NCBI GenBank assembly: GCA_021443545.1
Contig: JABUTU010000037.1
Location: 24,207-88,206, forward strand
Direction of reading: 5' to 3'
Length of the DNA: 64,000 nt
Origin: Marinilabiliaceae bacterium
GTDB lineage: Bacteria; Bacteroidota; Bacteroidia; Bacteroidales; Marinilabiliaceae
Position numbers and translations under genes: made by a program. The first letter of the stretch is position 1. Each line of letters opens with the position of its first letter. Shown here piece by piece: positions 1-64,000 of the stretch. Under the pieces are notes generated by a model that was not told where the DNA came from, did no database searches, and was given only the letters and a program-made list of their open reading frames with translations.

Positions 1-43
1 CGACGAGTGCGAAGGCTACGAGTATCGCAAACTTTTTATTCAT
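1..43 (-). CDS. Start of a secreted protein, cut by the window edge
   Basis: Only the first 14 codons are inside the window. Read leftwards from the ATG at 43 they give MNKKFAILVAFALV: two lysines followed by an unbroken hydrophobic run, which is the start of a Sec signal peptide. A good Bacteroidetes-type promoter lies upstream at 76-104, so this is very likely a real gene start. The mature protein lies outside the window and its function cannot be called. The gene runs in the same direction as rsgA but has its own promoter. Confidence 0.6.
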   Translation of the reverse strand, partial: MNKKFAILVAFALV

Positions 44-75
44 CACGTTAATCTGTGGTTATATTTTTTCGGGTG

Positions 76-104
76 CAAATGTAGCTATTTATTTTTGCTT
101 TCAA
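76..104 (-). promoter_or_regulatory. Promoter for the truncated secreted-protein gene
   Basis: On the minus strand TACATTTG (83 to 76) matches the Bacteroidetes -7 consensus TAnnTTTG exactly, with TTG (104 to 102) 18 nt upstream as the -33 element. The expected start near 70 leaves a leader of about 27 nt before the ATG at 43. Confidence 0.6.
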
Positions 105-163
105 TAGGAAAAATGCAAAATGCTCAAAAACTTCAATCAACGTCACGTTTAAGAGGACATTAT

Positions 164-1093
164 TCATCTATATTTGCTCTTCGAAGCATCAACGATGTTT
201 ATGTAACTTTGATAGCGTGACAAGGCAAGTCGACCCTCTTCAACAGCCAATTTCACTGCGCACCCTGGTTCGTGACGATGTGTGCAATTGTTATATTGGC
301 ATGCATCTGAAATGCGGAATATGTCTCTAAAATAATGAGATATTTCATTGTCATCAATTCCTGTTATTCCAAAACCTCGGATTCCGGGAGTGTCAATGAC
401 ATATCCCCCAAACGAGAATGCATGCATCTCAGCATGTGTCGTGGTGTGTTTTCCCGAGTTGTTGCATTCGCTTATCTCGTCAGTCCGCAGATTTAACCCT
501 GGCTCAATACGATTGATAAGGGTTGATTTTCCGACACCAGAGTGACCGGCAATGACGCTTATCTTATCTTTTAGAAATTCCTTGACCTTATCAAGACCTT
601 GCTCATACTTGGCTGAAATCTCTACTACGTCATATCCCATATCAGAATAGATGCTCTTGAAGTTGTCAAGCTCCTCTCGGTGGCGACTGTCGTATCTGTC
701 TATTTTGTTGAAGACAATTACGACTGGCACTCCAAAGGCCTCTGCTGAAGCAAGGAAGCGATCAATGAAAACCGGAGTGGTAACGGGGTAATTTATTGTG
801 ACAAGCAGAAGGGCCTGGTCGACATTGGCTGCAAGGACGTGTGTCTGTTTGGATAGGTTCGAAGCACGACGTACAACGTAGTTGCGACGAGGCAATAGCT
901 CACATATCAAGCCTTCTGACGAATCTTCCGACTCCATTTCGATATCGACGAAATCACCGACAGCAACTGGGTTGGTGCTCTTGATATCCTCTGTGCGCAT
1001 CTTGCCTTTTATACGACATTGTATAATCGTACCATCAGAGTCTATGCGTACCTCATAATTACTGCCTGTCGATTTTACCACTGTTCCTTTCAT
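164..1093 (-). CDS. rsgA: Ribosome small-subunit-dependent GTPase A (RsgA)
   Basis: RsgA is a late 30S assembly factor that binds the subunit and releases after GTP hydrolysis. The 309-aa protein has the family's usual length and order: an N-terminal OB-fold (about 1-70), a circularly permuted GTPase domain in which NKID (129-132) precedes the P-loop GHSGVGKS (183-190) and DTPG (234-237), and a C-terminal zinc site with C265, C270, H272 and C278. Starts at ATG 1093. It is divergent from the barrel gene at 1228; the intergenic region holds promoter-like elements for both. No defect is visible. Confidence 0.95.
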   Translation of the reverse strand: MKGTVVKSTGSNYEVRIDSDGTIIQCRIKGKMRTEDIKSTNPVAVGDFVDIEMESEDSSEGLICELLPRRNYVVRRASNLSKQTHVLAANVDQALLLVTINYPVTTPVFIDRFLASAEAFGVPVVIVFNKIDRYDSRHREELDNFKSIYSDMGYDVVEISAKYEQGLDKVKEFLKDKISVIAGHSGVGKSTLINRIEPGLNLRTDEISECNNSGKHTTTHAEMHAFSFGGYVIDTPGIRGFGITGIDDNEISHYFRDIFRISDACQYNNCTHRHEPGCAVKLAVEEGRLALSRYQSYINIVDASKSKYR

Positions 1094-1115
1094 GAATCTT
1101 CACATTGCTACATTG

Positions 1116-1123
1116 CAAAATTA
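1116..1123 (-). promoter_or_regulatory. -7 element upstream of rsgA
   Basis: TAATTTTG on the minus strand matches TAnnTTTG, 23 nt upstream of the rsgA start. No convincing -33 TTTG is seen at the expected distance. Confidence 0.4.
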
Positions 1124-1155
1124 AGAAAAATCGTATAAAAATGGTTAAATATTTC

Positions 1156-1184
1156 TTGTTTTATCAAGCAGCTACATATATTTG
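1156..1184 (+). promoter_or_regulatory. Promoter of the outer-membrane barrel gene
   Basis: TTG at 1156-1158, an 18-nt spacer and TATATTTG at 1177-1184 match the Bacteroidetes promoter pattern. Transcription should begin near 1190, giving a leader of about 38 nt before the ATG at 1228. Confidence 0.65.
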
Positions 1185-1227
1185 CACTCAATAGATAACG
1201 ACAATAAACATTTTAAAAGCAGATAAT

Positions 1228-1854
1228 ATGAACGTTAGAAAATTAGTCTTTGTGATGACTTGTCTTCTTTTAGTTGCAGGTACATCTATCTATGCGCAGG
1301 ATAGTCGCTTCCGCAAGGGCGATGTAGCTTTAAATTTCAATTACTCAGCAGGTAATTTCAGAGCTGAGGATTTTGATTTCGATGAACCACATTCTCATTA
1401 TGACTTCTTCGATAGTTACTACCAGCATGGTTTCGGACTTACAATGGAGGTTGGAGTCATTGGTGATGTCATCAACGAGAAGGGCTGTATCGCAATCGGT
1501 GCTGAGGCTGGTTTTGGCTTTGGTCGCAATAAAGAGGATTACACAAAAGAGTTGTCAAAGCGTATTCATATCGCAACAAGAGGCTCTCTTCACTACTCAT
1601 TTATCCCTGAGATTGACACCTACGCAGGTCTGAAGCTTGGTGTAGCAAACTGGAGCGACTATAACCTGAAAATGCGTGAAGGAAAGAATGACGACTGGGA
1701 GGAGATTTATGATGGTAAGTTGGTAGGTAAGTTCATATATCCGACATTTTTCTGCGGTGCTCGTTATATGGCTGCTCAGAATTTTGGCTTTAATGTTGAA
1801 TTCTCATACGATAGGTTTGCCTATGCTTCAGTAGGTATAACAATCAAGATGTAA
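1228..1854 (+). CDS. Small outer-membrane beta-barrel protein
   Basis: The 208-aa product begins with a clear Sec signal peptide (hydrophobic core about residues 5-20, cleavage likely after the alanine in IYAQ, about residue 23). The mature part has alternating aromatic and polar strands, many Gly/Tyr/Phe turns, and an aromatic-rich C-terminal strand ending in IKM. This is the general pattern of 8-stranded barrels of the OmpW/OmpA-barrel type in Bacteroidetes. An acidic, His/Asp/Tyr-rich segment (about residues 46-65) looks like an exposed loop. It is monocistronic: a promoter stands upstream and a terminator downstream. A specific function cannot be assigned. Confidence 0.7.
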   Translation: MNVRKLVFVMTCLLLVAGTSIYAQDSRFRKGDVALNFNYSAGNFRAEDFDFDEPHSHYDFFDSYYQHGFGLTMEVGVIGDVINEKGCIAIGAEAGFGFGRNKEDYTKELSKRIHIATRGSLHYSFIPEIDTYAGLKLGVANWSDYNLKMREGKNDDWEEIYDGKLVGKFIYPTFFCGARYMAAQNFGFNVEFSYDRFAYASVGITIKM

Positions 1855-1875
1855 AAGTCTATACAGTATAGTCAT

Positions 1876-1917
1876 GAGAGTGTGTCGAATTATTTTTGAC
1901 ACACCCTCTCTTTTTTA
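1876..1917 (+). terminator. Rho-independent terminator after the barrel gene
   Basis: GAGAG-TGTGTC pairs with GACACACCCTCTC, with a two-base bulge and a loop of about 13 nt, followed by TTTTTT at 1912-1917. The start codon of tadA is only three bases beyond the T-tract. Confidence 0.75.
1891..1898 (+). promoter_or_regulatory. Possible tadA -7 element inside the terminator loop
   Basis: TATTTTTG matches TAnnTTTG and lies in the loop of the preceding terminator. It would place a transcript start near 1904, about 17 nt before the tadA ATG. No -33 TTTG is seen, so this is tentative. Confidence 0.3.
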
Positions 1918-1920
1918 GGT

Positions 1921-2358
1921 ATGTACAGTGATGATTTTTTCATGGGGGAGGCTCTAAAGGAGGCTCGCATTGCGCTGGGAGAGGATGAGGTTCCGATAGG
2001 GGCTGTTGTGGTTGTGAACAATACTATCATAGGTAGAGGACATAATCAGACTGAGCGACTTAAGGATGTTACAGCTCATGCCGAGATATTGGCTATCACG
2101 GCAGCATCTCAGTATGTCGATGCCAAGTATCTTGATAATGCGACCCTCTATGTCACAGTAGAGCCCTGCACGATGTGTGCTGGTGCCATAGCATGGGCTC
2201 AGGTCGGGAAGCTCGTATACGGAGCTTCTGACGAGAAACGAGGTTATGAACGACTGTCGCCATCGCCACTCCATCCACGAACCGAAGTGGTTAAGGGCGT
2301 CAGAGCCGATGAGTGTAAGAAGCTGGTTCTCGATTTCTTTGCGGCAAAGCGTAAGTGA
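1921..2358 (+). CDS. tadA: tRNA-specific adenosine deaminase (TadA)
   Basis: TadA deaminates A34 of tRNA-Arg(ACG) to inosine so that one tRNA reads CGU, CGC and CGA. The 145-aa protein has the deaminase zinc and catalytic motifs: HAE with H53 and E55 (proton shuttle), and PCTMC with C83 and C86. Its length is normal for the family. It starts at ATG 1921 immediately after a terminator T-tract, so its promoter must overlap the barrel gene's 3' end. No neighbour is functionally linked. Confidence 0.95.
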   Translation: MYSDDFFMGEALKEARIALGEDEVPIGAVVVVNNTIIGRGHNQTERLKDVTAHAEILAITAASQYVDAKYLDNATLYVTVEPCTMCAGAIAWAQVGKLVYGASDEKRGYERLSPSPLHPRTEVVKGVRADECKKLVLDFFAAKRK

Positions 2359-2504
2359 CTTTGTCGATTGATAACGGCAATTAGTCGGTAAATATTCTTT
2401 TTGCATAGTCAAAACGTGGATGACAATCAAAGCGATGCCTTTTGTGGCACGCATTATGCAATACGATAATCAACAAGATTATTAATCCTTAAATACTTAC
2501 CGAT

Positions 2505-3005
2505 ATGAAAACATTAATAGTAAAGGCAGTTGTAATGACGATAGTCATTCTTGCCGTAGGTATCGATGGAACAGCGCAAGGTCGTAACAATCGCACGACA
2601 ACCCGTCGTCAGACCACAACATACGCAGCACCAGCTCCTGCTAAGAGCCATGCAGCACCAAAACCTGCTGACGGAAAAATGCATAAGCCCGACATGAAGG
2701 CTCCTCAGTTTCAAGCTCCTGCACCTAAGCCTCATGCACCTGTTCCGGCTCACAAACCTGCCCCAAAGCATGGTGGACACGCAATGGGTGGACACCCAGC
2801 TCCACATTTTATTGCCCCTGTCTGTAATTGCCATCACTGTCGTCCCTATATGACTCACCACTATACAATAGGGGAGATTGTAGCAACTCTGCCGTGCGAA
2901 TATACTCGAGTGTATATCAACGGAAACCTCTTCTTCAAGGCTCTTGGCATGATGCTCAGCCCTGTCTTTGTCGATGGTGCACTCCAATATATGGTAATGC
3001 AGTAG
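2505..3005 (+). CDS. Secreted His/Pro/Ala-rich protein, unknown function
   Basis: The 166-aa product has an N-terminal signal peptide (hydrophobic to about residue 22, AQG junction) and then a low-complexity region (about 30-105) built from APAPK, HAP and KPAPKH-type repeats with GGHAMGGHPAPH. A short Cys/His cluster (CNCHHC near 110-115) precedes an ordered C-terminal segment of about 50 residues. The His-rich segment and the CxCHHC cluster suggest metal binding in the periplasm or at the surface, but this is inference. The family was not recognised. An imperfect hairpin follows at 3028-3060. Confidence 0.6.
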   Translation: MKTLIVKAVVMTIVILAVGIDGTAQGRNNRTTTRRQTTTYAAPAPAKSHAAPKPADGKMHKPDMKAPQFQAPAPKPHAPVPAHKPAPKHGGHAMGGHPAPHFIAPVCNCHHCRPYMTHHYTIGEIVATLPCEYTRVYINGNLFFKALGMMLSPVFVDGALQYMVMQ

Positions 3006-3027
3006 ACAACAATATGCATATGTACTC

Positions 3028-3060
3028 AATGAGAATGTGTCGTTTAGATGCATTCTCATT
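3028..3060 (+). terminator. Hairpin after the His/Pro-rich gene
   Basis: AATGAGAATG (3028-3037) is the exact reverse complement of CATTCTCATT (3051-3060), with a 13-nt loop. No T-run follows, so termination is uncertain. Confidence 0.4.
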
Positions 3061-3125
3061 TGGCGTAAGATGTATAATGGAATTGTCTGAACAGGAGAGT
3101 ATTGATTATCCTCTATTCAAATAAG

Positions 3126-3156
3126 TTGGTAAGTTTTGTCAATTTTCATATATTTG
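3126..3156 (+). promoter_or_regulatory. Promoter of the DUF502 gene
   Basis: TTG at 3126-3128, a 20-nt spacer and TATATTTG at 3149-3156 fit the Bacteroidetes pattern. The start codon lies 24 nt beyond the -7 box. Confidence 0.6.
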
Positions 3157-3179
3157 CATGACGACTAAATTGAAATGAT

Positions 3180-3770
3180 ATGAAGAGATTTATTCAACTA
3201 TTTCTGCAAGGATTGTTGTATACAATGCCAATAGCGGTCACCGTATGGTTGTTTGTATGGGCGGTACGACTGACCGACAGTATATTTAAGGGTACATTTC
3301 TCGACAATATTTTAGTGTTTCCAGGTAGAGGAATCATCATTCTTCTGTGCCTTGTCACAGCCGTTGGATATTTTGCGCCAAAATTGATAACGCCGAGTAT
3401 CTCGCATTGGTGGAAGGGATTCCTGAATAGGATGCCGTTTGTAAAACTTATCTATTCCTCTGTAAAAGATATTATGGAGGCCTTTGTAGGTAAGCAGAAG
3501 CGATTTGGAACGCCAGTCTTGGTGGCAATTGATAAGGATGGCATTCAGAACAGGTTAGGTTTCATAACATCAGAAGATCTCTCTAAGATAGGAATAGATA
3601 ATGGTATGATAAGTGTCTACATTCCCATATCGTATGGTATGTTTGGGGAGTTACTGATTGTTCCTGCAGCTCAAGTTAGAACACTTGACACATCTTCAGC
3701 TGAAGTGATGAAATTTATAGTCTCGGGAGGTGTCGTGAAGATTGAAGACTCAACCGAGAATCAAAAGTAA
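3180..3770 (+). CDS. DUF502-family inner-membrane protein
   Basis: The 196-aa product matches the DUF502 family in length and layout: an N-terminal membrane segment (about residues 6-28, with MPIAVTVWL), a second (about 48-68), the conserved motif MPFVKLIYSSVKD after it, and a soluble C-terminal beta-rich domain with the family's PISYGMFGELLIVP-like stretch. Its molecular role is not established. It reads into the DprA-like gene at 3820, and the two are probably cotranscribed. Confidence 0.8.
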   Translation: MKRFIQLFLQGLLYTMPIAVTVWLFVWAVRLTDSIFKGTFLDNILVFPGRGIIILLCLVTAVGYFAPKLITPSISHWWKGFLNRMPFVKLIYSSVKDIMEAFVGKQKRFGTPVLVAIDKDGIQNRLGFITSEDLSKIGIDNGMISVYIPISYGMFGELLIVPAAQVRTLDTSSAEVMKFIVSGGVVKIEDSTENQK

Positions 3771-3819
3771 GAATATCTCTCAAGAGCAAGGTTCTGAGAA
3801 TTTTTGGCAGATAACAACT

Positions 3820-4638
3820 ATGAGTGATAACATAACCGATATTACCAAGAAATTTAAAATAACAGGAAATTTCAATCTTATCTATTCCAATAAGATAAAG
3901 ACATTTCTCTGTTCCCGGATAGTACCAAATATGTTGGTTGACAGAATTTTGGAGTGGGCCTCTTCAATTGATGCCAATGAATATTGTGTTGTATGTGGTA
4001 ACCAGACGCATATCGAGTTTGAAGTCATTGAGAGACTACTCAAGGGGAATGTGCCTGTCATATTAGTTCTTTCAACCAGAGCTCCCGAAACCTTTCAAGA
4101 GGAGGTTGAAAAAGCCTTGTCGGAGAATCGAATTCTTATCTTTTCGCAGCCAGACGATGAGAAGATTAGCACAGTGACATCTCAATATCGGAATGAGTTG
4201 ATGTTTGAGCTTGCAAATGACGGGATAGTGGTAGGATTTTGTTCAAGAGGTGGAAACCTGGCACAGCAGACTATGTTCAGGGATGACGTGACTTATCTGA
4301 CTGATTATAAGATGCTGGATGAGTCGGCTGACTACGATTTATGGAAAAAGTCGTTTCAGGCGTCGGACAATAGCATGATTACTCTTCAGGCAAAAACAGT
4401 AAGGGGGGTGACCAATTATGTATCGCTAACCAAAGCTTTTCGCAGGCAGGGGAGTGGAGAGGTTGAGTATCAGACAATCAATTTTTTAGAGCGCGACTTA
4501 AAGCAACTATATTCATTCTTAGGGCAAGCTGTTGATGCTATTGAGATTCAGGAGATGACACACCGAAACCGTTCGTCACAAAAAAATGGCATTGATTATA
4601 AATCAGAATCAGGTGACAGGATGCCGTGGGACGATTAG
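3820..4638 (+). CDS. DprA/SLOG-like protein with an extra C-terminal domain
   Basis: The start chosen is ATG 3820 (272 aa, MSDNITD), because an upstream in-frame ATG at 3742 would overlap the DUF502 gene by 29 nt. Residues about 50-155 resemble a Rossmann-type SLOG/DprA core: a VVCGNQT-like glycine turn, a VPVILVLSTR strand, a segment resembling the DprA P-x-RN motif (QYRNELM), and VGFCSRGGNL as the counterpart of the SGSL turn. The C-terminal 100 residues are a separate beta-rich unit I do not recognise, ending in a polar tail DRMPWDD. A nucleotide- or DNA-binding role is inferred. It is not a typical full-length DprA. Its stop codon overlaps the convergent dusB stop by 3 nt. Confidence 0.55.
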   Translation: MSDNITDITKKFKITGNFNLIYSNKIKTFLCSRIVPNMLVDRILEWASSIDANEYCVVCGNQTHIEFEVIERLLKGNVPVILVLSTRAPETFQEEVEKALSENRILIFSQPDDEKISTVTSQYRNELMFELANDGIVVGFCSRGGNLAQQTMFRDDVTYLTDYKMLDESADYDLWKKSFQASDNSMITLQAKTVRGVTNYVSLTKAFRRQGSGEVEYQTINFLERDLKQLYSFLGQAVDAIEIQEMTHRNRSSQKNGIDYKSESGDRMPWDD

Positions 4639-5645
4639 ACAGAGAAGTCGGATGTCTTGCCATTGTCGCACCAGCGAACAGCTATCTCGTCGAGAATAGC
4701 TTTCAATTCATCGGCATGTTCCTCCCTCAGCATACGAATCTTTGTCTCCCTAAAATCATACAGTCCCTTAAAAGCTATTGCGAGATGACGTCGGACGTGT
4801 AGTATCGCTTTTCGTTCGTCGCCAATCCAATTTATAGTCTCATCTAATTCGCGCTTCAAGATATCAACCAACCCCTTTATTGTCATAGGAGGAAGCTTTT
4901 CACCAGTGTCGAGGTAGTGTCTGACTTCTGAGAATATCCATGGTTTTCCTATTGCAGCGCGTCCTATCATAATGGCATCCACTCCATATCTGTTGAATGC
5001 TGTCCGAGCTCCCTCAGGCGTTGTTATGTCACCATTACCAATAATTGGGATGTGCATACGTGGGTTATTCTTGACTTCGCCGATGAGTGTCCAGTCGGCA
5101 GAACCTGTGTACATTTGGGCACGAGTCCTGCCATGTATGGTAAGAGCAGATATCCCGACATCTTGAAGACGTTCTGCCGTATCAACGATGAATTTTGACT
5201 TGTCGTCCCATCCAAGTCGAGTCTTGACTGTCACTGGGGTGTGGTCAACAGCATTGACAATCTGACGAGTCATCTCGACAAGCTTGGGTATATCCTTCAG
5301 CATTCCGGCACCAGCACCTTTTCCTGCAATTTTCTTGACAGGACAGCCGAAATTAATATCGATAATATCTGGTTTTGTACTCTCAACAATCTTTGCAGCC
5401 TCAACCATAGGCTCAATCTCCCTGCCGTATATCTGAACACCAACGGGTCGCTCGCTATCCAGAATATTTAATTTTTTCATTGACGAGTCGACGTCCCTGA
5501 TTATAGCATCGGCATTGACAAACTCTGTATACATGAGATTTGCGCATGCCTCCTTGCACAATTTGCGGAATGGAATATCTGTGACGTCTTCCATTGGAGC
5601 AAGTAATATAGGCTCAAATCCGAGGTCGAGATTGTCTATTTTCAT
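4635..5645 (-). CDS. dusB: tRNA-dihydrouridine synthase (DusB-like)
   Basis: An FMN-dependent enzyme that reduces uridine to dihydrouridine in tRNA D-loops. The start is ATG 5645 (336 aa, MKIDNLDLGF), since the longer open frame upstream is not Dus-like and would run into the divergent gene. Motifs: LAPMEDVTD at the N-terminus (FMN site), NFGCPVKKI with the catalytic cysteine, VTVKTRLGW, IPIIGNGDI and the phosphate-binding GVDAIMIGRAAIGKPW. Length is normal. It is convergent with the DprA-like gene, with overlapping stops and no terminator between them. Confidence 0.93.
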   Translation of the reverse strand: MKIDNLDLGFEPILLAPMEDVTDIPFRKLCKEACANLMYTEFVNADAIIRDVDSSMKKLNILDSERPVGVQIYGREIEPMVEAAKIVESTKPDIIDINFGCPVKKIAGKGAGAGMLKDIPKLVEMTRQIVNAVDHTPVTVKTRLGWDDKSKFIVDTAERLQDVGISALTIHGRTRAQMYTGSADWTLIGEVKNNPRMHIPIIGNGDITTPEGARTAFNRYGVDAIMIGRAAIGKPWIFSEVRHYLDTGEKLPPMTIKGLVDILKRELDETINWIGDERKAILHVRRHLAIAFKGLYDFRETKIRMLREEHADELKAILDEIAVRWCDNGKTSDFSV

Positions 5646-5741
5646 GGTATAAATTGTTGTCGTTAAATTAGTGTGCGAAAATAAACATTTCTTTTTGTAA
5701 TTTCGTGCGCATTTTAGAAAGACACGATAATTGAAAGAAAA

Positions 5742-6971
5742 TTGGACACAATTATATCTATAACTGGACTTGGATATGTGGGGCGACCGCTTATGATGTC
5801 GTTTTTGGAGAGCGGCTATCAGGTAGTAGCCTACGATATAAATGATAGTACTGTAGAGAGATTGTCTCGTGATATTGAGGAAAAGCACCCAGAACTATCT
5901 GAACGACTCTGCGTAACAAGTGACTCTTTACTCTTGAAGAGGGCAACGTTTCATATCGTAGCTGTGCCTACGCCTACTGCTGAGAATAATAAGCCAGATC
6001 TATCATGCCTAAAGGGAGCGTGTGAAGCAATAGGACCAAATCTTAAGAGGGGTGACATTGTAGTTTTTGAGAGTACGACATATCCCGGATGTACAGAGGA
6101 GTATTGTTTGCCCATTCTCCTTGCGGGTGCGTCGGAGGAAGCCTCACTCGACATACACGTAGGTTATAGTCCTGAAAGAATCAATCCTGGAGATGATGCT
6201 CATAATGTCAAAAGCGTTGTAAAGGTCATCTCAGCTCAGGACGCAGAAACGCTTAAGGTCGTAAAGGAAGTCTACTCCACAATATGTCCGGCTGGAGTGT
6301 ACGAGGCAAGGTCAATAAGAGTGGCTGAAGCCTCAAAACTGCTTGAGAATGTACAGCGAGATGTCAATATTGCCTTGATGAATGAGTTTGCCACCATTTT
6401 AAGGAGCGATAAAATAGATATTCAGGATGTTCTTGATGTTGCCTCTACAAAGTGGAATTTCGTGAATGTACGGCCAGGACTCGTTGGCGGTCATTGCATT
6501 GCGGTGGATCCATACTATTTTATAGACTACGCACAAAAGATGGGGGAAGAGGCAAGAGTGACCTCTTCAGCTCGAGAAACAAATAGTCGTGTGGTACTTA
6601 GAATTGCTGAGCGTATCGCAAACGAGGTTGCAAGAGGAGAACGACGAGGATTGAGAGTACTTATTATGGGTATGACATATAAACCAGACGTAGATGACGT
6701 CAGGAATAGTCAGAGCATAGTCTTGTATAACATAATGAGTAATGATGCGTCAGGGTTGTACGGAAGTGTAGAGACACATGACCCCTATGTGAAGAAAACA
6801 GATATTAAAGGTAAATATGACGTTATTGTAATAACCACGCCACATAGGGAGTATATCGACATGGGAGAGTCGGTCGTCGAGTCGCTTCTTAATCCTATGG
6901 GCATAGTATTTGATGTGACTGGTCGCTTTAAGGGGCTTGAAGGACGAGGAATAAGGACGATGAGATTGTAG
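5742..6971 (+). CDS. Nucleotide-sugar dehydrogenase (UDP-HexNAc 6-dehydrogenase type)
   Basis: The 409-aa enzyme should oxidise a UDP-sugar C6 alcohol to the acid with two NAD+. It has an N-terminal Rossmann motif GLGYVGRP (about 9-16), the signature ESTTYPGCTEEYC followed by GYSPERINPGD that is typical of the TviB/WbpA UDP-N-acetylhexosamine branch, the catalytic cysteine in GGHCIAVDPYY, and a C-terminal nucleotide-binding domain with GMTYKPDVDDVRNS. The start is TTG 5742, because no suitable ATG exists upstream of the Rossmann motif. It stands alone, divergent from dusB, but its product would suit the polysaccharide loci further right. Confidence 0.88.
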   Translation: MDTIISITGLGYVGRPLMMSFLESGYQVVAYDINDSTVERLSRDIEEKHPELSERLCVTSDSLLLKRATFHIVAVPTPTAENNKPDLSCLKGACEAIGPNLKRGDIVVFESTTYPGCTEEYCLPILLAGASEEASLDIHVGYSPERINPGDDAHNVKSVVKVISAQDAETLKVVKEVYSTICPAGVYEARSIRVAEASKLLENVQRDVNIALMNEFATILRSDKIDIQDVLDVASTKWNFVNVRPGLVGGHCIAVDPYYFIDYAQKMGEEARVTSSARETNSRVVLRIAERIANEVARGERRGLRVLIMGMTYKPDVDDVRNSQSIVLYNIMSNDASGLYGSVETHDPYVKKTDIKGKYDVIVITTPHREYIDMGESVVESLLNPMGIVFDVTGRFKGLEGRGIRTMRL

Positions 6972-7157
6972 AGTTTCAAGACTTTAAGGTGTTGATATAC
7001 AATACTATGACAAATATTTTTTGTCGATCTTATAAAAAAGTGACTTGACAAGCACATTATCACAAAAAAAAAGTATAACTTGCATTCGCTTAGAAGACTT
7101 GACTTGATATAAACAAAACGGCATTTGTGAAAGCAAATGTCACAAAAGTTTAATCTT

Positions 7158-7844
7158 ATGGAAATCAAAAAATCACCTAAGGCTGACCTTGAAAACAAGA
7201 AGGGTTTGTTTACGGAGATTGGTTTGGCCGTAGTTCTCGCCTGCACCCTTGGTGCTTTTGAGTACTCGTCTAAAGCAGCCGACATAGACGTTGCTTCCTT
7301 GCCTGATGAGGTTGTCGTAGAAGAGGAGATGGTTCCAGTAACCACACAAGATGAGATAAAACCACCGCCACCACCGCCACCACCAAAGATGGCAGAGGTG
7401 TTGAATATTGTAACTGACGATACCGATATTAGTGACGAACTTGAAGTTCTTGATACAGAGGCTACGGAAGAGACGGAGATTGAGTTTCGCGAGGTAGTAG
7501 CTGAGGAGGAGGCTGAAGAGGTTTCGGATGAGGTATTTGTAATTGTTGAGCAGATGCCTGTATTCCCAGGTGGAGACGCTCAACTTCGCAAGTATCTTGC
7601 TGAGAGTGTAAAATACCCTGTGATAGCTGCAGAGAATGGTATTCAGGGGCGTGTATTTGTTTCGTTCGTTGTGAACCAGAAGGGTGAGGTTACCAATGTA
7701 AAGGTAGCACGTCCGTTCGATCCCAACCTCGATAAAGAGGCTGTTCGAGTGGTTCAATCAATGCCTAAATGGGCACCAGGTATGCAACGAGGTAAACCAG
7801 TGAAGGTTTCTTATACAGTTCCGATTAACTTCGTGCTCCAATAA
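7158..7844 (+). CDS. tonB: Energy transducer TonB
   Basis: TonB couples the inner-membrane proton-motive force to TonB-dependent outer-membrane receptors. The start is ATG 7158 (MEIKKSPKADLENKKG, a typical Bacteroidetes TonB beginning) rather than the in-frame ATG at 7137. Features: a cytoplasmic charged head, one membrane segment (about 18-34), a periplasmic spacer with a run of eight prolines (about 69-76) then acidic stretches, and a C-terminal TonB domain (about 140-228) with FPGGDAQLRKYLAESVKYP and the closing VSYTVPINFVL. No exbB or exbD is adjacent. A strong terminator follows. Confidence 0.9.
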   Translation: MEIKKSPKADLENKKGLFTEIGLAVVLACTLGAFEYSSKAADIDVASLPDEVVVEEEMVPVTTQDEIKPPPPPPPPKMAEVLNIVTDDTDISDELEVLDTEATEETEIEFREVVAEEEAEEVSDEVFVIVEQMPVFPGGDAQLRKYLAESVKYPVIAAENGIQGRVFVSFVVNQKGEVTNVKVARPFDPNLDKEAVRVVQSMPKWAPGMQRGKPVKVSYTVPINFVLQ

Positions 7845-7861
7845 TAGAGGTGTAGACAATA

Positions 7862-7896
7862 AAAAGCCACTATAGGTTCTCCTATAGTGGTTTTTT
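7862..7896 (+). terminator. Strong terminator after tonB
   Basis: CCACTATAGG (7867-7876) pairs perfectly with CCTATAGTGG (7881-7890) around a TTCT loop. An A-rich stretch precedes it and TTTTTT follows. Confidence 0.9.
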
Positions 7897-7930
7897 GTCT
7901 CTGTACATCTCTATTTTCTTCTTTTTATCA

Positions 7931-7963
7931 TTGGTATTAAGTATAATTAATTCATTATCTTTG
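7931..7963 (+). promoter_or_regulatory. Promoter of the mreC operon
   Basis: TATCTTTG at 7956-7963 matches TAnnTTTG. TTG at 7931-7933 lies 22 nt upstream, slightly long for a -33 element. The ATG of mreC follows at 8008. Confidence 0.5.
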
Positions 7964-8007
7964 CACATGTTTGACGCTGAGATAAGTGCAAGCGAATTTG
8001 TGTTTAG

Positions 8008-8856
8008 ATGCGAAACTTTATATATTTTATAATACGACATTCCACAACGTTCTTTTTTATTCTTTTAGAAGCGTTGTGTATAATGCTTGTCTTTACCTAT
8101 AACGACTATCAGCAGTCGAAGTACCTATCGTCTGCAAATGTCATCGGTTCATCTCTCTATTCTATGCAGAATAGCGTATATGGTTATTTTCGTCTCTCTG
8201 AGGAGAATGAAAAACTCGTAAGGGAGAATGTGGCATTGCGTAATCAGATGGATATGATGTATGCGAAGATGCGTGAGATGACAGATTCAACCTTTATTTT
8301 ACGCGAATTACCCCAGCAGAAAATGATTTTTAGGGATGCGAAGGTCCTAAAGTCGTCAACCAATAGAATGCACAACTATATTACAATAGACAGGGGCAAG
8401 ACTGGGGGCGTAATGGAGGATATGGTAGCTATAGATGGTGAGACAGGTGGTGTGGTTGGACTTGTTACAGCAACTTCAGATAATTTTGCAATAATACTTC
8501 CGATTATTAATACCTCGTTCCGACTCTCAGCAAAACTCAAAGAGTCGAACTTCAGGGGGCAGCTTGTCTGGAATGGAGTTTTTGACGATAGGGTCATATT
8601 GAATGACATACCTGAGCATGCATCAGTGCATGTCGGTGATTCCATTGTTACAAGTGGATCCTCAAGTTTCTTCCCTGAGGGTATATTGGTAGGAGTCGTC
8701 TCGGAAGTGGAGATGGATAATAACGGGGGATTCTATAGACTCGAGGTGAAGTTGTCGACCGACTTTAACTCCATTTACAACGTTGAGATTATTGAAAACT
8801 TGCAATTGGAAGAGCAGACGAATCTTGAACAATCGCAGATGCAGGAAGAAGAATAG
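8008..8856 (+). CDS. mreC: Rod shape-determining protein MreC
   Basis: MreC is a bitopic membrane protein that scaffolds the elongasome between cytoplasmic MreB and periplasmic PBP2. The 282-aa product has one N-terminal membrane segment (about 12-30), a periplasmic coiled coil (about 55-85, rich in Glu/Lys/Arg with LRNQMDMMYAKM) and the C-terminal two-beta-domain core with VTSGSSSFFPEGILVG, a recognisable MreC motif. It ends in an acidic Q/E-rich tail. First gene of mreC-mreD-mrdA-rodA; no mreB lies in the window. Confidence 0.93.
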   Translation: MRNFIYFIIRHSTTFFFILLEALCIMLVFTYNDYQQSKYLSSANVIGSSLYSMQNSVYGYFRLSEENEKLVRENVALRNQMDMMYAKMREMTDSTFILRELPQQKMIFRDAKVLKSSTNRMHNYITIDRGKTGGVMEDMVAIDGETGGVVGLVTATSDNFAIILPIINTSFRLSAKLKESNFRGQLVWNGVFDDRVILNDIPEHASVHVGDSIVTSGSSSFFPEGILVGVVSEVEMDNNGGFYRLEVKLSTDFNSIYNVEIIENLQLEEQTNLEQSQMQEEE

Positions 8857-8871
8857 CTAAAGGAAGAGACA

Positions 8872-9393
8872 ATGACAAATTCACAGAACATCATACGACT
8901 ATTATTGTTGTTTATCATACTTGTTTTATTGCAAGTTGTGATATTCAACAACTTGGATTTTTTGGGATTCATCAACCCATATCCATATATATTATTGGTT
9001 ATGAGCATGCCATTTGGTGTTTCAACCTCATTTCTGATGATAATAGGATTTGGTATCGGTTTGACAATCGATATGTTCAGTAACACTCCAGGAATGCATG
9101 CGGGTTCGTGTGTGTTGCTTGCTTATCTGCGTCCTTGGATTTTGAAACTGATAGCTCTGCATGACGACTATAAGACAGGAAATCTTCCGTCCTCTGCCTC
9201 GTACGGAGGTATGTGGTATTTGAAATATACAATATTGTGTGTCTCTATTCATCATGTTGTCCTCTTCTGTTTTGAGCAGATTGACACCATACTATGGTGG
9301 CCAACATTATTGAGAATTATTCTCAGCATTGCCGCCTCCATTGTAATAATCTATGTCTCACAGATTTTTATTAGAATAGGTGGTCGGGAATAA
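8872..9393 (+). CDS. mreD: Rod shape-determining protein MreD
   Basis: The 173-aa protein is almost entirely hydrophobic, with about five membrane segments, as expected for MreD, the integral-membrane partner of MreC. Motifs include the first helix LLLLFIILVLLQVVIF, the NPYPYILLVMSMPF stretch and a GFGIGLTIDMFSNTPGMHA segment that resembles the family's conserved G-L-x-D core. Its stop codon shares one base with the mrdA start (TAATG), so the two are translationally coupled. Confidence 0.9.
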   Translation: MTNSQNIIRLLLLFIILVLLQVVIFNNLDFLGFINPYPYILLVMSMPFGVSTSFLMIIGFGIGLTIDMFSNTPGMHAGSCVLLAYLRPWILKLIALHDDYKTGNLPSSASYGGMWYLKYTILCVSIHHVVLFCFEQIDTILWWPTLLRIILSIAASIVIIYVSQIFIRIGGRE

Positions 9394-11228
9394 TGGAGTA
9401 TCGTAGGCACATAATCGCATTTGTGATGATATTGATAGGGCTATGTATGATAGCCCGTTTAGCCTATGTTCAGCTATTCGACAGTACCTACAAACTATCG
9501 GCCGATAGCAACTCGAGGCGCAAGGTTACGCAGTACCCGTCGCGCGGTCTCATTTACGATCGTAATGGTAAACTGCTGGTCTCGAATGAGGCTTACTACG
9601 ATATTATGGTTGTTCCGCGGGAGGTCCATGAGTTCGACAGCCTTGATTTCTGTCAGACTGTAGGCATCGATATGCCTATGTTACGAGACCTATTCAAAGA
9701 GATGAGGCTGAATATTCGTCGTCGACGGGCTTCAGTCCATAAACCTTATCAGTTTATCAGACAATTATCGAGTGAACGTTACGCAGTCTTGCAAGAGAAA
9801 CTATACCGCTTAGATGGTTTTTATGCTCAGCGACGCACTCTTCGTAAATATGAGTACCCAGCTGCAGCGCATGTGCTTGGATATGTAGGGGAGGTTAATG
9901 AGAATGTAATAAAGAACGACCCATACTATGCTCAGGGCGACTATATCGGCATCTCAGGTATTGAGAGCTCTTTTGAGAGTGATCTGAGAGGTCAGAAGGG
10001 TGTCAATTATCTAATGGTCGATGTTCTTGGCCGGCAAAAGGGCGAGTTTCGTGGAGGTGCGTATGATACAGTTGCTATCTCTGGAAAAGACCTGACTCTG
10101 AGTCTGGATATTGAACTTCAGATGTATGGCGAGCGACTTATGGCGGGAAAGACGGGAAGTATTGTAGCGATAAAACCGCAGACGGGTGAGATTCTATGTA
10201 TGGTTTCAGCGCCCTCTTATGATCCGTCATTGTTGATAGGACGCGACCGTTCGGTTAATTTTCCTCTCTTGAGCTCAGATCCTCAGAAACCGCTTTTTAA
10301 TAGAGCCATTCAAGCTTGGTATCCACCAGGTTCGACATTCAAGACTATAAATGCCCTCATTGGTATGCAAGAGGGTGTGGTTACACCTGAGACTCGTTAT
10401 CCATGTGCTTATGGATATACTATAGGTCGTTTCCACATGGGATGTCATGGACATGCCTCGCCTCTTAACCTGCGGCAATCTATCCAGAATTCTTGTAATG
10501 GTTACTATGCCTATGAGTTCAGGGCAATACTTGATAATAAGAAATATGAGAGTGTTGGTGCCTCATTAGATAATTGGAAGGATTATCTTGTGCGTTTCGG
10601 ATTAGGCTATAGACTCGGTATAGATATAGCCAATGAGAACAGAGGTTTTGTTCCGAATGCTGCCTATTATGACAAGGCGAAGGGTAAGGGATGGACCTCC
10701 TTAGGTGTCGTCTCACTCTCTATTGGGCAGGGAGAGTTGTTACTGACACCTATTCAGATGGCTAATGTTGCCGCTATCATCAGTAATAAGGGTTGGTTCT
10801 ACACTCCGCATGTAGTTCATCATATAGAGGAAACAGATATAGCTTCGCAGTATACAACCAAGCATTTTGTGGGAATAGATACCACCTATTTTTCTGTTGT
10901 TCAGGATGGTATGGAGATGGCAGTGTGGGGCACAGATGGCGGTACAGCAAGGGCTGCTCAGATTCCTGATATACGGATATGTGGTAAGACCGGGACAGCG
11001 CAGAATCCGCATGGTAAAGACCATTCCATCTTCATGTCTTTCGCACCAAAGGATGACCCTCAGATTGCGATTTCCGTATATGTTGAGAATGCAGGTTTTG
11101 GTGCAACATGGGCTGCCCCAATTGCAAGTTTAATGGTTGAAAAGTATGTTAATGGCTCAATAAAGCCTGAAAGAGAATATATAGAAAAGAGAATACTTGA
11201 GACGCAATTGAATGGAGTACAACCTTAG
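9393..11228 (+). CDS. mrdA: Penicillin-binding protein 2 (elongation transpeptidase)
   Basis: A class B PBP, the DD-transpeptidase that crosslinks peptidoglycan during elongation with RodA. The 611-aa protein has an N-terminal membrane anchor (about 7-27), the PBP dimerisation domain with the opening RGLIYDRNGKLL, and the transpeptidase domain: S314 in STFK within YPPGSTFKT, an SCN motif near 366 and KTGTAQ near 530. The start overlaps the mreD stop by 1 nt, and its 3' end overlaps rodA by 17 nt. Confidence 0.95.
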   Translation: MEYRRHIIAFVMILIGLCMIARLAYVQLFDSTYKLSADSNSRRKVTQYPSRGLIYDRNGKLLVSNEAYYDIMVVPREVHEFDSLDFCQTVGIDMPMLRDLFKEMRLNIRRRRASVHKPYQFIRQLSSERYAVLQEKLYRLDGFYAQRRTLRKYEYPAAAHVLGYVGEVNENVIKNDPYYAQGDYIGISGIESSFESDLRGQKGVNYLMVDVLGRQKGEFRGGAYDTVAISGKDLTLSLDIELQMYGERLMAGKTGSIVAIKPQTGEILCMVSAPSYDPSLLIGRDRSVNFPLLSSDPQKPLFNRAIQAWYPPGSTFKTINALIGMQEGVVTPETRYPCAYGYTIGRFHMGCHGHASPLNLRQSIQNSCNGYYAYEFRAILDNKKYESVGASLDNWKDYLVRFGLGYRLGIDIANENRGFVPNAAYYDKAKGKGWTSLGVVSLSIGQGELLLTPIQMANVAAIISNKGWFYTPHVVHHIEETDIASQYTTKHFVGIDTTYFSVVQDGMEMAVWGTDGGTARAAQIPDIRICGKTGTAQNPHGKDHSIFMSFAPKDDPQIAISVYVENAGFGATWAAPIASLMVEKYVNGSIKPEREYIEKRILETQLNGVQP

Positions 11229-12657
11229 CAATAGAAATAATTCATACCACAAAGGGATAGACTGGGTGACGGTTCTTTTATACACCCTGTTGGTTGTTTT
11301 TGGCTGGTTTAATCTGTATGCAGCCAACTTCAATCCCGAAACGAAGGTTTTCTTCTCGATTGATGCTGAGTATTTTAAGCAATTGATGTGGATAGGAGTA
11401 ACTATAATCCTGATAGGAGCTCTTATGCTTGTTGACAGTAAAATTTTCGTGGAGCTTGCCTCAATTCTTTATGGTGTCTCTCTGCTATTATTGTTGCTTA
11501 CCCTTGTTGTCGGAAAGGAGGTCAATGGCGCAAAGGCATGGTTGGGCTTCGGTCCAGTTCAGTTTCAGCCAGTTGAGATGACGAAGATTGCAACAGCCCT
11601 GCTCATCTCCCGCATAATAAGTCGTTATGGATTCTCATTTTCCTTTAGGAATATAATGCAGATGGGGTTAGTTTTACTTGTCCCAATAGCATTTGTTCTA
11701 TTGCAGAATGATACGGGTAGCGCTTTAATATTTCTGATATTTCTTTTTCCAATGTTCCGAGAAGGAATGTCGGGACATATATTGACAATTGGAATTGTAA
11801 GTATTATTGCAGCTATAGCCTCCCTGCTGAAGGGTAGTCCGCTTGTAATGTGTGTCGTTTTAGCACTATTTGTCATTGCATTGACTCTCTATCTGTCTTA
11901 TATCGGGCATAAAAGAGTTGCTTTTATCTCTGTTATTACGGGGGTATTCGCTATGCTTTTTATGGCTTTATATCTGCATTTCTTCGGTGATCTCATTCAT
12001 TGGGACTGGGTTGTTTTTGCCTGTGCTACTGTTCTGACTGTTTATCTTTTGACTGTTTCAGTAATCAAGAGAATAAAGAGAGTCTCAACATTTATAATGT
12101 ATCTATGGATAGCTCTTTTAGTATCGTTTGTAACTGGTTATGCCTTCAATAACATTCTTATAGAGCACCAGAGAACCCGTATTAATATTTTGTTTGGAAT
12201 AGAAGAGGACCCATTAGGGGCTGGCTACAATGTCAATCAGAGTCTTATTGCCATTGGGTCAGGAGGTGTGACAGGCAAAGGCTTCTTAGAGGGAACGCAG
12301 ACGAAATTGAACTTTGTTCCAAAGCAGTCGACCGATTTCATCTTCTGCACTGTTGGCGAGGAGTGGGGTTTCTTGGGATGTGTTGCCCTAATAGCGCTTT
12401 ATATTGCGTTTTTCATGCGCCTTATGCAGCTTGCGGAGAAACAGCACTCGGTCTTTAGTCGTGTATATGGATATAGTATAGTCTGCATATTCTTCTTTCA
12501 TTTTGCTGTGAATATATGTATGACCATAGGGCTTATGCCTGTCATAGGTATCCCACTGCCATTCTTCAGTTATGGTGGTTCTTCGTTTTTGGGTTTTTCT
12601 ATGATGCTCTTTATCTTCCTTAAGCTTGATACTGACCGTAACGAGTTAATCAGGTAG
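11212..12657 (+). CDS. rodA: SEDS-family peptidoglycan polymerase RodA
   Basis: A lipid II polymerase of the elongasome, partner of PBP2. The 481-aa protein has about ten or more membrane segments, the early motif GAKAWLGFGPVQFQPVE, which is diagnostic of RodA/FtsW, the GLMPVIGIPLPFFSYGGSS motif near the C-terminus, and the large periplasmic loop with KLNFVPKQSTDFIF carrying the conserved acidic residue. It is longer than E. coli RodA (about 370 aa) because of extra mid-protein membrane segments, as seen in other Bacteroidetes. It ends 8 nt before the convergent rfbB stop. Confidence 0.95.
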   Translation: MEYNLSNRNNSYHKGIDWVTVLLYTLLVVFGWFNLYAANFNPETKVFFSIDAEYFKQLMWIGVTIILIGALMLVDSKIFVELASILYGVSLLLLLLTLVVGKEVNGAKAWLGFGPVQFQPVEMTKIATALLISRIISRYGFSFSFRNIMQMGLVLLVPIAFVLLQNDTGSALIFLIFLFPMFREGMSGHILTIGIVSIIAAIASLLKGSPLVMCVVLALFVIALTLYLSYIGHKRVAFISVITGVFAMLFMALYLHFFGDLIHWDWVVFACATVLTVYLLTVSVIKRIKRVSTFIMYLWIALLVSFVTGYAFNNILIEHQRTRINILFGIEEDPLGAGYNVNQSLIAIGSGGVTGKGFLEGTQTKLNFVPKQSTDFIFCTVGEEWGFLGCVALIALYIAFFMRLMQLAEKQHSVFSRVYGYSIVCIFFFHFAVNICMTIGLMPVIGIPLPFFSYGGSSFLGFSMMLFIFLKLDTDRNELIR

Positions 12658-12665
12658 CCTCTCAA

Positions 12666-13772
12666 TCATCTGTTGGAGTACATTTCGTCGTAGTACTTTT
12701 CGTAGTCGCCTGAGGTAATATTGTCCATCCACTCCTGGTTGTCGAGATACCATCGAACAGTCTTCTCAATGCCCTCTTCGAATTGCAGACTTGGTTCCCA
12801 GCCAAGTTCCCTCTTTAGTTTTGATGAATCTATTGCATAGCGGAGGTCGTGGCCTGCGCGGTCTGTTACGTGTGTAATAAGGTCCATGTCAGCACCTTCT
12901 GGACGTCCCAAGAGACGGTCAACAGTATTGATTACAACCTTTATGATGTCGATATTCTTCCATTCGTTAAAGCCACCGATATTGTATGTTTCAGCGATAG
13001 TACCCTTGTGGAAAATCACATCGATTGCTCTTGCATGATCAACGACGTATAGCCAATCGCGGACATTCTCACCTTTTCCATACACAGGAAGAGGTTTGCG
13101 GTTGCGGATATTATTTATAAATAGAGGAATGAGTTTTTCTGGGAATTGGTATGGCCCATAGTTGTTGGAGCAGTTGGTCACGATGGTAGGCAGTCCATAT
13201 GTGTCGTGAAATGCGCGGACAAAATGGTCAGACGAAGCTTTTGATGCAGAGTAGGGAGAGTGTGGATTGTACTTGGTCTCCTCACGGAAGAATGAATCGC
13301 CATAAGGACCTCTGCCATCTTTGTCACCTGCTGGATTAGAGAGCTCAAGAGCTCCATATACCTCGTCGGTTGAGATGTGATAAAAGCGTTTCCCTTCGTA
13401 TTTAGAGGGAGATTTATCCCAAACCGTCTTAGCAGCCTGAAGGAGAGAGAGAGTTCCCATAACATTGGTACGTGCGAATGTGAATGGGTCGCGTATGCTT
13501 CGGTCCACATGACTTTCAGCGGCAAGGTGTATGATACCATCCACTTCGTATTTCTCCATTAACGCAACGATAGCCTCGTAGTTACAGATATCCTCACGTA
13601 CGAAGGTGTAGTTGGATTTACCTTCGATATCACTGAGATTCACAAGATTACCAGCATACGTCAGCTTGTCAACGTTAATGATGTGGTAATCAGGGTATTT
13701 ATTGACGAATAAACGTACGACATGGCTGCCTATGAAACCTGCGCCACCTGTTATTATGATACTCTTTGCCAT
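12666..13772 (-). CDS. rfbB: dTDP-glucose 4,6-dehydratase
   Basis: Second enzyme of dTDP-L-rhamnose synthesis: dTDP-glucose to dTDP-4-keto-6-deoxyglucose. The 368-aa extended SDR has the NAD motif GGAGFIGSHV (9-18), TDEVYG (catalytic T135, D136, E137), Y174xxxK178 and the substrate-binding NNYGPYQFPEKLIP region, followed by WLYVVDHARAI. It is the last gene of the rfbA-rfbC-rfbD-rfbB run on the minus strand, 10 nt after rfbD. It ends tail-to-tail with rodA, with no visible terminator. Confidence 0.96.
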   Translation of the reverse strand: MAKSIIITGGAGFIGSHVVRLFVNKYPDYHIINVDKLTYAGNLVNLSDIEGKSNYTFVREDICNYEAIVALMEKYEVDGIIHLAAESHVDRSIRDPFTFARTNVMGTLSLLQAAKTVWDKSPSKYEGKRFYHISTDEVYGALELSNPAGDKDGRGPYGDSFFREETKYNPHSPYSASKASSDHFVRAFHDTYGLPTIVTNCSNNYGPYQFPEKLIPLFINNIRNRKPLPVYGKGENVRDWLYVVDHARAIDVIFHKGTIAETYNIGGFNEWKNIDIIKVVINTVDRLLGRPEGADMDLITHVTDRAGHDLRYAIDSSKLKRELGWEPSLQFEEGIEKTVRWYLDNQEWMDNITSGDYEKYYDEMYSNR

Positions 13773-13782
13773 AATGCAATTC

Positions 13783-14652
13783 TTATTTTTGCTGATTATT
13801 AATAGTTGTGATACATCTTTTCAATGCATCATACCAATGGGGGATATTGATTCCGAAAGTTGTTTTCGTCAATGTCTTGTCAAGGACCGAGAAAGATGGC
13901 CGTTTGACAGGTGAAGGGAACTCATCGGAGTGGCATGGCTGTACATCACATATACTCGTGTTGCCGGCTATGTCGCGAATAGCCATAGTGAAGTCATACC
14001 AAGTTGCCACCCCCTCATTTGTATAGTGATATACCCCTGTTTTGTCAAGCATATTATTGTTCACTATATGCATAATGAATGCAGCCAGGTCAGCTGCATA
14101 GGTAGGAGAACCGACTTGGTCGAAAACGACCTTAAGCTCTGGCTTTGAGGAGGTCAGATTGAGCATCGTCTTGACAAAGTTTTTTCCGTAGGGGGAATAC
14201 AACCATGCTGTACGAATTATGATGTATTTGCACCCAACAGCAATAATCGACTCCTCGCCTCTAAGCTTGGTTCTGCCGTAAGCTCCGAGTGGGTCTTTAG
14301 GGGCATCAGGATTAAGAGGAACATTTGCCTTTGCCCCGAAGACGTAATCAGTTGAGATATGAATTAAAGTTGCACCGACCTCCTTTGCTGCTATGGCAAG
14401 ATTCTCGACGGCTTTATTGTTGATGATGTCAGCTATTGCCTCATCACTTTCAGCCTTGTCAACATTAGTATATGCAGCACAATTAATGATTACATCTGCT
14501 GCAAAGCTTTTAACAGTTGTAATGACAGATTCTCTATTAGTTATATCCAGTTCCGCGACATCAGTGAAGGCGAAAGAGTGGGGAGTGCCAACACTTAGAG
14601 TGCGCACCTCATTACCAAGTTGTCCGTTAGCTCCAGTTACAAGAATATTCAT
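13783..14652 (-). CDS. rfbD: dTDP-4-dehydrorhamnose reductase
   Basis: Last step of dTDP-L-rhamnose synthesis: NADPH reduction of dTDP-4-keto-L-rhamnose. The 289-aa SDR has GANGQLG at residues 7-13, the INCAAYTNVDKAESD substrate motif, STDYVFGAK, and YGRTKLRGE with the catalytic Tyr and Lys. The FDQVGSPTYAADLA stretch is typical of RfbD. It sits 1 nt after rfbC and 10 nt before rfbB, which is operon spacing. Confidence 0.96.
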   Translation of the reverse strand: MNILVTGANGQLGNEVRTLSVGTPHSFAFTDVAELDITNRESVITTVKSFAADVIINCAAYTNVDKAESDEAIADIINNKAVENLAIAAKEVGATLIHISTDYVFGAKANVPLNPDAPKDPLGAYGRTKLRGEESIIAVGCKYIIIRTAWLYSPYGKNFVKTMLNLTSSKPELKVVFDQVGSPTYAADLAAFIMHIVNNNMLDKTGVYHYTNEGVATWYDFTMAIRDIAGNTSICDVQPCHSDEFPSPVKRPSFSVLDKTLTKTTFGINIPHWYDALKRCITTINNQQK

Positions 14653-14653
14653 C

Positions 14654-15223
14654 CTAATAGAGTTTTATGTTGTAGTCGAAAGGCGAATCAATATCTCTTA
14701 GCGCCTTATGGTTCTTATCTTTTTCTGAAAGTATAGCCTCTGCTGGGTCTATTTGCCAGTCAATATGCAGTTCCTTATCGTCGTAAGCAATAGCGCCTTC
14801 AGCCTGAGGAGCATAATAATTATCGCATTTATACTGGAAAACAGCATGTTCAGAAAGTACGGCAAAGCCGTGAGCAAATCCGCGAGGTACGAAAAGCATA
14901 TTATGTTTTTCTGCTGTTAGTTCAACAGCAACATATTTCCCGAATGTTGGGCTTCCTTTTCTTATGTCGACGGCTACGTCAAGAACCTTACCCTCAACGA
15001 CTCTGACGAGTTTGCTTTGGGTAAATGGTGGTTTCTGGAAATGAAGGCCGCGCACTACGCCATAAGAGGAGCTACTCTCATTGTCTTGCACAAAGGTTGT
15101 CTTGCATATATTTTCGCGGAACCAATCGTCACGGAACGACTCAAAGAAATAGCCTCGGGAGTCACCAAAGACTTTTGGTTCTATAATGAACACATCGGGT
15201 ATGATTGTCTCAATTCTTGTCAT
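14654..15223 (-). CDS. rfbC: dTDP-4-dehydrorhamnose 3,5-epimerase
   Basis: A cupin-fold epimerase that converts dTDP-4-keto-6-deoxyglucose to dTDP-4-keto-L-rhamnose. The 189-aa product has the family motifs [21 protein letters not shown] with the catalytic His, [36 protein letters not shown] and [11 protein letters not shown] with the catalytic Tyr. Its start overlaps the end of rfbA by 4 nt, so the two are translationally coupled. Confidence 0.96.
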
Positions 15224-16092
15224 TTTGCTAATTTTAATAGGTATTGGCCGTAGCCGTTTTTCTTCATAGGCTCAGCTAAACGCAGAAGGTCTTCTCTGGT
15301 AATCCATCCTTTATTGAATGCAATCTCTTCAAGGCAGGCTACTTTCAGTCCCTGGCGTTTTTCGATAACCTCGATAAATGTAGATGCCTCTGCCAACGAA
15401 TCGTGAGTCCCTGTGTCAAGCCATGCAAATCCACGTCCCAGCATCTGAAGTTTCAGAGATCCCTCTTCGAGGTAAGCCTGATTAACTGTGGTAATTTCAA
15501 GTTCGCCACGTGCTGATGGTTTGATACGAGAGGCAATCTTGACAACACTGTTAGGATAGAAGTAGAGTCCGACGACAGCATAATTTGACTTAGGTTGCTG
15601 TGGTTTCTCTTCAATGCTTATAACATTCCCCTCTTTATCAAATTCAGCAACGCCATATCTCTCAGGGTCATTTACATAGTACCCAAAGATTGTAGCTTTG
15701 TGTTGATTGGAGACAATGTCAACAGCCTCATTTAGCATTTTGCCGAAGCTCTGACCGTAAAAGATATTATCGCCAAGAACCAGGCATACATCATCGTTAC
15801 CTATGAAGTCACGACCAATGATAAAGGCCTGAGCAAGTCCGTCTGGAGATGGTTGTTCTGCATATTCGAAGCGCACGCCATAGTCGCTGCCATCACCAAG
15901 AAGTCGCTTGAATCCTGGTAAGTCCTGGGGTGTAGATATGATAAGGATTTCTCTGATACCGGCTAACATAAGAGTCGATATCGGATAGTAAACCATTGGT
16001 TTGTCAAAAACAGGTAGCAACTGTTTGCTTATACCCTTGGTAATAGGGTAGAGTCTTGTGCCTGACCCTCCTGCTAAAACGATTCCTTTCAT
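15220..16092 (-). CDS. rfbA: Glucose-1-phosphate thymidylyltransferase
   Basis: First step of dTDP-L-rhamnose synthesis: glucose-1-phosphate plus dTTP to dTDP-glucose and pyrophosphate. The 290-aa protein has the nucleotidyltransferase motif GGSGTRLYP (8-16), [20 protein letters not shown] with the metal-binding aspartate, and [12 protein letters not shown] near the C-terminus. It follows the short amidohydrolase-like gene by 3 nt and precedes rfbC with a 4-nt overlap, so it belongs to the operon that begins with the sugar transferase at 18736. Confidence 0.96.
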
Positions 16093-16095
16093 AAT

Positions 16096-16482
16096 TCAGT
16101 ATTGTCTGTTTATTATGGTTCTTACTCGGAGTTTGTCGCTATTGGTATATGTATTGAGATTTATATTCTCAATTATACATAACCATGCTTTCTCTCCAAT
16201 CTTTATGCCTTTGGCATTATCCAAACGTCTGATCAGTTCGCTGCATAGTCCCAACTCATTATTACTGAAACAATCAATCTCAAATGCATCGCTTTTGATG
16301 TTGAATGTCTCACCAGGAACGATGATACCAGCTCCAAACCATGTGTGACCCTGTTCTGGAACTGAACCTTCATGTTCAGTGATATTAGTAATGAAACCTG
16401 TAGAGTCATCAACTTCAATCACTGGCCATTTGCCTAAGGTGCCGTCAGTACGCAAATATCGGTGGGAACTGAATCTCATCAA
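16096..16482 (-). CDS. Amidohydrolase-like protein lacking its catalytic barrel
   Basis: The 128-aa product resembles the two ends of a Bacteroidales amidohydrolase with the middle missing. Residues 1-55 look like the N-terminal beta-sandwich strand set (FSSHRY..., VIEVDDSTGFI, FGAGIIVPG). Residues about 85-128 look like the C-terminal closing strands (IKIGEKAWLCIIENINL, then LRVRTI). In full-length enzymes VPG is followed by a metal-binding HxH; here it is followed by ETFNIK and no TIM barrel exists. A hydrolase role is therefore unlikely. The frame is intact and overlaps the DUF4296 gene by 38 nt, so it may still be made. The family assignment is from memory and moderately sure. Confidence 0.55.
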   Translation of the reverse strand: MMRFSSHRYLRTDGTLGKWPVIEVDDSTGFITNITEHEGSVPEQGHTWFGAGIIVPGETFNIKSDAFEIDCFSNNELGLCSELIRRLDNAKGIKIGEKAWLCIIENINLNTYTNSDKLRVRTIINRQY

Positions 16483-17302
16483 ACTTTATACTGTCGGTTA
16501 TATTATATGGAGAATACTCCAGTTTAATATTGTTCATTACTACTTTAGCATCTTTAAGATCTTTAGTATCCATAAGACAAAGTTTTATCTTTGTTGCTGG
16601 AATAGAGTCTCTTATAGCATGGTCTATCCGTATATTGCGAATTGAGTATGAACTCTTGTCAATTGTCACCCATGATGTGTCAGCAATATTATCTGTGTAG
16701 AAAGTGATAAGCGACATCTTAGTGTCATTTTTATTGCTGTTATGTTGCGTGAAGTTATAATCCATTGCAAACTGTAATGTACCGCCGCGCAAGCTATCGG
16801 CATTGTATAGAAATGTCAGATTCCGAGCAATAGTATCTTTCTCTTCTAATGGGTATCTAATTAGAAATATCTTCTTCCAAAATACAGTCTTCAGTGAATC
16901 TTGGAGATGAGCAATGTGTTTGTCTATAGAGTCCTGCATATTGTAGAGTTGTTCATAATCAGCCTCTCTCTTAGTGAGTATATCAACAATATCAGCATAA
17001 AGAAGAGCGTTTTTAGTGGGGTCGTCTGAGTATATTCTGACGATGCTATCGTATTGAGCTTTAGTCAGACCATATCTGTTAAGCACGGAGCGGTAGATAC
17101 TCTCCATGGTTTTGTCTTTGTACTTATTGGAAATGTCACCCCTAACCTGAGCCACGGCATCTGCAAGATATACATCTGCAACGATATGAGCGAATTTGTT
17201 TTGGGAAGGAATCCACGAATCCCGTATAAAAATATGCAGATACCATCCTCCCACGACAGACAGGATGATGGCAACTACTATTATAATATTTCTCTTGTTC
17301 AT
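16445..17302 (-). CDS. DUF4296-domain membrane-anchored protein
   Basis: The 285-aa product has one N-terminal membrane segment (about 4-24) and then a DUF4296-type helical domain (about 30-120), recognisable from FAHIVADVYLADAVAQ, LNRYGLTKAQYDSIVRIYSDDP and a following helix with LTKREADYEQL. The C-terminal half is beta-rich and unassigned. The domain has no established function; in Bacteroidales such genes commonly sit by an amidohydrolase gene, which fits the shortened amidohydrolase that overlaps it here by 38 nt. It lies 3 nt after the sugar transferase. Confidence 0.75.
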   Translation of the reverse strand: MNKRNIIIVVAIILSVVGGWYLHIFIRDSWIPSQNKFAHIVADVYLADAVAQVRGDISNKYKDKTMESIYRSVLNRYGLTKAQYDSIVRIYSDDPTKNALLYADIVDILTKREADYEQLYNMQDSIDKHIAHLQDSLKTVFWKKIFLIRYPLEEKDTIARNLTFLYNADSLRGGTLQFAMDYNFTQHNSNKNDTKMSLITFYTDNIADTSWVTIDKSSYSIRNIRIDHAIRDSIPATKIKLCLMDTKDLKDAKVVMNNIKLEYSPYNITDSIKFDEIQFPPIFAY

Positions 17303-17305
17303 TCT

Positions 17306-18736
17306 TTACTTGCCGTCGGCTCTAAATATAGAGCGTATGGTTTTGATGAATATTACCATATCGAGAGAAAACGACCAGTTGTCGATATAGTCCATATCCA
17401 TATGCATCCACTCTTCGAATGATATACTATTTCTGTTGGGGGCTATCTGCCATAGGCAAGTGATTCCAGGTTGCATTGATAGGCGTCTCAATTGCCAACG
17501 TTCATATTTTTCCACCTCGTCAGGCAGAGGCGGACGTGGACCTACAATCGACATATCGCCAATGAATACGTTCCAAAATTGAGGGAATTCATCAATGCCA
17601 CTCTTTCTGATAAGTTTTCCTACTCTGGTGATACGTGGGTCGTTGGCAATTTTGAATACTGGACCATCCATCTCATTCTGATTCATCAAGCTACCCTTAA
17701 GAGCCTCGGCATTCTCCACCATTGTACGGAATTTGTAGACCTTAAACTTACGCCCTCTAAGGCCGCATCTCTTCTGCGCAAAGAAAATAGGCCCTTTGGA
17801 ATCCAGTTTGATCATCAAGGCTATGATGATAAAGAATGGGAGTCCGCATAGTATGATGCATGAAGAGAGGAGTAGGTCGAACAGACGCTTTGCCAGTAAT
17901 CCAACGTAGTTTGTCGGTGTATTGGTGATGGTTATGACGACATTTGTGTCGAAATATCTCAGCTGTGTATTAGTTGAGATTCTATTCAAGAATGGTGAGT
18001 ACAAGCGAAATGTGACACCTAAGTCCTGACATATATTTATAAAGTGCAGTATCTCTTGCGAGCTATCATAGCTACGAGCATAGATGAGTTCGTCAGTACC
18101 CTTGACAAGCAGTTCCTCAATGGTATTGTTTGAAATAGGGTATATTGGGACATCAATGGCGCCATCGTAATGCTCCAATATGTATGGGTCGCCTATAATA
18201 GCCTTAATCTTGTATCCCCACTCGTAGCGCTTGTGAATTAGGTTTAGAAGTCCTTCGCCACCCCTGTCGCAAATGAATACAACTGTTTTGCTATTGTAAC
18301 CCTTCTTGCGGAGGTGTCTGAGCGACACGTAGAAGATAATCTTCAGGAAGGCAGTGACAATAGTACTGAATGCGCCAAAAGTTAGAATAAGGGGTCTGCC
18401 TAAACTGGGTAATCCAAATATTACAATGGTGAATGTAAGCAGAATGACTCCAATCACGTTCTCCACGACGTGGTATATGATAACGTATCCATATGAGCGG
18501 CTACGATATACCTCGTTGAGGTTGAGCCATATGTCAAGTGCAATCCAATATATAGCAATGAAAACTGATGTTATCAGAAAATCGCTATTTATGATGTTCC
18601 ACAATGAGGCATACGACTTTCCGTGGAACAGGACGATAGACAGGAAATATGAAACTATGGCAATCGTGACTGTTGCCGTAGTCAGCAAGGTCTTGACGAA
18701 GTGACCTCTACTACTTAGATTCTCAGTTGATACCAT
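17306..18736 (-). CDS. Polyprenyl-phosphate sugar-1-phosphate transferase (WcaJ/WbaP type)
   Basis: An initiating enzyme that moves a sugar-1-phosphate from a nucleotide sugar onto undecaprenyl phosphate, starting a polysaccharide repeat unit. The 476-aa protein has four or five N-terminal membrane segments (about 15-135), a central Rossmann-like domain (about 145-260) and the C-terminal catalytic domain from about 283: KRLFDLLLSS membrane hairpin, FFAQKRCGLRGRKFKVYKFRTM, and IRKSGIDEFPQFWNV with GDMSIVGPRPPLP. It is the only priming transferase seen and may serve both polysaccharide units. Head of the minus operon running down to rfbB. Confidence 0.92.
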   Translation of the reverse strand: MVSTENLSSRGHFVKTLLTTATVTIAIVSYFLSIVLFHGKSYASLWNIINSDFLITSVFIAIYWIALDIWLNLNEVYRSRSYGYVIIYHVVENVIGVILLTFTIVIFGLPSLGRPLILTFGAFSTIVTAFLKIIFYVSLRHLRKKGYNSKTVVFICDRGGEGLLNLIHKRYEWGYKIKAIIGDPYILEHYDGAIDVPIYPISNNTIEELLVKGTDELIYARSYDSSQEILHFINICQDLGVTFRLYSPFLNRISTNTQLRYFDTNVVITITNTPTNYVGLLAKRLFDLLLSSCIILCGLPFFIIIALMIKLDSKGPIFFAQKRCGLRGRKFKVYKFRTMVENAEALKGSLMNQNEMDGPVFKIANDPRITRVGKLIRKSGIDEFPQFWNVFIGDMSIVGPRPPLPDEVEKYERWQLRRLSMQPGITCLWQIAPNRNSISFEEWMHMDMDYIDNWSFSLDMVIFIKTIRSIFRADGK

Positions 18737-18792
18737 ATTGACTCTTCAGTTAACACCCACGATTATTAATAAAATACGTTTAAAGAGGACTC

Positions 18793-18800
18793 CAAAATTA
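18793..18800 (-). promoter_or_regulatory. -7 element upstream of the priming transferase operon
   Basis: TAATTTTG on the minus strand matches TAnnTTTG, 57 nt before the ATG at 18736. The -33 position reads TATG rather than TTTG, so the match is partial. Confidence 0.4.
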
Positions 18801-18930
18801 CACATAATTTTGTTATTTGCATAATGTCATACAAAAACGAGACCAAAGTGATAATCTTCAATTTTGTATAGTGTCTATTACGTTATTTGAGTGTAAAAGA
18901 TGCGTTGAATTAATGATGGGGATTTGAAAA

Positions 18931-20163
18931 CTACCAATAAATCATTAAAGACATATCAGAAGGGTTGAAAACTATTTGGGCTATATCCAATAATTCGTCG
19001 GACGAAACATCTTCTATTTGTTTTACAGTGCGTGATAGATTGTCGGCTTCCCCATAGAAGATGACGCTTCTTGCTGCGCTTAACATGAGGCTTTCACTGT
19101 CGGCTTCCGACATGAGAATCTGTCCTGCTATCTGTCGTTTAATGCGAAAAAGTTGTTTTTCGTTCATTTTGTTATTGCACAGTCTCAGTAACTCTTTTTT
19201 AATGACGCATAGACTCTTTTCGATATTAGTTGCATCTGTCCCGAAGTATATTGTTTGCAGCCCTGTATCTGCAAAGGATGTGTATTCTGTGGAGACATTA
19301 TATCCGATGCCGTTTCTCTCTCTTAGAGCTATGCTGAGACTTGCGTTCATGGAGGGTCCGCCGAGAATATAGCTCAGCATGTAGAGTGGTACTCGTTGTG
19401 CCTCATATGCAGAGGGTGCTATATTGCCGAGTAGAATATGCGCTTGACAATATCCCTTATTCTCTCGAATCTCAAATCGTTCACTCTTATGGTTCTCATA
19501 TGTTGTCGGGATATATTGAGAGACGTTCATCATATGATGTCCAAAATATTTTTCAGCGACTTTGATAATGCGACTATCACTGATATTGCCTCTGATACTC
19601 AACACCATGCGATCGGGGCGGTAGGTTCGTTGCATGAACTTTTTAGCCTTATCTCCGTCAAAAGAGCGGATGCTTTCAATGTTTCCAAGAATTGGGTGTG
19701 AAAGAGCTGGCATCTTGAAGATACGCTCCTCAAAGTCGTCGAAGATCAATTCGGATGGGGTATCTCTATATGACGAAATCTCGTCAGAAATGACATCGCG
19801 TTCTTTAGCCAATTCTTTTTCTGGGAATGTAGGGTTGAACACCATGTCGGCCATCAGTTCGGCGGCGCGTTCGAAATCTTTACTGAGGAAGGCTGCGTGT
19901 ACTGCTGTTTCGTCCTTTGTTGTGTAAGCGTTTAATTCTCCACCGACCTCATCGAGACGATTCAAGATTTGCAGAGCAGTCCGTTTTGTGGTTCCTTTGA
20001 ATATGGTATGCTCTATGAAGTGGGCAATTCCATATTCGTCATCCAATTCGTCGCGCGAACCAGCACCTATGACGATTCCACAATGGCATACTTCGCTCGA
20101 AGTCGGCTGAAATACTACACGTATCCCATTATTGAGACAGTGGATAGGATATGAAGATGGCAT
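18931..20163 (-). CDS. M16-family zinc metallopeptidase
   Basis: The 410-aa protein is a pitrilysin-type peptidase of the single-chain, two-domain bacterial size. The inverted zinc motif HFIEH is at 48-52 (H48, E51, H52), followed downstream by ERDVISDEISSYRDTP, which supplies the distal metal-ligand glutamate. The C-terminal half carries the second M16 domain with MLSYILGGPSMNASLSIALRERNGIGYNVS, where the R..Y substrate-binding pair is typical. No signal peptide is seen, so it is probably cytoplasmic. Substrate unknown. Confidence 0.9.
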   Translation of the reverse strand: MPSSYPIHCLNNGIRVVFQPTSSEVCHCGIVIGAGSRDELDDEYGIAHFIEHTIFKGTTKRTALQILNRLDEVGGELNAYTTKDETAVHAAFLSKDFERAAELMADMVFNPTFPEKELAKERDVISDEISSYRDTPSELIFDDFEERIFKMPALSHPILGNIESIRSFDGDKAKKFMQRTYRPDRMVLSIRGNISDSRIIKVAEKYFGHHMMNVSQYIPTTYENHKSERFEIRENKGYCQAHILLGNIAPSAYEAQRVPLYMLSYILGGPSMNASLSIALRERNGIGYNVSTEYTSFADTGLQTIYFGTDATNIEKSLCVIKKELLRLCNNKMNEKQLFRIKRQIAGQILMSEADSESLMLSAARSVIFYGEADNLSRTVKQIEDVSSDELLDIAQIVFNPSDMSLMIYW

Positions 20164-20180
20164 TTTAGATTTTTCAAGAA

Positions 20181-20885
20181 CTAAATATTGTTGAGACGTT
20201 CAGATGGTCTATAGGCGTAGACCAATCCGTATCTTATTGCGACCTCCCTCTTTGCCTCTGTGTCGATGCTGCCCAAATTGCGTTCTATTGTATTCCATAA
20301 TTCCAAGATTAAGGCATCAGCTTTCGGGCGGATCTCCTCCACCTTTGTGTGAAGCTTCTGTATGGTTTGCATCAAGTCTTGATGTTTGTGATATTGTTCT
20401 GTGAATTGTTGCATTTTGACTTTGACAACTGCAATAGATGGGTTGTATATGCGGTTGCCACTTCCCATCGCCATTCTTTTCTCCTCTCCGCTGATAATGG
20501 TATTACCCCATTCTATCAGTTGCGGGAGGGTGTCAAGTGCGGGAACGGTCTCACCTTGCAGTTCGAGTCCCAACATTTTGCGTGTCTCTGTCTTTATTTC
20601 TCCTCGTGCTATGCACATATTAAAGACCTGAATGAAATGAGAAAGGTATATGCGGGCTTGCTTAGCCGCCACATCGGCCTGACGGCCCAGTATGGCTTGC
20701 TGGGTTCTGGCATCACTATATTGTTTGATAGTCTGTTCAAAGATAGGTGAAAACATCTTAGCCTCAAGAAGTTGTTTCTGAGACAGCAGAGAGTCTCCTG
20801 TGCTTGCCGACTCAGCTGCTTCAATAGCTGTCCGGATGGCTCTTAGTCGAGCTTGATCTGTATTGGGAAGTCTTCTGTATGGCAT
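20181..20885 (-). CDS. Conserved hypothetical helical protein
   Basis: The 234-aa protein begins MPYRRLPNTDQARLRAIRTA and is predicted to be almost wholly alpha-helical, with long amphipathic stretches (about 35-105 and 150-215) and no signal peptide or membrane segment. The central LPQLIEWGNTIISGEEKRMAMG stretch separates two helical halves. I believe such proteins recur in Bacteroidales, but no function is known to me. It lies between manC (13 nt upstream) and the M16 peptidase (17 nt downstream) on the same strand, so the three are probably cotranscribed. Confidence 0.65.
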   Translation of the reverse strand: MPYRRLPNTDQARLRAIRTAIEAAESASTGDSLLSQKQLLEAKMFSPIFEQTIKQYSDARTQQAILGRQADVAAKQARIYLSHFIQVFNMCIARGEIKTETRKMLGLELQGETVPALDTLPQLIEWGNTIISGEEKRMAMGSGNRIYNPSIAVVKVKMQQFTEQYHKHQDLMQTIQKLHTKVEEIRPKADALILELWNTIERNLGSIDTEAKREVAIRYGLVYAYRPSERLNNI

Positions 20886-20898
20886 AGAGTTCTTCTTG

Positions 20899-21975
20899 TC
20901 AGTTTATAGATTCAGCAGCTTTCATCTCTGCCTTATATTTCCATGATGCATGAGCTTTGTCGCGAGGACAGATGAATATTACTCCGTCGCGTTCTATGAT
21001 AACGTAGTTGTTGAGGCTGTCGGCGATGACAGTTTTTTCTTTTGGTATTCTGACCAGACACCCTTTACTATCTTTTAAGATAGCATTACCTTCAATCAGG
21101 GCATTGTCAAAATCGTCTTTGCTCGCCTGCTCGTAAATAGAGTCCCAACTTCCTAAGTCGGCCCAAAGAGCCTCAGTCTGCTGAACGTATACGTTGCGGG
21201 CCTTCTCCATCACGCCATAGTCAATGGAGACATTCTCACACTCCTCGTACACTCTGGTAATTGACTCCTTAGTCCAATGAGAAGATGGGATAGCGTCTAA
21301 TGCATCGAACTGGCTTTGCACGTTAGGCATATACTTGGAAAGAGCCCTCTCTATAGAAGATACGCGCCAAATGAAGACACCTGTGTTCCAACAGAATTCA
21401 CCACAGTCGTAGAAGATTTTTGCCATCTCCTCATTAGGCTTTTCAGTAAATGTCTTGACATTATTGAGGAGTTTATATTGGTCGCTGATGGTGTCACCTA
21501 CCTGAATGTATCCGAATGCTGTCTCTGGTCTGTGAGCTCTGACGCCGATTGTTAATAGAGTGTCATCTGATTCAGAAACGAAACGAATGCCAGTATTGAT
21601 GCTCTCTATGAACAGGTTTTCACTTGTAATGAGGTGGTCAGATGGTGTGACAATAACGATAGCATCAGAGTCCCTCTGTTTTATAAAAGCATTGGCAAAA
21701 GCAATGCATGGGGCCGTGTTTCTGCGAAATGGTTCGCAAAGGATGTTCTCCAATGGAACATCTGGAAGTTGTTCGTGTACAATTGTTTTGTACCGCTCAT
21801 TGGTGACTACGACGAAGTGGGAAGGTTCGCATATATTTCTGAATCTGTCGTATGTCAGCTGAAGCATAGTCCGCCCCAACCCCATCAGATCGAGGAACTG
21901 CTTGGGCATAGCCTGTCTGCTTAAGGGCCAAAGGCGATTGCCTTGACCACCAGCCATTATTGTGCAATATATCAT
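20899..21975 (-). CDS. manC: Mannose-1-phosphate guanylyltransferase
   Basis: Makes GDP-mannose from mannose-1-phosphate and GTP, the precursor of GDP-fucose as well. The 358-aa protein has the nucleotidyltransferase motif AGGQGNRLWPLSR (8-20) and KQFLDLMG, then VTPSDHLI, GYIQVGD, FTEKPNEEMA, FCWNTGVFIWR and SIDYGVMEKA, all typical of the enzyme. It lacks the C-terminal phosphomannose isomerase domain of bifunctional ManC/AlgA. It would feed mannose or fucose residues to the polysaccharide units. The reading frame is complete. Confidence 0.93.
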   Translation of the reverse strand: MIYCTIMAGGQGNRLWPLSRQAMPKQFLDLMGLGRTMLQLTYDRFRNICEPSHFVVVTNERYKTIVHEQLPDVPLENILCEPFRRNTAPCIAFANAFIKQRDSDAIVIVTPSDHLITSENLFIESINTGIRFVSESDDTLLTIGVRAHRPETAFGYIQVGDTISDQYKLLNNVKTFTEKPNEEMAKIFYDCGEFCWNTGVFIWRVSSIERALSKYMPNVQSQFDALDAIPSSHWTKESITRVYEECENVSIDYGVMEKARNVYVQQTEALWADLGSWDSIYEQASKDDFDNALIEGNAILKDSKGCLVRIPKEKTVIADSLNNYVIIERDGVIFICPRDKAHASWKYKAEMKAAESIN

Positions 21976-22059
21976 ATCGATGGTGGTTCTTCTTGGTTAT
22001 AATTGCTACGAATTTAGCAATATTTTTTCAAATGTGATTTAGGAGATAAGAAAACATTG

Positions 22060-22067
22060 TAATTTTG
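22060..22067 (+). promoter_or_regulatory. -7 element that sets the mlaE start
   Basis: TAATTTTG matches TAnnTTTG. It overlaps a TTG codon at 22065 that would otherwise extend the mlaE frame. A transcript from here begins near 22073, so translation should begin at ATG 22101. Confidence 0.45.
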
Positions 22068-22100
22068 AGCAAAATAAGTTGTAGTTGTCCATTTTTTTGT

Positions 22101-22847
22101 ATGGTAAGGAGCTTTTTCTTTCATTTGGGTCGTTATGTTCTGTTTCTGCGTCAGATGTTCAGGCGTCCAGAGAAGTGGAGTATCTTTGGTCGCAGGATTG
22201 TTGTTGAGATAGAAAAGTTGGGGGTGGATTCTCTCGGCATAGTGGTTGTTATCTCACTCTTTGTGGGTGCGGTTATAACCATTCAGACAGCGACTAATCT
22301 GGAGAATCCTTTTATTCCGAGGTATAGTGTCGGAACGGCATCCCGTGAGTCTATTCTGCTTGAGTTTTCAAGTACCATAGTATGTCTAATCTTGGCAGGC
22401 AAGATAGGGTCGAATATTTCGAGTGAGATAGGCACAATGCGTATCACAGAGCAGATAGATGCGCTCGAGATAATGGGGGTCAATTCGGTCGGTTATCTTG
22501 TTAGCCCTAAGGTTATAGCGATGATTGTGTCGGTTCCTATCCTTGTAATCTTCAGTATGTTCATAGGCATTGTAGGAGGCTGGATGTCGGGGGGTTACAC
22601 TGGACTTGTGCCTTCAGATGATTATATACATGGCATACAGGTTGCTTTCAGACCATATTATGTGACATATTCTCTTGTCAAGTCGACACTCTTTGCTTTT
22701 GTAATCTCGACAGTAGCATCATATTGGGGATTTTACGTAAAAGGCGGAGCCCTTGAAGTGGGTCGGGCAAGTACTAAGACGGTAGTGACAAGTTCGATAG
22801 TCATACTGATAATCAATTTACTTATAACACAGATTTGGCTTAACTGA
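22101..22847 (+). CDS. mlaE: MlaE-type phospholipid ABC transporter permease
   Basis: Integral-membrane permease of an Mla-type system that moves phospholipids between inner and outer membranes. The start ATG 22101 (248 aa) is preferred over the upstream in-frame TTG 22065, which lies in a promoter element. The product has five or so membrane segments and the family motifs FVGAVITIQTATNL, ESILLEFSSTIVCLILAGKIGSN, ISSEIGTMRITEQIDALEIMGVN and a C-terminal GFYVKGGALEVG. MlaF follows after 7 nt. No MCE (mlaD) gene follows in the window, although Bacteroidetes often place it close by. Confidence 0.92.
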   Translation: MVRSFFFHLGRYVLFLRQMFRRPEKWSIFGRRIVVEIEKLGVDSLGIVVVISLFVGAVITIQTATNLENPFIPRYSVGTASRESILLEFSSTIVCLILAGKIGSNISSEIGTMRITEQIDALEIMGVNSVGYLVSPKVIAMIVSVPILVIFSMFIGIVGGWMSGGYTGLVPSDDYIHGIQVAFRPYYVTYSLVKSTLFAFVISTVASYWGFYVKGGALEVGRASTKTVVTSSIVILIINLLITQIWLN

Positions 22848-22854
22848 GAGCATT

Positions 22855-23604
22855 ATGATAGAGGCAATAGAAGTCAGAAAGCAATTCTCTGGGCGAGAGA
22901 TTATACATGGAGTAAGTGCTCTTTTTGAGTCGGGCAAGACGAATCTGATTATCGGCAAGAGTGGTTCGGGCAAGACAGTGCTGCTGAAGACACTTGTTGG
23001 ACTCTATGGCGCCGATTCGGGCGATATACTCTACCATGGGCGTTCTCTTAAGTCGCTTTCGCAGCAACAACGGCATTCGCTCAGACAAGAGATTGGTATG
23101 CTCTTCCAGGGGTCTGCTTTAATCGACTCGTTGACAGTCGAGGAGAACGTTATGTTTCCACTTGATATGTTTACAGATATGTCGCATGACGAGAGGAGAA
23201 GGAGAGCACGTGCATGTTTAGATAGAGTCAATATTCAGTCGGAGGCATATAAACTCTTCTCCTCAGAGATATCGGGAGGAATGCAGAAACGTGTTGCCAT
23301 AGCGAGAGCAATAGCCCTAAAGCCACGATATCTCTTCTGTGATGAACCAAACTCTGGATTAGACCCTCTGACAGCAAGTGTGATAGATAGATTGATTTTC
23401 GACATCACAAAGGAGTTCAATATAACGACAATAATCAATACTCACGATATGAATAGTGTAATGAGTATTGGAGAGCATATAATCTATATCGACTCAGGCA
23501 ATAAGGAGTGGGAGGGTAGCAGAGAGACAATCCTTGAGGCGGATGTTGCAACACTCAAAGAATTTCTTTCGCCATTGTCCAACGCATTGTCGCACAAAGC
23601 GTAG
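22855..23604 (+). CDS. mlaF: MlaF-type ABC transporter ATPase
   Basis: ATPase partner of MlaE. The 249-aa protein has Walker A GKSGSGKTV (about 36-44), the Q-loop GMLFQGSALIDSLTVEENV typical of MlaF, the signature ISGGMQKRVAIARAIA, Walker B YLFCDEPNSGLDP and the H-loop INTHDMNSV. The start ATG 22855 is 7 nt after the mlaE stop. Length is normal. After its stop, about 80 nt of non-coding sequence leads to the panC promoter. Confidence 0.93.
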   Translation: MIEAIEVRKQFSGREIIHGVSALFESGKTNLIIGKSGSGKTVLLKTLVGLYGADSGDILYHGRSLKSLSQQQRHSLRQEIGMLFQGSALIDSLTVEENVMFPLDMFTDMSHDERRRRARACLDRVNIQSEAYKLFSSEISGGMQKRVAIARAIALKPRYLFCDEPNSGLDPLTASVIDRLIFDITKEFNITTIINTHDMNSVMSIGEHIIYIDSGNKEWEGSRETILEADVATLKEFLSPLSNALSHKA

Positions 23605-23682
23605 CCACCGTTATATGCATCTATTTTTTTGTTGCAGAGCTAAGATTTACATTTTTTAAGAACAACATATAACACTTTTCTG

Positions 23683-23690
23683 TAACTTTG
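23683..23690 (+). promoter_or_regulatory. panC -7 element, almost touching the start codon
   Basis: TAACTTTG matches TAnnTTTG exactly. The panC ATG begins at 23699, only 8 nt beyond the box. With a start site about 6 nt after the box, the mRNA would have a leader of only one or two bases. Confidence 0.5.
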
Positions 23691-23698
23691 CGTTCCAA

Positions 23699-24556
23699 AT
23701 GGAAGTAAAGAACACCATAAAGGATCTCAAGGCATCCGTTGCATTGGCTCGTCAGAATGGTAGTCGCATAGGGCTTGTACCTACGATGGGTGCTCTTCAT
23801 CAAGGACATCTGTCGCTTGTGAAGCGGGCATGTAGTGAGTGTGATTTTGTAGTGGTTAGCATTTTTGTGAATCCTACTCAATTCAACAATGCTGAGGATC
23901 TGAAGACATATCCGCGGACTCTGGAAGAAGATTTGCGACTGCTTTCAGAAAATGCAAATGTTGATGTGGTGTTTGCACCTTCTGTCGAGGAGATTTATCC
24001 GCAACCTGATACTCGTCAGTTTGAACTTGGGAAGTTGGCTGAGGTTATGGAGGGACGATACAGGCCGGGGCATTTTAATGGCGTTGCGCAGATAGTCAGC
24101 AAACTTTTTATGTTTGTTGAGCCTGACAAGGCCTTCTTCGGAGAGAAGGACTTTCAGCAGTTGGCAATTATACGTCAGTTGGTGAAGAATCTTAACTTCA
24201 GCATCGAGATTGTAGGTTGTCCGATTGTAAGATATATGGATGGTTTGGCAGTCAGTTCGCGAAACACTCTTTTGACTGAGGAGCAGCGAGCGATAGCACC
24301 AATAATTCAAGCGACTCTTAGGCGTTCGGTCGAGGAGATGCAATACAAAATGAAGCCATCGGAGGTTGTAGATTGGGTGACAAATACACTCAATAAGATT
24401 CAGCCTTTACAGATGGAGTATTATTCTATAGTTGATGGAATAACACTTCAACCTGTAAACTCCTGGGAGGAGTCGGACTATGTGGTTGGTTGTATTACAT
24501 GCTATTGTGGTAAGGTGCGTCTGATTGACAACATTACATATAAAAAGAGTATCTGA
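23699..24556 (+). CDS. panC: Pantothenate synthetase
   Basis: Condenses pantoate and beta-alanine with ATP to form pantothenate. The 285-aa protein has [15 protein letters not shown] with the HIGH-like H34xxH37, [27 protein letters not shown], the [17 protein letters not shown] core, and the KMSKS-like loop VSSRNTLLT. Length is normal. panD follows after 14 nt, forming a two-gene operon for beta-alanine supply and use. The start codon stands directly after the -7 promoter box, suggesting a leaderless or nearly leaderless mRNA. Confidence 0.96.
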
Positions 24557-24570
24557 TTGATTTTTTAGCC

Positions 24571-24924
24571 ATGTGGATACATGTAGTTAAGTCGAAGATA
24601 CACAATGTTCACGTTACCGAGTCGAATCTTAATTATATCGGGAGTATTACGATTGACGAGGATTTGATGGATGCCGCAGGTATCTATGAGAACGAGAAGG
24701 TACAAGTTGTGAACAATAATAATGGCGAGCGTTTTGATACGTACGTCATTAAGGGCGAGCGAGGTTCTGGCGTTGTATGTCTGAATGGCGCAGCTGCCCG
24801 TAAGGTTGCAGTAGGAGACGTGGTAATAATCATGGCCTACGCAATGATTGATGAGGCTGAAATCGCTGAATTTAAGCCGAAAATCGTTTTTCCCGACACT
24901 CTGACGAACCTTTTGGTTCGATGA
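24571..24924 (+). CDS. panD: Aspartate 1-decarboxylase
   Basis: Decarboxylates L-aspartate to beta-alanine using a pyruvoyl cofactor formed by self-cleavage. The 117-aa zymogen has the processing site at G24-S25 within YIGSITID, where S25 becomes the pyruvoyl group. The conserved [21 protein letters not shown] and [23 protein letters not shown] stretches follow. Length is normal. Last gene of panC-panD; a terminator follows at 24981. Confidence 0.96.
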
Positions 24925-24980
24925 GCGTATGACTTAGAGTTCATAGTTGTTAATTTAATCATAGTAGTTTAGTAGTTATT

Positions 24981-25017
24981 CACCTTGGAGCCGTGACGGT
25001 AGCCAAGGTGATTTTTT
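24981..25017 (+). terminator. Terminator after panCD
   Basis: CACCTTGG (24981-24988) pairs with CCAAGGTG (25003-25010), with an inner CCG/CGG helix, followed by ATTTTTT. Confidence 0.8.
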
Positions 25018-25080
25018 ATTTAGACTATAGGTAGTTTTGTTCTGTGGGTCATATAGCAGGATATGAGATCGATGTAGAAT

Positions 25081-25112
25081 AAAAAAGCGCATCAAAACAT
25101 TCGTTTTGATGC
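25081..25112 (-). terminator. Terminator after tRNA-fMet
   Basis: GCATCAAAAC (25089-25098) is the exact reverse complement of GTTTTGATGC (25103-25112) around a 4-nt loop. On the minus strand it is followed after two bases by TTTTTT, placing it 14 nt downstream of the tRNA 3' end. Confidence 0.8.
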
Positions 25113-25125
25113 ACTTCATCTTTAG

Positions 25126-25198
<73 letters not shown>

Positions 25199-25215
25199 AT
25201 ATTGCTTAACGAGCA

Positions 25216-25245
25216 CAAAGGTAGTATTTTTTTTTTACTTGCAAA
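25216..25245 (-). promoter_or_regulatory. Promoter of tRNA-fMet
   Basis: On the minus strand TTTG (25245 to 25242), an 18-nt spacer and TACCTTTG (25223 to 25216) match the Bacteroidetes consensus. The tRNA 5' end is at 25198. Confidence 0.7.
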
Positions 25246-25318
25246 CACTTTTGAGAAAAAAGCTTTTCCAAAAATGTGTTTTTAGCCATGAGGGGGATAT
25301 GAAACCCACATATAACAC

Positions 25319-25362
25319 AAGAGGGTGTGCCATGAAAGCTGACACACCCCTCTTATAAGAGG
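25319..25362. terminator. Overlapping hairpins between the two tRNA genes
   Basis: AAGAGGGTGTG (25319-25329) pairs with CACACCCCTCTT (25343-25354) with one bulge, and CCTCTTATAAGAGG (25349-25362) is a competing palindrome. It lies just past the tRNA-Arg(TCT) 3' end, but no T-run follows in that direction. The GAGGGTGTG/CACACCC stem resembles the terminator at 1876. Confidence 0.4.
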
Positions 25363-25375
25363 ATTCTAAAACCAG

Positions 25376-25449
25376 TGATCCCGGCGGGATTCGAACCCAC
25401 GACCCGCAGCTTAGAAGGCTGCTGCTCTATCCAGCTGAGCTACGAGACC
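25376..25449 (-). tRNA. tRNA-Arg (TCT)
   Basis: A 74-nt cloverleaf on the minus strand. Acceptor GGTCTCG pairs with CGGGATC, the D arm contains GCTCAGCTGGATAGAGC, the anticodon loop CTTCTAA gives TCT (reads AGA and AGG), and the T arm contains GGTTCGAATCC. No CCA is encoded. A TAACTTTG promoter box lies upstream at 25484-25491. Confidence 0.95.
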
Positions 25450-25483
25450 AACCTGTATAATAATGTCCCTCGCAGAACGGGTG

Positions 25484-25491
25484 CAAAGTTA
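25484..25491 (-). promoter_or_regulatory. -7 element of tRNA-Arg(TCT)
   Basis: On the minus strand TAACTTTG matches TAnnTTTG, 35 nt before the tRNA 5' end. A -33 TTTG is not evident. Confidence 0.45.
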
Positions 25492-25527
25492 GTAATCTTT
25501 TCCGTATATAAAACAGCGTGTATGATT

Positions 25528-26781
25528 TTATTTCTCTTCTTTAACTGACAGAAACGGAATAACCGCCATTCCAGGTATAGTACATATCAGAATGTAGACG
25601 AAGAATCCCTGATAGCCGAGTGTGTCAGCGACAAAGCCAGAAATCATTCCAGGGAGCATCATACCCAACGCCATGATTCCAGTAGCAAGCGCATATTCTG
25701 CAGTCTTATACTGACTGTTTCTGACGTAGTGAATTAGGAAAAGCATATACGAGGTGAAGCCAAAGCCATATCCAAATTGCTCAATAATGATGGCGCTCCA
25801 TACAGATAAAGAGCAAGATTCTGGCTGGTGTATCGATAACAAAACATAGGCAATATTGGGGATGTTCATACATAAAGCCATGGGCCAAAGGCTCTTTTCC
25901 AATCCTTTATGTGCAACATATATTCCTCCCAGGATCCCTCCTGTTGTCAGAGCAATTATCCCAGCTGTGCCGTACATTATACCATAAAGATCCATGCTCA
26001 TTTCAAGTCCTCCCTTTTCAGTCTCTGCAAGCAGAAACGAAGGTGCTATCTTGCTGAGCTGTGCCTCGCCAAACCTGTAGAGAAGTATGAAAAGCATTGC
26101 GGGAATAACCCTGTATTTTGAGAAGAAGGATTTTAAGATTGTGGAGTATATGCCAGCTCCTTCTGAACGGCAATCTCTCATGTCGCTCGGAGGATGTGGC
26201 ATTGTTAAAGCATTGGTGATCATCAGAGCGGCAAGTGTTATTGCAAGAATAATGAGAGAGTATAACCATGCTTTCTCTGTTTTGTTTTCTACGAAGCCGG
26301 ATATGTTGTGGACAAGTATCGGAATGGCTCCGACAGCTGCCATTGAGCCTATTCTGTAGAATGTGGAGCGGAATCCTACGAAATAGTTCTGTTGTTTGGT
26401 GTTGAGTGCAAGCATATAGTATCCGTCGCAGGCTATATCGTGAGATGCAGAGGTGAAGGCTATAAGAAGAAAACAAGTAAGACTGAGTGGATAGAATATT
26501 TCGCTCTTCAGTGAGAACGCAAGAGTTATGAAGAGAAGAGCAACTGCAGTCTGAGTCCATATAATCCATTCTCTTTTTGTCCCATATTTTTCAATGATAG
26601 GACTCCACAGGGGTTTTATGGTCCATGGTAGGTATAGCAAGGAGGTCCAGAAGGCATAGGACGAAGCTGAAATGTCCAGTGCTTGATACATGACTACACT
26701 TGTAGTCATCACAATACTATAAGGTATAGCCTGATAAATATATAGCGATGGGAGGAATCTTAGAGGTTTTAGTTTTTCCAT
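25528..26781 (-). CDS. MFS transporter (AmpG-like)
   Basis: The 417-aa protein has about 12 membrane segments and no signal peptide. The N-terminal pattern (SLYIYQAIPYSIVMTTSVVMYQALDIS, then FWTSLLYLPWTIKPLWSPIIEKYGTKREWI) and the HDIACDGYYMLAL segment resemble AmpG-type permeases, which import anhydromuropeptides in Gram-negative bacteria. A muropeptide substrate is plausible but not proven, since AmpG-like branches also include other solutes. It follows the EamA-family gene by 5 nt; the two transporters and radC form one minus-strand run. Confidence 0.8.
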   Translation of the reverse strand: MEKLKPLRFLPSLYIYQAIPYSIVMTTSVVMYQALDISASSYAFWTSLLYLPWTIKPLWSPIIEKYGTKREWIIWTQTAVALLFITLAFSLKSEIFYPLSLTCFLLIAFTSASHDIACDGYYMLALNTKQQNYFVGFRSTFYRIGSMAAVGAIPILVHNISGFVENKTEKAWLYSLIILAITLAALMITNALTMPHPPSDMRDCRSEGAGIYSTILKSFFSKYRVIPAMLFILLYRFGEAQLSKIAPSFLLAETEKGGLEMSMDLYGIMYGTAGIIALTTGGILGGIYVAHKGLEKSLWPMALCMNIPNIAYVLLSIHQPESCSLSVWSAIIIEQFGYGFGFTSYMLFLIHYVRNSQYKTAEYALATGIMALGMMLPGMISGFVADTLGYQGFFVYILICTIPGMAVIPFLSVKEEK

Positions 26782-26786
26782 ATCTT

Positions 26787-27728
26787 TTAAATGAAGAAGA
26801 ATGCAACACCAACAACGCTTAGCAGGGCACCGACAATCTCAATCCATGTCACTCTCTGTCGGCTTATCAGATAGGACGGAAGAAGTATTAACACTGGTGT
26901 CAGAGCCATCAGTGTCTGAGCAATTCCTACCGAAGTATGACGTGTCGACTCTAATGAGAGGGCAACGCCTAAGAAGGGACCCGTTATAGTTGCAATAAGT
27001 AACAAAAGCAACCCCTTCCTGTCGTGAAAAATCCGTGTCATTTTTGAATGCTCACCTCTTATAAAGAGTATAGCGGAGAAACCAATCAGACCAGCTACGC
27101 TTCTCATAAAGGTTGATGCAAAGGGAATTGATATTGATATACTGTTGGCATTTTCAGGAATAAGTGATTCGTAGTTGCTTATTCCCATTTTGCTTATGAC
27201 TAACCCTACACCCTGACCCAAAGCAGCTCCTATCGCCAATAAAATGCCTGAGAATGGCAGTTTAAGATTTGTATGATTGTGTCCTTCGTCGTCTCTTTTT
27301 CTATTTAGGACACTGATGCCTATTCCAGTAGAGGTAAGCGCTATGCCTATTAGACATTTTATGGAGAGGCATTCGTCTAAAAGAAGCCATCCTGCCAAAG
27401 CTGCGGATGGTGCTGCAAGGGTCATGAAGAGCTGAGTGAAACGCGAACCGATGCGTGCATAGGCAGAGAACAGACATGTGTCGCCGAATACGTATCCCAC
27501 TATGCCAGAGAGTGTAAATATAAACCAAGTCTTCAAGTCGGTATATTGTGGTGTCAGGGAGCCTGTCATTACGAACATTGTGGCTGTTAAGAGTAGCATA
27601 GATAAAACCATTCGAATGATGTTTGTCACTAATGGTCCTATTCTTTTAACTGCGAATTCTGCTACAAGAGCAGTAATGGTCCATAAAATGGCGACGGTAA
27701 GCGCCATTATCTCTCCTAAGTGTTGCAT
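26787..27728 (-). CDS. EamA-family DMT transporter
   Basis: The 313-aa protein has about ten membrane segments in two EamA repeats of five (about 8-140 and 160-313), each with the conserved G/P-rich end of a drug/metabolite transporter. Characteristic stretches are WTITALVAEFAVKRIGPL and GIVGYVFGDTCLFSAYARIG at the N-half and LLLIATITGPFLGVALSLES in the C-half. The first ATG (27728) overlaps radC by 13 nt; ATG 27707 is an alternative. Substrate unknown. Confidence 0.83.
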   Translation of the reverse strand: MQHLGEIMALTVAILWTITALVAEFAVKRIGPLVTNIIRMVLSMLLLTATMFVMTGSLTPQYTDLKTWFIFTLSGIVGYVFGDTCLFSAYARIGSRFTQLFMTLAAPSAALAGWLLLDECLSIKCLIGIALTSTGIGISVLNRKRDDEGHNHTNLKLPFSGILLAIGAALGQGVGLVISKMGISNYESLIPENANSISISIPFASTFMRSVAGLIGFSAILFIRGEHSKMTRIFHDRKGLLLLLIATITGPFLGVALSLESTRHTSVGIAQTLMALTPVLILLPSYLISRQRVTWIEIVGALLSVVGVAFFFI

Positions 27729-28441
27729 TCCTGGTATTCTGATTCGTTTGCAAAACTATAAAAGCTTCGCGGACCTACAATAATGTGGTCGTCAAATTTT
27801 AGCGAAACAGTTTGTGCTGCCTCCCTGATTTTCTCTGTTATTTTCTCGTCTTGGATGCTTGGCTTGGTATTGCCAGAGGGATGATTGTGTGATATTATAA
27901 AACGAGTGGCATTGGATAACAGAATCTGTTTGAAGAGCGATCTGATGTCTATCATGATACTGTCGCGACCACCCTTCAAAAGCTCTTCATTGCGTAGTAC
28001 ATTACAATTGTTATCGAGCATCAAGATGCGAAAGTGCTCCTCGGGATAGTTGATCATATATGGTTTCAGCAACTTGTAGGCATCGTGGGGTGAGGTTATT
28101 TTTTTTATTGTGTGTTCTGCGTCGTACTGCGACTTTCTGTTGCCGAATTCCAGGGTGGCAACAATATGAGCGGCCTTAGCTTTGCCAATGCCACCGATTT
28201 GCATTAATTCATGTACATTGATTCTTGCAAGCTGTGTCAGATTATTATCGTATTTGTCAAGGAGCTCCTGCGCCAGATCAGTCGCTGATTTTCCAGGGAT
28301 GCCACTCCCAATCATGATTGCAAGAAGTTCGGCGTTAGTAAGCGACTCAGCTCCGTGGTTGATAAGTTTCTCTCGTGGTCGGTCGTCTTCAGGGAGGTCA
28401 AGAATCTTTCTGGATTGTTTTCTTTCGGTATTGTTGTTCAT
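27716..28441 (-). CDS. radC: RadC/JAMM-family protein
   Basis: The 241-aa protein is the RadC (MPN+/JAMM) family. It has an N-terminal helix-hairpin-helix region (LTNAELLAIMIGSGIPGKSA, then IGGIGKAKAAHIVATLEFG) and the C-terminal JAMM metal motif with HNHPSG, D and E residues around position 190 (ISHNHPSGNTKPSIQDEKIT). The family is linked to DNA processing, but no firm biochemical role exists. First gene of the radC-EamA-AmpG-like run on the minus strand. Confidence 0.93.
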   Translation of the reverse strand: MNNNTERKQSRKILDLPEDDRPREKLINHGAESLTNAELLAIMIGSGIPGKSATDLAQELLDKYDNNLTQLARINVHELMQIGGIGKAKAAHIVATLEFGNRKSQYDAEHTIKKITSPHDAYKLLKPYMINYPEEHFRILMLDNNCNVLRNEELLKGGRDSIMIDIRSLFKQILLSNATRFIISHNHPSGNTKPSIQDEKITEKIREAAQTVSLKFDDHIIVGPRSFYSFANESEYQECNT

Positions 28442-28624
28442 AATTTAAGAGTTATTAATTTAATTCTACGGCTGAGTGCGAAAGTATCAACATTTCTAGT
28501 TATAGCCAAAGGAATTCCTTTTTATTGCCGTCACGACTTTATTTTGTTACATTTACGCGCTATAAGTGTTACATATTCGATAATTTGTGATACTTAAATT
28601 AGATGTATTTTTGTTAATGAAAGG

Positions 28625-28632
28625 TAACTTTG
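28625..28632 (+). promoter_or_regulatory. -7 element upstream of the xylan module
   Basis: TAACTTTG matches TAnnTTTG. The first ATG of the module is at 28721, giving a leader of about 85 nt. No good -33 TTTG is seen, which could mean the promoter depends on an activator. The rest of 28442-28720 is AT-rich and shows no gene. Confidence 0.45.
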
Positions 28633-28720
28633 CTAATTGGGTTAGTATCAATAGAAGAGATTTATAAACTGATATACACCTCTGTCAATACAGTAGAAAA
28701 TTAATTCAAAAAATAATTTT

Positions 28721-30124
28721 ATGAACTCAGAATTAACCGAAAAAGAGAGCGCTGGTTTTTACAAACTTAATTGGTTACAGCGTATTGGTTTTGGTTCAGG
28801 AGACTTGGCTCAGAACCTTATCTATCAGACAATCTGCATGTATCTCCTGTTTTTTTATACCGATGTGTATGGACTTGGAGCGGGAGCTGCAGCTACAATG
28901 TTTCTGATAGTACGTTTTGTAGATGTATTATGGGATCCTTTGGTGGGTGCGTTTGTTGATAAGCACACACCGCGACTTGGAAAGTATCGTTCATATCTTG
29001 TCTTGGGTGGTATTCCATTGACTGGTCTTGCCATATTGTGCTTTTGGAATGGCTTTGCACCATCTCTGATTTATGCCTATGTGACCTATGTGGGTATGTC
29101 GATGCTCTACACATTAATCAATGTTCCTTATGGTGCTTTGAACTCATCTCTGACACGTGACACTAACGAGATTACGATTCTCACATCAGTGCGTATGTTC
29201 ATGGCGAACTGCGGTGGTCTGGCTGTATCAGCAGGCGTTCCTCTCCTTGTAGGTATTCTGGCTAAGGTTGACGAATTGCCATACGAGACGGCACTCTTCA
29301 TGGGTCTTGGCTCCCTTCCAGCATTCATCTTCATGCCATTGGTTCCAGCAATCAAGCGTGCTGTAGGTAAAAAGAATATGTTCTATATCTTCTTGTCGGT
29401 TGCTATCATTGGTATGGCAATGCTCTACGTGATAAGCAAGACTATGAATATGAACGAGAATATGCCTCTTATCTACTTAGCGCAGTTTATTAAATCGACA
29501 GGTGTCATTGTTGCAACTGGCTATATGTGGGCACTTGTTCCAGAGGTCATTTCGTATGGTGAGTGGAAAACAGGTAAGCGTATCTCAGGTATCGTAAATG
29601 CTCTTACTGGAATCTTCTTCAAAGCTGGTATGGCGCTTGGCGGTGCTGTTCCTGGTTTTGTTCTCTGGTTGACAGATTATACACCTGCACAGGATGCTCA
29701 GAGTTTCCCAACCGACTCTAATGCTTGGTTTACAACAATGCTCATATATGCACTGACGGGTTTGGCTCTTTTGATATTCTGCTTCTCTCAATGTAGAGAA
29801 CGTGTTGTTATGGATGAGAAGGAGACGGCTAACGTTAAGGTATCTGACCTCCTGACTGAGTTTTTCCGCAACCGTCCGCTCCGTGTCCTCTCCCTCTTCT
29901 TCATTACAGCTTTCGCAATGATGAGTGTTGGTAATGCTGCGGGTGCCTATTATATGAATAATATGCAGTCGCTCCCTCCCTTCCAGCAAGAGGGAATCCT
30001 TTGGCTCGTATGCGTGATTCCAGCGATTCTGTTGGCACTTGCAATGTGGATTATCAGCAAGTATGAGCTCGATGATGAGACAATCGATAATATCAATAAA
30101 GAGATTGAGTCGCGTAAGAACTAA
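28721..30124 (+). CDS. GPH-family sugar:cation symporter (XynT-like)
   Basis: The 467-aa protein has about 12 membrane segments and the features of the glycoside-pentoside-hexuronide family (TC 2.A.2): GFGSGDLAQNLIYQTICMYLLFFYTDVYG at the N-terminus and FVDVLWDPLVGAFVDKHTPRLGKYR at the loop between helices 2 and 3. First gene of the xylan module, 28 nt before the GH10 gene. Import of xylo-oligosaccharides or xylose is inferred from the neighbours. Confidence 0.88.
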   Translation: MNSELTEKESAGFYKLNWLQRIGFGSGDLAQNLIYQTICMYLLFFYTDVYGLGAGAAATMFLIVRFVDVLWDPLVGAFVDKHTPRLGKYRSYLVLGGIPLTGLAILCFWNGFAPSLIYAYVTYVGMSMLYTLINVPYGALNSSLTRDTNEITILTSVRMFMANCGGLAVSAGVPLLVGILAKVDELPYETALFMGLGSLPAFIFMPLVPAIKRAVGKKNMFYIFLSVAIIGMAMLYVISKTMNMNENMPLIYLAQFIKSTGVIVATGYMWALVPEVISYGEWKTGKRISGIVNALTGIFFKAGMALGGAVPGFVLWLTDYTPAQDAQSFPTDSNAWFTTMLIYALTGLALLIFCFSQCRERVVMDEKETANVKVSDLLTEFFRNRPLRVLSLFFITAFAMMSVGNAAGAYYMNNMQSLPPFQQEGILWLVCVIPAILLALAMWIISKYELDDETIDNINKEIESRKN

Positions 30125-30151
30125 AGTGTCAGGTGTTTAACCGATTTCAAG

Positions 30152-31270
30152 ATGAAAAAGTTTTCTATCCTTGTAGCTCTGTCTGTTCTTTTCGTATCTT
30201 GCGCAAAGAAGGTTGAAGATGCTCCGCGTACATTGAAAAGCCTCTTCCCCGAGAATATTCTTGTGGGGGTTGCAATCAATCAATGGCACGTGCAGAAGGG
30301 TCTTGCTCTTCAGTGCGATAGCGATATAGCGGCACCACAGGTTGAGGTCGATGCTATCCCAGTACACTTCAATGCTGTCACGGCAGAGAACTGTATGAAG
30401 AGCGAAGTGTTGAACCCTGCTAAGGGAGTGTTTGACTTTACTCTTGCCGACCAGTTTGTGGAGTACGCTGCAAAGAATGATATGGCAGTCTTCGGACATT
30501 CTCCGATATGGCATTCGCAGCAGGCTCGCTGGTTCTGTTTTGAAGATGATGGGACGACCCTCGTCTCGGCAGATACTCTAAAACAACGCATACATGACCA
30601 CATCTTTGCTGTTATGACACGTTATAAGGGTAAGATAAAGGGTTATGACGTGGTTAACGAGGCACTTGAGGATGATGGTTCATGGCGTAATAGCCTTATG
30701 AATATGATTATGCCCGATGGCGAATGGGTTGATTGGTCATTCCAGTGTGCTCAAGAGGCAGACCCTGATGCTGAACTCTATTACAACGACTATTCAATGT
30801 TTAAAGAGGGTAAGCGTCAGGCTGTATGTGACCTCGTCCGACGTCTTCAGTCGAAGGGAATCCGAATCGATGCTGTCGGACTACAATGCCATTATGGAAT
30901 GGATTTTCCTGAAGTCGAGGAGTTCACTGCCAGTGTCGACTCCTTCATAAATGTTGGGATGCGCGTTCAGTTTACAGAGTTTGATATGTCCATATTGCCA
31001 AATCCGTATCAGGGTGCAGATGTCGAAACGCGTTTTGAGTATGCTCCTGAGAAAGACCCATTTGTCGATGGTGTGCCAGACGATAAGATGGAGGAGTGGA
31101 AGGCTCGTATGCGTCAGTTCTTGGATGTAATCATAGCGCGTGCTGATAAGACTAACCGCATAACATTCTGGGGTGTATCTGACAGTACTTCGTGGAAAAA
31201 CGATTTTCCTATTCAGGGTCGAAAGGATTATCCGCTGCCTATTGACAGGCAAGGAAACCTGAAATTTTAA
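30152..31270 (+). CDS. GH10 endo-1,4-beta-xylanase, lipoprotein
   Basis: Cleaves internal beta-1,4 bonds of xylan. The 372-aa protein begins with a lipoprotein signal (MKKFSILVALSVLFVSC, lipid cysteine C17). The GH10 barrel shows HSPIWHSQ near 116-123, the acid/base E170 in VVNEAL, the LYYNDY motif near 209-214, HYGM near 247 and the nucleophile E276 in QFTEFDMS. No carbohydrate-binding module is present. Anchoring in the outer or inner membrane is inferred. It sits between the symporter and the GH43 gene. Confidence 0.93.
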   Translation: MKKFSILVALSVLFVSCAKKVEDAPRTLKSLFPENILVGVAINQWHVQKGLALQCDSDIAAPQVEVDAIPVHFNAVTAENCMKSEVLNPAKGVFDFTLADQFVEYAAKNDMAVFGHSPIWHSQQARWFCFEDDGTTLVSADTLKQRIHDHIFAVMTRYKGKIKGYDVVNEALEDDGSWRNSLMNMIMPDGEWVDWSFQCAQEADPDAELYYNDYSMFKEGKRQAVCDLVRRLQSKGIRIDAVGLQCHYGMDFPEVEEFTASVDSFINVGMRVQFTEFDMSILPNPYQGADVETRFEYAPEKDPFVDGVPDDKMEEWKARMRQFLDVIIARADKTNRITFWGVSDSTSWKNDFPIQGRKDYPLPIDRQGNLKF

Positions 31271-31333
31271 TAGATAGTATTAATTTGAGCTGTGAGGGGG
31301 GTATTCTCCCCAACAGTCTATAAAAATATCATT

Positions 31334-32311
31334 ATGACAAAGAAGAGATATCTTATACCTGAGGATTTCCATGCAGATCCTTCGGTTCACATTTTTAACG
31401 GAAAGATTCATATCTATCCATCACACGATTGGGATAATGCCGATTCAGAGAATGATAATGGCGACCAGTACGATATGAAGGATTACCACTGTTTTACAAT
31501 CGATGGAGATCCTATGACGGGTAAGGTGATAGACCATGGTGTTATACTAAGTGTTGAAGATATTCCATGGGCGGGTCGTCAGCTTTGGGATTGCGACATC
31601 CAGGAGCGTGATGGCAAGTATTACCTCTATTTCCCTCTCAAAGACCGCAACGATATATTCCGTATGGGAGTGGCAATAGCCGACAAGCCAACAGGCCCAT
31701 TCAAGTGTATGCCTTATCCTATACATGGCTCGTACTCAATTGACTACGCTTGTCTTAAGGACGATAAAGATGGTGAATACTATATGTATTTCGGAGGCAT
31801 CTGGGGCGGTCAGCTTCAGCGATATGTTGACAACAAGGCAGTGGAAGCTCCTTATCTACCACAAGGCAAGGAGAAGGCTATATCACCTCGTGTTGTCAAG
31901 ATGAACAAGGATATGGTAAGTTTTGCAGAGGAGCCAAAGGCCATTAAGATAGTAGATGAGAAAGGCGAAGAGCTTACGGCCGAGAATCCATATCGCTTCT
32001 TCGAAGCCTCTTGGATGCATAAGTATAAGGGAAAGTATTATTTCTCGTATTCAACAGGTGATACGCACATGATATGTTATGCGGTGGGTGATAATCCTTA
32101 TGGACCATTCACATATCAGGGTGTAGTTCTGACACCAGTGGCTGTCGGTTGGACTACTCACCATTGCATTGTCGAGTGGGAGGGTAAGTGGTATCTCTTC
32201 CATCATGATTCTGTCCCTTCAGGTAAGTCATGGTTACGTTCGCTGAAAGTGTGCGAGCTCGAATATGACGAGAATGGCAAAATCAAGACCATCGAGGGAG
32301 CAGATAAGTGA
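31334..32311 (+). CDS. GH43 glycoside hydrolase (beta-xylosidase/arabinofuranosidase)
   Basis: The start is ATG 31334 (325 aa, MTKKRYLIPED) rather than the in-frame ATG at 31292, because GH43 homology begins right after it. The five-bladed beta-propeller has the general base D15 in HADPSV, the pKa-modulating D138 in SIDYAC and the acid E224 in FFEASWMHK. No signal peptide is present, so it probably acts in the cytoplasm on imported xylo-oligosaccharides. The exact specificity (xylosidase or arabinofuranosidase) cannot be read from the sequence. Confidence 0.88.
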   Translation: MTKKRYLIPEDFHADPSVHIFNGKIHIYPSHDWDNADSENDNGDQYDMKDYHCFTIDGDPMTGKVIDHGVILSVEDIPWAGRQLWDCDIQERDGKYYLYFPLKDRNDIFRMGVAIADKPTGPFKCMPYPIHGSYSIDYACLKDDKDGEYYMYFGGIWGGQLQRYVDNKAVEAPYLPQGKEKAISPRVVKMNKDMVSFAEEPKAIKIVDEKGEELTAENPYRFFEASWMHKYKGKYYFSYSTGDTHMICYAVGDNPYGPFTYQGVVLTPVAVGWTTHHCIVEWEGKWYLFHHDSVPSGKSWLRSLKVCELEYDENGKIKTIEGADK

Positions 32312-32319
32312 AAAATCGC

Positions 32320-32327
32320 TATATTTG
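32320..32327 (+). promoter_or_regulatory. -7 element of ilvE inside the xylan module
   Basis: TATATTTG matches TAnnTTTG and lies 8 nt after the GH43 stop and 29 nt before the ilvE ATG. It suggests that ilvE has its own promoter despite its position among xylan genes. Confidence 0.5.
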
Positions 32328-32355
32328 CGTCTTGAAGATTTAATCGAAAAACCTT

Positions 32356-33378
32356 ATGGATAACGCAATCGATTGGAGTAGCCTTGGTTTTCAATATATG
32401 AAAACTGACTACAATGTACGTTGTTATTATCGCAACGGACAATGGGGCGAAATAGAAGTAAGTTCGTCTGACATTATCAACTTGCACATGGCAGCAACAT
32501 CTCTGCACTACGGACAGGAGGCATTTGAAGGACTCAAAGCCTTTCGTGGTAAGGATGGCAAAATACGAGTCTTCCGTATGGAGGAGAATGCAAAGCGTCT
32601 TCAGAAGACTTCCGATGGTATAATGCTCGCAAAGCTTCCTATTGATAAGTTTTGTGAAGCAGTGAAGAAGGTCGTTAAACTGAACGAGCGTTTTGTGCCA
32701 CCTTACGAGTCGGGATGCTCTTTGTACATACGTCCTCTGCTGATTGGTACAGGTGCAAGAATCGGTGTCGGTCCATCTGACGAATATCTCTTTATGATTT
32801 TCGTTGCCCCAGTAGGACCATATTTCAAGGATGGTTTCAAGGCTACCCCAGTTGTAATTCTCCGTCAGTATGATCGTGCTGCTCCTCTCGGAACAGGAAC
32901 ATTCAAGGTTGGTGGTAACTACGCCGCCAGTCTTGTCCCAGGTGCTAAAGGTCATCAGATGGGCTATTCAGCTGTTCTCTATCTCGACGCAAAGGAGAAG
33001 AAGTATGTCGACGAGTGTGGTCCGGCCAACTTCTTTGGTATCAAGAATAACACGTACGTGACACCAAAGTCGACCTCTATCCTTCCGTCAATTACCAACA
33101 TGAGTCTTCAACAGCTTGCAAAGGATTTCGGTATGACTGTTGAGCAACGTCAGATACCAGAAGAAGAACTTGCAACATTTGAGGAGGCTGGTGAGTGTGG
33201 AACGGCAGCTGTTGTCAGTCCTATCTCTAAGGTTGACGATGCCGATCTCAATAAGACATATGAGTATTCAAAGGACGGTAAGCCTGGACCTATATGTACT
33301 AAGTTCTACAATACACTTCGTGGAATACAGTATGGCGATATAGAGGATACTCATGGCTGGGTAACAATAATTGATTAA
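32356..33378 (+). CDS. ilvE: Branched-chain amino acid aminotransferase
   Basis: A fold-type IV PLP enzyme for the last step of Val, Leu and Ile synthesis. The 340-aa protein has LHYGQEAFEGLKAFRGKDG (about 50-67), SLYIRPLLIGTGARIGVGP, the PLP lysine K184 in GTFKVGGNYA, and the downstream DECGPANFFGIKNN and PSITNMSLQQLAKDFG motifs. It is typical of the bacterial class II branched-chain aminotransferases. It interrupts the xylan genes and has its own promoter box, so its placement seems incidental. Confidence 0.95.
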   Translation: MDNAIDWSSLGFQYMKTDYNVRCYYRNGQWGEIEVSSSDIINLHMAATSLHYGQEAFEGLKAFRGKDGKIRVFRMEENAKRLQKTSDGIMLAKLPIDKFCEAVKKVVKLNERFVPPYESGCSLYIRPLLIGTGARIGVGPSDEYLFMIFVAPVGPYFKDGFKATPVVILRQYDRAAPLGTGTFKVGGNYAASLVPGAKGHQMGYSAVLYLDAKEKKYVDECGPANFFGIKNNTYVTPKSTSILPSITNMSLQQLAKDFGMTVEQRQIPEEELATFEEAGECGTAAVVSPISKVDDADLNKTYEYSKDGKPGPICTKFYNTLRGIQYGDIEDTHGWVTIID

Positions 33379-33485
33379 TAATATCCGCAATTTTTCATAC
33401 GAAAAGAGTCGTACGCCTTGCAGATTGGAATCATATAACTTCACAACTGCATGGCGTTTTTTTTGTTCGAACAATTTTGTACATA

Positions 33486-35543
33486 ATGAATAGTTTCAGA
33501 AAAAGACTACCAATTGTAGTTCTCATCTCCTTAGGTGTTGTCTCCTGCACAACGAGGATTAATACTCAGGTTCCTCTATGGATGATGCACGAGAACCCAA
33601 CAGCCTTTGAGATAGAGATTGATTGTGCTGATACATGTCAGACGCTTCATGTCGCAGTGCGCGAGATGACAAATATCCAGTGCGCAAAGGTGATAGAGGC
33701 AACTGTATCGCCCGATGGCGGACTTCAGCGTGACGCATATAGTCTAAAGTGGTCGGACAATCATGAAAAACTCTTCATCGAGTCATCGACGACAACAGGT
33801 ATTCTCTACGCTACTTATGCCATAAAGCGTATGGAGCGTCTTGGCGAAACTATTAATAATATGACATCATCACCAGCCTACCAGCTGAGAATGCTCAACC
33901 ATTGGGATAATCTGGATGGGAGCGTCGAACGAGGTTATGCTGGCAGTTCTTTGTGGAAGTGGGATGAATTGCCAAGTATCATCTCGCCCCGTTATGCCGT
34001 CTATGCGACTGCGTGCGCTAACATCGGCATAAATGCTACGGTACTTAACAATGTCAATGCCTCTCCCGAGATCCTGACTCATGAGTATCTGCAGAAGATA
34101 AAAGTGCTCGCTGATATCTTCAGAGTGTATGGTATCAAGGTATTCTTAAGTGTCAACTTTGCTTCACCTATGAAATTAGGAGGCTGCGAAGACGCGGATC
34201 CGCTACGTCCAGAAGTCCAGAAGTGGTGGAATGAAAAGGCAAATGAGATATATGAGCTTATCCCTGACTTTGGAGGTTTTCTTGCAAAAGCAAATAGCGA
34301 AGGACAGCCTGGTCCTCTTGACTATGGTCGCTCTCATGCCGACGGAGCTAATATGCTTGCCAAGGCATTGCAGCCTCATGGTGGTATCGTTATGTGGCGT
34401 GCCTTCGTCTACTCTCCGTCGGATGCGGACCGAGCAAAGCAGGCTTATATAGAGTTTGAACCCTACGATGGTAAATTCGCTGATAATGTCATAATTCAGA
34501 TAAAGAATGGACCCGTTGACTTCCAGCCTCGCGAGCCTTTCAGTCCGCTCTTCGGTGCGTTAGACAGCACGCAGATGATGGCTGAACTACAGATAACACA
34601 AGAGTATACGGGTCACGCCAATCATCTCTGTTATTTAGCTCCGATGTGGACGGAGTGTCTGAATGCCGATACCTTCCGGGATGGCGAAGGGTCTACTATA
34701 GCGGAGTTGACATCGAGACGACAGCCGATTACCGCCATAGCAGGAGTTAGTAATATAGGAGATAGTGTCGTTTGGTGTGCAAACCCCATGGCACAGATTA
34801 ACTGGTATGCCTTCGGACGCTTGGCATGGGACCCTACGTTGTCATCTCGTAAGATAGCGGAGGAGTGGACTGGCTTGTCGTTCCCAGAGCTTCCCTCTGC
34901 TCAGCGCGATACAATGGTAAATATGCTATGTGAATCGCATGAGACAGTGGTGGACTATATGATGCCTCTTGGACTTCACCATCTCTTTGCATGGGGACAC
35001 CATTATGGTCCCGAGCCATGGTGTGCCATTGAAGGAGCTCGTCCCGACTGGCTTCCAAGTTATTATCATAGGGCAGACGAGAAAGGACTTGGCTTCGACA
35101 GATCACCTTCTGGCAGTGCAGGCTGTTATCAGTATAATGAGCCACTTGGTAGTATTTACGCAGATATTAAGAGTTGTCCCGACGAATTGCTACTATGGTT
35201 TCATCACGCTTCGTGGAACCATAAGATGCACAGTGGAAGAACCTTGTGGGAAGAGCTCTGTTTTCGTTATTCAAGAGGTATGCGAAACGCACAGCATCAG
35301 CTATCTATCTGGGAGGAGATGCGACCATATATAAATAATCAGGAGATGTGGTTGGATGTCTATCATCGTCTGAGCATTCAGGCGAACGATGCGCAATGGT
35401 GGCACGATGCGTGTCTGCTTTACTTCCAGGAGTTCAGTAAGATGCCGATTCCCGAAGGAACCACGTTTAGTCTGGAAGAGATGAAACGATTCCGCCTTAA
35501 TATCAATAACTACCAGTCTGCACCTCACGGTTTTCTTAAATAG
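33486..35543 (+). CDS. GH67 alpha-glucuronidase, lipoprotein
   Basis: Removes (4-O-methyl)glucuronic acid from the reducing-distal end of xylo-oligosaccharides. The start is ATG 33486 (685 aa) rather than the in-frame TTG at 33477. It has a lipoprotein signal (lipid cysteine at LGVVSC, about residue 21), an N-terminal substrate-binding domain (about 30-130) and the GH67 barrel with NSEGQPGP (acid region), GIVMWRAFVYSP, VIIQIKNGPVDFQPREP and LQITQEYTGH, then the C-terminal helical domain with WHHYGPEPWC-like and GFDRSP motifs. It fits a glucuronoxylan-processing role with the GH10 and GH43 genes. Confidence 0.92.
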   Translation: MNSFRKRLPIVVLISLGVVSCTTRINTQVPLWMMHENPTAFEIEIDCADTCQTLHVAVREMTNIQCAKVIEATVSPDGGLQRDAYSLKWSDNHEKLFIESSTTTGILYATYAIKRMERLGETINNMTSSPAYQLRMLNHWDNLDGSVERGYAGSSLWKWDELPSIISPRYAVYATACANIGINATVLNNVNASPEILTHEYLQKIKVLADIFRVYGIKVFLSVNFASPMKLGGCEDADPLRPEVQKWWNEKANEIYELIPDFGGFLAKANSEGQPGPLDYGRSHADGANMLAKALQPHGGIVMWRAFVYSPSDADRAKQAYIEFEPYDGKFADNVIIQIKNGPVDFQPREPFSPLFGALDSTQMMAELQITQEYTGHANHLCYLAPMWTECLNADTFRDGEGSTIAELTSRRQPITAIAGVSNIGDSVVWCANPMAQINWYAFGRLAWDPTLSSRKIAEEWTGLSFPELPSAQRDTMVNMLCESHETVVDYMMPLGLHHLFAWGHHYGPEPWCAIEGARPDWLPSYYHRADEKGLGFDRSPSGSAGCYQYNEPLGSIYADIKSCPDELLLWFHHASWNHKMHSGRTLWEELCFRYSRGMRNAQHQLSIWEEMRPYINNQEMWLDVYHRLSIQANDAQWWHDACLLYFQEFSKMPIPEGTTFSLEEMKRFRLNINNYQSAPHGFLK

Positions 35544-35552
35544 TATTTTTCT

Positions 35553-35583
35553 TTTGTCATTATTGACAAAAATGATACCTTTG
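35553..35583 (+). promoter_or_regulatory. Promoter of tRNA-Arg(CCT), full consensus
   Basis: TTTG (35553-35556), a 19-nt spacer and TACCTTTG (35576-35583) match the Bacteroidetes promoter consensus exactly. The tRNA starts 20 nt after the -7 box. Confidence 0.8.
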
Positions 35584-35603
35584 CAATCGATAACGAGAGG
35601 TAT

Positions 35604-35675
35604 GGCCTTATAGTTCAAGGGATAGAACGAGAGTTTCCTAAACTCTAGATTCGAGTTCGAGTCTCGGTGGGGCTA
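35604..35675 (+). tRNA. tRNA-Arg (CCT)
   Basis: A 72-nt cloverleaf on the plus strand. Acceptor GGCCTTA pairs with TGGGGCT (with G:T wobbles), D stem GTTC/GAAC, anticodon stem AGAGT/ACTCT with loop TTCCTAA giving CCT (reads AGG), and T arm with TTCGAGT. No CCA is encoded. The CvpA gene begins 15 nt after its 3' end, so transcription may run on into it. Confidence 0.93.
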
Positions 35676-35690
35676 CTAAAATTTAGAATT

Positions 35691-36236
35691 ATGAATATGA
35701 CTGCTTTTGATGTCGCAATATTAATATTGTTGGTCATTTCATTCATTTATGGTATGCGTCGAGGCTTAATTATGGAGCTGTCGACGTTGTTGGGTGTATT
35801 AGTCGGAATATGGGGGGCTACTCACTTCTCCTATATTGTTCAGGATTATATCTCTTCGAGGTTTGATTTTCAGTACTCTGGCATAATAGCTTTTGCATTA
35901 ACAGTCATCATAATAGCTATTATCGTTCATTTTTTAGCTACGTGGATTAGCAAAATGCTGAAAGCAACATTCTTGAGTTCTGTCAATGGGTTGTTAGGAG
36001 GATTGTTCAGTTCTCTGAAGGCATTGTTCCTCGTCAGTTGTCTGCTTTATGTATGTACCAAGTATGCAGGGGATGAGGTTTTTCTCTCTTATGCCAATCA
36101 GGAGAAATCGTATTCATATAAGCCTGTAGTTAGTATGGCACAATTTATCATTGATATCGTCGACATTCCATCCAAGGAGGATGTGATGAAGGTAGTAACC
36201 GACGTAGAGGCTGAGATAAAGCAGATAAACTTGTAG
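35691..36236 (+). CDS. CvpA-family membrane protein
   Basis: The start is ATG 35691 (181 aa); upstream in-frame codons lie inside the tRNA gene. The protein has four membrane segments (about 5-24, 30-48, 64-85, 100-118) and the CvpA pattern MTAFDVAILILLVISFIYGMRRGLIMELS, a central FLSSVNGLLGGLFSSLKALFLVS stretch and a short polar C-terminus. CvpA proteins are linked to colicin V production and envelope homeostasis in other bacteria, without a firm mechanism. It is 2 nt upstream of the UpxY-type gene. Confidence 0.85.
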   Translation: MNMTAFDVAILILLVISFIYGMRRGLIMELSTLLGVLVGIWGATHFSYIVQDYISSRFDFQYSGIIAFALTVIIIAIIVHFLATWISKMLKATFLSSVNGLLGGLFSSLKALFLVSCLLYVCTKYAGDEVFLSYANQEKSYSYKPVVSMAQFIIDIVDIPSKEDVMKVVTDVEAEIKQINL

Positions 36237-36238
36237 GT

Positions 36239-36790
36239 ATGCCGGTAGCAAAAGAGGTGTCAGAGTGCAAGTGGTATGTGATGCGCACAAATTCGGCAGC
36301 TGCAAACCGCATACGAGATGAGTTAGAGGTACAGGGCTATGAGTATTTTCAGGCACAAAGGCAGGTAGTCAAGGTAGTCAAGGGTCAGAAGAAAAAGGTG
36401 ACGGAGTATTTTATGAAGGATTTCTTCTTCATACACTCAACAAAAGAGTCGCTGGTAGAGTTTCAAAGGTTTGCGCCATCGCGCATCAATTTCTACTTCA
36501 ATATTTGTGAGCATAAGCATAACGATTGTGTCGTCATTCCTGATAAGCAGATGGAGGACTTCATACGCGTTGCACAGTCGTACGATGCCAACCCGACGGT
36601 TATAACGCTCGAGGAGGCTAATCTGCGTAAGGGCGACAGAATACGCATTGTTGGAGGTAATCTCGATGGGGTTGAGGGCCGTTTCGTGCAATTGACTCGT
36701 GGTCAGAAGAGAAAGCTGATTGTTGTCCTTGACGGCATCATGGCCATAACCGCCCAGGTGGATGCTGAGATGGTTGAGAAAATAGAATGA
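36239..36790 (+). CDS. UpxY-type NusG-family transcription antiterminator
   Basis: The 183-aa protein is a specialised NusG paralogue. It has an NGN domain (about 10-110) with the opening CKWYVMRTNSAAANRIRDEL and the KDFFFIHSTKESL strand, and a KOW domain (about 125-178) with LRKGDRIRIVGGNLDGVEGRF. In Bacteroides, UpxY proteins antiterminate their own capsule operon and sit as its first gene. Here it is on the plus strand, at the far end of a minus-strand glycan operon, so it cannot be the first gene of that operon. Its target is unknown. Confidence 0.85.
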   Translation: MPVAKEVSECKWYVMRTNSAAANRIRDELEVQGYEYFQAQRQVVKVVKGQKKKVTEYFMKDFFFIHSTKESLVEFQRFAPSRINFYFNICEHKHNDCVVIPDKQMEDFIRVAQSYDANPTVITLEEANLRKGDRIRIVGGNLDGVEGRFVQLTRGQKRKLIVVLDGIMAITAQVDAEMVEKIE

Positions 36791-36791
36791 A

Positions 36792-36819
36792 GGGCATCAT
36801 AACTCAAGTTATGATGCCC
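36792..36819. terminator. Perfect hairpin between convergent units
   Basis: GGGCATCATAACT (36792-36804) is the exact reverse complement of AGTTATGATGCCC (36807-36819), separated by only two bases. A run of T is not evident on either side. It lies 2 nt after the antiterminator gene and 33 nt before the end of the minus glycan operon, so it could act in both directions. Confidence 0.6.
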
Positions 36820-36851
36820 CTCTGCTTATATTATATTTACTTCCTCTGAAC

Positions 36852-37955
36852 CTATTCGGTCAGCAGTTGCTGGTACATTTCAAGGTATTGTTCTGCAATG
36901 TTATGGGCGGAGTATTTCTTCTCCACAAGCTGACGACCATTTCGTCCCATAGTTTCAAGATCCTCCTCGCTGAGAGACAGGAATTGTATGATTGCATCTT
37001 CGAGTGCCCTGACATCACCCTTCGCTATCCACCACCCGCACTTCTGCGTTTCGAGAACCTGCCATGGTGTGCCATCTGTTGTGATGACAGGTGTACCAGC
37101 AGCAAGCGCCTCGCCTATGACAAGACCGAAATTCTCAGAGTAGGTAGGCAATACAAACAAGTCGGCCTCCTTAAACAGATTCCATTTGGCATCACTGAAC
37201 TCCGCTCCCATAAAGCGAATCATATGCCGCACCTTTAGCTGCGATGCTAAATCCTTCAAATACTCAACGTAGCTCCTGTCGCCATCACCAACAATTTCAA
37301 TGGTGTAATCCGCAAGCCTCTCGCGTATATTGGCCACAGCGTTTATCAGTATGTCGATGCCTTTCTTCGGATGTATGCGGGAAAGAAAGAGAATCTTATT
37401 CTTCCTTTGCCACAAACTCTTCAGATTGATGGATTTCACATCGATACCATTAGCAATGACATGTATATTATCGTTCCACCCAAGTTTCAGAAGGTTTTCC
37501 TTTTCGCTTTGTGCTGTCGCATGAATCAAATCGACATTCTGGACAGCCCTCTTCTGGAAAAGATGAATAGCCCAAAACTTACGAGTCCAATAGTGACGTT
37601 GGATTATCCAAGGCTCGAGCATACCATGTGGGGTCAGAACAACTTTATACCCCTTATTCTGCGACCATCTCTGAACAAGAGAGATGCAAGGATGCCAACA
37701 TCCATTGACATGTACAATATCTGGTTTCACTTCGTCGAGAAGCCTGTTCCAGTCGCGTTTCAAGCCAAAACCGAGTGTATTCCCACTTATATGATGAAAC
37801 TTGATGGTGGGGAGATTTAAATCTGCTATATTACTCGATGTAGCTATGTGAAGGTCAACAATCCTTCCTAACTCCACAGCATTGACCTGAATGGAGACAC
37901 CCATACCGCCAGCGGTGGATGTATCTATCGACTGTGAGTAGAAAAGGACTCTCAT
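36852..37955 (-). CDS. Glycosyltransferase family 4
   Basis: The 367-aa GT-B protein begins MRVLFYSQSIDTSTAGGMGVSIQ, a GT4 N-terminus. It has LTPHGMLEPWIIQRHYWTRKFWA, the strand opening its second domain NKILFLSRIHPKKGIDILINA, and the C-terminal nucleotide-sugar motif ENFGLVIGEALAAGTPVITTDGTPW with an E-x7-E signature. It should transfer one sugar to the growing repeat unit at the inner membrane. Last gene of the minus operon; overlaps the next gene upstream by 4 nt. Confidence 0.88.
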   Translation of the reverse strand: MRVLFYSQSIDTSTAGGMGVSIQVNAVELGRIVDLHIATSSNIADLNLPTIKFHHISGNTLGFGLKRDWNRLLDEVKPDIVHVNGCWHPCISLVQRWSQNKGYKVVLTPHGMLEPWIIQRHYWTRKFWAIHLFQKRAVQNVDLIHATAQSEKENLLKLGWNDNIHVIANGIDVKSINLKSLWQRKNKILFLSRIHPKKGIDILINAVANIRERLADYTIEIVGDGDRSYVEYLKDLASQLKVRHMIRFMGAEFSDAKWNLFKEADLFVLPTYSENFGLVIGEALAAGTPVITTDGTPWQVLETQKCGWWIAKGDVRALEDAIIQFLSLSEEDLETMGRNGRQLVEKKYSAHNIAEQYLEMYQQLLTE

Positions 37956-39025
37956 AATATTGATGTGGCATTTGACACCATTTGTTCTACGCTTAACTCT
38001 TTAATTGCAAGTGTTTTCGCATTATTTCCTAAGCGAGCTATCTCGTCATTTGATATGGATGATATAGTCGCAATACATTCGTCAATACTCTCAAAAATCA
38101 AGCCATTCACACCATGTTGGATATATGAATACTCAACGCACTGTTTTGTTTCAGCTCCTCTTTTAAAAGTAAAAACAGGTTTGCCATAGGCCATCGCTTC
38201 GACAATAGACAACCCCACCCATCCTGGTTGGAAGTAGACGTCAGCAACTGCAAACAGCTCCCTCTTGAATGTTTCATCGTATACGGCATTATAATTATAA
38301 ACGTTACGATATGCTGAAAAATCAGGTTTGAAAGGACCTTCGCCTATAATGATGAAGCCATAGTGCTCAGGGTCAAGGTTCTGTATTGTCTCTATAAGAA
38401 GGTCTGCTCTTCTGTATTGATTCGCGAAGCGGGCGCAGAAGAGAAGAATGACCTCCTCGGTTATCCCATATTTTTCTTTCAGAGCCTCCTTGGAACAATC
38501 TGGTTCGTACGAAGTCATCTTGCTGATATTCGACAGCGTGTTATTCAAGGCAACAATACTCTTTCGTGGAAAAATTTTCTTCCACTGATTAGCCTCCTTG
38601 CGCATGTAAATCCAGGCACCATCTGCGAGGCTTAACATGCTTTTGAGCTTCCAGTCGGGCCTAACCTCTTCTTGCAAATAGCGTTTCACTGAAATACCCT
38701 GTCCCCATAGGATGATTCGTTTATGATGAATGAATTGAGTCAGTAGCAGAAACCATGTGCTAACATGAGAGAAGAGGAACATAGCAACGATTGTGTCGGC
38801 GTTACTTCTCAGGAGCGGAAGAGGGTTGTAGAAAAGCAGACCGAAAAGAGTGAAGGATGCAATGTGGGAGACTGGAGTCTCAGCTAATGAGAATCCATCC
38901 TGTCGACTCTTTTCGTATTGTTCATATACATATATCTCCACCTCGTTATTATCCTTTGAGAGGAGCGAGAAAAACTCCTCCCGGTAGTGAGGAATGAATG
39001 GTTGGAGAATGGCTATTCTGGGCAT
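37952..39025 (-). CDS. Glycosyltransferase family 4-like
   Basis: The 357-aa protein opens MPRIAILQPFIPHYREEFFSLLS, typical of GT4 enzymes of surface polysaccharides, and has the second-domain pattern VILLFCARFANQYRRADLLIETI, YGFIIIGEGPFKPDF and the donor-binding FQPGWVGLSIVEAMAYGKPVFT with the E. The family call is firm; the sugar is not. The gene overlaps the SGNH gene by 13 nt upstream and the next GT4 gene by 4 nt downstream. Confidence 0.85.
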   Translation of the reverse strand: MPRIAILQPFIPHYREEFFSLLSKDNNEVEIYVYEQYEKSRQDGFSLAETPVSHIASFTLFGLLFYNPLPLLRSNADTIVAMFLFSHVSTWFLLLTQFIHHKRIILWGQGISVKRYLQEEVRPDWKLKSMLSLADGAWIYMRKEANQWKKIFPRKSIVALNNTLSNISKMTSYEPDCSKEALKEKYGITEEVILLFCARFANQYRRADLLIETIQNLDPEHYGFIIIGEGPFKPDFSAYRNVYNYNAVYDETFKRELFAVADVYFQPGWVGLSIVEAMAYGKPVFTFKRGAETKQCVEYSYIQHGVNGLIFESIDECIATISSISNDEIARLGNNAKTLAIKELSVEQMVSNATSIL

Positions 39026-39957
39026 AGCGGGAAATACTCTTTCTCGATTTTTTTCAGTTGTGTGGCGAGGAAACGCTGTCCCGATTCGTTGAAATGTATT
39101 ATATCGCGATACATCGATAGGTTTTCGCCGTTATCAAGACCTTTGACAAGTGGAATGCCTTTCTCTTCGCATAACTTCTCAATTTTTTTACCCATCCAGT
39201 TGTACTGACCAGCTTCGATTTCATTACGCTCAGCATGTAGATAAACAACAATAGGGATGTTGTTTGTACTTGAAATATCAAAGAGCTGTTGAAAACCAGG
39301 ACTGAAAAAATCTGATTTCTGGGCAACCTCAGGAATTGGATTGTTCATCACAACTTGTTGGTCTGGGTCATGAGATAAATCATTATCTTTAAAAAGGGGG
39401 TCAATATAGAGCGGAATGACATACCTCTCCAGTAACTCAACAATTGCAAAAGTGTACTGCTTATCTGGATAGTTTGAAAATACCCCAACAACAGGGGCGT
39501 TCGACATGCTATCATAAGCATCATGGCTACTACAAACGAGAATCATGCCAATGGCATTAAAAGTGCCGTACACCGATAGGTAACCAGCGCAGTTGTCGGG
39601 ACTCCAGCTACCAGCCGATATATTCAAGTATTGAGTAGCGTCATCCGTTGCAATGCTTGTTGCAAGAGAGTCGTTATCTATTTGGTTTCCTCCATAGATA
39701 ATCGAATCTCCCAAGCCGAGAATTATTCTTTTGTTCGTATCAGGTTCATCGCTTCTCTGGCAGAAACTATTTGTGCGTATATTTACTCCGAAACGATGTC
39801 TGTTTTGGTTTGGCTGAGATATGTATTCATACTTGTCGTTAGACTGATAGAGAACAGCATCGCAGAAGCCGAAGCTAAAACGAAGAATCAATTCAGTTGC
39901 GACCAACAGAATCAGAGCGCAGTACAATAGTATCTTAAATACTCTCATCAGATTCAA
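39013..39957 (-). CDS. Membrane-anchored SGNH/GDSL hydrolase-like protein
   Basis: The 314-aa protein has one N-terminal membrane segment (about 7-24) and an SGNH fold outside. Block I is GLGDSIIYGG (G83, D84, S85), and block V is D285xxH288 in RDIIHFNESGQRF, giving the catalytic Ser-Asp-His set; the glycine block (SAGSWSPDN) is also visible. Such proteins in polysaccharide loci add or remove acyl groups, usually O-acetyl. Its partner may be the acyltransferase at 48058 or 57085. It overlaps the polymerase by 23 nt and the GT4 gene by 13 nt. Confidence 0.7.
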   Translation of the reverse strand: MNLMRVFKILLYCALILLVATELILRFSFGFCDAVLYQSNDKYEYISQPNQNRHRFGVNIRTNSFCQRSDEPDTNKRIILGLGDSIIYGGNQIDNDSLATSIATDDATQYLNISAGSWSPDNCAGYLSVYGTFNAIGMILVCSSHDAYDSMSNAPVVGVFSNYPDKQYTFAIVELLERYVIPLYIDPLFKDNDLSHDPDQQVVMNNPIPEVAQKSDFFSPGFQQLFDISSTNNIPIVVYLHAERNEIEAGQYNWMGKKIEKLCEEKGIPLVKGLDNGENLSMYRDIIHFNESGQRFLATQLKKIEKEYFPLCPE

Positions 39958-41176
39958 TCACTTCGCTATTATCAAACTCCTCCAGATTCTCTTCATTCAT
40001 ATCAAGAGAGAAATCGCCATAAACTTTATATTCAGCAAGGACGCTGACAAGCATCCAGAATATAAGACATAAGTACCATCCGCCTTGAAACATATATGCC
40101 TCAAATATGGAGTGGAGACACATGTAGAGAAAGACGCAGAAGTAGAGAGCTAACAGCCGGTTGTTTCGTAACTCCTGAAGGGGAATGATGGTCTTTGACA
40201 TAATGATGAGGACGCAGATTGCACCAGCTAATCCAGTTTGCGAGAGGATTGTCAACCAGCCCGATCCCGTCTCAGCACGCCCAACATCCCCATCTAAGCC
40301 TGTGGCACCAAATCCGACACCTATGACAGGTGACGACTCAAACTCCTCGAAACGAGCGTTCCATAGAGCATCGCGACTGGTATGACCGCTTGCTTCTTGT
40401 GCCAGTTGCTTATTACGCATATTACCCGAGACACTGTCTATCATAGGATAGGCAATTGCAGCTACAATTAATACGGGAATGATTATCTGCAAGAACTTAC
40501 GGGAGTCTTGACTGCCAAGGTAGAGCAGAAGAGCAGAAGCTCCGAGTGATATGCCTGTGGCTGAGCGTGAAGCAGAGGCTACAGTAACGTAAATAGAACA
40601 ACAGATAAAAGCTAAAGCAATAAAGGAGATAACCTTTCTTGATTCCCAGAATCGTACGGCTATATATGTGAAGAAGATAGTGGCTACACCGCAAGCAGCT
40701 GAGAGCCACATACTATTGTTGGTGAATCCCTGAAACTTAAGCTTTGTAGGGTCCATACCCTTATAATAATGCCATGTGTATATTGCATAGTCAATATTAA
40801 CCATCTTGGCGTAGTAGTTTATGATTGCTGTGATGCCAAATCCTACGAATAAAGTGAAAAGCAGCCTTATGCGAAAACTGTAGAGTTCGTAAGATGATGG
40901 TATGAGAGCTGAAAATATGACAGCCGTGAATAGTACTAATCTAAAGTTGACATTGTTATTCAGGATGTTTGATAGAAGTCCGACAACGAGCAGACAAAAC
41001 GCGGCAGTGGAGACATTAGAGAACCCCCTAAGCTTGCTGATTGTAAAAACAACAATGAGAATAAGACCAACCCAATAGAGCCATCCTGGTAGAATCATCG
41101 AGTAGAGGTTCGAGAAGACCAGAAAGGTGAGGAGGAAAAATATTGCGTATGATTTGAATGAATGAATATCTGGCAT
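39935..41176 (-). CDS. wzy: O-antigen polymerase/ligase-like protein (Wzy)
   Basis: The 413-aa protein has about 11 membrane segments and a long periplasmic loop (about 250-300, with ASGHTSRDALWNARFEEFESSPVIGVGFGATG), a pattern shared by Wzy polymerases and WaaL-type ligases. The RDALWNAR and PVIGVGFG motifs are typical of the O-antigen ligase/polymerase superfamily. It would join repeat units in the periplasm with the flippase at 53868. The protein ends in an acidic soluble tail. It lies within a tightly packed minus operon. Confidence 0.8.
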   Translation of the reverse strand: MPDIHSFKSYAIFFLLTFLVFSNLYSMILPGWLYWVGLILIVVFTISKLRGFSNVSTAAFCLLVVGLLSNILNNNVNFRLVLFTAVIFSALIPSSYELYSFRIRLLFTLFVGFGITAIINYYAKMVNIDYAIYTWHYYKGMDPTKLKFQGFTNNSMWLSAACGVATIFFTYIAVRFWESRKVISFIALAFICCSIYVTVASASRSATGISLGASALLLYLGSQDSRKFLQIIIPVLIVAAIAYPMIDSVSGNMRNKQLAQEASGHTSRDALWNARFEEFESSPVIGVGFGATGLDGDVGRAETGSGWLTILSQTGLAGAICVLIIMSKTIIPLQELRNNRLLALYFCVFLYMCLHSIFEAYMFQGGWYLCLIFWMLVSVLAEYKVYGDFSLDMNEENLEEFDNSEVIESDESI

Positions 41177-41186
41177 AATCGGAATC

Positions 41187-42182
41187 TTAAAAACCGGTCT
41201 CCATCATATTATCACCTGGGTGCGGATTTAGACGTTGCATAAACTGATATGTCTGAATATAACGTTTTGGAAACAATCTGAATAATAGTCCCTCTATCTT
41301 ATACTTTATCTTAGAGCTTTTTATTAGACAGTCAAGTAGATGTCTGTTTTCATACAATAATGTATTGAGATTATTTTGCATCTCCACATCCATATTGTAT
41401 GAGTGCATAAGAGAAGAATTGACAGTTAATGAAATCAGGTTGTTGAAAACCAAATCTATCTTTGAGTCATTTGCATGCAATCTGAATTCATTGTTTCTGT
41501 TAGCAATAGCAATTAGGTCGAATGCTTTCTGCGGATTAACCCTTCTGGTTGTCGAGTTGGCAGAACTTAGTATGAAGTAACATTTTTCGTTAATATAGCC
41601 GATTCGGTCAGCTTCAAAAAAAAGTCTTGGGAAAGAGCCCAGATCCTCATGATAAACTTTCTCAACAAAGTTAAACCCGATTTTTATGAGGTATTCATGT
41701 TCCCAAATGGCGTATGTCGGAGATATGTATATACAGCCATTGCTCAGTATTTCCTTTCCCGATTGGATTATAGTCTCATCAAAGTTATCCCAAATCTTAA
41801 GGTGGTCCTGATATTGCTTTGCATGACCTACTAAAACTCCTCTTAGATTGTCACTCTTCAGTCTCTTTACAATCCGACTCAGGCAATTCTCAGCAATCCA
41901 GTCGTCGCCGTCAACAAACCATATATATTCACCAGTAGCCTCGCGTAATCCTCTGTTTCTGGCAGCTCCCTGTTTTGCGTTTTCCTGATAGATATATTTG
42001 ATGTTGTCGTACGAAGACTGCAACTCTCTTACTATTGAAGCCGTTGAATCTGTCGAACCATCATCTACGATTATTACTTCGTATTCCTCTTTTGCCAAAT
42101 CCTGTGATTCGCAGCTCTCAACACATTTGCGGACGTATTTCTCTATGTTGTATGCTGGAATTATAATTGATATATGCTTCAT
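41187..42182 (-). CDS. Glycosyltransferase family 2
   Basis: The start is ATG 42182 (331 aa, MKHISIIIPAYNIEKYVRKC), the usual GT2 beginning; a further in-frame ATG at 42227 would overlap the upstream gene. The GT-A domain has IIVDDGSTD and the DxD motif in WFVDGDDWI at about 88-95, followed by an aromatic C-terminal region. It should transfer a hexose or deoxysugar, but the donor is unknown. It is followed after 10 nt by the polymerase gene. Confidence 0.9.
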   Translation of the reverse strand: MKHISIIIPAYNIEKYVRKCVESCESQDLAKEEYEVIIVDDGSTDSTASIVRELQSSYDNIKYIYQENAKQGAARNRGLREATGEYIWFVDGDDWIAENCLSRIVKRLKSDNLRGVLVGHAKQYQDHLKIWDNFDETIIQSGKEILSNGCIYISPTYAIWEHEYLIKIGFNFVEKVYHEDLGSFPRLFFEADRIGYINEKCYFILSSANSTTRRVNPQKAFDLIAIANRNNEFRLHANDSKIDLVFNNLISLTVNSSLMHSYNMDVEMQNNLNTLLYENRHLLDCLIKSSKIKYKIEGLLFRLFPKRYIQTYQFMQRLNPHPGDNMMETGF

Positions 42183-42195
42183 GCTAACTTGAGAA

Positions 42196-43251
42196 TTAAA
42201 CCGACAGAATGAAATGTTTTTTGCCATGTGCTATAGCGGCATAATAGGAGAATCTACCACCATACATCTTGCCTGTAACAACCTGGTACACCAAATCAGC
42301 TTTGCCAATCAGGCAGAAATCAAGAAACATCTTGCGTACAACATCGTCATTCTGGCAGAAGTCAATATGTCCCGGAGTACCTTCAATGACGTAAACAAAA
42401 GCTAATCTCTTTGCCTCCTCAAGGAACCGACTGCTATCAGCTGTTATCAGCACTTTTGAATAACCAGGATTTTCTTTTCTGATATCAGTAATGGCAGATA
42501 AGCATTTCTTAATCAGCTTCTCTTTTTTCGAATCTTCAAGAATTTCATTGCTGACATCCTTAAAATCGCCTAAAAGAGATGTGAAGCGGAAAGATATAGA
42601 GATATAAGGGACATCACCGATTGATTCGGAATGATAGGAAATCAGGTTTTGTAACAATTGAATTGGTTTGAACAAATCCCTGAATGAGCTGTAAAACGCC
42701 TCATCTTGCGGAATCATATTGGTGTATATATGAACCTGTTTGTCTCTTGCGCTCTCTGTTGGTATGTTATCCTTAAGCCATACTGCACACAGAGCATGGT
42801 GATTATTACGTATCGATTCTCTACCACATAACTCATTAAGCATTAGTCTCTTTACGACGACATCCTCTTTGCTATATGACATTTCACAATCATCTATCAA
42901 CCAGTCGTATTCATTAGGTATCAGATATTCTTGCAGCTTGAAAGGGTATGTCCAGTGGATTTTGAATGGTATGTTATTATCCTTGCAGTAGTTATATACT
43001 GAGATAGCTCCCTTGAGACGGTCCGCAAATCCTCCCCCCTTTTCTAACTCATTACAGATGAATATAACTCCTTTGAAAAAAGACGATTTAGGCTCAGCCG
43101 ATTTATTATATTTCTTTTCGATGTTTTTTCTGTAGTGCTCCTGTTCGTTAAGGAAATATCTCCATGCGCCTATCTTCCTTATTTTAAACTCTCTATATGA
43201 GTTTTGTATGTAATGGTAAAAGGATTTGAGAGTATTAGTAATGGCGAGCAT
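42196..43251 (-). CDS. Fucosyltransferase-like GT-B protein (tentative)
   Basis: The 351-aa protein is not a standard GT4 or GT2. After an N-terminal helical part it has IFICNELEKGGGFADRLKGAISVYNYCKDNN, which resembles the GxGxxxRLxG donor motif of the GT11/GT23-type fucosyltransferase fold, and near the C-terminus ITADSSRF and a FLDFCLIGKADLVYQ stretch comparable to the late donor-binding region. GDP-fucose would be a reasonable donor, since manC in this window provides a precursor. The family is uncertain. Confidence 0.45.
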   Translation of the reverse strand: MLAITNTLKSFYHYIQNSYREFKIRKIGAWRYFLNEQEHYRKNIEKKYNKSAEPKSSFFKGVIFICNELEKGGGFADRLKGAISVYNYCKDNNIPFKIHWTYPFKLQEYLIPNEYDWLIDDCEMSYSKEDVVVKRLMLNELCGRESIRNNHHALCAVWLKDNIPTESARDKQVHIYTNMIPQDEAFYSSFRDLFKPIQLLQNLISYHSESIGDVPYISISFRFTSLLGDFKDVSNEILEDSKKEKLIKKCLSAITDIRKENPGYSKVLITADSSRFLEEAKRLAFVYVIEGTPGHIDFCQNDDVVRKMFLDFCLIGKADLVYQVVTGKMYGGRFSYYAAIAHGKKHFILSV

Positions 43252-43276
43252 AGATATGTAATATTATTATCGACCG

Positions 43277-44089
43277 TTATTTGCAACAAACCCTTTTAAC
43301 CCTCAATAAAAGCCTGTAGTAATGTATGTATGAACCAACAGTGTATCTGTTAGTGAAAAACTCTTTTATGCAGAAAAATGTGGTATATATCATATTATGA
43401 TGCCATGGCTTCTCTTTACCGACGAAGTGCACAATCTTAATTTGTTTTTCCGAATTGTCGAATGAATAACCATACAACTTTTTGTATATCCCAATGTTTT
43501 TGTAGAACATATTATATCCTTCTGATAGGACCAATTCTTTCTTTTCGAACCAATTTGGTATGTACATATTGATTATGTCTTGGTCGCCGATACTACGGTT
43601 CTCCCATGACAAAAATAGCTCTCCATTTATTATTTCAACCAAATCTTCTTTTATTCTCTCTGATGGTTCAATCACTAATAGTCCGCTGTTTAACCTTGTC
43701 CAATCATTGTGGATTAAATTTCCTGCGGCACATGCAGCGAAATTTTTGTAGTCGAAGAGTTCGTCAATGTTGCTTACCACCAACATATCACTATCGAGAA
43801 AAACCATCTTGTTGTATTCTGTAGCCCCCCATAACAATAATTTGTCGAATGTATGCATCCAGTGACTCTCCATTTGATTTCGTGAAGGTATGTTGATTTC
43901 ATCGTTCAGACGAACACACTCAATTCCGACTTCAGATAATATCTTAATTGTAGCATCATCAATACACTTGGAGCAAAAGCATACAAAAGGGTATTTACTC
44001 TTTACCTCTTTTAAATTCCAGTAAAGGGCTATGACTCCAATTGCATATGAAGGAGTACTTAGCAGTGTCGCATATACATTCTTATTCAT
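43277..44089 (-). CDS. Glycosyltransferase family 8
   Basis: The 270-aa protein is a GT-A enzyme of the GT8 (glycogenin/LgtC) family. It begins YATLLSTPSYAIGVIALYWNLKEV, has the DxD motif D99-S-D101 in MVFLDSDMLVV, and the C-terminal metal-binding stretch IKIVHFVGKEKPWHHN, in which the H-x-x-G-x-x-K-P-W pattern is diagnostic. Members transfer glucose or galactose from UDP-sugars. Its start overlaps the GT32 gene by 4 nt. Confidence 0.9.
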   Translation of the reverse strand: MNKNVYATLLSTPSYAIGVIALYWNLKEVKSKYPFVCFCSKCIDDATIKILSEVGIECVRLNDEINIPSRNQMESHWMHTFDKLLLWGATEYNKMVFLDSDMLVVSNIDELFDYKNFAACAAGNLIHNDWTRLNSGLLVIEPSERIKEDLVEIINGELFLSWENRSIGDQDIINMYIPNWFEKKELVLSEGYNMFYKNIGIYKKLYGYSFDNSEKQIKIVHFVGKEKPWHHNMIYTTFFCIKEFFTNRYTVGSYIHYYRLLLRVKRVCCK

Positions 44090-44901
44090 ATCCTATTGAG
44101 TATATTATGAAGATTGTTAATCAGCTTAATCTTATAGTATCCTAATCCCTTTTTCTTGGGGTTTGTACTAATTGTGGTTTCATGCTTAGAGTGAGGAACT
44201 GATTCAGCCTCTTTATCTTTATTCCATTTCGGATTCCAACTCTGCGCAACACGATGGATGCACACCACATTCTTCATAGTCCCATAGCCAGGTTGGTCGA
44301 AGTAGTCTGAAGGATAGACGTGTATGCCGTTTGTCAGAACCTGCAGTTTATTGATGCTATTCCTGTTATCAAAACCATAATTCTCAGCAAGACGCATCTG
44401 CAACATTGGAATTATCGTCATGTCGTAGCGCAACTCCTGAGGTAGGTTCTGATTATGCGAGCGAATAAAATGCCGGTTCTCATAAAATTCCATGCATTCA
44501 GCAATGAAGGGATGTCCCTTTTCTGCCCCAAAACAATGAGAGGTCAGTGTTGTAAAGTCCTCCTTGCCGTGCTCCTTATGGACGTAATACTCACGCCCGA
44601 TGAACATTCCGTCGTTCAGAAATGGGTCGAACGACTTAAACATATCTATGTCCGTATCAAGCCAGATACCGCCATAGTGATAGACCGCATATAGCCGAAT
44701 GAAATCAGCGGCAAAAGCCCATTTCTTCTCACCGTAAGCCTCTAATGCAAACGTATTCCCCGTTGCTTTAAGCTTCTCAGCATCCCAAAGAACAAATTCG
44801 TAATCGGGCAAGACATCGCGCCATGTATCCATACACTCTTTCAAAAATAGTGGATAAGGCTCGCCTGAAAACCATGAATAATGAATAATCTTGGGTATCA
44901 T
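44086..44901 (-). CDS. Glycosyltransferase family 32 (capsular polysaccharide type)
   Basis: The 271-aa protein begins MIPKIIHYSWFSGEPYPLFLKECMDTW and has the GT32 DxD motif in YHYGGIWLDTDIDMFKSF (D82-T-D84), typical of the OCH1-like capsular sugar transferases. The C-terminal part holds HRVAQSWNPKW. It lies 18 nt after the Fic gene and overlaps the GT8 gene by 4 nt. Confidence 0.92.
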   Translation of the reverse strand: MIPKIIHYSWFSGEPYPLFLKECMDTWRDVLPDYEFVLWDAEKLKATGNTFALEAYGEKKWAFAADFIRLYAVYHYGGIWLDTDIDMFKSFDPFLNDGMFIGREYYVHKEHGKEDFTTLTSHCFGAEKGHPFIAECMEFYENRHFIRSHNQNLPQELRYDMTIIPMLQMRLAENYGFDNRNSINKLQVLTNGIHVYPSDYFDQPGYGTMKNVVCIHRVAQSWNPKWNKDKEAESVPHSKHETTISTNPKKKGLGYYKIKLINNLHNILNRI

Positions 44902-44919
44902 TAGTCAGTATTTGTATGG

Positions 44920-45723
44920 TTAGAATTTGAAATCTTCTCTCTTGATATGTTCGTTTCTCGATTTGTATTCCGCAATATCTTTCTCCATTTGCGCCGTGGC
45001 ACACTTAAAGAAAAAATGAATCAAGAACTCGTCAGTTCCCTCTTTTCTAATGAGGTTGAGAGAGTCAATATATTCTTGACGGTTGGCAGAATCTATTATC
45101 ATCATTGGACATTTCATCTTCAGCAAAATCAGATTGCTGAAAAGTCGCCCTATCCTGCCATTCCCATCCCGAAAAGGATGAAGATATTCGTAGAAACCAT
45201 GGAACTTAGCCGCAACAATCATTGGATGTATCTCGGCAGCATCAATTGTTCTTTGCGTTGATTGCAATAGTGTTGGTATTCGTGATATAAGAAGTTCATG
45301 ATTTCCAAAGATGGTCTCTCCATCGCACATATCGGTGTCGGTATATTCTCCTGCGACAGCTCTTGGAACTCTGTACGACAATGTGTTTTTCATCAAAATA
45401 CGATGACACTCCTTAAGCATCTCTTCGGAGAGAGGGTTTTCTACATTCTGAAGGATATACTCGTATGCCTTGAAGTGGTCCAGAATTTCAAAAGCCTCAT
45501 AAAGAGTCTTCCCATGAGGAATAACCCCAAGCCCTTTCTCTTTTAATTCCTGCGTGTCGCCAACCGTGAAACTATTTCCCTCGATGGCACAACTATGCGA
45601 GGAGAACAATATCTCGTGTCGTTTTTTCAGATCCTCAACAGATATTCTTGCTCCAACCAACTTTTCGTATTCCGAAATAATAGCCTCGTACTTGTCAATA
45701 TCCTCTTTGTAGATTGTGTTCAT
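44920..45723 (-). CDS. Fic-domain protein (AMPylase-type)
   Basis: The 267-aa protein has the canonical Fic motif HPFRDGNGRIGR at 182-193 (catalytic H182) and an N-terminal inhibitory segment SCAIEGN near 44-50, which fits class II Fic proteins whose inhibitory glutamate (E48) blocks ATP binding. Fic enzymes attach AMP or related groups to protein hydroxyls. Its start overlaps the upstream GT2 gene by 4 nt, and GT32 follows after 18 nt, so it is translated with the glycan genes. No antitoxin-like neighbour is seen. Confidence 0.92.
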   Translation of the reverse strand: MNTIYKEDIDKYEAIISEYEKLVGARISVEDLKKRHEILFSSHSCAIEGNSFTVGDTQELKEKGLGVIPHGKTLYEAFEILDHFKAYEYILQNVENPLSEEMLKECHRILMKNTLSYRVPRAVAGEYTDTDMCDGETIFGNHELLISRIPTLLQSTQRTIDAAEIHPMIVAAKFHGFYEYLHPFRDGNGRIGRLFSNLILLKMKCPMMIIDSANRQEYIDSLNLIRKEGTDEFLIHFFFKCATAQMEKDIAEYKSRNEHIKREDFKF

Positions 45724-46676
45724 TTCAAACCTCTGACTTTAAGGTATATTCGATTCAGAAACCAATACGCACGGATGTCCCAATAGGCTAATCTCAGACG
45801 ACGACTCGTGTCGAATGGTCGACCACAACTGCGCCATAAATCCATGATTCGACGAACTTCGGTTTGAAGCCATGCTCTGTCGATACTCTTCACAAGCGAT
45901 GATGAGTATAATATATTCCGCATCATGTTGGCCATTTTGAAGGCAATCCATGGTTGCTGGACGACTCTGTTTTTTTCGACGAAATCAAGAATATTTCCCA
46001 TCTCAATGCACGAATCTTCCACTATGCGTCGTCGCGACTCAGTAGATTTCGTTGCTGAATTGTTTCGTATTGAATAAACAGAAAGAGAGTTGGAGAACTG
46101 AGCAGGATGCTCTACGAAGCATAGGTATTTCATTTGGAACTCCAAGTCTTCGCCAAGACGCAATCCCTCAGTAAAACGAATCTTATATTTCTCAATAATG
46201 TCGCGACTAAACAGCATCGTGACGTTGTTGAAGCACGGATATTTCATCAGAAAATCATTAGGCAGCATATCCTCAACGTCGTCGATTTTCTTCTTTGACT
46301 GAATCACTCCGTCTATTGACTCGCGCAATGCGAATTGAACTAAGTCGAGATTTTTTCCGTCGATTTGTGGAAGAAGTTGTTCGAGTGCATCTCTCTCGAT
46401 AAAATCGTCGCCATCAATAAACCATATCCATTCCCCTGTTGCAATGTCGAGACCCGCGTTGCGTGCCGTCGAGACGCCTCCATTCTCTTTATGCACAATC
46501 GTAACATTAGGAAGATTGGCGTATTCATCGCATATCAGTCCACTTGAATCCGTCGAACCATCATCAACCACAATCAACTCCCAGTCGCCGCACGTCTGAT
46601 GAGTAATCGACTCTAAACAGGCGCGAACATATTCTGCAATATTATAGGCAGGAACTATGAAAGAGATTTTGGACAT
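45720..46676 (-). CDS. Glycosyltransferase family 2
   Basis: The 318-aa protein begins ISFIVPAYNIAEYVRACLES and carries the GT2 motifs LIVVDDGSTD, ARNAGLDIATGEWIWFIDGDDF with the DxD, and the later catalytic ED region (LRLGEDLEF). The C-terminal 60 residues are basic and aromatic, a frequent membrane-contact element. It is coupled to the Fic gene by a 4-nt overlap. Confidence 0.92.
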   Translation of the reverse strand: MSKISFIVPAYNIAEYVRACLESITHQTCGDWELIVVDDGSTDSSGLICDEYANLPNVTIVHKENGGVSTARNAGLDIATGEWIWFIDGDDFIERDALEQLLPQIDGKNLDLVQFALRESIDGVIQSKKKIDDVEDMLPNDFLMKYPCFNNVTMLFSRDIIEKYKIRFTEGLRLGEDLEFQMKYLCFVEHPAQFSNSLSVYSIRNNSATKSTESRRRIVEDSCIEMGNILDFVEKNRVVQQPWIAFKMANMMRNILYSSSLVKSIDRAWLQTEVRRIMDLWRSCGRPFDTSRRLRLAYWDIRAYWFLNRIYLKVRGLK

Positions 46677-46709
46677 TGAATTCTTTTAAAGTCGTGATTT
46701 CTTTTTTAC

Positions 46710-47864
46710 CTAAAAATAAGCACGAAGACGTTCTATCATTTCAAGCAATGACACCACAGTTATTTCAGGTTTATACTCCCATCCTTTCTCAACCATAGCA
46801 ACAACCAAGGTGTGTGTTGGTTTGATATCTTTGATGGACTCGTATGTTCCTCTATGTAAAATTGGAGAAGATGACGATTTGCATTCAATGCAGATAATGG
46901 TGTCACCATATTCAAGGACAAAATCCATTTCGCTTCCAGCGACCGTTCTGTAAAAATATACTGCGACGTCAGGGAAGTTACCCTTTATTGTGGTTAGCAC
47001 AATCTGCTCCCATATGCTTCCAAAAACCTGATGATGATAGACCGATTCAAAGGAGTTTAGAGACAACAGCGTGGCAGTGATCCCGCTGTCAGCAATATAT
47101 ACCTTGGGCGACTTAGTGATGCGCTTATTAGTATTTGCCATGTAAGGTTCTACTTGAATAACCATATATGTTTCTGTCAGCAAATCAATGTAATGCCTTA
47201 TCGTCACAGAACTCATGTCTAATGCTTTTGCCATTGTGGAACAGTTTAACAACTGTCCATTATTGTTTGCAAGCATTATCCATAATCGCCTCATCGTTGT
47301 TGGAACAAAATTGCGCCAGAACTTCAGGTCACGTTCGAGGTATGTCTCAATAAAACTCTTTCTCCACTTTATTGAAAAGTCATTCGAGCCAAGTAAACTT
47401 CGTGGAAAGCCTCCTTTAAAGATATACTCAGAAATGCTCGATATGTCATTAACCTCGTTATACAAAAAAGGCGTCAGGGAATGATATACAACCCGTCCTG
47501 CAAGTGATTCGCTACTCTGTTTAATAAGGTCGCGCGATGCTGAACCCAATATGATAATATGAGAATCGCCATCGTTCTCATCAACCAAACTACGAAGGAG
47601 CGGGAACAACTCTGGCTTTCGCTGAATTTCGTCGATGCATATCAACTTTCCTTTCTGGCTACGAAGAAACCACTCTGCATCGTCCAGTTTAGCCAAGTCC
47701 GACGGAAGTTCAAGATCTATGTATATAGTGTTGTCATATTCAGAAAGTAATTGCTTCGACAAAGTAGATTTTCCACACTGACGAGGTCCAAGAATCGCAA
47801 CAATAGGCCACTCTTCAGTATCTTTTTTAATTGATTTTTCTATCTGTCTGAATATTAATGACAT
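46710..47864 (-). CDS. AAA ATPase with DUF4143 C-terminal domain
   Basis: The 384-aa protein has Walker A GPRQCGKST (26-34), Walker B LICIDEIQRKPEL (about 75-87) and a sensor-like ILGSASRDL, typical of the AAA_14 family. The C-terminal half carries a winged-helix-like segment (TMRRLWIMLANNNGQLLNCSTMAKAL) and the DUF4143 nuclease-like core with EMDFVLEYGDTIICIECKSS (E, D, E-x-K). These genes are common accessory genes whose role is unknown. It breaks the run of glycan genes between the sulfatase remnant and GT2. Confidence 0.88.
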   Translation of the reverse strand: MSLIFRQIEKSIKKDTEEWPIVAILGPRQCGKSTLSKQLLSEYDNTIYIDLELPSDLAKLDDAEWFLRSQKGKLICIDEIQRKPELFPLLRSLVDENDGDSHIIILGSASRDLIKQSSESLAGRVVYHSLTPFLYNEVNDISSISEYIFKGGFPRSLLGSNDFSIKWRKSFIETYLERDLKFWRNFVPTTMRRLWIMLANNNGQLLNCSTMAKALDMSSVTIRHYIDLLTETYMVIQVEPYMANTNKRITKSPKVYIADSGITATLLSLNSFESVYHHQVFGSIWEQIVLTTIKGNFPDVAVYFYRTVAGSEMDFVLEYGDTIICIECKSSSSPILHRGTYESIKDIKPTHTLVVAMVEKGWEYKPEITVVSLLEMIERLRAYF

Positions 47865-47965
47865 GCCATTTTGTTATATCTTGTTTTTGCTTGCAAATTT
47901 AAAACTGAATTTTAAATCTGCAAGCATTATTCGTTCAAACTGTACACAAACTATTTGAAATTCTT

Positions 47966-48028
47966 TCAATCCAAATCAACATCTTTAAAATAGTTTGCTC
48001 TAATCAGTTTGTCACTTAGGTACGATGC
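47966..48028 (-). pseudogene. Remnant of the 3' end of a sulfatase-type gene
   Basis: These 63 nt match the last 21 codons (stop included) of the sulfatase-type gene at 49085-49147 at 56 of 63 positions. The first 29 nt read from the plus strand's right end (48000-48028) are identical. On the minus strand they read SYLSDKLIRANYFK in frame up to a TGA, and an in-frame TAA stands immediately before, so nothing longer is coded. It is a fossil of a second copy of that gene. Confidence 0.85.
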
Positions 48029-48057
48029 TTTTTAATGTAAGATGCGAACTTGTTATG

Positions 48058-49044
48058 TCAGAATAGAGATGGTAATAGTCGTTTCAGTATTCTACCCAAG
48101 AAGATGCACAAAACGCATAGAGGGATAGTGACAATGCAATTGTATATATCAGTGGTTAACTTCTCGCTCCAAGGAAGTGTACTCCACTGGATAATGAATT
48201 CACCAAGCTGCTTGATTCCTGGGACGAACAAATCGTGAAGAATCAGTATAAAGATAGTGTTGACACCAAACCAAGAGAGAATGTTGGATAAACTATGGCA
48301 ATATCTTGCGATGAAATGCGATGCAGTGAAGACAAGTATTATCAAGGCAAAAGCTGCTATAAGAGAAGGAAAATAGAAGTGGCTAAACGCAAATTGATGA
48401 ATGTTTGTAAATGTTTCTATTTTATACAAATATAGGGCAGCAATAGCGGAAATTAATACGATTTTCCAGTTTAGCCAAGCGCAACTCAGCCAATATTCTT
48501 TGAATTTGTATCCTGTGACAAAGAATGGGATGACCAAGAGGGAATGTCCAATAAACAGGGTGTTTTTAATATGCATAAGACTAAGGCTGAAACCTGCAAG
48601 AGCCAATATGACATATACAGCAATTTTGATTAAATCCGATTTCAGTAGGTTCTCGACTGCATATACAATCATCATAAGATAGAATAGAGTGAGCAAAAAC
48701 CACAGCGGCACATTGCTAACTAACCAGAAATTGTAAAAACCTGACTCAATAACAAGTTTGGCAGTTGCAAAATTCTTAAAGAAACACTCAATAATGAACC
48801 CGATTACTAATCCAACCAAGAGAGGACCAAGTAGTCGCCTTGCTTTTGAACGAAAGAACTCTTTGAATGGCTTTTTTGTATTGACAAATATCCCTGATAT
48901 CAGAAAGAATAGGGGCATGAAGAAAAGATTAAAAATCCTTCCCAAATTACCTGGAGCATCAAGATGATAAAGAGCCACACACAAAATTGTTATTCCCTTA
49001 GCTATGTCAATGAATGCAATTCGGTTGTTTTGGAATTCTGTCAT
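48058..49044 (-). CDS. Acyltransferase family 3 membrane protein
   Basis: The 328-aa protein has about ten membrane segments and the family opening RIAFIDIAKGITILCVALYHLDAPGNL, with the conserved histidine in helix 1, then FFMPLFFLISGIFVNTKKPFKEFFRSKARRLLGPLL. Such proteins O-acetylate or otherwise acylate surface glycans. It is bracketed by the sulfatase gene (right) and a remnant of the sulfatase 3' end (left), which suggests that it arrived, or was kept, by recombination. Confidence 0.88.
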   Translation of the reverse strand: MTEFQNNRIAFIDIAKGITILCVALYHLDAPGNLGRIFNLFFMPLFFLISGIFVNTKKPFKEFFRSKARRLLGPLLVGLVIGFIIECFFKNFATAKLVIESGFYNFWLVSNVPLWFLLTLFYLMMIVYAVENLLKSDLIKIAVYVILALAGFSLSLMHIKNTLFIGHSLLVIPFFVTGYKFKEYWLSCAWLNWKIVLISAIAALYLYKIETFTNIHQFAFSHFYFPSLIAAFALIILVFTASHFIARYCHSLSNILSWFGVNTIFILILHDLFVPGIKQLGEFIIQWSTLPWSEKLTTDIYNCIVTIPLCVLCIFLGRILKRLLPSLF

Positions 49045-49084
49045 AATAATTGAAGTCTGTTAAAACGGAAATAGGATATTACTC

Positions 49085-50887
49085 TTATTCCAACTCTACC
49101 TCTTTAAAATAGTTCGCCCTAATCAGTTTGTCACTTAGGTACGATGCCTTTTCTGGCGATATAAAACGATTTTCGCGTTCTGTAGTATCACGCAAATCTA
49201 CGCCTAACCCTTTGTATTTATATTCGTTATGACCAATTGCACTCAAAATCGTCGGGAACATATCCATTTGATAGCATACAGAATTGTAATGCTCTGCAGA
49301 GTCGAAATCAGGACTATACATTATGAAAGGAGTGTAGTGCTCGGTATATTTCCCTTGTTCAGTGCGATAGTCACAAAACTGCTTATGATATTCTGCTCGG
49401 TTAAGAATAGTGTGGTCGCCAGTAATTACCAAAACAGTATTGTCAAAATACTTAGACTCGGCGAATTTATCCAAAATTTTACCTATGCAAGAATCTGCGT
49501 AATGGAATGTTTTCACATAATTGTTTATGTCGTGGTATTTTTCGGAGTTTTCATCAACGAAAGAACTATTAACAAAATTGAATGGCATGTGAGTTGACAT
49601 TGTTATTGTTTGAATGCAAAAATCGGCTTTTAATAAATCCATTATCTCATTGTTTTTGTCAGCAATATCCAAATCTTTCCATTGAGCTTCTGTATCCGAT
49701 TTTCCAACTTGTCCGTTGTACCCATAACATTTTGTCATACAGCGCTGATTCCAGACATCAATTTCAGGGTTGACAATTAAAGAGTTTTTATAAAAATGTG
49801 CTAAGTTCGGATATGTGTTGTATGGATAATCAATAACTATAATACCTTCAACAATAGGCAATAGGCCAGTATTCAAAATAAATTGACCATCAGAAGATAT
49901 CCCCTTTTGAATTTGACATTTCAATTTATCTGCGTAAAAAACGTTATTCTTTTTTATAAAAGAGTGCATATTAGGGCAGATTCTACTATCTTCTAATACC
50001 CAACTCTCAAACGATTCTACCAAGACAAGAATAAGATTAGTTCCCTTATTCTCAAAAGACTCTTTCTCTCTAAAAATGTACTTTAGTTCGTCGCTTTGCA
50101 AAATATCATCGGTCAATACTTGTTTTTCCCCTTCGGCCAATGTCACTGTACCTCCCTCAAACAGAAGAAGATCTTGTTTGCCCGAAAATAACATTTGTAC
50201 AAATCTGGCCATCACATTATATCTGCTGGTGTACATTTCAGTGACAATATTAGGTGAGAACCAGTTATTGAGATATTTATAAATTGTGATTTTAATGTCT
50301 GTCAGCGGGTTAAATATGCTCGTATACGAAATTCCGGCCTCTGCCAATATATCCTCTCCATCTTTCGGAAAACTCTTCAACTCTATAACGTTATTCCCAA
50401 TGCAAGCAAAATAATAAAGTGCTAATCCGACGAAGAAAGCCTTAACACATCGCCTTTTTACTGTAAATATCGAGGTTATGATAGTCACAATGGTCGATAT
50501 AGGGAAAGCAAGCCAGCGCCACTCCATCAGTGCAATAACGCTTGACTCAAAACCTCTCAAGTTGCCTAAACATGAAACTGCGTTTAAAGCAAAGAAGTCG
50601 TCGTAAAACTTGTGATACGTTAGATTTGCAATAATCCATCCGTCGATTAAGAAGAGAAGAATGTGCATTGCCCAGCGTCTCTTCAGAAGGAATGCAAAAC
50701 ATGTTATCAGGAATGGTGCGAATAGCTTTCTTCCCCAAAATAGCGCTATACGAAGTGCGTCGCCTTCAATATCTTTCGGTAAAAACGGGTCAAAGCAAAA
50801 ATACTGAAAGCATATATTCTTGAATACAAGTACTATAAATAATATGTATAGATACGTATTATACTTATTTGGCAAAAAATATTTCAA
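49085..50887 (-). CDS. LTA-synthase-like sulfatase-fold phosphotransferase
   Basis: The 600-aa protein has five N-terminal membrane segments (about 12-165) and an extracytoplasmic sulfatase-fold domain. Metal and catalytic residues are visible: E291 in VLVESFES, the nucleophile S331 or S332 in GISSDGQF, the histidine in STHMPFNF and the D-H pair in VITGDHT. Relatives (LtaS, OpgB/MdoB) transfer phosphoglycerol or related groups to glycans or lipids. It would decorate the polysaccharide here, which is unusual for a Gram-negative locus. The start is ATG 50887. Confidence 0.82.
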   Translation of the reverse strand: MKYFLPNKYNTYLYILFIVLVFKNICFQYFCFDPFLPKDIEGDALRIALFWGRKLFAPFLITCFAFLLKRRWAMHILLFLIDGWIIANLTYHKFYDDFFALNAVSCLGNLRGFESSVIALMEWRWLAFPISTIVTIITSIFTVKRRCVKAFFVGLALYYFACIGNNVIELKSFPKDGEDILAEAGISYTSIFNPLTDIKITIYKYLNNWFSPNIVTEMYTSRYNVMARFVQMLFSGKQDLLLFEGGTVTLAEGEKQVLTDDILQSDELKYIFREKESFENKGTNLILVLVESFESWVLEDSRICPNMHSFIKKNNVFYADKLKCQIQKGISSDGQFILNTGLLPIVEGIIVIDYPYNTYPNLAHFYKNSLIVNPEIDVWNQRCMTKCYGYNGQVGKSDTEAQWKDLDIADKNNEIMDLLKADFCIQTITMSTHMPFNFVNSSFVDENSEKYHDINNYVKTFHYADSCIGKILDKFAESKYFDNTVLVITGDHTILNRAEYHKQFCDYRTEQGKYTEHYTPFIMYSPDFDSAEHYNSVCYQMDMFPTILSAIGHNEYKYKGLGVDLRDTTERENRFISPEKASYLSDKLIRANYFKEVELE

Positions 50888-51078
50888 GTTTATAATTTTA
50901 TTTTTATTAATTATAACAAGTCAACATATCATTTCAAGCAAATAATATCATTCTCAAACGACATCAATTCATAACGCTGAATATTAGCAATATAAGCTTG
51001 TTTTGCTTGTAATATTTGCTTTCTTGGCAACCAAGTGACTTTACACTATTTATTGAGAATTGATTCAACGTTGGGGTT

Positions 51079-51906
51079 TTATCTTCTTAAGAAAATTCCG
51101 ATACGGCTTATCGCTTTAGTGATACTGCAAAAGATAGAGGTCAGTTTTCTTGATGCTAATATCATCCCTAAGTCGTCTCTTAGTTGAATATTGTTGTAGT
51201 AGAGCGATTTTAAGGTCTTGTTTCTCAGATATTCTTCATAGAGCATTTGAGAAGTCGTTTTTATTGTCTCTTCCCGTTCCCCAATTCTCTCTGAGTCATT
51301 GCTGCTTATGCCTCCAATCTGAAAAGAGCATACTATGGTTTCCAAAGGTTGGTATCTATACTCTCTTGATGTGTACTCTTGAAACATATACTTCCAGTCC
51401 GACACAATTCTGAGATTCTCATCATATAGCTTCTCTTTAAGCATTGACAAACGCATAAAGGCTGCTTGATGTATCATTGAGTGGTACAACCAAAATCCTA
51501 ATGATATCTCTTTCGGAGGTTTAACTACAGATGTTTCTCTAACCCCGTCACTCATAGATGCGACTCCAACGTACAGGTCGGCAACACCATCTTTCATCTG
51601 CGTTTCTGCATCTTCGAGAGAGCTATTAGAATAAAAAATATCTCCGCTATTCATGAAAATGCAGAAGTCACCCGAAGCCCTCTCTATGCCTTTATTCATA
51701 GCATTGTATGGACCATTGTCTTTTTCGGAAACCCAATAAGAGATAATATGTTCATTCTGTTTGATGCACTCAACACTTCCGTCTGTTGAACCTCCGTCAA
51801 TTACAATCAACTCAAATGGTTTGAGTGTTTGTTGAGCAATTGAGTCTAAGGTTCTTTTTAGCCCTGCTTTGTTGTTGAAACAGATAGTAATTACGGAGAT
51901 ATTCAT
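51079..51906 (-). CDS. Glycosyltransferase family 2
   Basis: The 275-aa GT-A enzyme begins MNISVITICFNNKAGLKRTLDSI and has LIVIDGGSTDGS, the acidic motif of the second half ASGDFCIFMNSGDIFY and RIVSDWKYMFQEY, a pattern of the WcaA/WcaE-like GT2 branch. A 191-nt AT-rich gap precedes the next gene downstream (the sulfatase), so a separate promoter is possible there. Confidence 0.9.
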   Translation of the reverse strand: MNISVITICFNNKAGLKRTLDSIAQQTLKPFELIVIDGGSTDGSVECIKQNEHIISYWVSEKDNGPYNAMNKGIERASGDFCIFMNSGDIFYSNSSLEDAETQMKDGVADLYVGVASMSDGVRETSVVKPPKEISLGFWLYHSMIHQAAFMRLSMLKEKLYDENLRIVSDWKYMFQEYTSREYRYQPLETIVCSFQIGGISSNDSERIGEREETIKTTSQMLYEEYLRNKTLKSLYYNNIQLRDDLGMILASRKLTSIFCSITKAISRIGIFLRR

Positions 51907-51910
51907 ATGT

Positions 51911-52879
51911 CTACCAGTAGCAGCCCCCCTCTACCCTTTCTGCACCCATAGGAGTCTCCTCAAATGAAGGTCGAACCCATGCATCGTTATAATAATTTGT
52001 GTATGGAAAATCCTCAATATATTGTTTTTCAGTCTCCCATCGTTTCCCCTTTATTCCAAATAAGAGTTGTAAGATACCCCCAAGGTGTATTGCCTTTTTA
52101 CCGTTTCTTTTGCAATGGGCAGCGAGTGGCATACCATAAGCACCACACGCTAAAAGGCAAATGTCGTAGTCAATCATCTCTATTTGTTCCTTTTGCCAAT
52201 CTAAAGCTTCAAACCAATTTTCAAATTTTGTAGGTGATAGTGCCTGACTCTGAACTGATTTGAATGTTATCAAGTGAAAATCAGGAAGAATATTTGTTCC
52301 AGGGAACAGAAGTTCTCTCCTTTCGTACTGTTTTTCTATTGTACTTGCAAAGGGGTGTACAACAAGAACTCTTTTGTCGGCTAAAGCCTCTGTCCAGGGA
52401 TGGTCGCAGAGGAGCGGCGTCATAAGCTCTCTATCGACTTTTATTGATTTGGATAGCTCTTTCTTGAAGATTGCCTCGTTGTATCTCCATGAACCGAGTA
52501 TGTCAATCTCTTTCATTGCACTCTCATACTCCGAAAGAAATTGAATCATCATTTTCTCGTCGGGCAATGGGAAAAAACCTGCATTATTGCAAAGAGCCTC
52601 TGCCTGGTTCCTTTTCAGATAATTAGGTTCTCCTTGCCATGTAATGTATCTCCATATACTCTTCCCTTCTCTTATGTTCTTAGCATTTTCCAGAGATGTC
52701 AGTTCGATACTGCCAAAGCGTGATACCATTTTGGGTTCATCCGACAATACGCATTGCTTTATCAGCTCTTGTATGGCATCCTTCTCCTTCAGACATGGCA
52801 AGTCATACGCAGGTTCTTGTGGTGGGTGAACTAATTTTTTGTAAACTCCACGAAGAAATATTGCAGTACTCTCTTTCAT
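51911..52879 (-). CDS. GT-D-type glycosyltransferase-like protein
   Basis: The 322-aa protein is not GT-A or GT-B by motif. It carries an SRFGSIEL motif near residues 53-60, comparable to the RxGxxE signature of the GT-D fold (DUF1792), then LVVHPFASTI, and near the C-terminus ACGAYGMPLAAHCKRNGKKAIHLGGILQLLFGIKGKRW, a strongly conserved pattern of such proteins. In streptococci the GT-D fold adds glucose to serine-rich proteins; here a role in glycan assembly is inferred from position. It sits 4 nt upstream of GT2 at 51079. Confidence 0.6.
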   Translation of the reverse strand: MKESTAIFLRGVYKKLVHPPQEPAYDLPCLKEKDAIQELIKQCVLSDEPKMVSRFGSIELTSLENAKNIREGKSIWRYITWQGEPNYLKRNQAEALCNNAGFFPLPDEKMMIQFLSEYESAMKEIDILGSWRYNEAIFKKELSKSIKVDRELMTPLLCDHPWTEALADKRVLVVHPFASTIEKQYERRELLFPGTNILPDFHLITFKSVQSQALSPTKFENWFEALDWQKEQIEMIDYDICLLACGAYGMPLAAHCKRNGKKAIHLGGILQLLFGIKGKRWETEKQYIEDFPYTNYYNDAWVRPSFEETPMGAERVEGGCYW

Positions 52880-52912
52880 AGATTAATTGTGGAAGTGCTG
52901 AAGGATATTCGC

Positions 52913-53854
52913 TTATTTAAAGCGGGAGTATATCCATTTTTTGAGGAGTATGTATATGTCGTATTTGAATGTGTATAGATGCTTATTGCGTTTTGTTATA
53001 TTGTAAAGCTCTCTAAGCGACATATATTTACATCCGTAGAGAATTGCATTACGCAAGTAGTTATCTATTCCATTGTCAATTCGTTTTTTAATCTTGGAGT
53101 CAACGATGCTGTTGTCCGTGTTTATGCTATTTATCATTTTTTTCAAATCGGTGCTATATTGCATTGTAGCATCAATCTTCTCTCTTTCCATCTCTGCATC
53201 TGCACTATTGCAGGAGATATTGAGGAGTGAGTGTCTGAATTTAAATAGAAATGTGTTACTCGAAACGATTCCATCGGACGATAATATGGCTGGAGTCACA
53301 ACATCCGACCCCCAGGCGTAGTTGTAGTACGAGAAGCCGTCGATTCTTCGTAATGCGCTTGTTTTAAATACGTAATTACCTATGCAGGTAATGTGACCAG
53401 TAGAGTAGAATTCAGCTATGAACTCTAATTGGGTCATATGAATGTCCAAAGAATGTTCTCTCTCTGTAACAACTGAATTGTCGTCTATAATTTCAGTTCT
53501 AACTCTGAAAATGTCGTTTTGGGGATAAGAATTTGTCAGAGCGTCAATCTCTTGTAGGAATAGGGGAGCGTATACATCGTCATCCGAAGCCATGATTAAA
53601 TATTCTGAATCAACCATGCTTAGGATATTATTCCAGTGGGCTACTAATCTTTTAGAACCAATGTTTGTAGCATTGCGCTTGTATACTATTCTCTCATCGT
53701 GAAACTCATCAACAATTGTCTTGACATCATAGGGCGAACAGTCGTCAGAAACAATGATTCTGAAATCACTATATGTCTGGCTGATGATGCTCTGAATGGC
53801 TTCCCGTAAGAATTGGATTTTATATGCTGGGAGTGCGAATGTGTATCTGCTCAC
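52913..53854 (-). CDS. Glycosyltransferase family 2
   Basis: The 313-aa protein begins MSRYTFALPAYKIQFLREAIQSI and has the GT2 pattern RIIVSDDCSPYDVK, then LIMASDDDVYAP with the DxD-type acidic cluster, and a C-terminal aromatic-basic tail. It differs from the other GT2 proteins of the operon in using SDDCSP rather than DDGSTD, and belongs to a distinct GT2 branch. It is 13 nt after the flippase gene. Confidence 0.88.
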   Translation of the reverse strand: MSRYTFALPAYKIQFLREAIQSIISQTYSDFRIIVSDDCSPYDVKTIVDEFHDERIVYKRNATNIGSKRLVAHWNNILSMVDSEYLIMASDDDVYAPLFLQEIDALTNSYPQNDIFRVRTEIIDDNSVVTEREHSLDIHMTQLEFIAEFYSTGHITCIGNYVFKTSALRRIDGFSYYNYAWGSDVVTPAILSSDGIVSSNTFLFKFRHSLLNISCNSADAEMEREKIDATMQYSTDLKKMINSINTDNSIVDSKIKKRIDNGIDNYLRNAILYGCKYMSLRELYNITKRNKHLYTFKYDIYILLKKWIYSRFK

Positions 53855-53867
53855 GTTTGATTATTAT

Positions 53868-55319
53868 TTAGCGGGAGTTACCTCTCTTAAGGTGAAGTAT
53901 ACTTAATACTTCGTTGGCATCTTCTTTGAAGAATAGTAATCCTGTTGCGATATAGTAAATAGCCCCGACAGAGATGGCCATGATTAACTTGTGTATATTG
54001 TCAATGAAAAACATTTGGGACAGGGTGCATAAAAAATACATTATGCAGCAGTTGATGAATATCGGCAGAATGTCTGATATCTGATCTTTGAAGCCAAGAG
54101 CGATTAATCGGTTGGTGACAGGAACTTTTATGAGGAATCCAGCAATGGTGCCGATTAGAATGCCGAAGCAGAATATATTTAGTCCGAATGGAATAGTTAT
54201 GCACATGCATATAACATTTATTCCTATTGTGTAGATGCCATAGCGCAAGTATATGTCACTTCTACCTAAGCATAGAAGAAGGCTCTCATTAATGGTGTTG
54301 ATAGGATGAAGAATGAATGAGAAGCATAGAATCTGCAGTAAGGGGATGCTTTCTGCCCATTTTTCCGTGAGAACAAATATGGTAAGTGGAGCAGCAACTG
54401 AAGCAAGACCCAATAGCATGGGAAAGCTGATGAAGGCTGTCAGTCGTATCATTTTTCGGTAGGCACTTCTAAGCCTTTGAATATCATTTTGCAACTTTGA
54501 CAGTGCAGGGAATGAGACACTATGAATGGTCTGTACGAAAGTTGTAGATGGTAACTGCGCCCAGCCTAATGCTCTGTTGTAGACGCCAAGCTGGTGTGTT
54601 GAATAACATTTTCCTATTATCAGCGATGACACATTCTCGTAGACTCTCCATATTAGGAGCGACACAATCATCTTGCTACTGAAGCCAAACAACTCTCGAA
54701 ATGATTCTTTAGAGAACTTGAATTTAGGACGCCAGCGTAGAGCTATATTCATCAGAATTGCTGAGCAAAATGTTCCAATTAAGCCTTGATAGGCGAGCGA
54801 CCATACGCCGAAGCCGTTATATGCCATTATAATGGCTATGATGCCAGCTATCAGATTGCATGTAATTCCAATTAATGCGGAAGTTTTGAAGTCCATTCGG
54901 ATGCTAAGCATAGTCGATTGTATGCTTGAGAATGGACTTATGAGTAGGCTGAGGGTACTGACGCGAGCTATGTCGCACAGGATAGGAATCTCATAAAAAT
55001 CTGCTAAGTATGGAGCGAAAGAAAAGATAAGAAGATAAGCTATGCAACAGGCAACCAGATTGTACCAAAAGACAGTGGCTATGTCCGATTCTGTTCTGTT
55101 CTCTTTTCTGATTAGAGCAGTAGAGAGCCCTCCATCAGTAAATATTCCCAAGACGACTACAAAGACCGTTATAAGAGCTGTTATTCCGTAGTCGGAAGGC
55201 GATAGGATGCGGGCAAGAACAATGCCAGTGCAAAACGTTATCAACCTATTGGATATGGTTCCAATAGATGTCCACGCTAATCCTTTCGCTGTTTTTTGTT
55301 TAAGGTTCTCCTCTGACAT
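53868..55319 (-). CDS. wzx: Lipopolysaccharide/polysaccharide flippase (Wzx/MVIN-like)
   Basis: The 483-aa protein has 12 to 14 membrane segments and opens MSEENLKQKTAKGLAWTSIGTISNRLITFCTGIVLARIL, the standard start of the WzxC-like (MOP superfamily) flippases. The ALIRKENRTESDIATVFWYNLV segment is typical of the WzxC branch. It should translocate lipid-linked repeat units across the inner membrane to the Wzy polymerase at 39935. It is 2 nt after the first GT gene of the operon. Confidence 0.9.
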   Translation of the reverse strand: MSEENLKQKTAKGLAWTSIGTISNRLITFCTGIVLARILSPSDYGITALITVFVVVLGIFTDGGLSTALIRKENRTESDIATVFWYNLVACCIAYLLIFSFAPYLADFYEIPILCDIARVSTLSLLISPFSSIQSTMLSIRMDFKTSALIGITCNLIAGIIAIIMAYNGFGVWSLAYQGLIGTFCSAILMNIALRWRPKFKFSKESFRELFGFSSKMIVSLLIWRVYENVSSLIIGKCYSTHQLGVYNRALGWAQLPSTTFVQTIHSVSFPALSKLQNDIQRLRSAYRKMIRLTAFISFPMLLGLASVAAPLTIFVLTEKWAESIPLLQILCFSFILHPINTINESLLLCLGRSDIYLRYGIYTIGINVICMCITIPFGLNIFCFGILIGTIAGFLIKVPVTNRLIALGFKDQISDILPIFINCCIMYFLCTLSQMFFIDNIHKLIMAISVGAIYYIATGLLFFKEDANEVLSILHLKRGNSR

Positions 55320-55321
55320 CT

Positions 55322-56353
55322 CTATAGAGCAAATATGAGTCGTATCTGATTCTCAAACTCCTGCTTCTCCTGACTTATGCTGCGACGGTAATACTCAAAA
55401 TCCTCAATGCAAGTGTCGTAGTTCCTCAAGGTCTCTTTGATAGTTTTTATTATATCATGCATTGATGCTTTACATTCGTCAAATTTATATTTGCCAAGTA
55501 TTGGTACATCCTCGAAATAGGCAGCAGAGCCCCTGCTACCTGTAATTACACAGCAGCCACTTGCTGCACATTCACGTGGTATTCTGTCTTTTCCTGGATG
55601 ATTGCCAAAATCGATGTATACTTTTGCTTTCCTTATGGTTTCAATCAACTCCTTACGCGACATGTTTTGGAGAGGAACCCACTTTATGTCGGGTGATAGT
55701 TGTATGAGCTTCCTGGTGTATTCTATTCCCTTTCTCGGATTGTACACAACAATATCCTCTTTGTTGCTTGTTGAGAAGGAGGATAGATACTCATCATTGA
55801 TATAGTCTTTCAGTCCAACCAGCTCTTTGAATCCCTCTTTTTTCAAAAAGAAGTGCCCATATTCTGATTGGTAACCTGTCAGAATATGTTTTTGACTCAG
55901 TTGCTTCAGTGAAAAGGTATTCTTAAAAACGTTTTTTCTCTGAAATATGAGTTGATGCAATCTGCCTTTTAAGATTCTCAGTGCATATTTTTTATCAAAT
56001 CTCCAATAATCATATACCGACAGGTAGCGACCTGAACTGTAGTAAAGATTGTCTACGCTGAGCCACCACAGGAACTTTTGGGTATTCTTGTTGCGATTTA
56101 TCCAGTCGAACTGACTTTCAATAAATACCTCAACATTATTTGAATTGTCTTCGACCTCTTCTGAGGTAACTATATTGTAGCACTTATAATCTTCAGGAAC
56201 AACATGGGCATCTACACCATAATATACCATATAGGAGTTTCGTCCGTTATCCCTTAGAAAACTTGCTAACTGGTGCAATAGTTCAGAACCACCTGTCACA
56301 ACACCCGCTGTGCAGTATATGTATATTTTGGAATTCTCTGTCAGTTTCAGCAT
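55322..56353 (-). CDS. Glycosyltransferase-like protein, GT-B fold
   Basis: The start is ATG 56353 (343 aa); the in-frame ATG at 56377 adds eight unremarkable residues. The N-terminal half begins KIYIYCTAGVVTGGSELLHQLASFLRDNG, a GT-B opening with the GG-x-E-L-L acceptor loop, and the C-terminal half has KVYIDFGNHPGKDRIPRECAASGCCVITGSRGSAAYF, which places the donor-binding E-C-A-A-S-G in the usual site. It is probably the first gene of the minus glycan operon. The sugar is unknown. Confidence 0.75.
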   Translation of the reverse strand: MLKLTENSKIYIYCTAGVVTGGSELLHQLASFLRDNGRNSYMVYYGVDAHVVPEDYKCYNIVTSEEVEDNSNNVEVFIESQFDWINRNKNTQKFLWWLSVDNLYYSSGRYLSVYDYWRFDKKYALRILKGRLHQLIFQRKNVFKNTFSLKQLSQKHILTGYQSEYGHFFLKKEGFKELVGLKDYINDEYLSSFSTSNKEDIVVYNPRKGIEYTRKLIQLSPDIKWVPLQNMSRKELIETIRKAKVYIDFGNHPGKDRIPRECAASGCCVITGSRGSAAYFEDVPILGKYKFDECKASMHDIIKTIKETLRNYDTCIEDFEYYRRSISQEKQEFENQIRLIFAL

Positions 56354-56595
56354 AATAAACCTTATAATATTAGTCAATATCCGGCAACTATTGGAAAAGA
56401 CGAATTTGGTCTGTTGTAAATGTAATGCATTTCAATTCTCTATCTCCCCTTGACGTTGTTAAATGACAAAGGTTCAGTGTATTATGAAAAGTATAATCTG
56501 AGGTGTGCCGAAAAAGAACTTCTTTGTAAGAGTTAGATTATTTTTTATGAATTCTGCGGAGAACTAATGATATCTCCTGCAAAAGTCACTCAGCA

Positions 56596-56702
56596 ATTGT
56601 ACGATAAAGTCACCCTCTTTTGTTGCGTAGAAACCTCGATTTTTTCACGGATAATCGTGCATGCTCTCTTTATTTCGCTTTTTTAGTGCAATTTCGTACA
56701 AT
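56596..56702. repeat. 9-bp inverted repeat spanning an 89-bp segment
   Basis: ATTGTACGA at 56596-56604 and TCGTACAAT at 56694-56702 are exact reverse complements. The enclosed segment contains no TAnnTTTG box on either strand. Repeats enclosing promoters invert in Bacteroides capsule loci, but those arms are longer. Confidence 0.35.
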
Positions 56703-56809
56703 ACGTCACTTTTTTTCAATTTTTGTATACGAAGTTGCCTTTAATGCGTATATTTACACAATAATTATCAAACGCCTTGTCTTTTCGACGCATATCCAAG
56801 TGGAATATA

Positions 56810-57052
56810 CTATTCCGACTCTTCGTCGTCTACCTCTTTAACCCTTTGAGGTTCACATTTTTGTGATTCTTGAGGGGAGATAAAGAGTTGTCTTTTGGGG
56901 AATGCATGTGATGTGTCTTTGATATAGTCGCAACATAAAAAGGATATGATCACAGGATGTTTCAATAAATATTTGTTAGCTGGTGTTCTTGTGTTCATAT
57001 CTCTTATTGATAGAGCTGTTATGCTGACATATTTTATTGAATCTTTTTGCAT
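56810..57052 (-). CDS. Possible small protein in the divergent region
   Basis: An 80-codon frame on the minus strand. It has a mixed composition with two cysteines together (FLCCDYI) and ends in an acidic tail DDEESE. It is not recognised and lacks a signal peptide or membrane segment. It precedes the first gene of the minus unit by about 460 nt, has no clear promoter, and could be a chance frame. Confidence 0.2.
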   Translation of the reverse strand: MQKDSIKYVSITALSIRDMNTRTPANKYLLKHPVIISFLCCDYIKDTSHAFPKRQLFISPQESQKCEPQRVKEVDDEESE

Positions 57053-57067
57053 TTTGAACGATTTATT

Positions 57068-57091
57068 GATAATGAATTACGATAATGAATG
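57068..57091. repeat. Left repeat flanking the acyltransferase gene
   Basis: GATAATGAAT occurs twice (57068-57077 and 57081-57090). The 24-nt stretch overlaps the start codon of the acyltransferase gene. Its reverse complement matches 58141-58163 at 18 of about 23 positions. Confidence 0.45.
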
Positions 57092-58104
57092 AACGTATTT
57101 CTTGGATAGATTCTGTAAAAGGCGTAGCGATGCTTTTAGTCATTGCAATACATCTGTGCGGATTGTCATCACCTATCATATATCTGTGTTATGGTTTTAT
57201 GGCGGTGTTTTATATCGTTTCGGGGTATACACATGCCTCAAGAACTCCAATATCAAATCAGATTGCAAAAAAAACTAAGAGGTTTTTTATTCCATGTCTC
57301 TTTTATGGAATATTGGGTATTTGCATATATGTATTATGCCATGATGGCACTGATTATATTCGAGCACTATTCGGATTGATATATGGACGATGGGCACTTT
57401 ATCCAATTGACCACGAAGGAGAAAATGTATTGTTTCTGGGTGAATGCAACCCTGTAACACCCCTTTGGTTTTTATATTCATTGTATATTTCATATCTGAT
57501 ATTTTATGCCTATAAAAAGTTTTCTAACTATAGACTTGTATTTATTCTGCTATTATCACTCCTTGCACTTGCAAGCGTCTATAAACCTATTTTGTTCCCT
57601 TGGAGTCTTGATACAGCACCATTAACAGCGTTGTTTATTATTTTTGGAGATTTTCTGTCAACAACTCACCTTTTTGCCACAGCTGATAAAAACAGAAAAT
57701 TATTATTTCTATCTCTAATAGTATTAGGCCTTTTGTATTATGTGTTGTGTAAGATAAATTTAATGCCAAATCTTGCATTAGGTATTTATGGTAAGTATGG
57801 ATTATATAGTGTCTTTTTGTATTTTATTATAGGAGTTTTAGATGCTATTATATTGAGTCTTTCATGTTTGATTGTTGATAAAACCTTTATTGGCAAGTTT
57901 CTTTCATATACAGGAAGGCATTCATTAAGATTAATGTGTATTCATTGGATAATTGGTGACGCTGTGATTTTATGTCTAAATGATAGCGTATCGAAATATG
58001 TTGCACTGTTCATATCTTTGGTAATAATATATCTAATTGATGCATTAGTATCAAAAGTATGTTCATTGTGGAAGAACGATTTTAGTTTGATGAAATATAT
58101 TTAG
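57085..58104 (+). CDS. Acyltransferase family 3 membrane protein
   Basis: The 339-aa protein has about ten membrane segments and begins RISWIDSVKGVAMLLVIAIHLCGLSSP, with the conserved helix-1 histidine, then YGFMAVFYIVSGYTHASR. It may O-acylate a glycan and is the first gene of the plus unit. The gene is visibly more AT-rich than the following flippase gene and is bracketed by related repeats at both ends. A paralogue of the same family lies at 48058 in the minus unit, but the two sequences are not close. Confidence 0.85.
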   Translation: MNERISWIDSVKGVAMLLVIAIHLCGLSSPIIYLCYGFMAVFYIVSGYTHASRTPISNQIAKKTKRFFIPCLFYGILGICIYVLCHDGTDYIRALFGLIYGRWALYPIDHEGENVLFLGECNPVTPLWFLYSLYISYLIFYAYKKFSNYRLVFILLLSLLALASVYKPILFPWSLDTAPLTALFIIFGDFLSTTHLFATADKNRKLLFLSLIVLGLLYYVLCKINLMPNLALGIYGKYGLYSVFLYFIIGVLDAIILSLSCLIVDKTFIGKFLSYTGRHSLRLMCIHWIIGDAVILCLNDSVSKYVALFISLVIIYLIDALVSKVCSLWKNDFSLMKYI

Positions 58105-58126
58105 GCTGTAGATACTAACAAAAACA

Positions 58127-58162
58127 ATAACTATAACGGTCATTAGTTATCGTTATAGTTAT
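58127..58162. repeat. 12-bp perfect inverted repeat (hairpin)
   Basis: ATAACTATAACG (58127-58138) is the exact reverse complement of CGTTATAGTTAT (58151-58162), with a 12-nt loop. No T-run follows. It stands between the acyltransferase and flippase genes of the plus unit. Confidence 0.7.
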
Positions 58163-58181
58163 CTTTATCAGTTATCGTTAT
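58145..58181 (+). repeat. Two 12-bp direct repeats before the second flippase
   Basis: AGTTATCGTTAT occurs at 58145-58156 and 58170-58181, 25 nt apart, just before the start codon at 58189. The first copy shares bases with the hairpin arm at 58151-58162. Confidence 0.7.
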
Positions 58182-58188
58182 CGTTTAA

Positions 58189-59565
58189 ATGTCAGTTACT
58201 AAAGGAATACTTCAGAATAGTGCGCTTTTGACGATTCAGAAGCTTGTTAGGGTCTTGGATCAGCTCTTGCTGGTGCCCTTCTTCCTGACTCAATGGGGAG
58301 CGGAGTACTATGGCGAGTGGTTGACCTTGACGATTATCCCAAGCATCCTTGCATTCTCTGATCTCGGTGTGGGTACAGCTGCAGGCAATGGTTTTGTCCT
58401 CGCATACACCAAAGGCGATAAGCAAAGGGCGGCGGATATATCGAAATGTGGGTTATTAATAGCCTCTGTCGCAGTCATGCTCGGAATGCTGATAACAGTG
58501 GGTGTCCTGCTGTCGGGCGACTATTTCGGTCTCTTTGATAAGTCGCTTATTGATGCTCACGAGGCGATGTTGGCTGTCTCACTCCTAATGGCTTCAAGGT
58601 TGTCGGGGTTCTTTGCCCAGTTGATAGAGGGTTATTTCAGAGCTGCGAGGAAAGCTCCTATGGCGGTTTTGTTTCACATTGGGTACGGCTTATTGACGAT
58701 TTGTGTTTCAATCATTGTTTTATATGCAGGTTGTGGAGTTGTTGGCTACTCCCTATCTGTTCTTGTTGCTCATATTGTTTATTCCTTCGTTTACTTCATC
58801 TATGGTCGTTCCTTAGTTGATTTTGAGAAATGCAGAGGTGTAGTTCGCTTTGCTGAGCTTAAGGGGTTAATGCTCAAGGGTCTTGGTTATTTGGCTGATC
58901 CAATATGGCAAGCGATATATTTCCAGGGCTCTACCTTTGTGGTCAGAATTGTTCTCGGACCGGCGAGTGTCGCCATGTTCAATACTGTGCGGACGGTATG
59001 TCGTTCGGTGAATCAGCTATTCTCAATTGTCAATTTTGGAGTTTTTCCTGAGATGCAGTATGAGTATGGGCGAGGGAACTTGCCGATTGTACAGAGGCTC
59101 TTCAGGGTTTCGATACTGGTGTCGTTAGTCATCGCTCTTTGTGGTTTTGTCGTTCTGCTCTTTGCGGGACCATATATTTATAACCTGTGGACGCATAACG
59201 AACTTATTGTGCCGTCGGATGTGTGGCTGGTCTTTATGTTAGGAGTTGTCTTGAATGCTATATGGTGGACTGCAATGGTTGTCTATCGAGTGACAAATAA
59301 GCCATATCATTTTGCAGTTGTCGCTACGATTATGGCTTCTCTATCGGTCGGAATGAGTTATATTCTCGCGGGATTTTTTGGGCTGTTAGGCGTTGCATTG
59401 GGTGCCTTGTTATTCGATGTGGTTATGGTTTTGTTTGTGCCCAATGATGCCTGCAAGCTGTTGTCGATGAGTGGCTGTGATTTATGGACTCACTTCAGTC
59501 AAGATTTGGAAACAGTGAAGAGTGTAGTCTCTAATAGATTGGGATTTGCAAGGAATAATAATTAG
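58189..59565 (+). CDS. wzx: Second polysaccharide flippase (Wzx-like, MOP superfamily)
   Basis: The 458-aa protein has about 12 membrane segments. It opens MSVTKGILQNSALLTIQKLVRVLDQLLLVPFFLTQWGAEYYGEWLTL, the pattern of a Wzx-type flippase (oligosaccharide flippase family). It differs clearly from the WzxC-like protein at 53868 in both sequence and branch. Its base composition is less AT-rich than its neighbours. It would serve the polymerase at 60552. Confidence 0.85.
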   Translation: MSVTKGILQNSALLTIQKLVRVLDQLLLVPFFLTQWGAEYYGEWLTLTIIPSILAFSDLGVGTAAGNGFVLAYTKGDKQRAADISKCGLLIASVAVMLGMLITVGVLLSGDYFGLFDKSLIDAHEAMLAVSLLMASRLSGFFAQLIEGYFRAARKAPMAVLFHIGYGLLTICVSIIVLYAGCGVVGYSLSVLVAHIVYSFVYFIYGRSLVDFEKCRGVVRFAELKGLMLKGLGYLADPIWQAIYFQGSTFVVRIVLGPASVAMFNTVRTVCRSVNQLFSIVNFGVFPEMQYEYGRGNLPIVQRLFRVSILVSLVIALCGFVVLLFAGPYIYNLWTHNELIVPSDVWLVFMLGVVLNAIWWTAMVVYRVTNKPYHFAVVATIMASLSVGMSYILAGFFGLLGVALGALLFDVVMVLFVPNDACKLLSMSGCDLWTHFSQDLETVKSVVSNRLGFARNNN

Positions 59566-59665
59566 TATTTCCTCGCATGACACCATCGAACAATTGACGT
59601 GGGAAGCTTGTGGATAAAGATATATAGAATTTTTGAATAGTAGACTTAAATAAAATTTTGAGATT

Positions 59666-60580
59666 ATGAAACGGATGAAGCCTGTTTGGCGATGGCTGGT
59701 AAATAATATTACTTTTTTTACATATGTAGAATCCCTCAGATATCGTAGTGAAGCAAAATTTCTAAATAGAATTAGCGATACAATAAAGCCAACAATTCAT
59801 TTTATTCATGTTTATTATACTAATAATACTGGAGATTTGGCGTGTGGATATTATCAGTATTGCATGCCTTTTTTTAAAGATTATAATTGTGTAATTCATA
59901 ATATCAGGCATGTAAATTTTAATATGATAAAAAAATCAGATATTGTTATTGTAGGAGGTGGCGGATTAATAAATGCATTAAACGAATGGAATTATTCAAT
60001 TAACAAAGCAATTCGGTTAGCAGGAAAATCTATTCTGTGGTCTGCGGGATATAATAGCTTTTTGGGTAAATGTAAGATAGAAATAGATTTTAGTCGATTT
60101 ACTCTCAAGGCAATAAGAGATTTTAATCATAGTAGTGGATTGCGGTATGTTCCATGTGCAACTTGTTTAAGTCCGCTTTTTATGAAACAATACGATAAGA
60201 AGAGACGCTTGGGAATAGTAGTTCATAAAAACTTCAAAGATGTGCCAGAAGAAATTAGAGGGTGTCAAGTGATAGAAAATACTTGTTCTATTGAAGAAAT
60301 GGTATCTTTTATAGCAGAATCAGAGGTAATCGTTACAAGTAGTTATCACGCAGCTTACTGGAGTTCTTTATTAAAAACAAAGTGCGTTATTTTTTCTGTA
60401 CATTCTGTAAAATTTGAGTTTTTTAAGTATAAGCCAGTAGTGTATAGCGGGAATATTGAAAAGGATATATTAGACGCAAGAGTGTATGATAATGCCTTGT
60501 CTGAGAGCCAAAAAGATGTGAGTGAGTTCAGAGACCAAATCTACCACTTAATTGAGAGTTCTTGTGCAAATAAAAATTAG
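59666..60580 (+). CDS. Polysaccharide pyruvyltransferase-like protein
   Basis: The 304-aa protein has the layout of the pyruvyltransferase family (CsaB/WcaK-like): TNNTGDLACGYY near the N-terminus (N-x-GD), DIVIVGGGGLIN (about 93-104), SILWSAGYNS, and VIVTSSYHAAYWSSLLKTKCVIF in the C-terminal half, where the S-x-Y-H-A-A segment matches the family's R/S-x-H-x-x-x motif. It could add ketal pyruvate to a sugar or may act on another substrate. The gene is very AT-rich. It precedes the polymerase, whose start overlaps it by 29 nt. Confidence 0.75.
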   Translation: MKRMKPVWRWLVNNITFFTYVESLRYRSEAKFLNRISDTIKPTIHFIHVYYTNNTGDLACGYYQYCMPFFKDYNCVIHNIRHVNFNMIKKSDIVIVGGGGLINALNEWNYSINKAIRLAGKSILWSAGYNSFLGKCKIEIDFSRFTLKAIRDFNHSSGLRYVPCATCLSPLFMKQYDKKRRLGIVVHKNFKDVPEEIRGCQVIENTCSIEEMVSFIAESEVIVTSSYHAAYWSSLLKTKCVIFSVHSVKFEFFKYKPVVYSGNIEKDILDARVYDNALSESQKDVSEFRDQIYHLIESSCANKN

Positions 60581-62174
60581 AAAGACTAATAAGAGAATAC
60601 GTGTTGCGTCGGCTGTCAGGTTGATATTACTGATAGTTCTGATATTATCGGCTCTAAGTGAGATGCTCTTCTTTTTCAGCATTCCAAATTTGTTGGGGTG
60701 TGTTATGGCAATCGTTGCGTTCTATCTATATAGTCGTTTCGTTTTGTCAGAACGAAATATTGTTGAGCGACCATTCTCCTTTTTTGCAATGACTACTCTC
60801 TTCCTATACAGGTTTTTATGTTTGCCTGCGACGTTGTTGGAGGGTCATCCGATTAGTTTTATGATGGTTGTACCCGAGCAGACTTTCCCGTTAGAGATTT
60901 TGTTGTATCTATTCATCATAGCTTCTTTTGTCTCTTCCAAAGGAAATAGTAATAGAAACAACTGGTTTGTAACCAACCTGAGAACAACTGGCTTGTATGC
61001 ACCACCCTCTAATGGTGTCCTTTGGGCATTAGGATTTATAGGGTTATATGCTTCTATTTTTCAACGCTCTGTTCATGGTATTGAGTATGGCGATGTGTTG
61101 AGTAAGTTCATTGTTGGTTTTGCATATCTTCAGTATGCCCCACTCTTGATATTGTTTAACAGATTGACGCATAGAGGAGACTCTCAGAGTGAAAGGTCTT
61201 TAGTCTATATCTATATTCTCCTTCTTCTATACTTAGGCATTGGATCAAACTCACGACAACAGATGTTATATTCTGTGGGAACAATAGCTCTATTATGGTT
61301 CTTGGATGCTGTTGTAAAAAAAAGGACAATTCGCAGTTTCGCATCATTTGGTTATGTTTTGATGGCTATTCTCGCCGTATTTATGTTGAATGCCTTTTCT
61401 GATTTCTCGGATGCCATGCTCTATAACCGAAAGATTAGGGCGGATGTCACCTATTCGGAGTTGATAGAACGTACCTTCGACACCTACAACGATGATGAGT
61501 TGATGACGAAGATAAGGAATGAGCGTCACGAATCGTTTCAGGAGGCTGAAGGCGCAATGGTGGTTGCTGAAAAATGGGATGAAACCTATATCGATAACTT
61601 CATGCTTAATCGCTATTGCAATGTGCGAATAACCGATGCCACACTCAACCTTGCAAATAAATTGGAATGGCCAAATAGCATCATGCAGGCCGATTACCTT
61701 CAGCGGTTGATAATACTCTTGCCTACGCCAGTGATTAACTTTCTTGGTATCAGATTAGATAAAAATGATTTGTCGAATTCAAGAGGCGATTTTTTGTACG
61801 CATTAGCCAATAATCAACGAGTATTTGCGAGTTATCGAGTTACATCATCACTTGCCGATGGATTAGCCACCTTTGGGTGGTGGTATTTCGGAGTTCAATT
61901 CATCTTATATTGGTTGATATTTAAGTTGTTGGACTCATTAACCTGTGTGGTTAACGGAGTGCGTTATTATTCTCCATTAGGTCTGTTGTCTGTCTTTGCG
62001 TATTTCGGTAAGACACGTAATGGCGGTACGGGATGTATTAATGATGCTTCATTCTTACTCCGCAGTTTCTGGCAGAGTTTGATATTGTATTTGGTGGTAA
62101 TGTATGTTGCTAATATTTTTGCCAAATCTCAGAAAGCTAAGTTGAGAACAGTGAGTAATGTGCAAAAAGAATAA
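60552..62174 (+). CDS. wzy: Second O-antigen polymerase-like protein (Wzy)
   Basis: The 540-aa protein has about 12 membrane segments and a large periplasmic loop (about 280-390, with LIERTFDTYNDDELMTKIRNERHE and AEKWDETYIDNFMLNRYCNVRITD), as in Wzy polymerases; homology to the first Wzy is not evident. A start codon is uncertain: TTG 60552 overlaps the upstream gene by 29 nt and GTG 60564 is an alternative. It is unusual in length for a Wzy (commonly 400-450). Confidence 0.6.
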   Translation: MRVLVQIKIRKTNKRIRVASAVRLILLIVLILSALSEMLFFFSIPNLLGCVMAIVAFYLYSRFVLSERNIVERPFSFFAMTTLFLYRFLCLPATLLEGHPISFMMVVPEQTFPLEILLYLFIIASFVSSKGNSNRNNWFVTNLRTTGLYAPPSNGVLWALGFIGLYASIFQRSVHGIEYGDVLSKFIVGFAYLQYAPLLILFNRLTHRGDSQSERSLVYIYILLLLYLGIGSNSRQQMLYSVGTIALLWFLDAVVKKRTIRSFASFGYVLMAILAVFMLNAFSDFSDAMLYNRKIRADVTYSELIERTFDTYNDDELMTKIRNERHESFQEAEGAMVVAEKWDETYIDNFMLNRYCNVRITDATLNLANKLEWPNSIMQADYLQRLIILLPTPVINFLGIRLDKNDLSNSRGDFLYALANNQRVFASYRVTSSLADGLATFGWWYFGVQFILYWLIFKLLDSLTCVVNGVRYYSPLGLLSVFAYFGKTRNGGTGCINDASFLLRSFWQSLILYLVVMYVANIFAKSQKAKLRTVSNVQKE

Positions 62175-62232
62175 CAGTGAAAGCTAAGGCGGTAATCGTA
62201 AAATGCGAACTGTAAGTTAATAGGGAGGTAAT

Positions 62233-63276
62233 ATGCGAGTTCTTTCAGTTGGTAGTTTTTCGAGATTGAGCAATACTTGTCTTCATCGTACATGGGCGTT
62301 GAAGAGTATTGCAGACCATGTTGATGAGGTCAATACTACATCCTGTCCTGCGACACTATGGTACAGGATTGCCTATCATCTCTTCTTGTGGGGCTTGCCT
62401 GTACCTATTCCGCAGAACAACAGTGAGAATGACGTGATAAAGAGATTAGTGGATGAAAACGCATACGACATTGTATGGATTGATAAGGGTAATAGCATTG
62501 CTCCTGAGACCATCCGATATATACGCACGAAACAGCCATCAGCTAAGATTGTCTCCTATTCTCCCGATAATATGGCACTACGCCATAACCAAAGTCAGCA
62601 GTTCGTGGAGTCAATTCCCTTGTACGACCTTCACGTCACGACAAAGAGTTATATCATCGACGACTTGAAGCGTCTTGGGGCAAAGCAGGTTATGTTTGTC
62701 AATAAAAGTTATGCTAAGGAGTTTCACTACCCGCGTGAGGTCGACGAGGCGGATTATGAGCGGTTGGGTGAGGATGTCGGCTTTATCGGAGCATGGGAAG
62801 AGGAGCGCTGTCGGAGTATGATATACCTCGCCACGCATGGCATACGCGTTCGTGTCTGGGGCGGAGGAAAGTGGAATGACTACAGGGATGTCTCGCCAAA
62901 CCTGCGAATCGAGGGGCGCTACTTGTTTGATGAGGATTATTCAAAGGCGTTGCGACTATTCAAGATTTCGCTCTGTTTCCTGCGTAAGATGAATTACGAC
63001 CAGCAGACCTCTCGAACGATGGAGATACCAGCAAGTGGTGGTTTCATGTTGGCGGAGAGAACCTCCGAGCATCAGTCGCTCTTCAGGGAGGGCGAAGAGG
63101 CGGAATTCTTCTCGAGCGACGAGGAACTGCTTGAGAAATGCCGTTATTACCTTGCCACCCCAGCCGAGAGGGAGCGCATAGCTCAGGCTGGGACGCGTCG
63201 TTGCTTGGAGAGCGACTATTCGAATGAGGGTATGGTACGACGGGTGCTTCGGGAGTTGGGTTTTGAAAAGTTTTAG
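62233..63276 (+). CDS. CgeB-like glycosyltransferase
   Basis: The 347-aa GT-B protein begins MRVLSVGSFSRLSNTCLHRTWALKSI and has the CgeB/DUF3880-type pattern: DIVWIDKGNSIAPETI, VGFIGAWEEERCRSM, RVWGGGKWNDY, FKISLCFLRKMNYDQQTSRTMEIPASGGFMLAE and TSEHQSLFREGEEAEFFSSDEELLEKCRYY near the end, the last being a characteristic CgeB-type C-terminus. Its base composition is richer in G+C than that of its two AT-rich neighbours. It is probably cotranscribed with the following gene (3 nt gap). Confidence 0.82.
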   Translation: MRVLSVGSFSRLSNTCLHRTWALKSIADHVDEVNTTSCPATLWYRIAYHLFLWGLPVPIPQNNSENDVIKRLVDENAYDIVWIDKGNSIAPETIRYIRTKQPSAKIVSYSPDNMALRHNQSQQFVESIPLYDLHVTTKSYIIDDLKRLGAKQVMFVNKSYAKEFHYPREVDEADYERLGEDVGFIGAWEEERCRSMIYLATHGIRVRVWGGGKWNDYRDVSPNLRIEGRYLFDEDYSKALRLFKISLCFLRKMNYDQQTSRTMEIPASGGFMLAERTSEHQSLFREGEEAEFFSSDEELLEKCRYYLATPAERERIAQAGTRRCLESDYSNEGMVRRVLRELGFEKF

Positions 63277-63279
63277 TCT

Positions 63280-64000
63280 ATGAAAGTTCTCTATATATAC
63301 AGAAATCCTAAAATGGGTTTTTCAATAGGTAAGGTATTCCGACCCATTGAAGAGGAGATGAGAAAATATGCCGAGGTGAATAGTCTATATATGCCTGAAT
63401 TTGGATATGGACTGAAAAGTTTGGTCAAAAATATTAAGTGTGTAAGAAAGGCAGTAGCATCTGAAAAATATGACATTGTTCATATTACAGGGACTGAGCA
63501 TTATTTGATTCCATTCTTAAGAAAAGGAAATGTAGTAATAACTATTCATGATTTGGGCTTTTTTACTAATAAGAAACTTAGTCTATCATCGATAAGTAAG
63601 TATTTTATTTGGATTAAGACATTGCCTCTTGCTAAACGAGTGACGTTTATTTCAGAATCAAGTAAACAAGAGGCAGAAAAGTATGTAAAATTTACAAATG
63701 GTCAAGCAAGTGTAATTCCTGATCCTTTTGATAAAGCTTATGAGTATTCACCCAAAAAAATAAATGGCGATTGCCCAAGAGTCTTGCATATAGGGTCAAA
63801 ACCTAACAAGAATTTGAATAATACGATTCTTGCACTGGAAGGTATGAACTGTCATTTTAGGATTGTTGCGAAAATATCTGATTCTCAAAAAGAACAACTT
63901 GATTTGCTGAAAATTGACTATTCGGTGGTGTGTAATATTTCAGATGACGAGATGTTACAAGAGTATAAAGACTGTGATATTGTAAGTTTTCCCTCGTTAT
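63280..64000 (+). CDS. Glycosyltransferase family 4, cut by the window edge
   Basis: The reading frame opens at ATG 63280, 3 nt after the CgeB-like stop, and continues without a stop to the right edge (240 codons seen). It begins MKVLYIYRNPKMGFSIGKVFRPIEE, with DIVHITG near 66-72, NVVITIHDLGFF, RVTFISESSKQEA and the GT4 second-domain opening PRVLHIGSKPNKNLNNTILAL. The donor-binding E-x7-E lies beyond the edge. The gene is AT-rich. It is too long to be chance and is clearly a GT4 enzyme. Confidence 0.85.
   Translation, partial: MKVLYIYRNPKMGFSIGKVFRPIEEEMRKYAEVNSLYMPEFGYGLKSLVKNIKCVRKAVASEKYDIVHITGTEHYLIPFLRKGNVVITIHDLGFFTNKKLSLSSISKYFIWIKTLPLAKRVTFISESSKQEAEKYVKFTNGQASVIPDPFDKAYEYSPKKINGDCPRVLHIGSKPNKNLNNTILALEGMNCHFRIVAKISDSQKEQLDLLKIDYSVVCNISDDEMLQEYKDCDIVSFPSL

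Follow-up and report, generated by a model that had tools for sequence, protein, structure and literature searches.

Truncated genes are left at the recombination joints of surface-polysaccharide loci in the pneumococcal cps regions, and the flagellin gene fliC is a mosaic surface gene in which conserved ends enclose an exchanged centre. Both systems offer a comparison for a locus of a Marinilabiliaceae bacterium (Bacteroidales), from which a stretch of 64,000 nucleotides, called the window here, was analysed. The window contains an intact gene for an LtaS-like membrane sulfatase/phosphotransferase, set among the many glycosyltransferases of a surface-polysaccharide locus, and a second copy of the 3' end of this gene. 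As among the cps remnants, a partial gene of a biosynthesis locus lies beside an intact relative, apparently after exchange of a neighbouring gene. In contrast to them, no more than the final 21 codons make up the relic in the window, and this gene end appears as a repeated joint in other genomes. A search of the literature for this case yielded nothing specific.

The solved relatives of the sulfatase are lipoteichoic acid synthases. Like the LtaS phosphoglycerol transferases, the protein combines a membrane N-terminus with an extracytoplasmic sulfatase fold. Unlike them, it belongs to a Gram-negative member of the Bacteroidales, and its NCBIfam LtaS-related score of 99.4 bits stays far below the equivalog cut-off of 970. 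The features of the locus are as follows.

49085 to 50887, minus strand: LtaS-like membrane sulfatase/phosphotransferase gene, 600 amino acids, TTG start (Pfam Sulfatase, 1.5e-17)
49082 to 49152, minus strand: tail A, with which the intact sulfatase gene ends (from codon K580 through the stop, and a few further nucleotides; repeat D1, codon comparison)
48058 to 49044, minus strand: acyltransferase gene, 328 amino acids (Acyl_transf_3, 4.8e-26, profile positions 2-304 of 326, essentially full length)
47963 to 48033, minus strand: tail B, probable remnant of another sulfatase allele's 3' end (repeat D1, 64 nt at 90.6%, codon comparison)
47887 to 47926, no strand assigned: near-perfect hairpin between tail B and the ATPase gene, 18-bp stem and 3-nt loop (fold -25 kcal/mol, z -4.95)
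46710 to 47864, minus strand: AAA_14/DUF4143 ATPase gene, starting about 100 nt past the stop of tail B (Pfam DUF4143, 1.1e-36; AAA_14, 3.4e-29)

All genes of this region are read from the minus strand; the sulfatase comes first, then the acyltransferase, tail B and the DUF4143 ATPase. A repeat search returned the two tails as a direct repeat, D1, with two copies of 71 nt at 87% identity and a spacing of 1119. Comparison of the window with itself by blastn gave the same pair as 64 nt at 90.6% identity (E=4e-18) and no other self-repeat at E<=0.01; in the own genome, the DNA of tail B matched only itself and the sulfatase end. The first-pass annotation had reported that the last 63 nt of the sulfatase gene recur with 56 of 63 bases equal and one identical run of 29 nt, and codon-by-codon comparison of these 63 nt reproduced both figures exactly. 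The match is slightly longer than first noted. It starts at sulfatase codon K580 and, in tail B, extends to 48033; 8 positions differ in the 66 nt from K580 to the stop codon. The acyltransferase reading frame sits wholly between the copies, as had been described.

We consider it highly probable that a second LtaS-like sulfatase allele, functional in the past, was the origin of tail B, and that recombination stranded this 3' end. This reading is built on the pattern of differences between the tails. The intact gene ends in EKASYLSDKLIRANYFKEVELE, and the translation of tail B is KASYLSDKLIRANYFKDVDLD followed by a stop. Read codon by codon, tail B gives K-ASYLSDKLIRANYFK-DVDLD-stop where the intact gene has EVELE-stop. 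All seven differences in sense codons fall on third positions (chance approximately (1/3)^7 = 5e-4); four are silent and three are conservative exchanges of E to D. The eighth difference lies in the stop codon, which is TAA in the intact gene and TGA in tail B. Since the differences are restricted to third positions and the stop is kept, the two tails must have diverged as the coding ends of two functional genes under protein-level selection. A copy drifting as noncoding DNA would be expected to differ at all positions and to carry a frameshift. Neither pattern is seen, and tail B was stranded recently, with no visible neutral decay since.

The motif LSDKxIRxxYF is conserved at the C-terminus across the sulfatase family, and tails A and B use the same codon at 14 of their 18 shared residues, against a median of 0.40 for unrelated family tails (P ~0.001). 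This excess argues for homology at the DNA level, beyond what protein constraint alone would give. Together with the truncation to 21 codons and the missing start, it supports the view that tail B is what remains of a separate sulfatase gene that used to function.

The first-pass annotation had also stated that the copy keeps the frame of the protein end with no coding sequence upstream, and this was borne out: a TAA stands directly before tail B, and no ATG, GTG or TTG precedes it in frame. On these grounds we take it that tail B is not a gene, and the relic itself probably has no role now. The same observations weigh against reading tail B as a functional element, be it a small gene, a regulatory RNA, an integrase attachment site or the repeat of a diversity-generating retroelement, and they disfavour selection on the copy as a small gene, the case named at the outset as the one that would refute a scar. 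What speaks for such an element is the geometry of intact gene, cargo and displaced 3' end, which resembles that of elements integrating into gene ends, and the strong hairpin just beyond tail B. Tail B has no Rfam match, however, and we regard a functional element as improbable. An attachment site was rejected on the content of the insert, which is the acyltransferase only, with no integrase reading frame recognised between or beside the copies. A diversity-generating retroelement was rejected on the differing bases, which are 3 A, 4 T and 1 G in the copy and hence not confined to A; a reverse transcriptase reading frame was likewise not recognised between or beside the copies. A role as terminator or promoter was discarded, as promoter-like matches were only weak (23 found, 17 expected). 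The hairpin is followed by a run of T in neither direction, and nowhere else in the genome do both of its arms occur without mismatch; it has no second copy there.

The comparisons covered one genome per species, and the assembly of the window's species is incomplete, with 104 contigs and 88% completeness. This state of the assembly lends some weight to a further alternative, in which the duplicated tail would be an artefact of a metagenome bin of mixed strains. Against it stand the 8 differences in 66 nt, which follow a coding-like pattern, and the uniqueness of both copies; moreover, misjoining at a repeat would be expected to merge the tails into one hybrid and not to yield two distinct ones. 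A relic of the same kind also occurs in a different metagenome-assembled genome (locus L064, below). We therefore judge an artefact very unlikely.

The own genome encodes one paralog of the sulfatase, on contig C1, which is 48% identical and is flanked, by reading of the frames, by a phosphoglycerate mutase-like and a YgiQ-like gene. It was rejected as the source of tail B, because its tail is different and only 5 codons are identical at 9 shared residues. No ortholog of the sulfatase was detected at E<=1e-30 in the 14 other genomes of the genus. Among 15 genomes from the genus and 71 from the family, none had a close ortholog above 48% identity; a single-sequence scan of genome contigs and the viral contigs gave none either. 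In the window's species, covered by its one genome, neither the arrangement that preceded the event nor one with two sulfatases was seen. The source allele was not found among the family tails, the best other one being only 65% identical over 48 nt.

For the mechanism, we suggest that a recombination joint in or next to the 3' end of a sulfatase gene would leave the last 21 codons and the stop beyond the acyltransferase. The codon comparison places the breakpoint at codon 580. Such a joint could arise in two ways. Incoming DNA with the intact gene (sulfatase A) and the acyltransferase might replace the former gene (sulfatase B) up to the tail, or integrate at the tail. Alternatively, a tandem array of sulfatase A, acyltransferase and sulfatase B might lose the body of B by deletion. 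Both routes yield the same product and are indistinguishable here. The annotation had spoken of the scar of a homologous exchange or of a replaced second gene through which the acyltransferase was gained or swapped. Of this, the relic of a second sulfatase is upheld, and recombination at the 3' end proved to be recurrent in relatives; that the acyltransferase arrived or moved in the same event is plausible. Loss of the acyltransferase by future recombination between the 64-nt repeats would be possible in principle.

A search with a ten-member alignment yielded 167 encoding stretches from Bacteroidales metagenome-assembled genomes (MAGs), of which 80 loci were kept. Orphan sulfatase ends occurred in only two of about 90 surveyed loci, the window and L064, a rarity that counts against the proposed explanation. 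The order in L064 is sulfatase, DUF4143 ATPase and a chimeric reading frame of 81 codons (L064:8239-8484). The first 33 codons of this frame are the start of a glycosyltransferase, 97% identical in amino acids to that of L052, and the remainder is a sulfatase tail of 108 nt, 95.4% identical to the intact gene; the in-frame junction of the two parts lies at a K-x-F-G stretch common to both. Furthermore, the DNA of L064 and L066 is 88.8% identical across the ATPase and the sulfatase 3' part but much less alike over most of the 5' part, which indicates a crossover inside the sulfatase gene. The joints in these genomes argue that recombination at the 3' end of the sulfatase gene recurs in related Bacteroidales.

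Family genes in tandem were found in L070 and in L044 (same record as L096), where a 242-aa gene separates the two. They make a second gene realistic as the source of a relic. Two full sulfatase genes had been proposed as support for the scar, and such pairs do exist in related genomes, albeit in species other than that of the window. They favour tandem duplication followed by a deletion from just past the acyltransferase to codon 580 of sulfatase B, by which the tail would remain and the acyltransferase would not have been gained in the event. The first copy in L070 is broken, and the fusion in L064, from the start of a glycosyltransferase to a sulfatase tail, is of the deletion type expected under this scheme. 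The two-gene state was not seen, however, in the window's own genome or its 14 genus mates, and the window holds no 5' or internal remnant of B. Duplication with deletion is thus a tentative explanation, which we hold to fall somewhat short of an even chance.

Two details of the tandem loci were noted besides. An in-frame stop at about 988 interrupts the first sulfatase of L070 (L070:1-1653). Apparent additional tails downstream in L044 were rejected as low-complexity heptanucleotide repeats; repeats of this type (GAGTATT, AACTGAT) lie past the second sulfatase at L044:4587-4840.

The neighbours of tail B bear on the other route, by which an ancestral order of sulfatase B and ATPase would have received sulfatase A and the acyltransferase by recombination at the 3' end, displacing tail B. 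In the neighbour survey, six further loci had a DUF4143 ATPase after the sulfatase and on its strand, four of them within about 520 nt; the distance is 175-213 nt in L060, L064 and L066 and 522 nt in L085. The junction of tail B and ATPase, with its approximately 100 nt, accordingly looks like the older one, although the ATPases compared are only 25-29% identical to that of the window and a common neighbourhood need not be ancestral. Replacement is also consistent with the frequent exchange of gene bodies at conserved ends in the sulfatase family (see below) and with the isolated position of the acyltransferase, for which a search through 392 further genomes from the order gave no relative at E<=1e-40. 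On the other hand, no homology that could account for a normal crossover is seen at the joint between acyltransferase and tail B. On balance, the neighbour survey slightly favours replacement over tandem duplication with deletion, and we regard replacement as close to an even chance, if still below it.

Other genes of the region may be recorded here. A Fic-domain gene (44920-45723) and the DUF4143 ATPase gene (46710-47864) lie inside the glycosyltransferase operon. In relatives, BRO-like and RhuM-like genes (both by reading of the frames) and DUF4143 genes also adjoin the sulfatase. Adjacent genes at 57085-64000 of the window alternate between a GC3 of about 0.25 and one of 0.41-0.56, suggesting a patchwork locus.

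The wider family displayed a further pattern. In many pairs of MAGs, DNA identity is 75-98% both in the upstream flank, including the first codons, and in the final 140-240 nt of the sulfatase gene, and only about 47% in the body between. The values for upstream region, tail and body are 98.6%, 80% and 48% for L059 and L068, 91%, 95% and 50% for L092 and L107, and 91%, 83% and 46% for L069 and L105. Mosaic genes were seen in L048, L053, L058, L059, L065, L068, L069, L085, L092, L105, L107 and L112. In most mosaic pairs, same-codon use at shared residues is raised in the tail, reaching 0.62-0.90 where the signal is stronger, and in the body it lies at the null level or close to it. L058 and L059 present the reverse case, with a common body (90% in amino acids) and a tail that is not shared (0.51 same codon). 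The mismatched likeness of bodies and tails indicates that they have different histories. In a topology test, the body data rejected the grouping of the flanks (AU p 4e-124), and the short flank and tail data rejected neither grouping (AU p for the body grouping 0.13 with the flank and 0.38 with the tail). As this test is one-sided, it is mainly the mismatch of distances that suggests separate histories of bodies and ends.

Conserved ends around a diverged body, in several genomes, are a property of the wider family and not of the window itself. The family resembles fliC in this respect, with its conserved flank and 3' end and its exchanged body. It differs from it in what is exchanged, namely a membrane enzyme including its catalytic domain, found at several chromosomal sites in uncultured Bacteroidales. 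We tentatively propose, at rather less than even confidence, that the LtaS-like sulfatases of the Bacteroidales form a cassette-exchange family, in which 5' and 3' ends conserved at the DNA level would act as recombination arms that swap whole enzyme bodies, sometimes with neighbouring genes, between species. The tail copy in the window might then be a failed or cargo-carrying product of such an exchange.

The scar itself is ordinary gene reshuffling; of greater interest as a lead is the mosaicism of the family. The mixing of bodies and ends at several sites in uncultured gut Bacteroidales suggests selection to vary the modification of the cell surface, and the natural breakpoints described here would be useful for studying the exchange of envelope genes in these bacteria.
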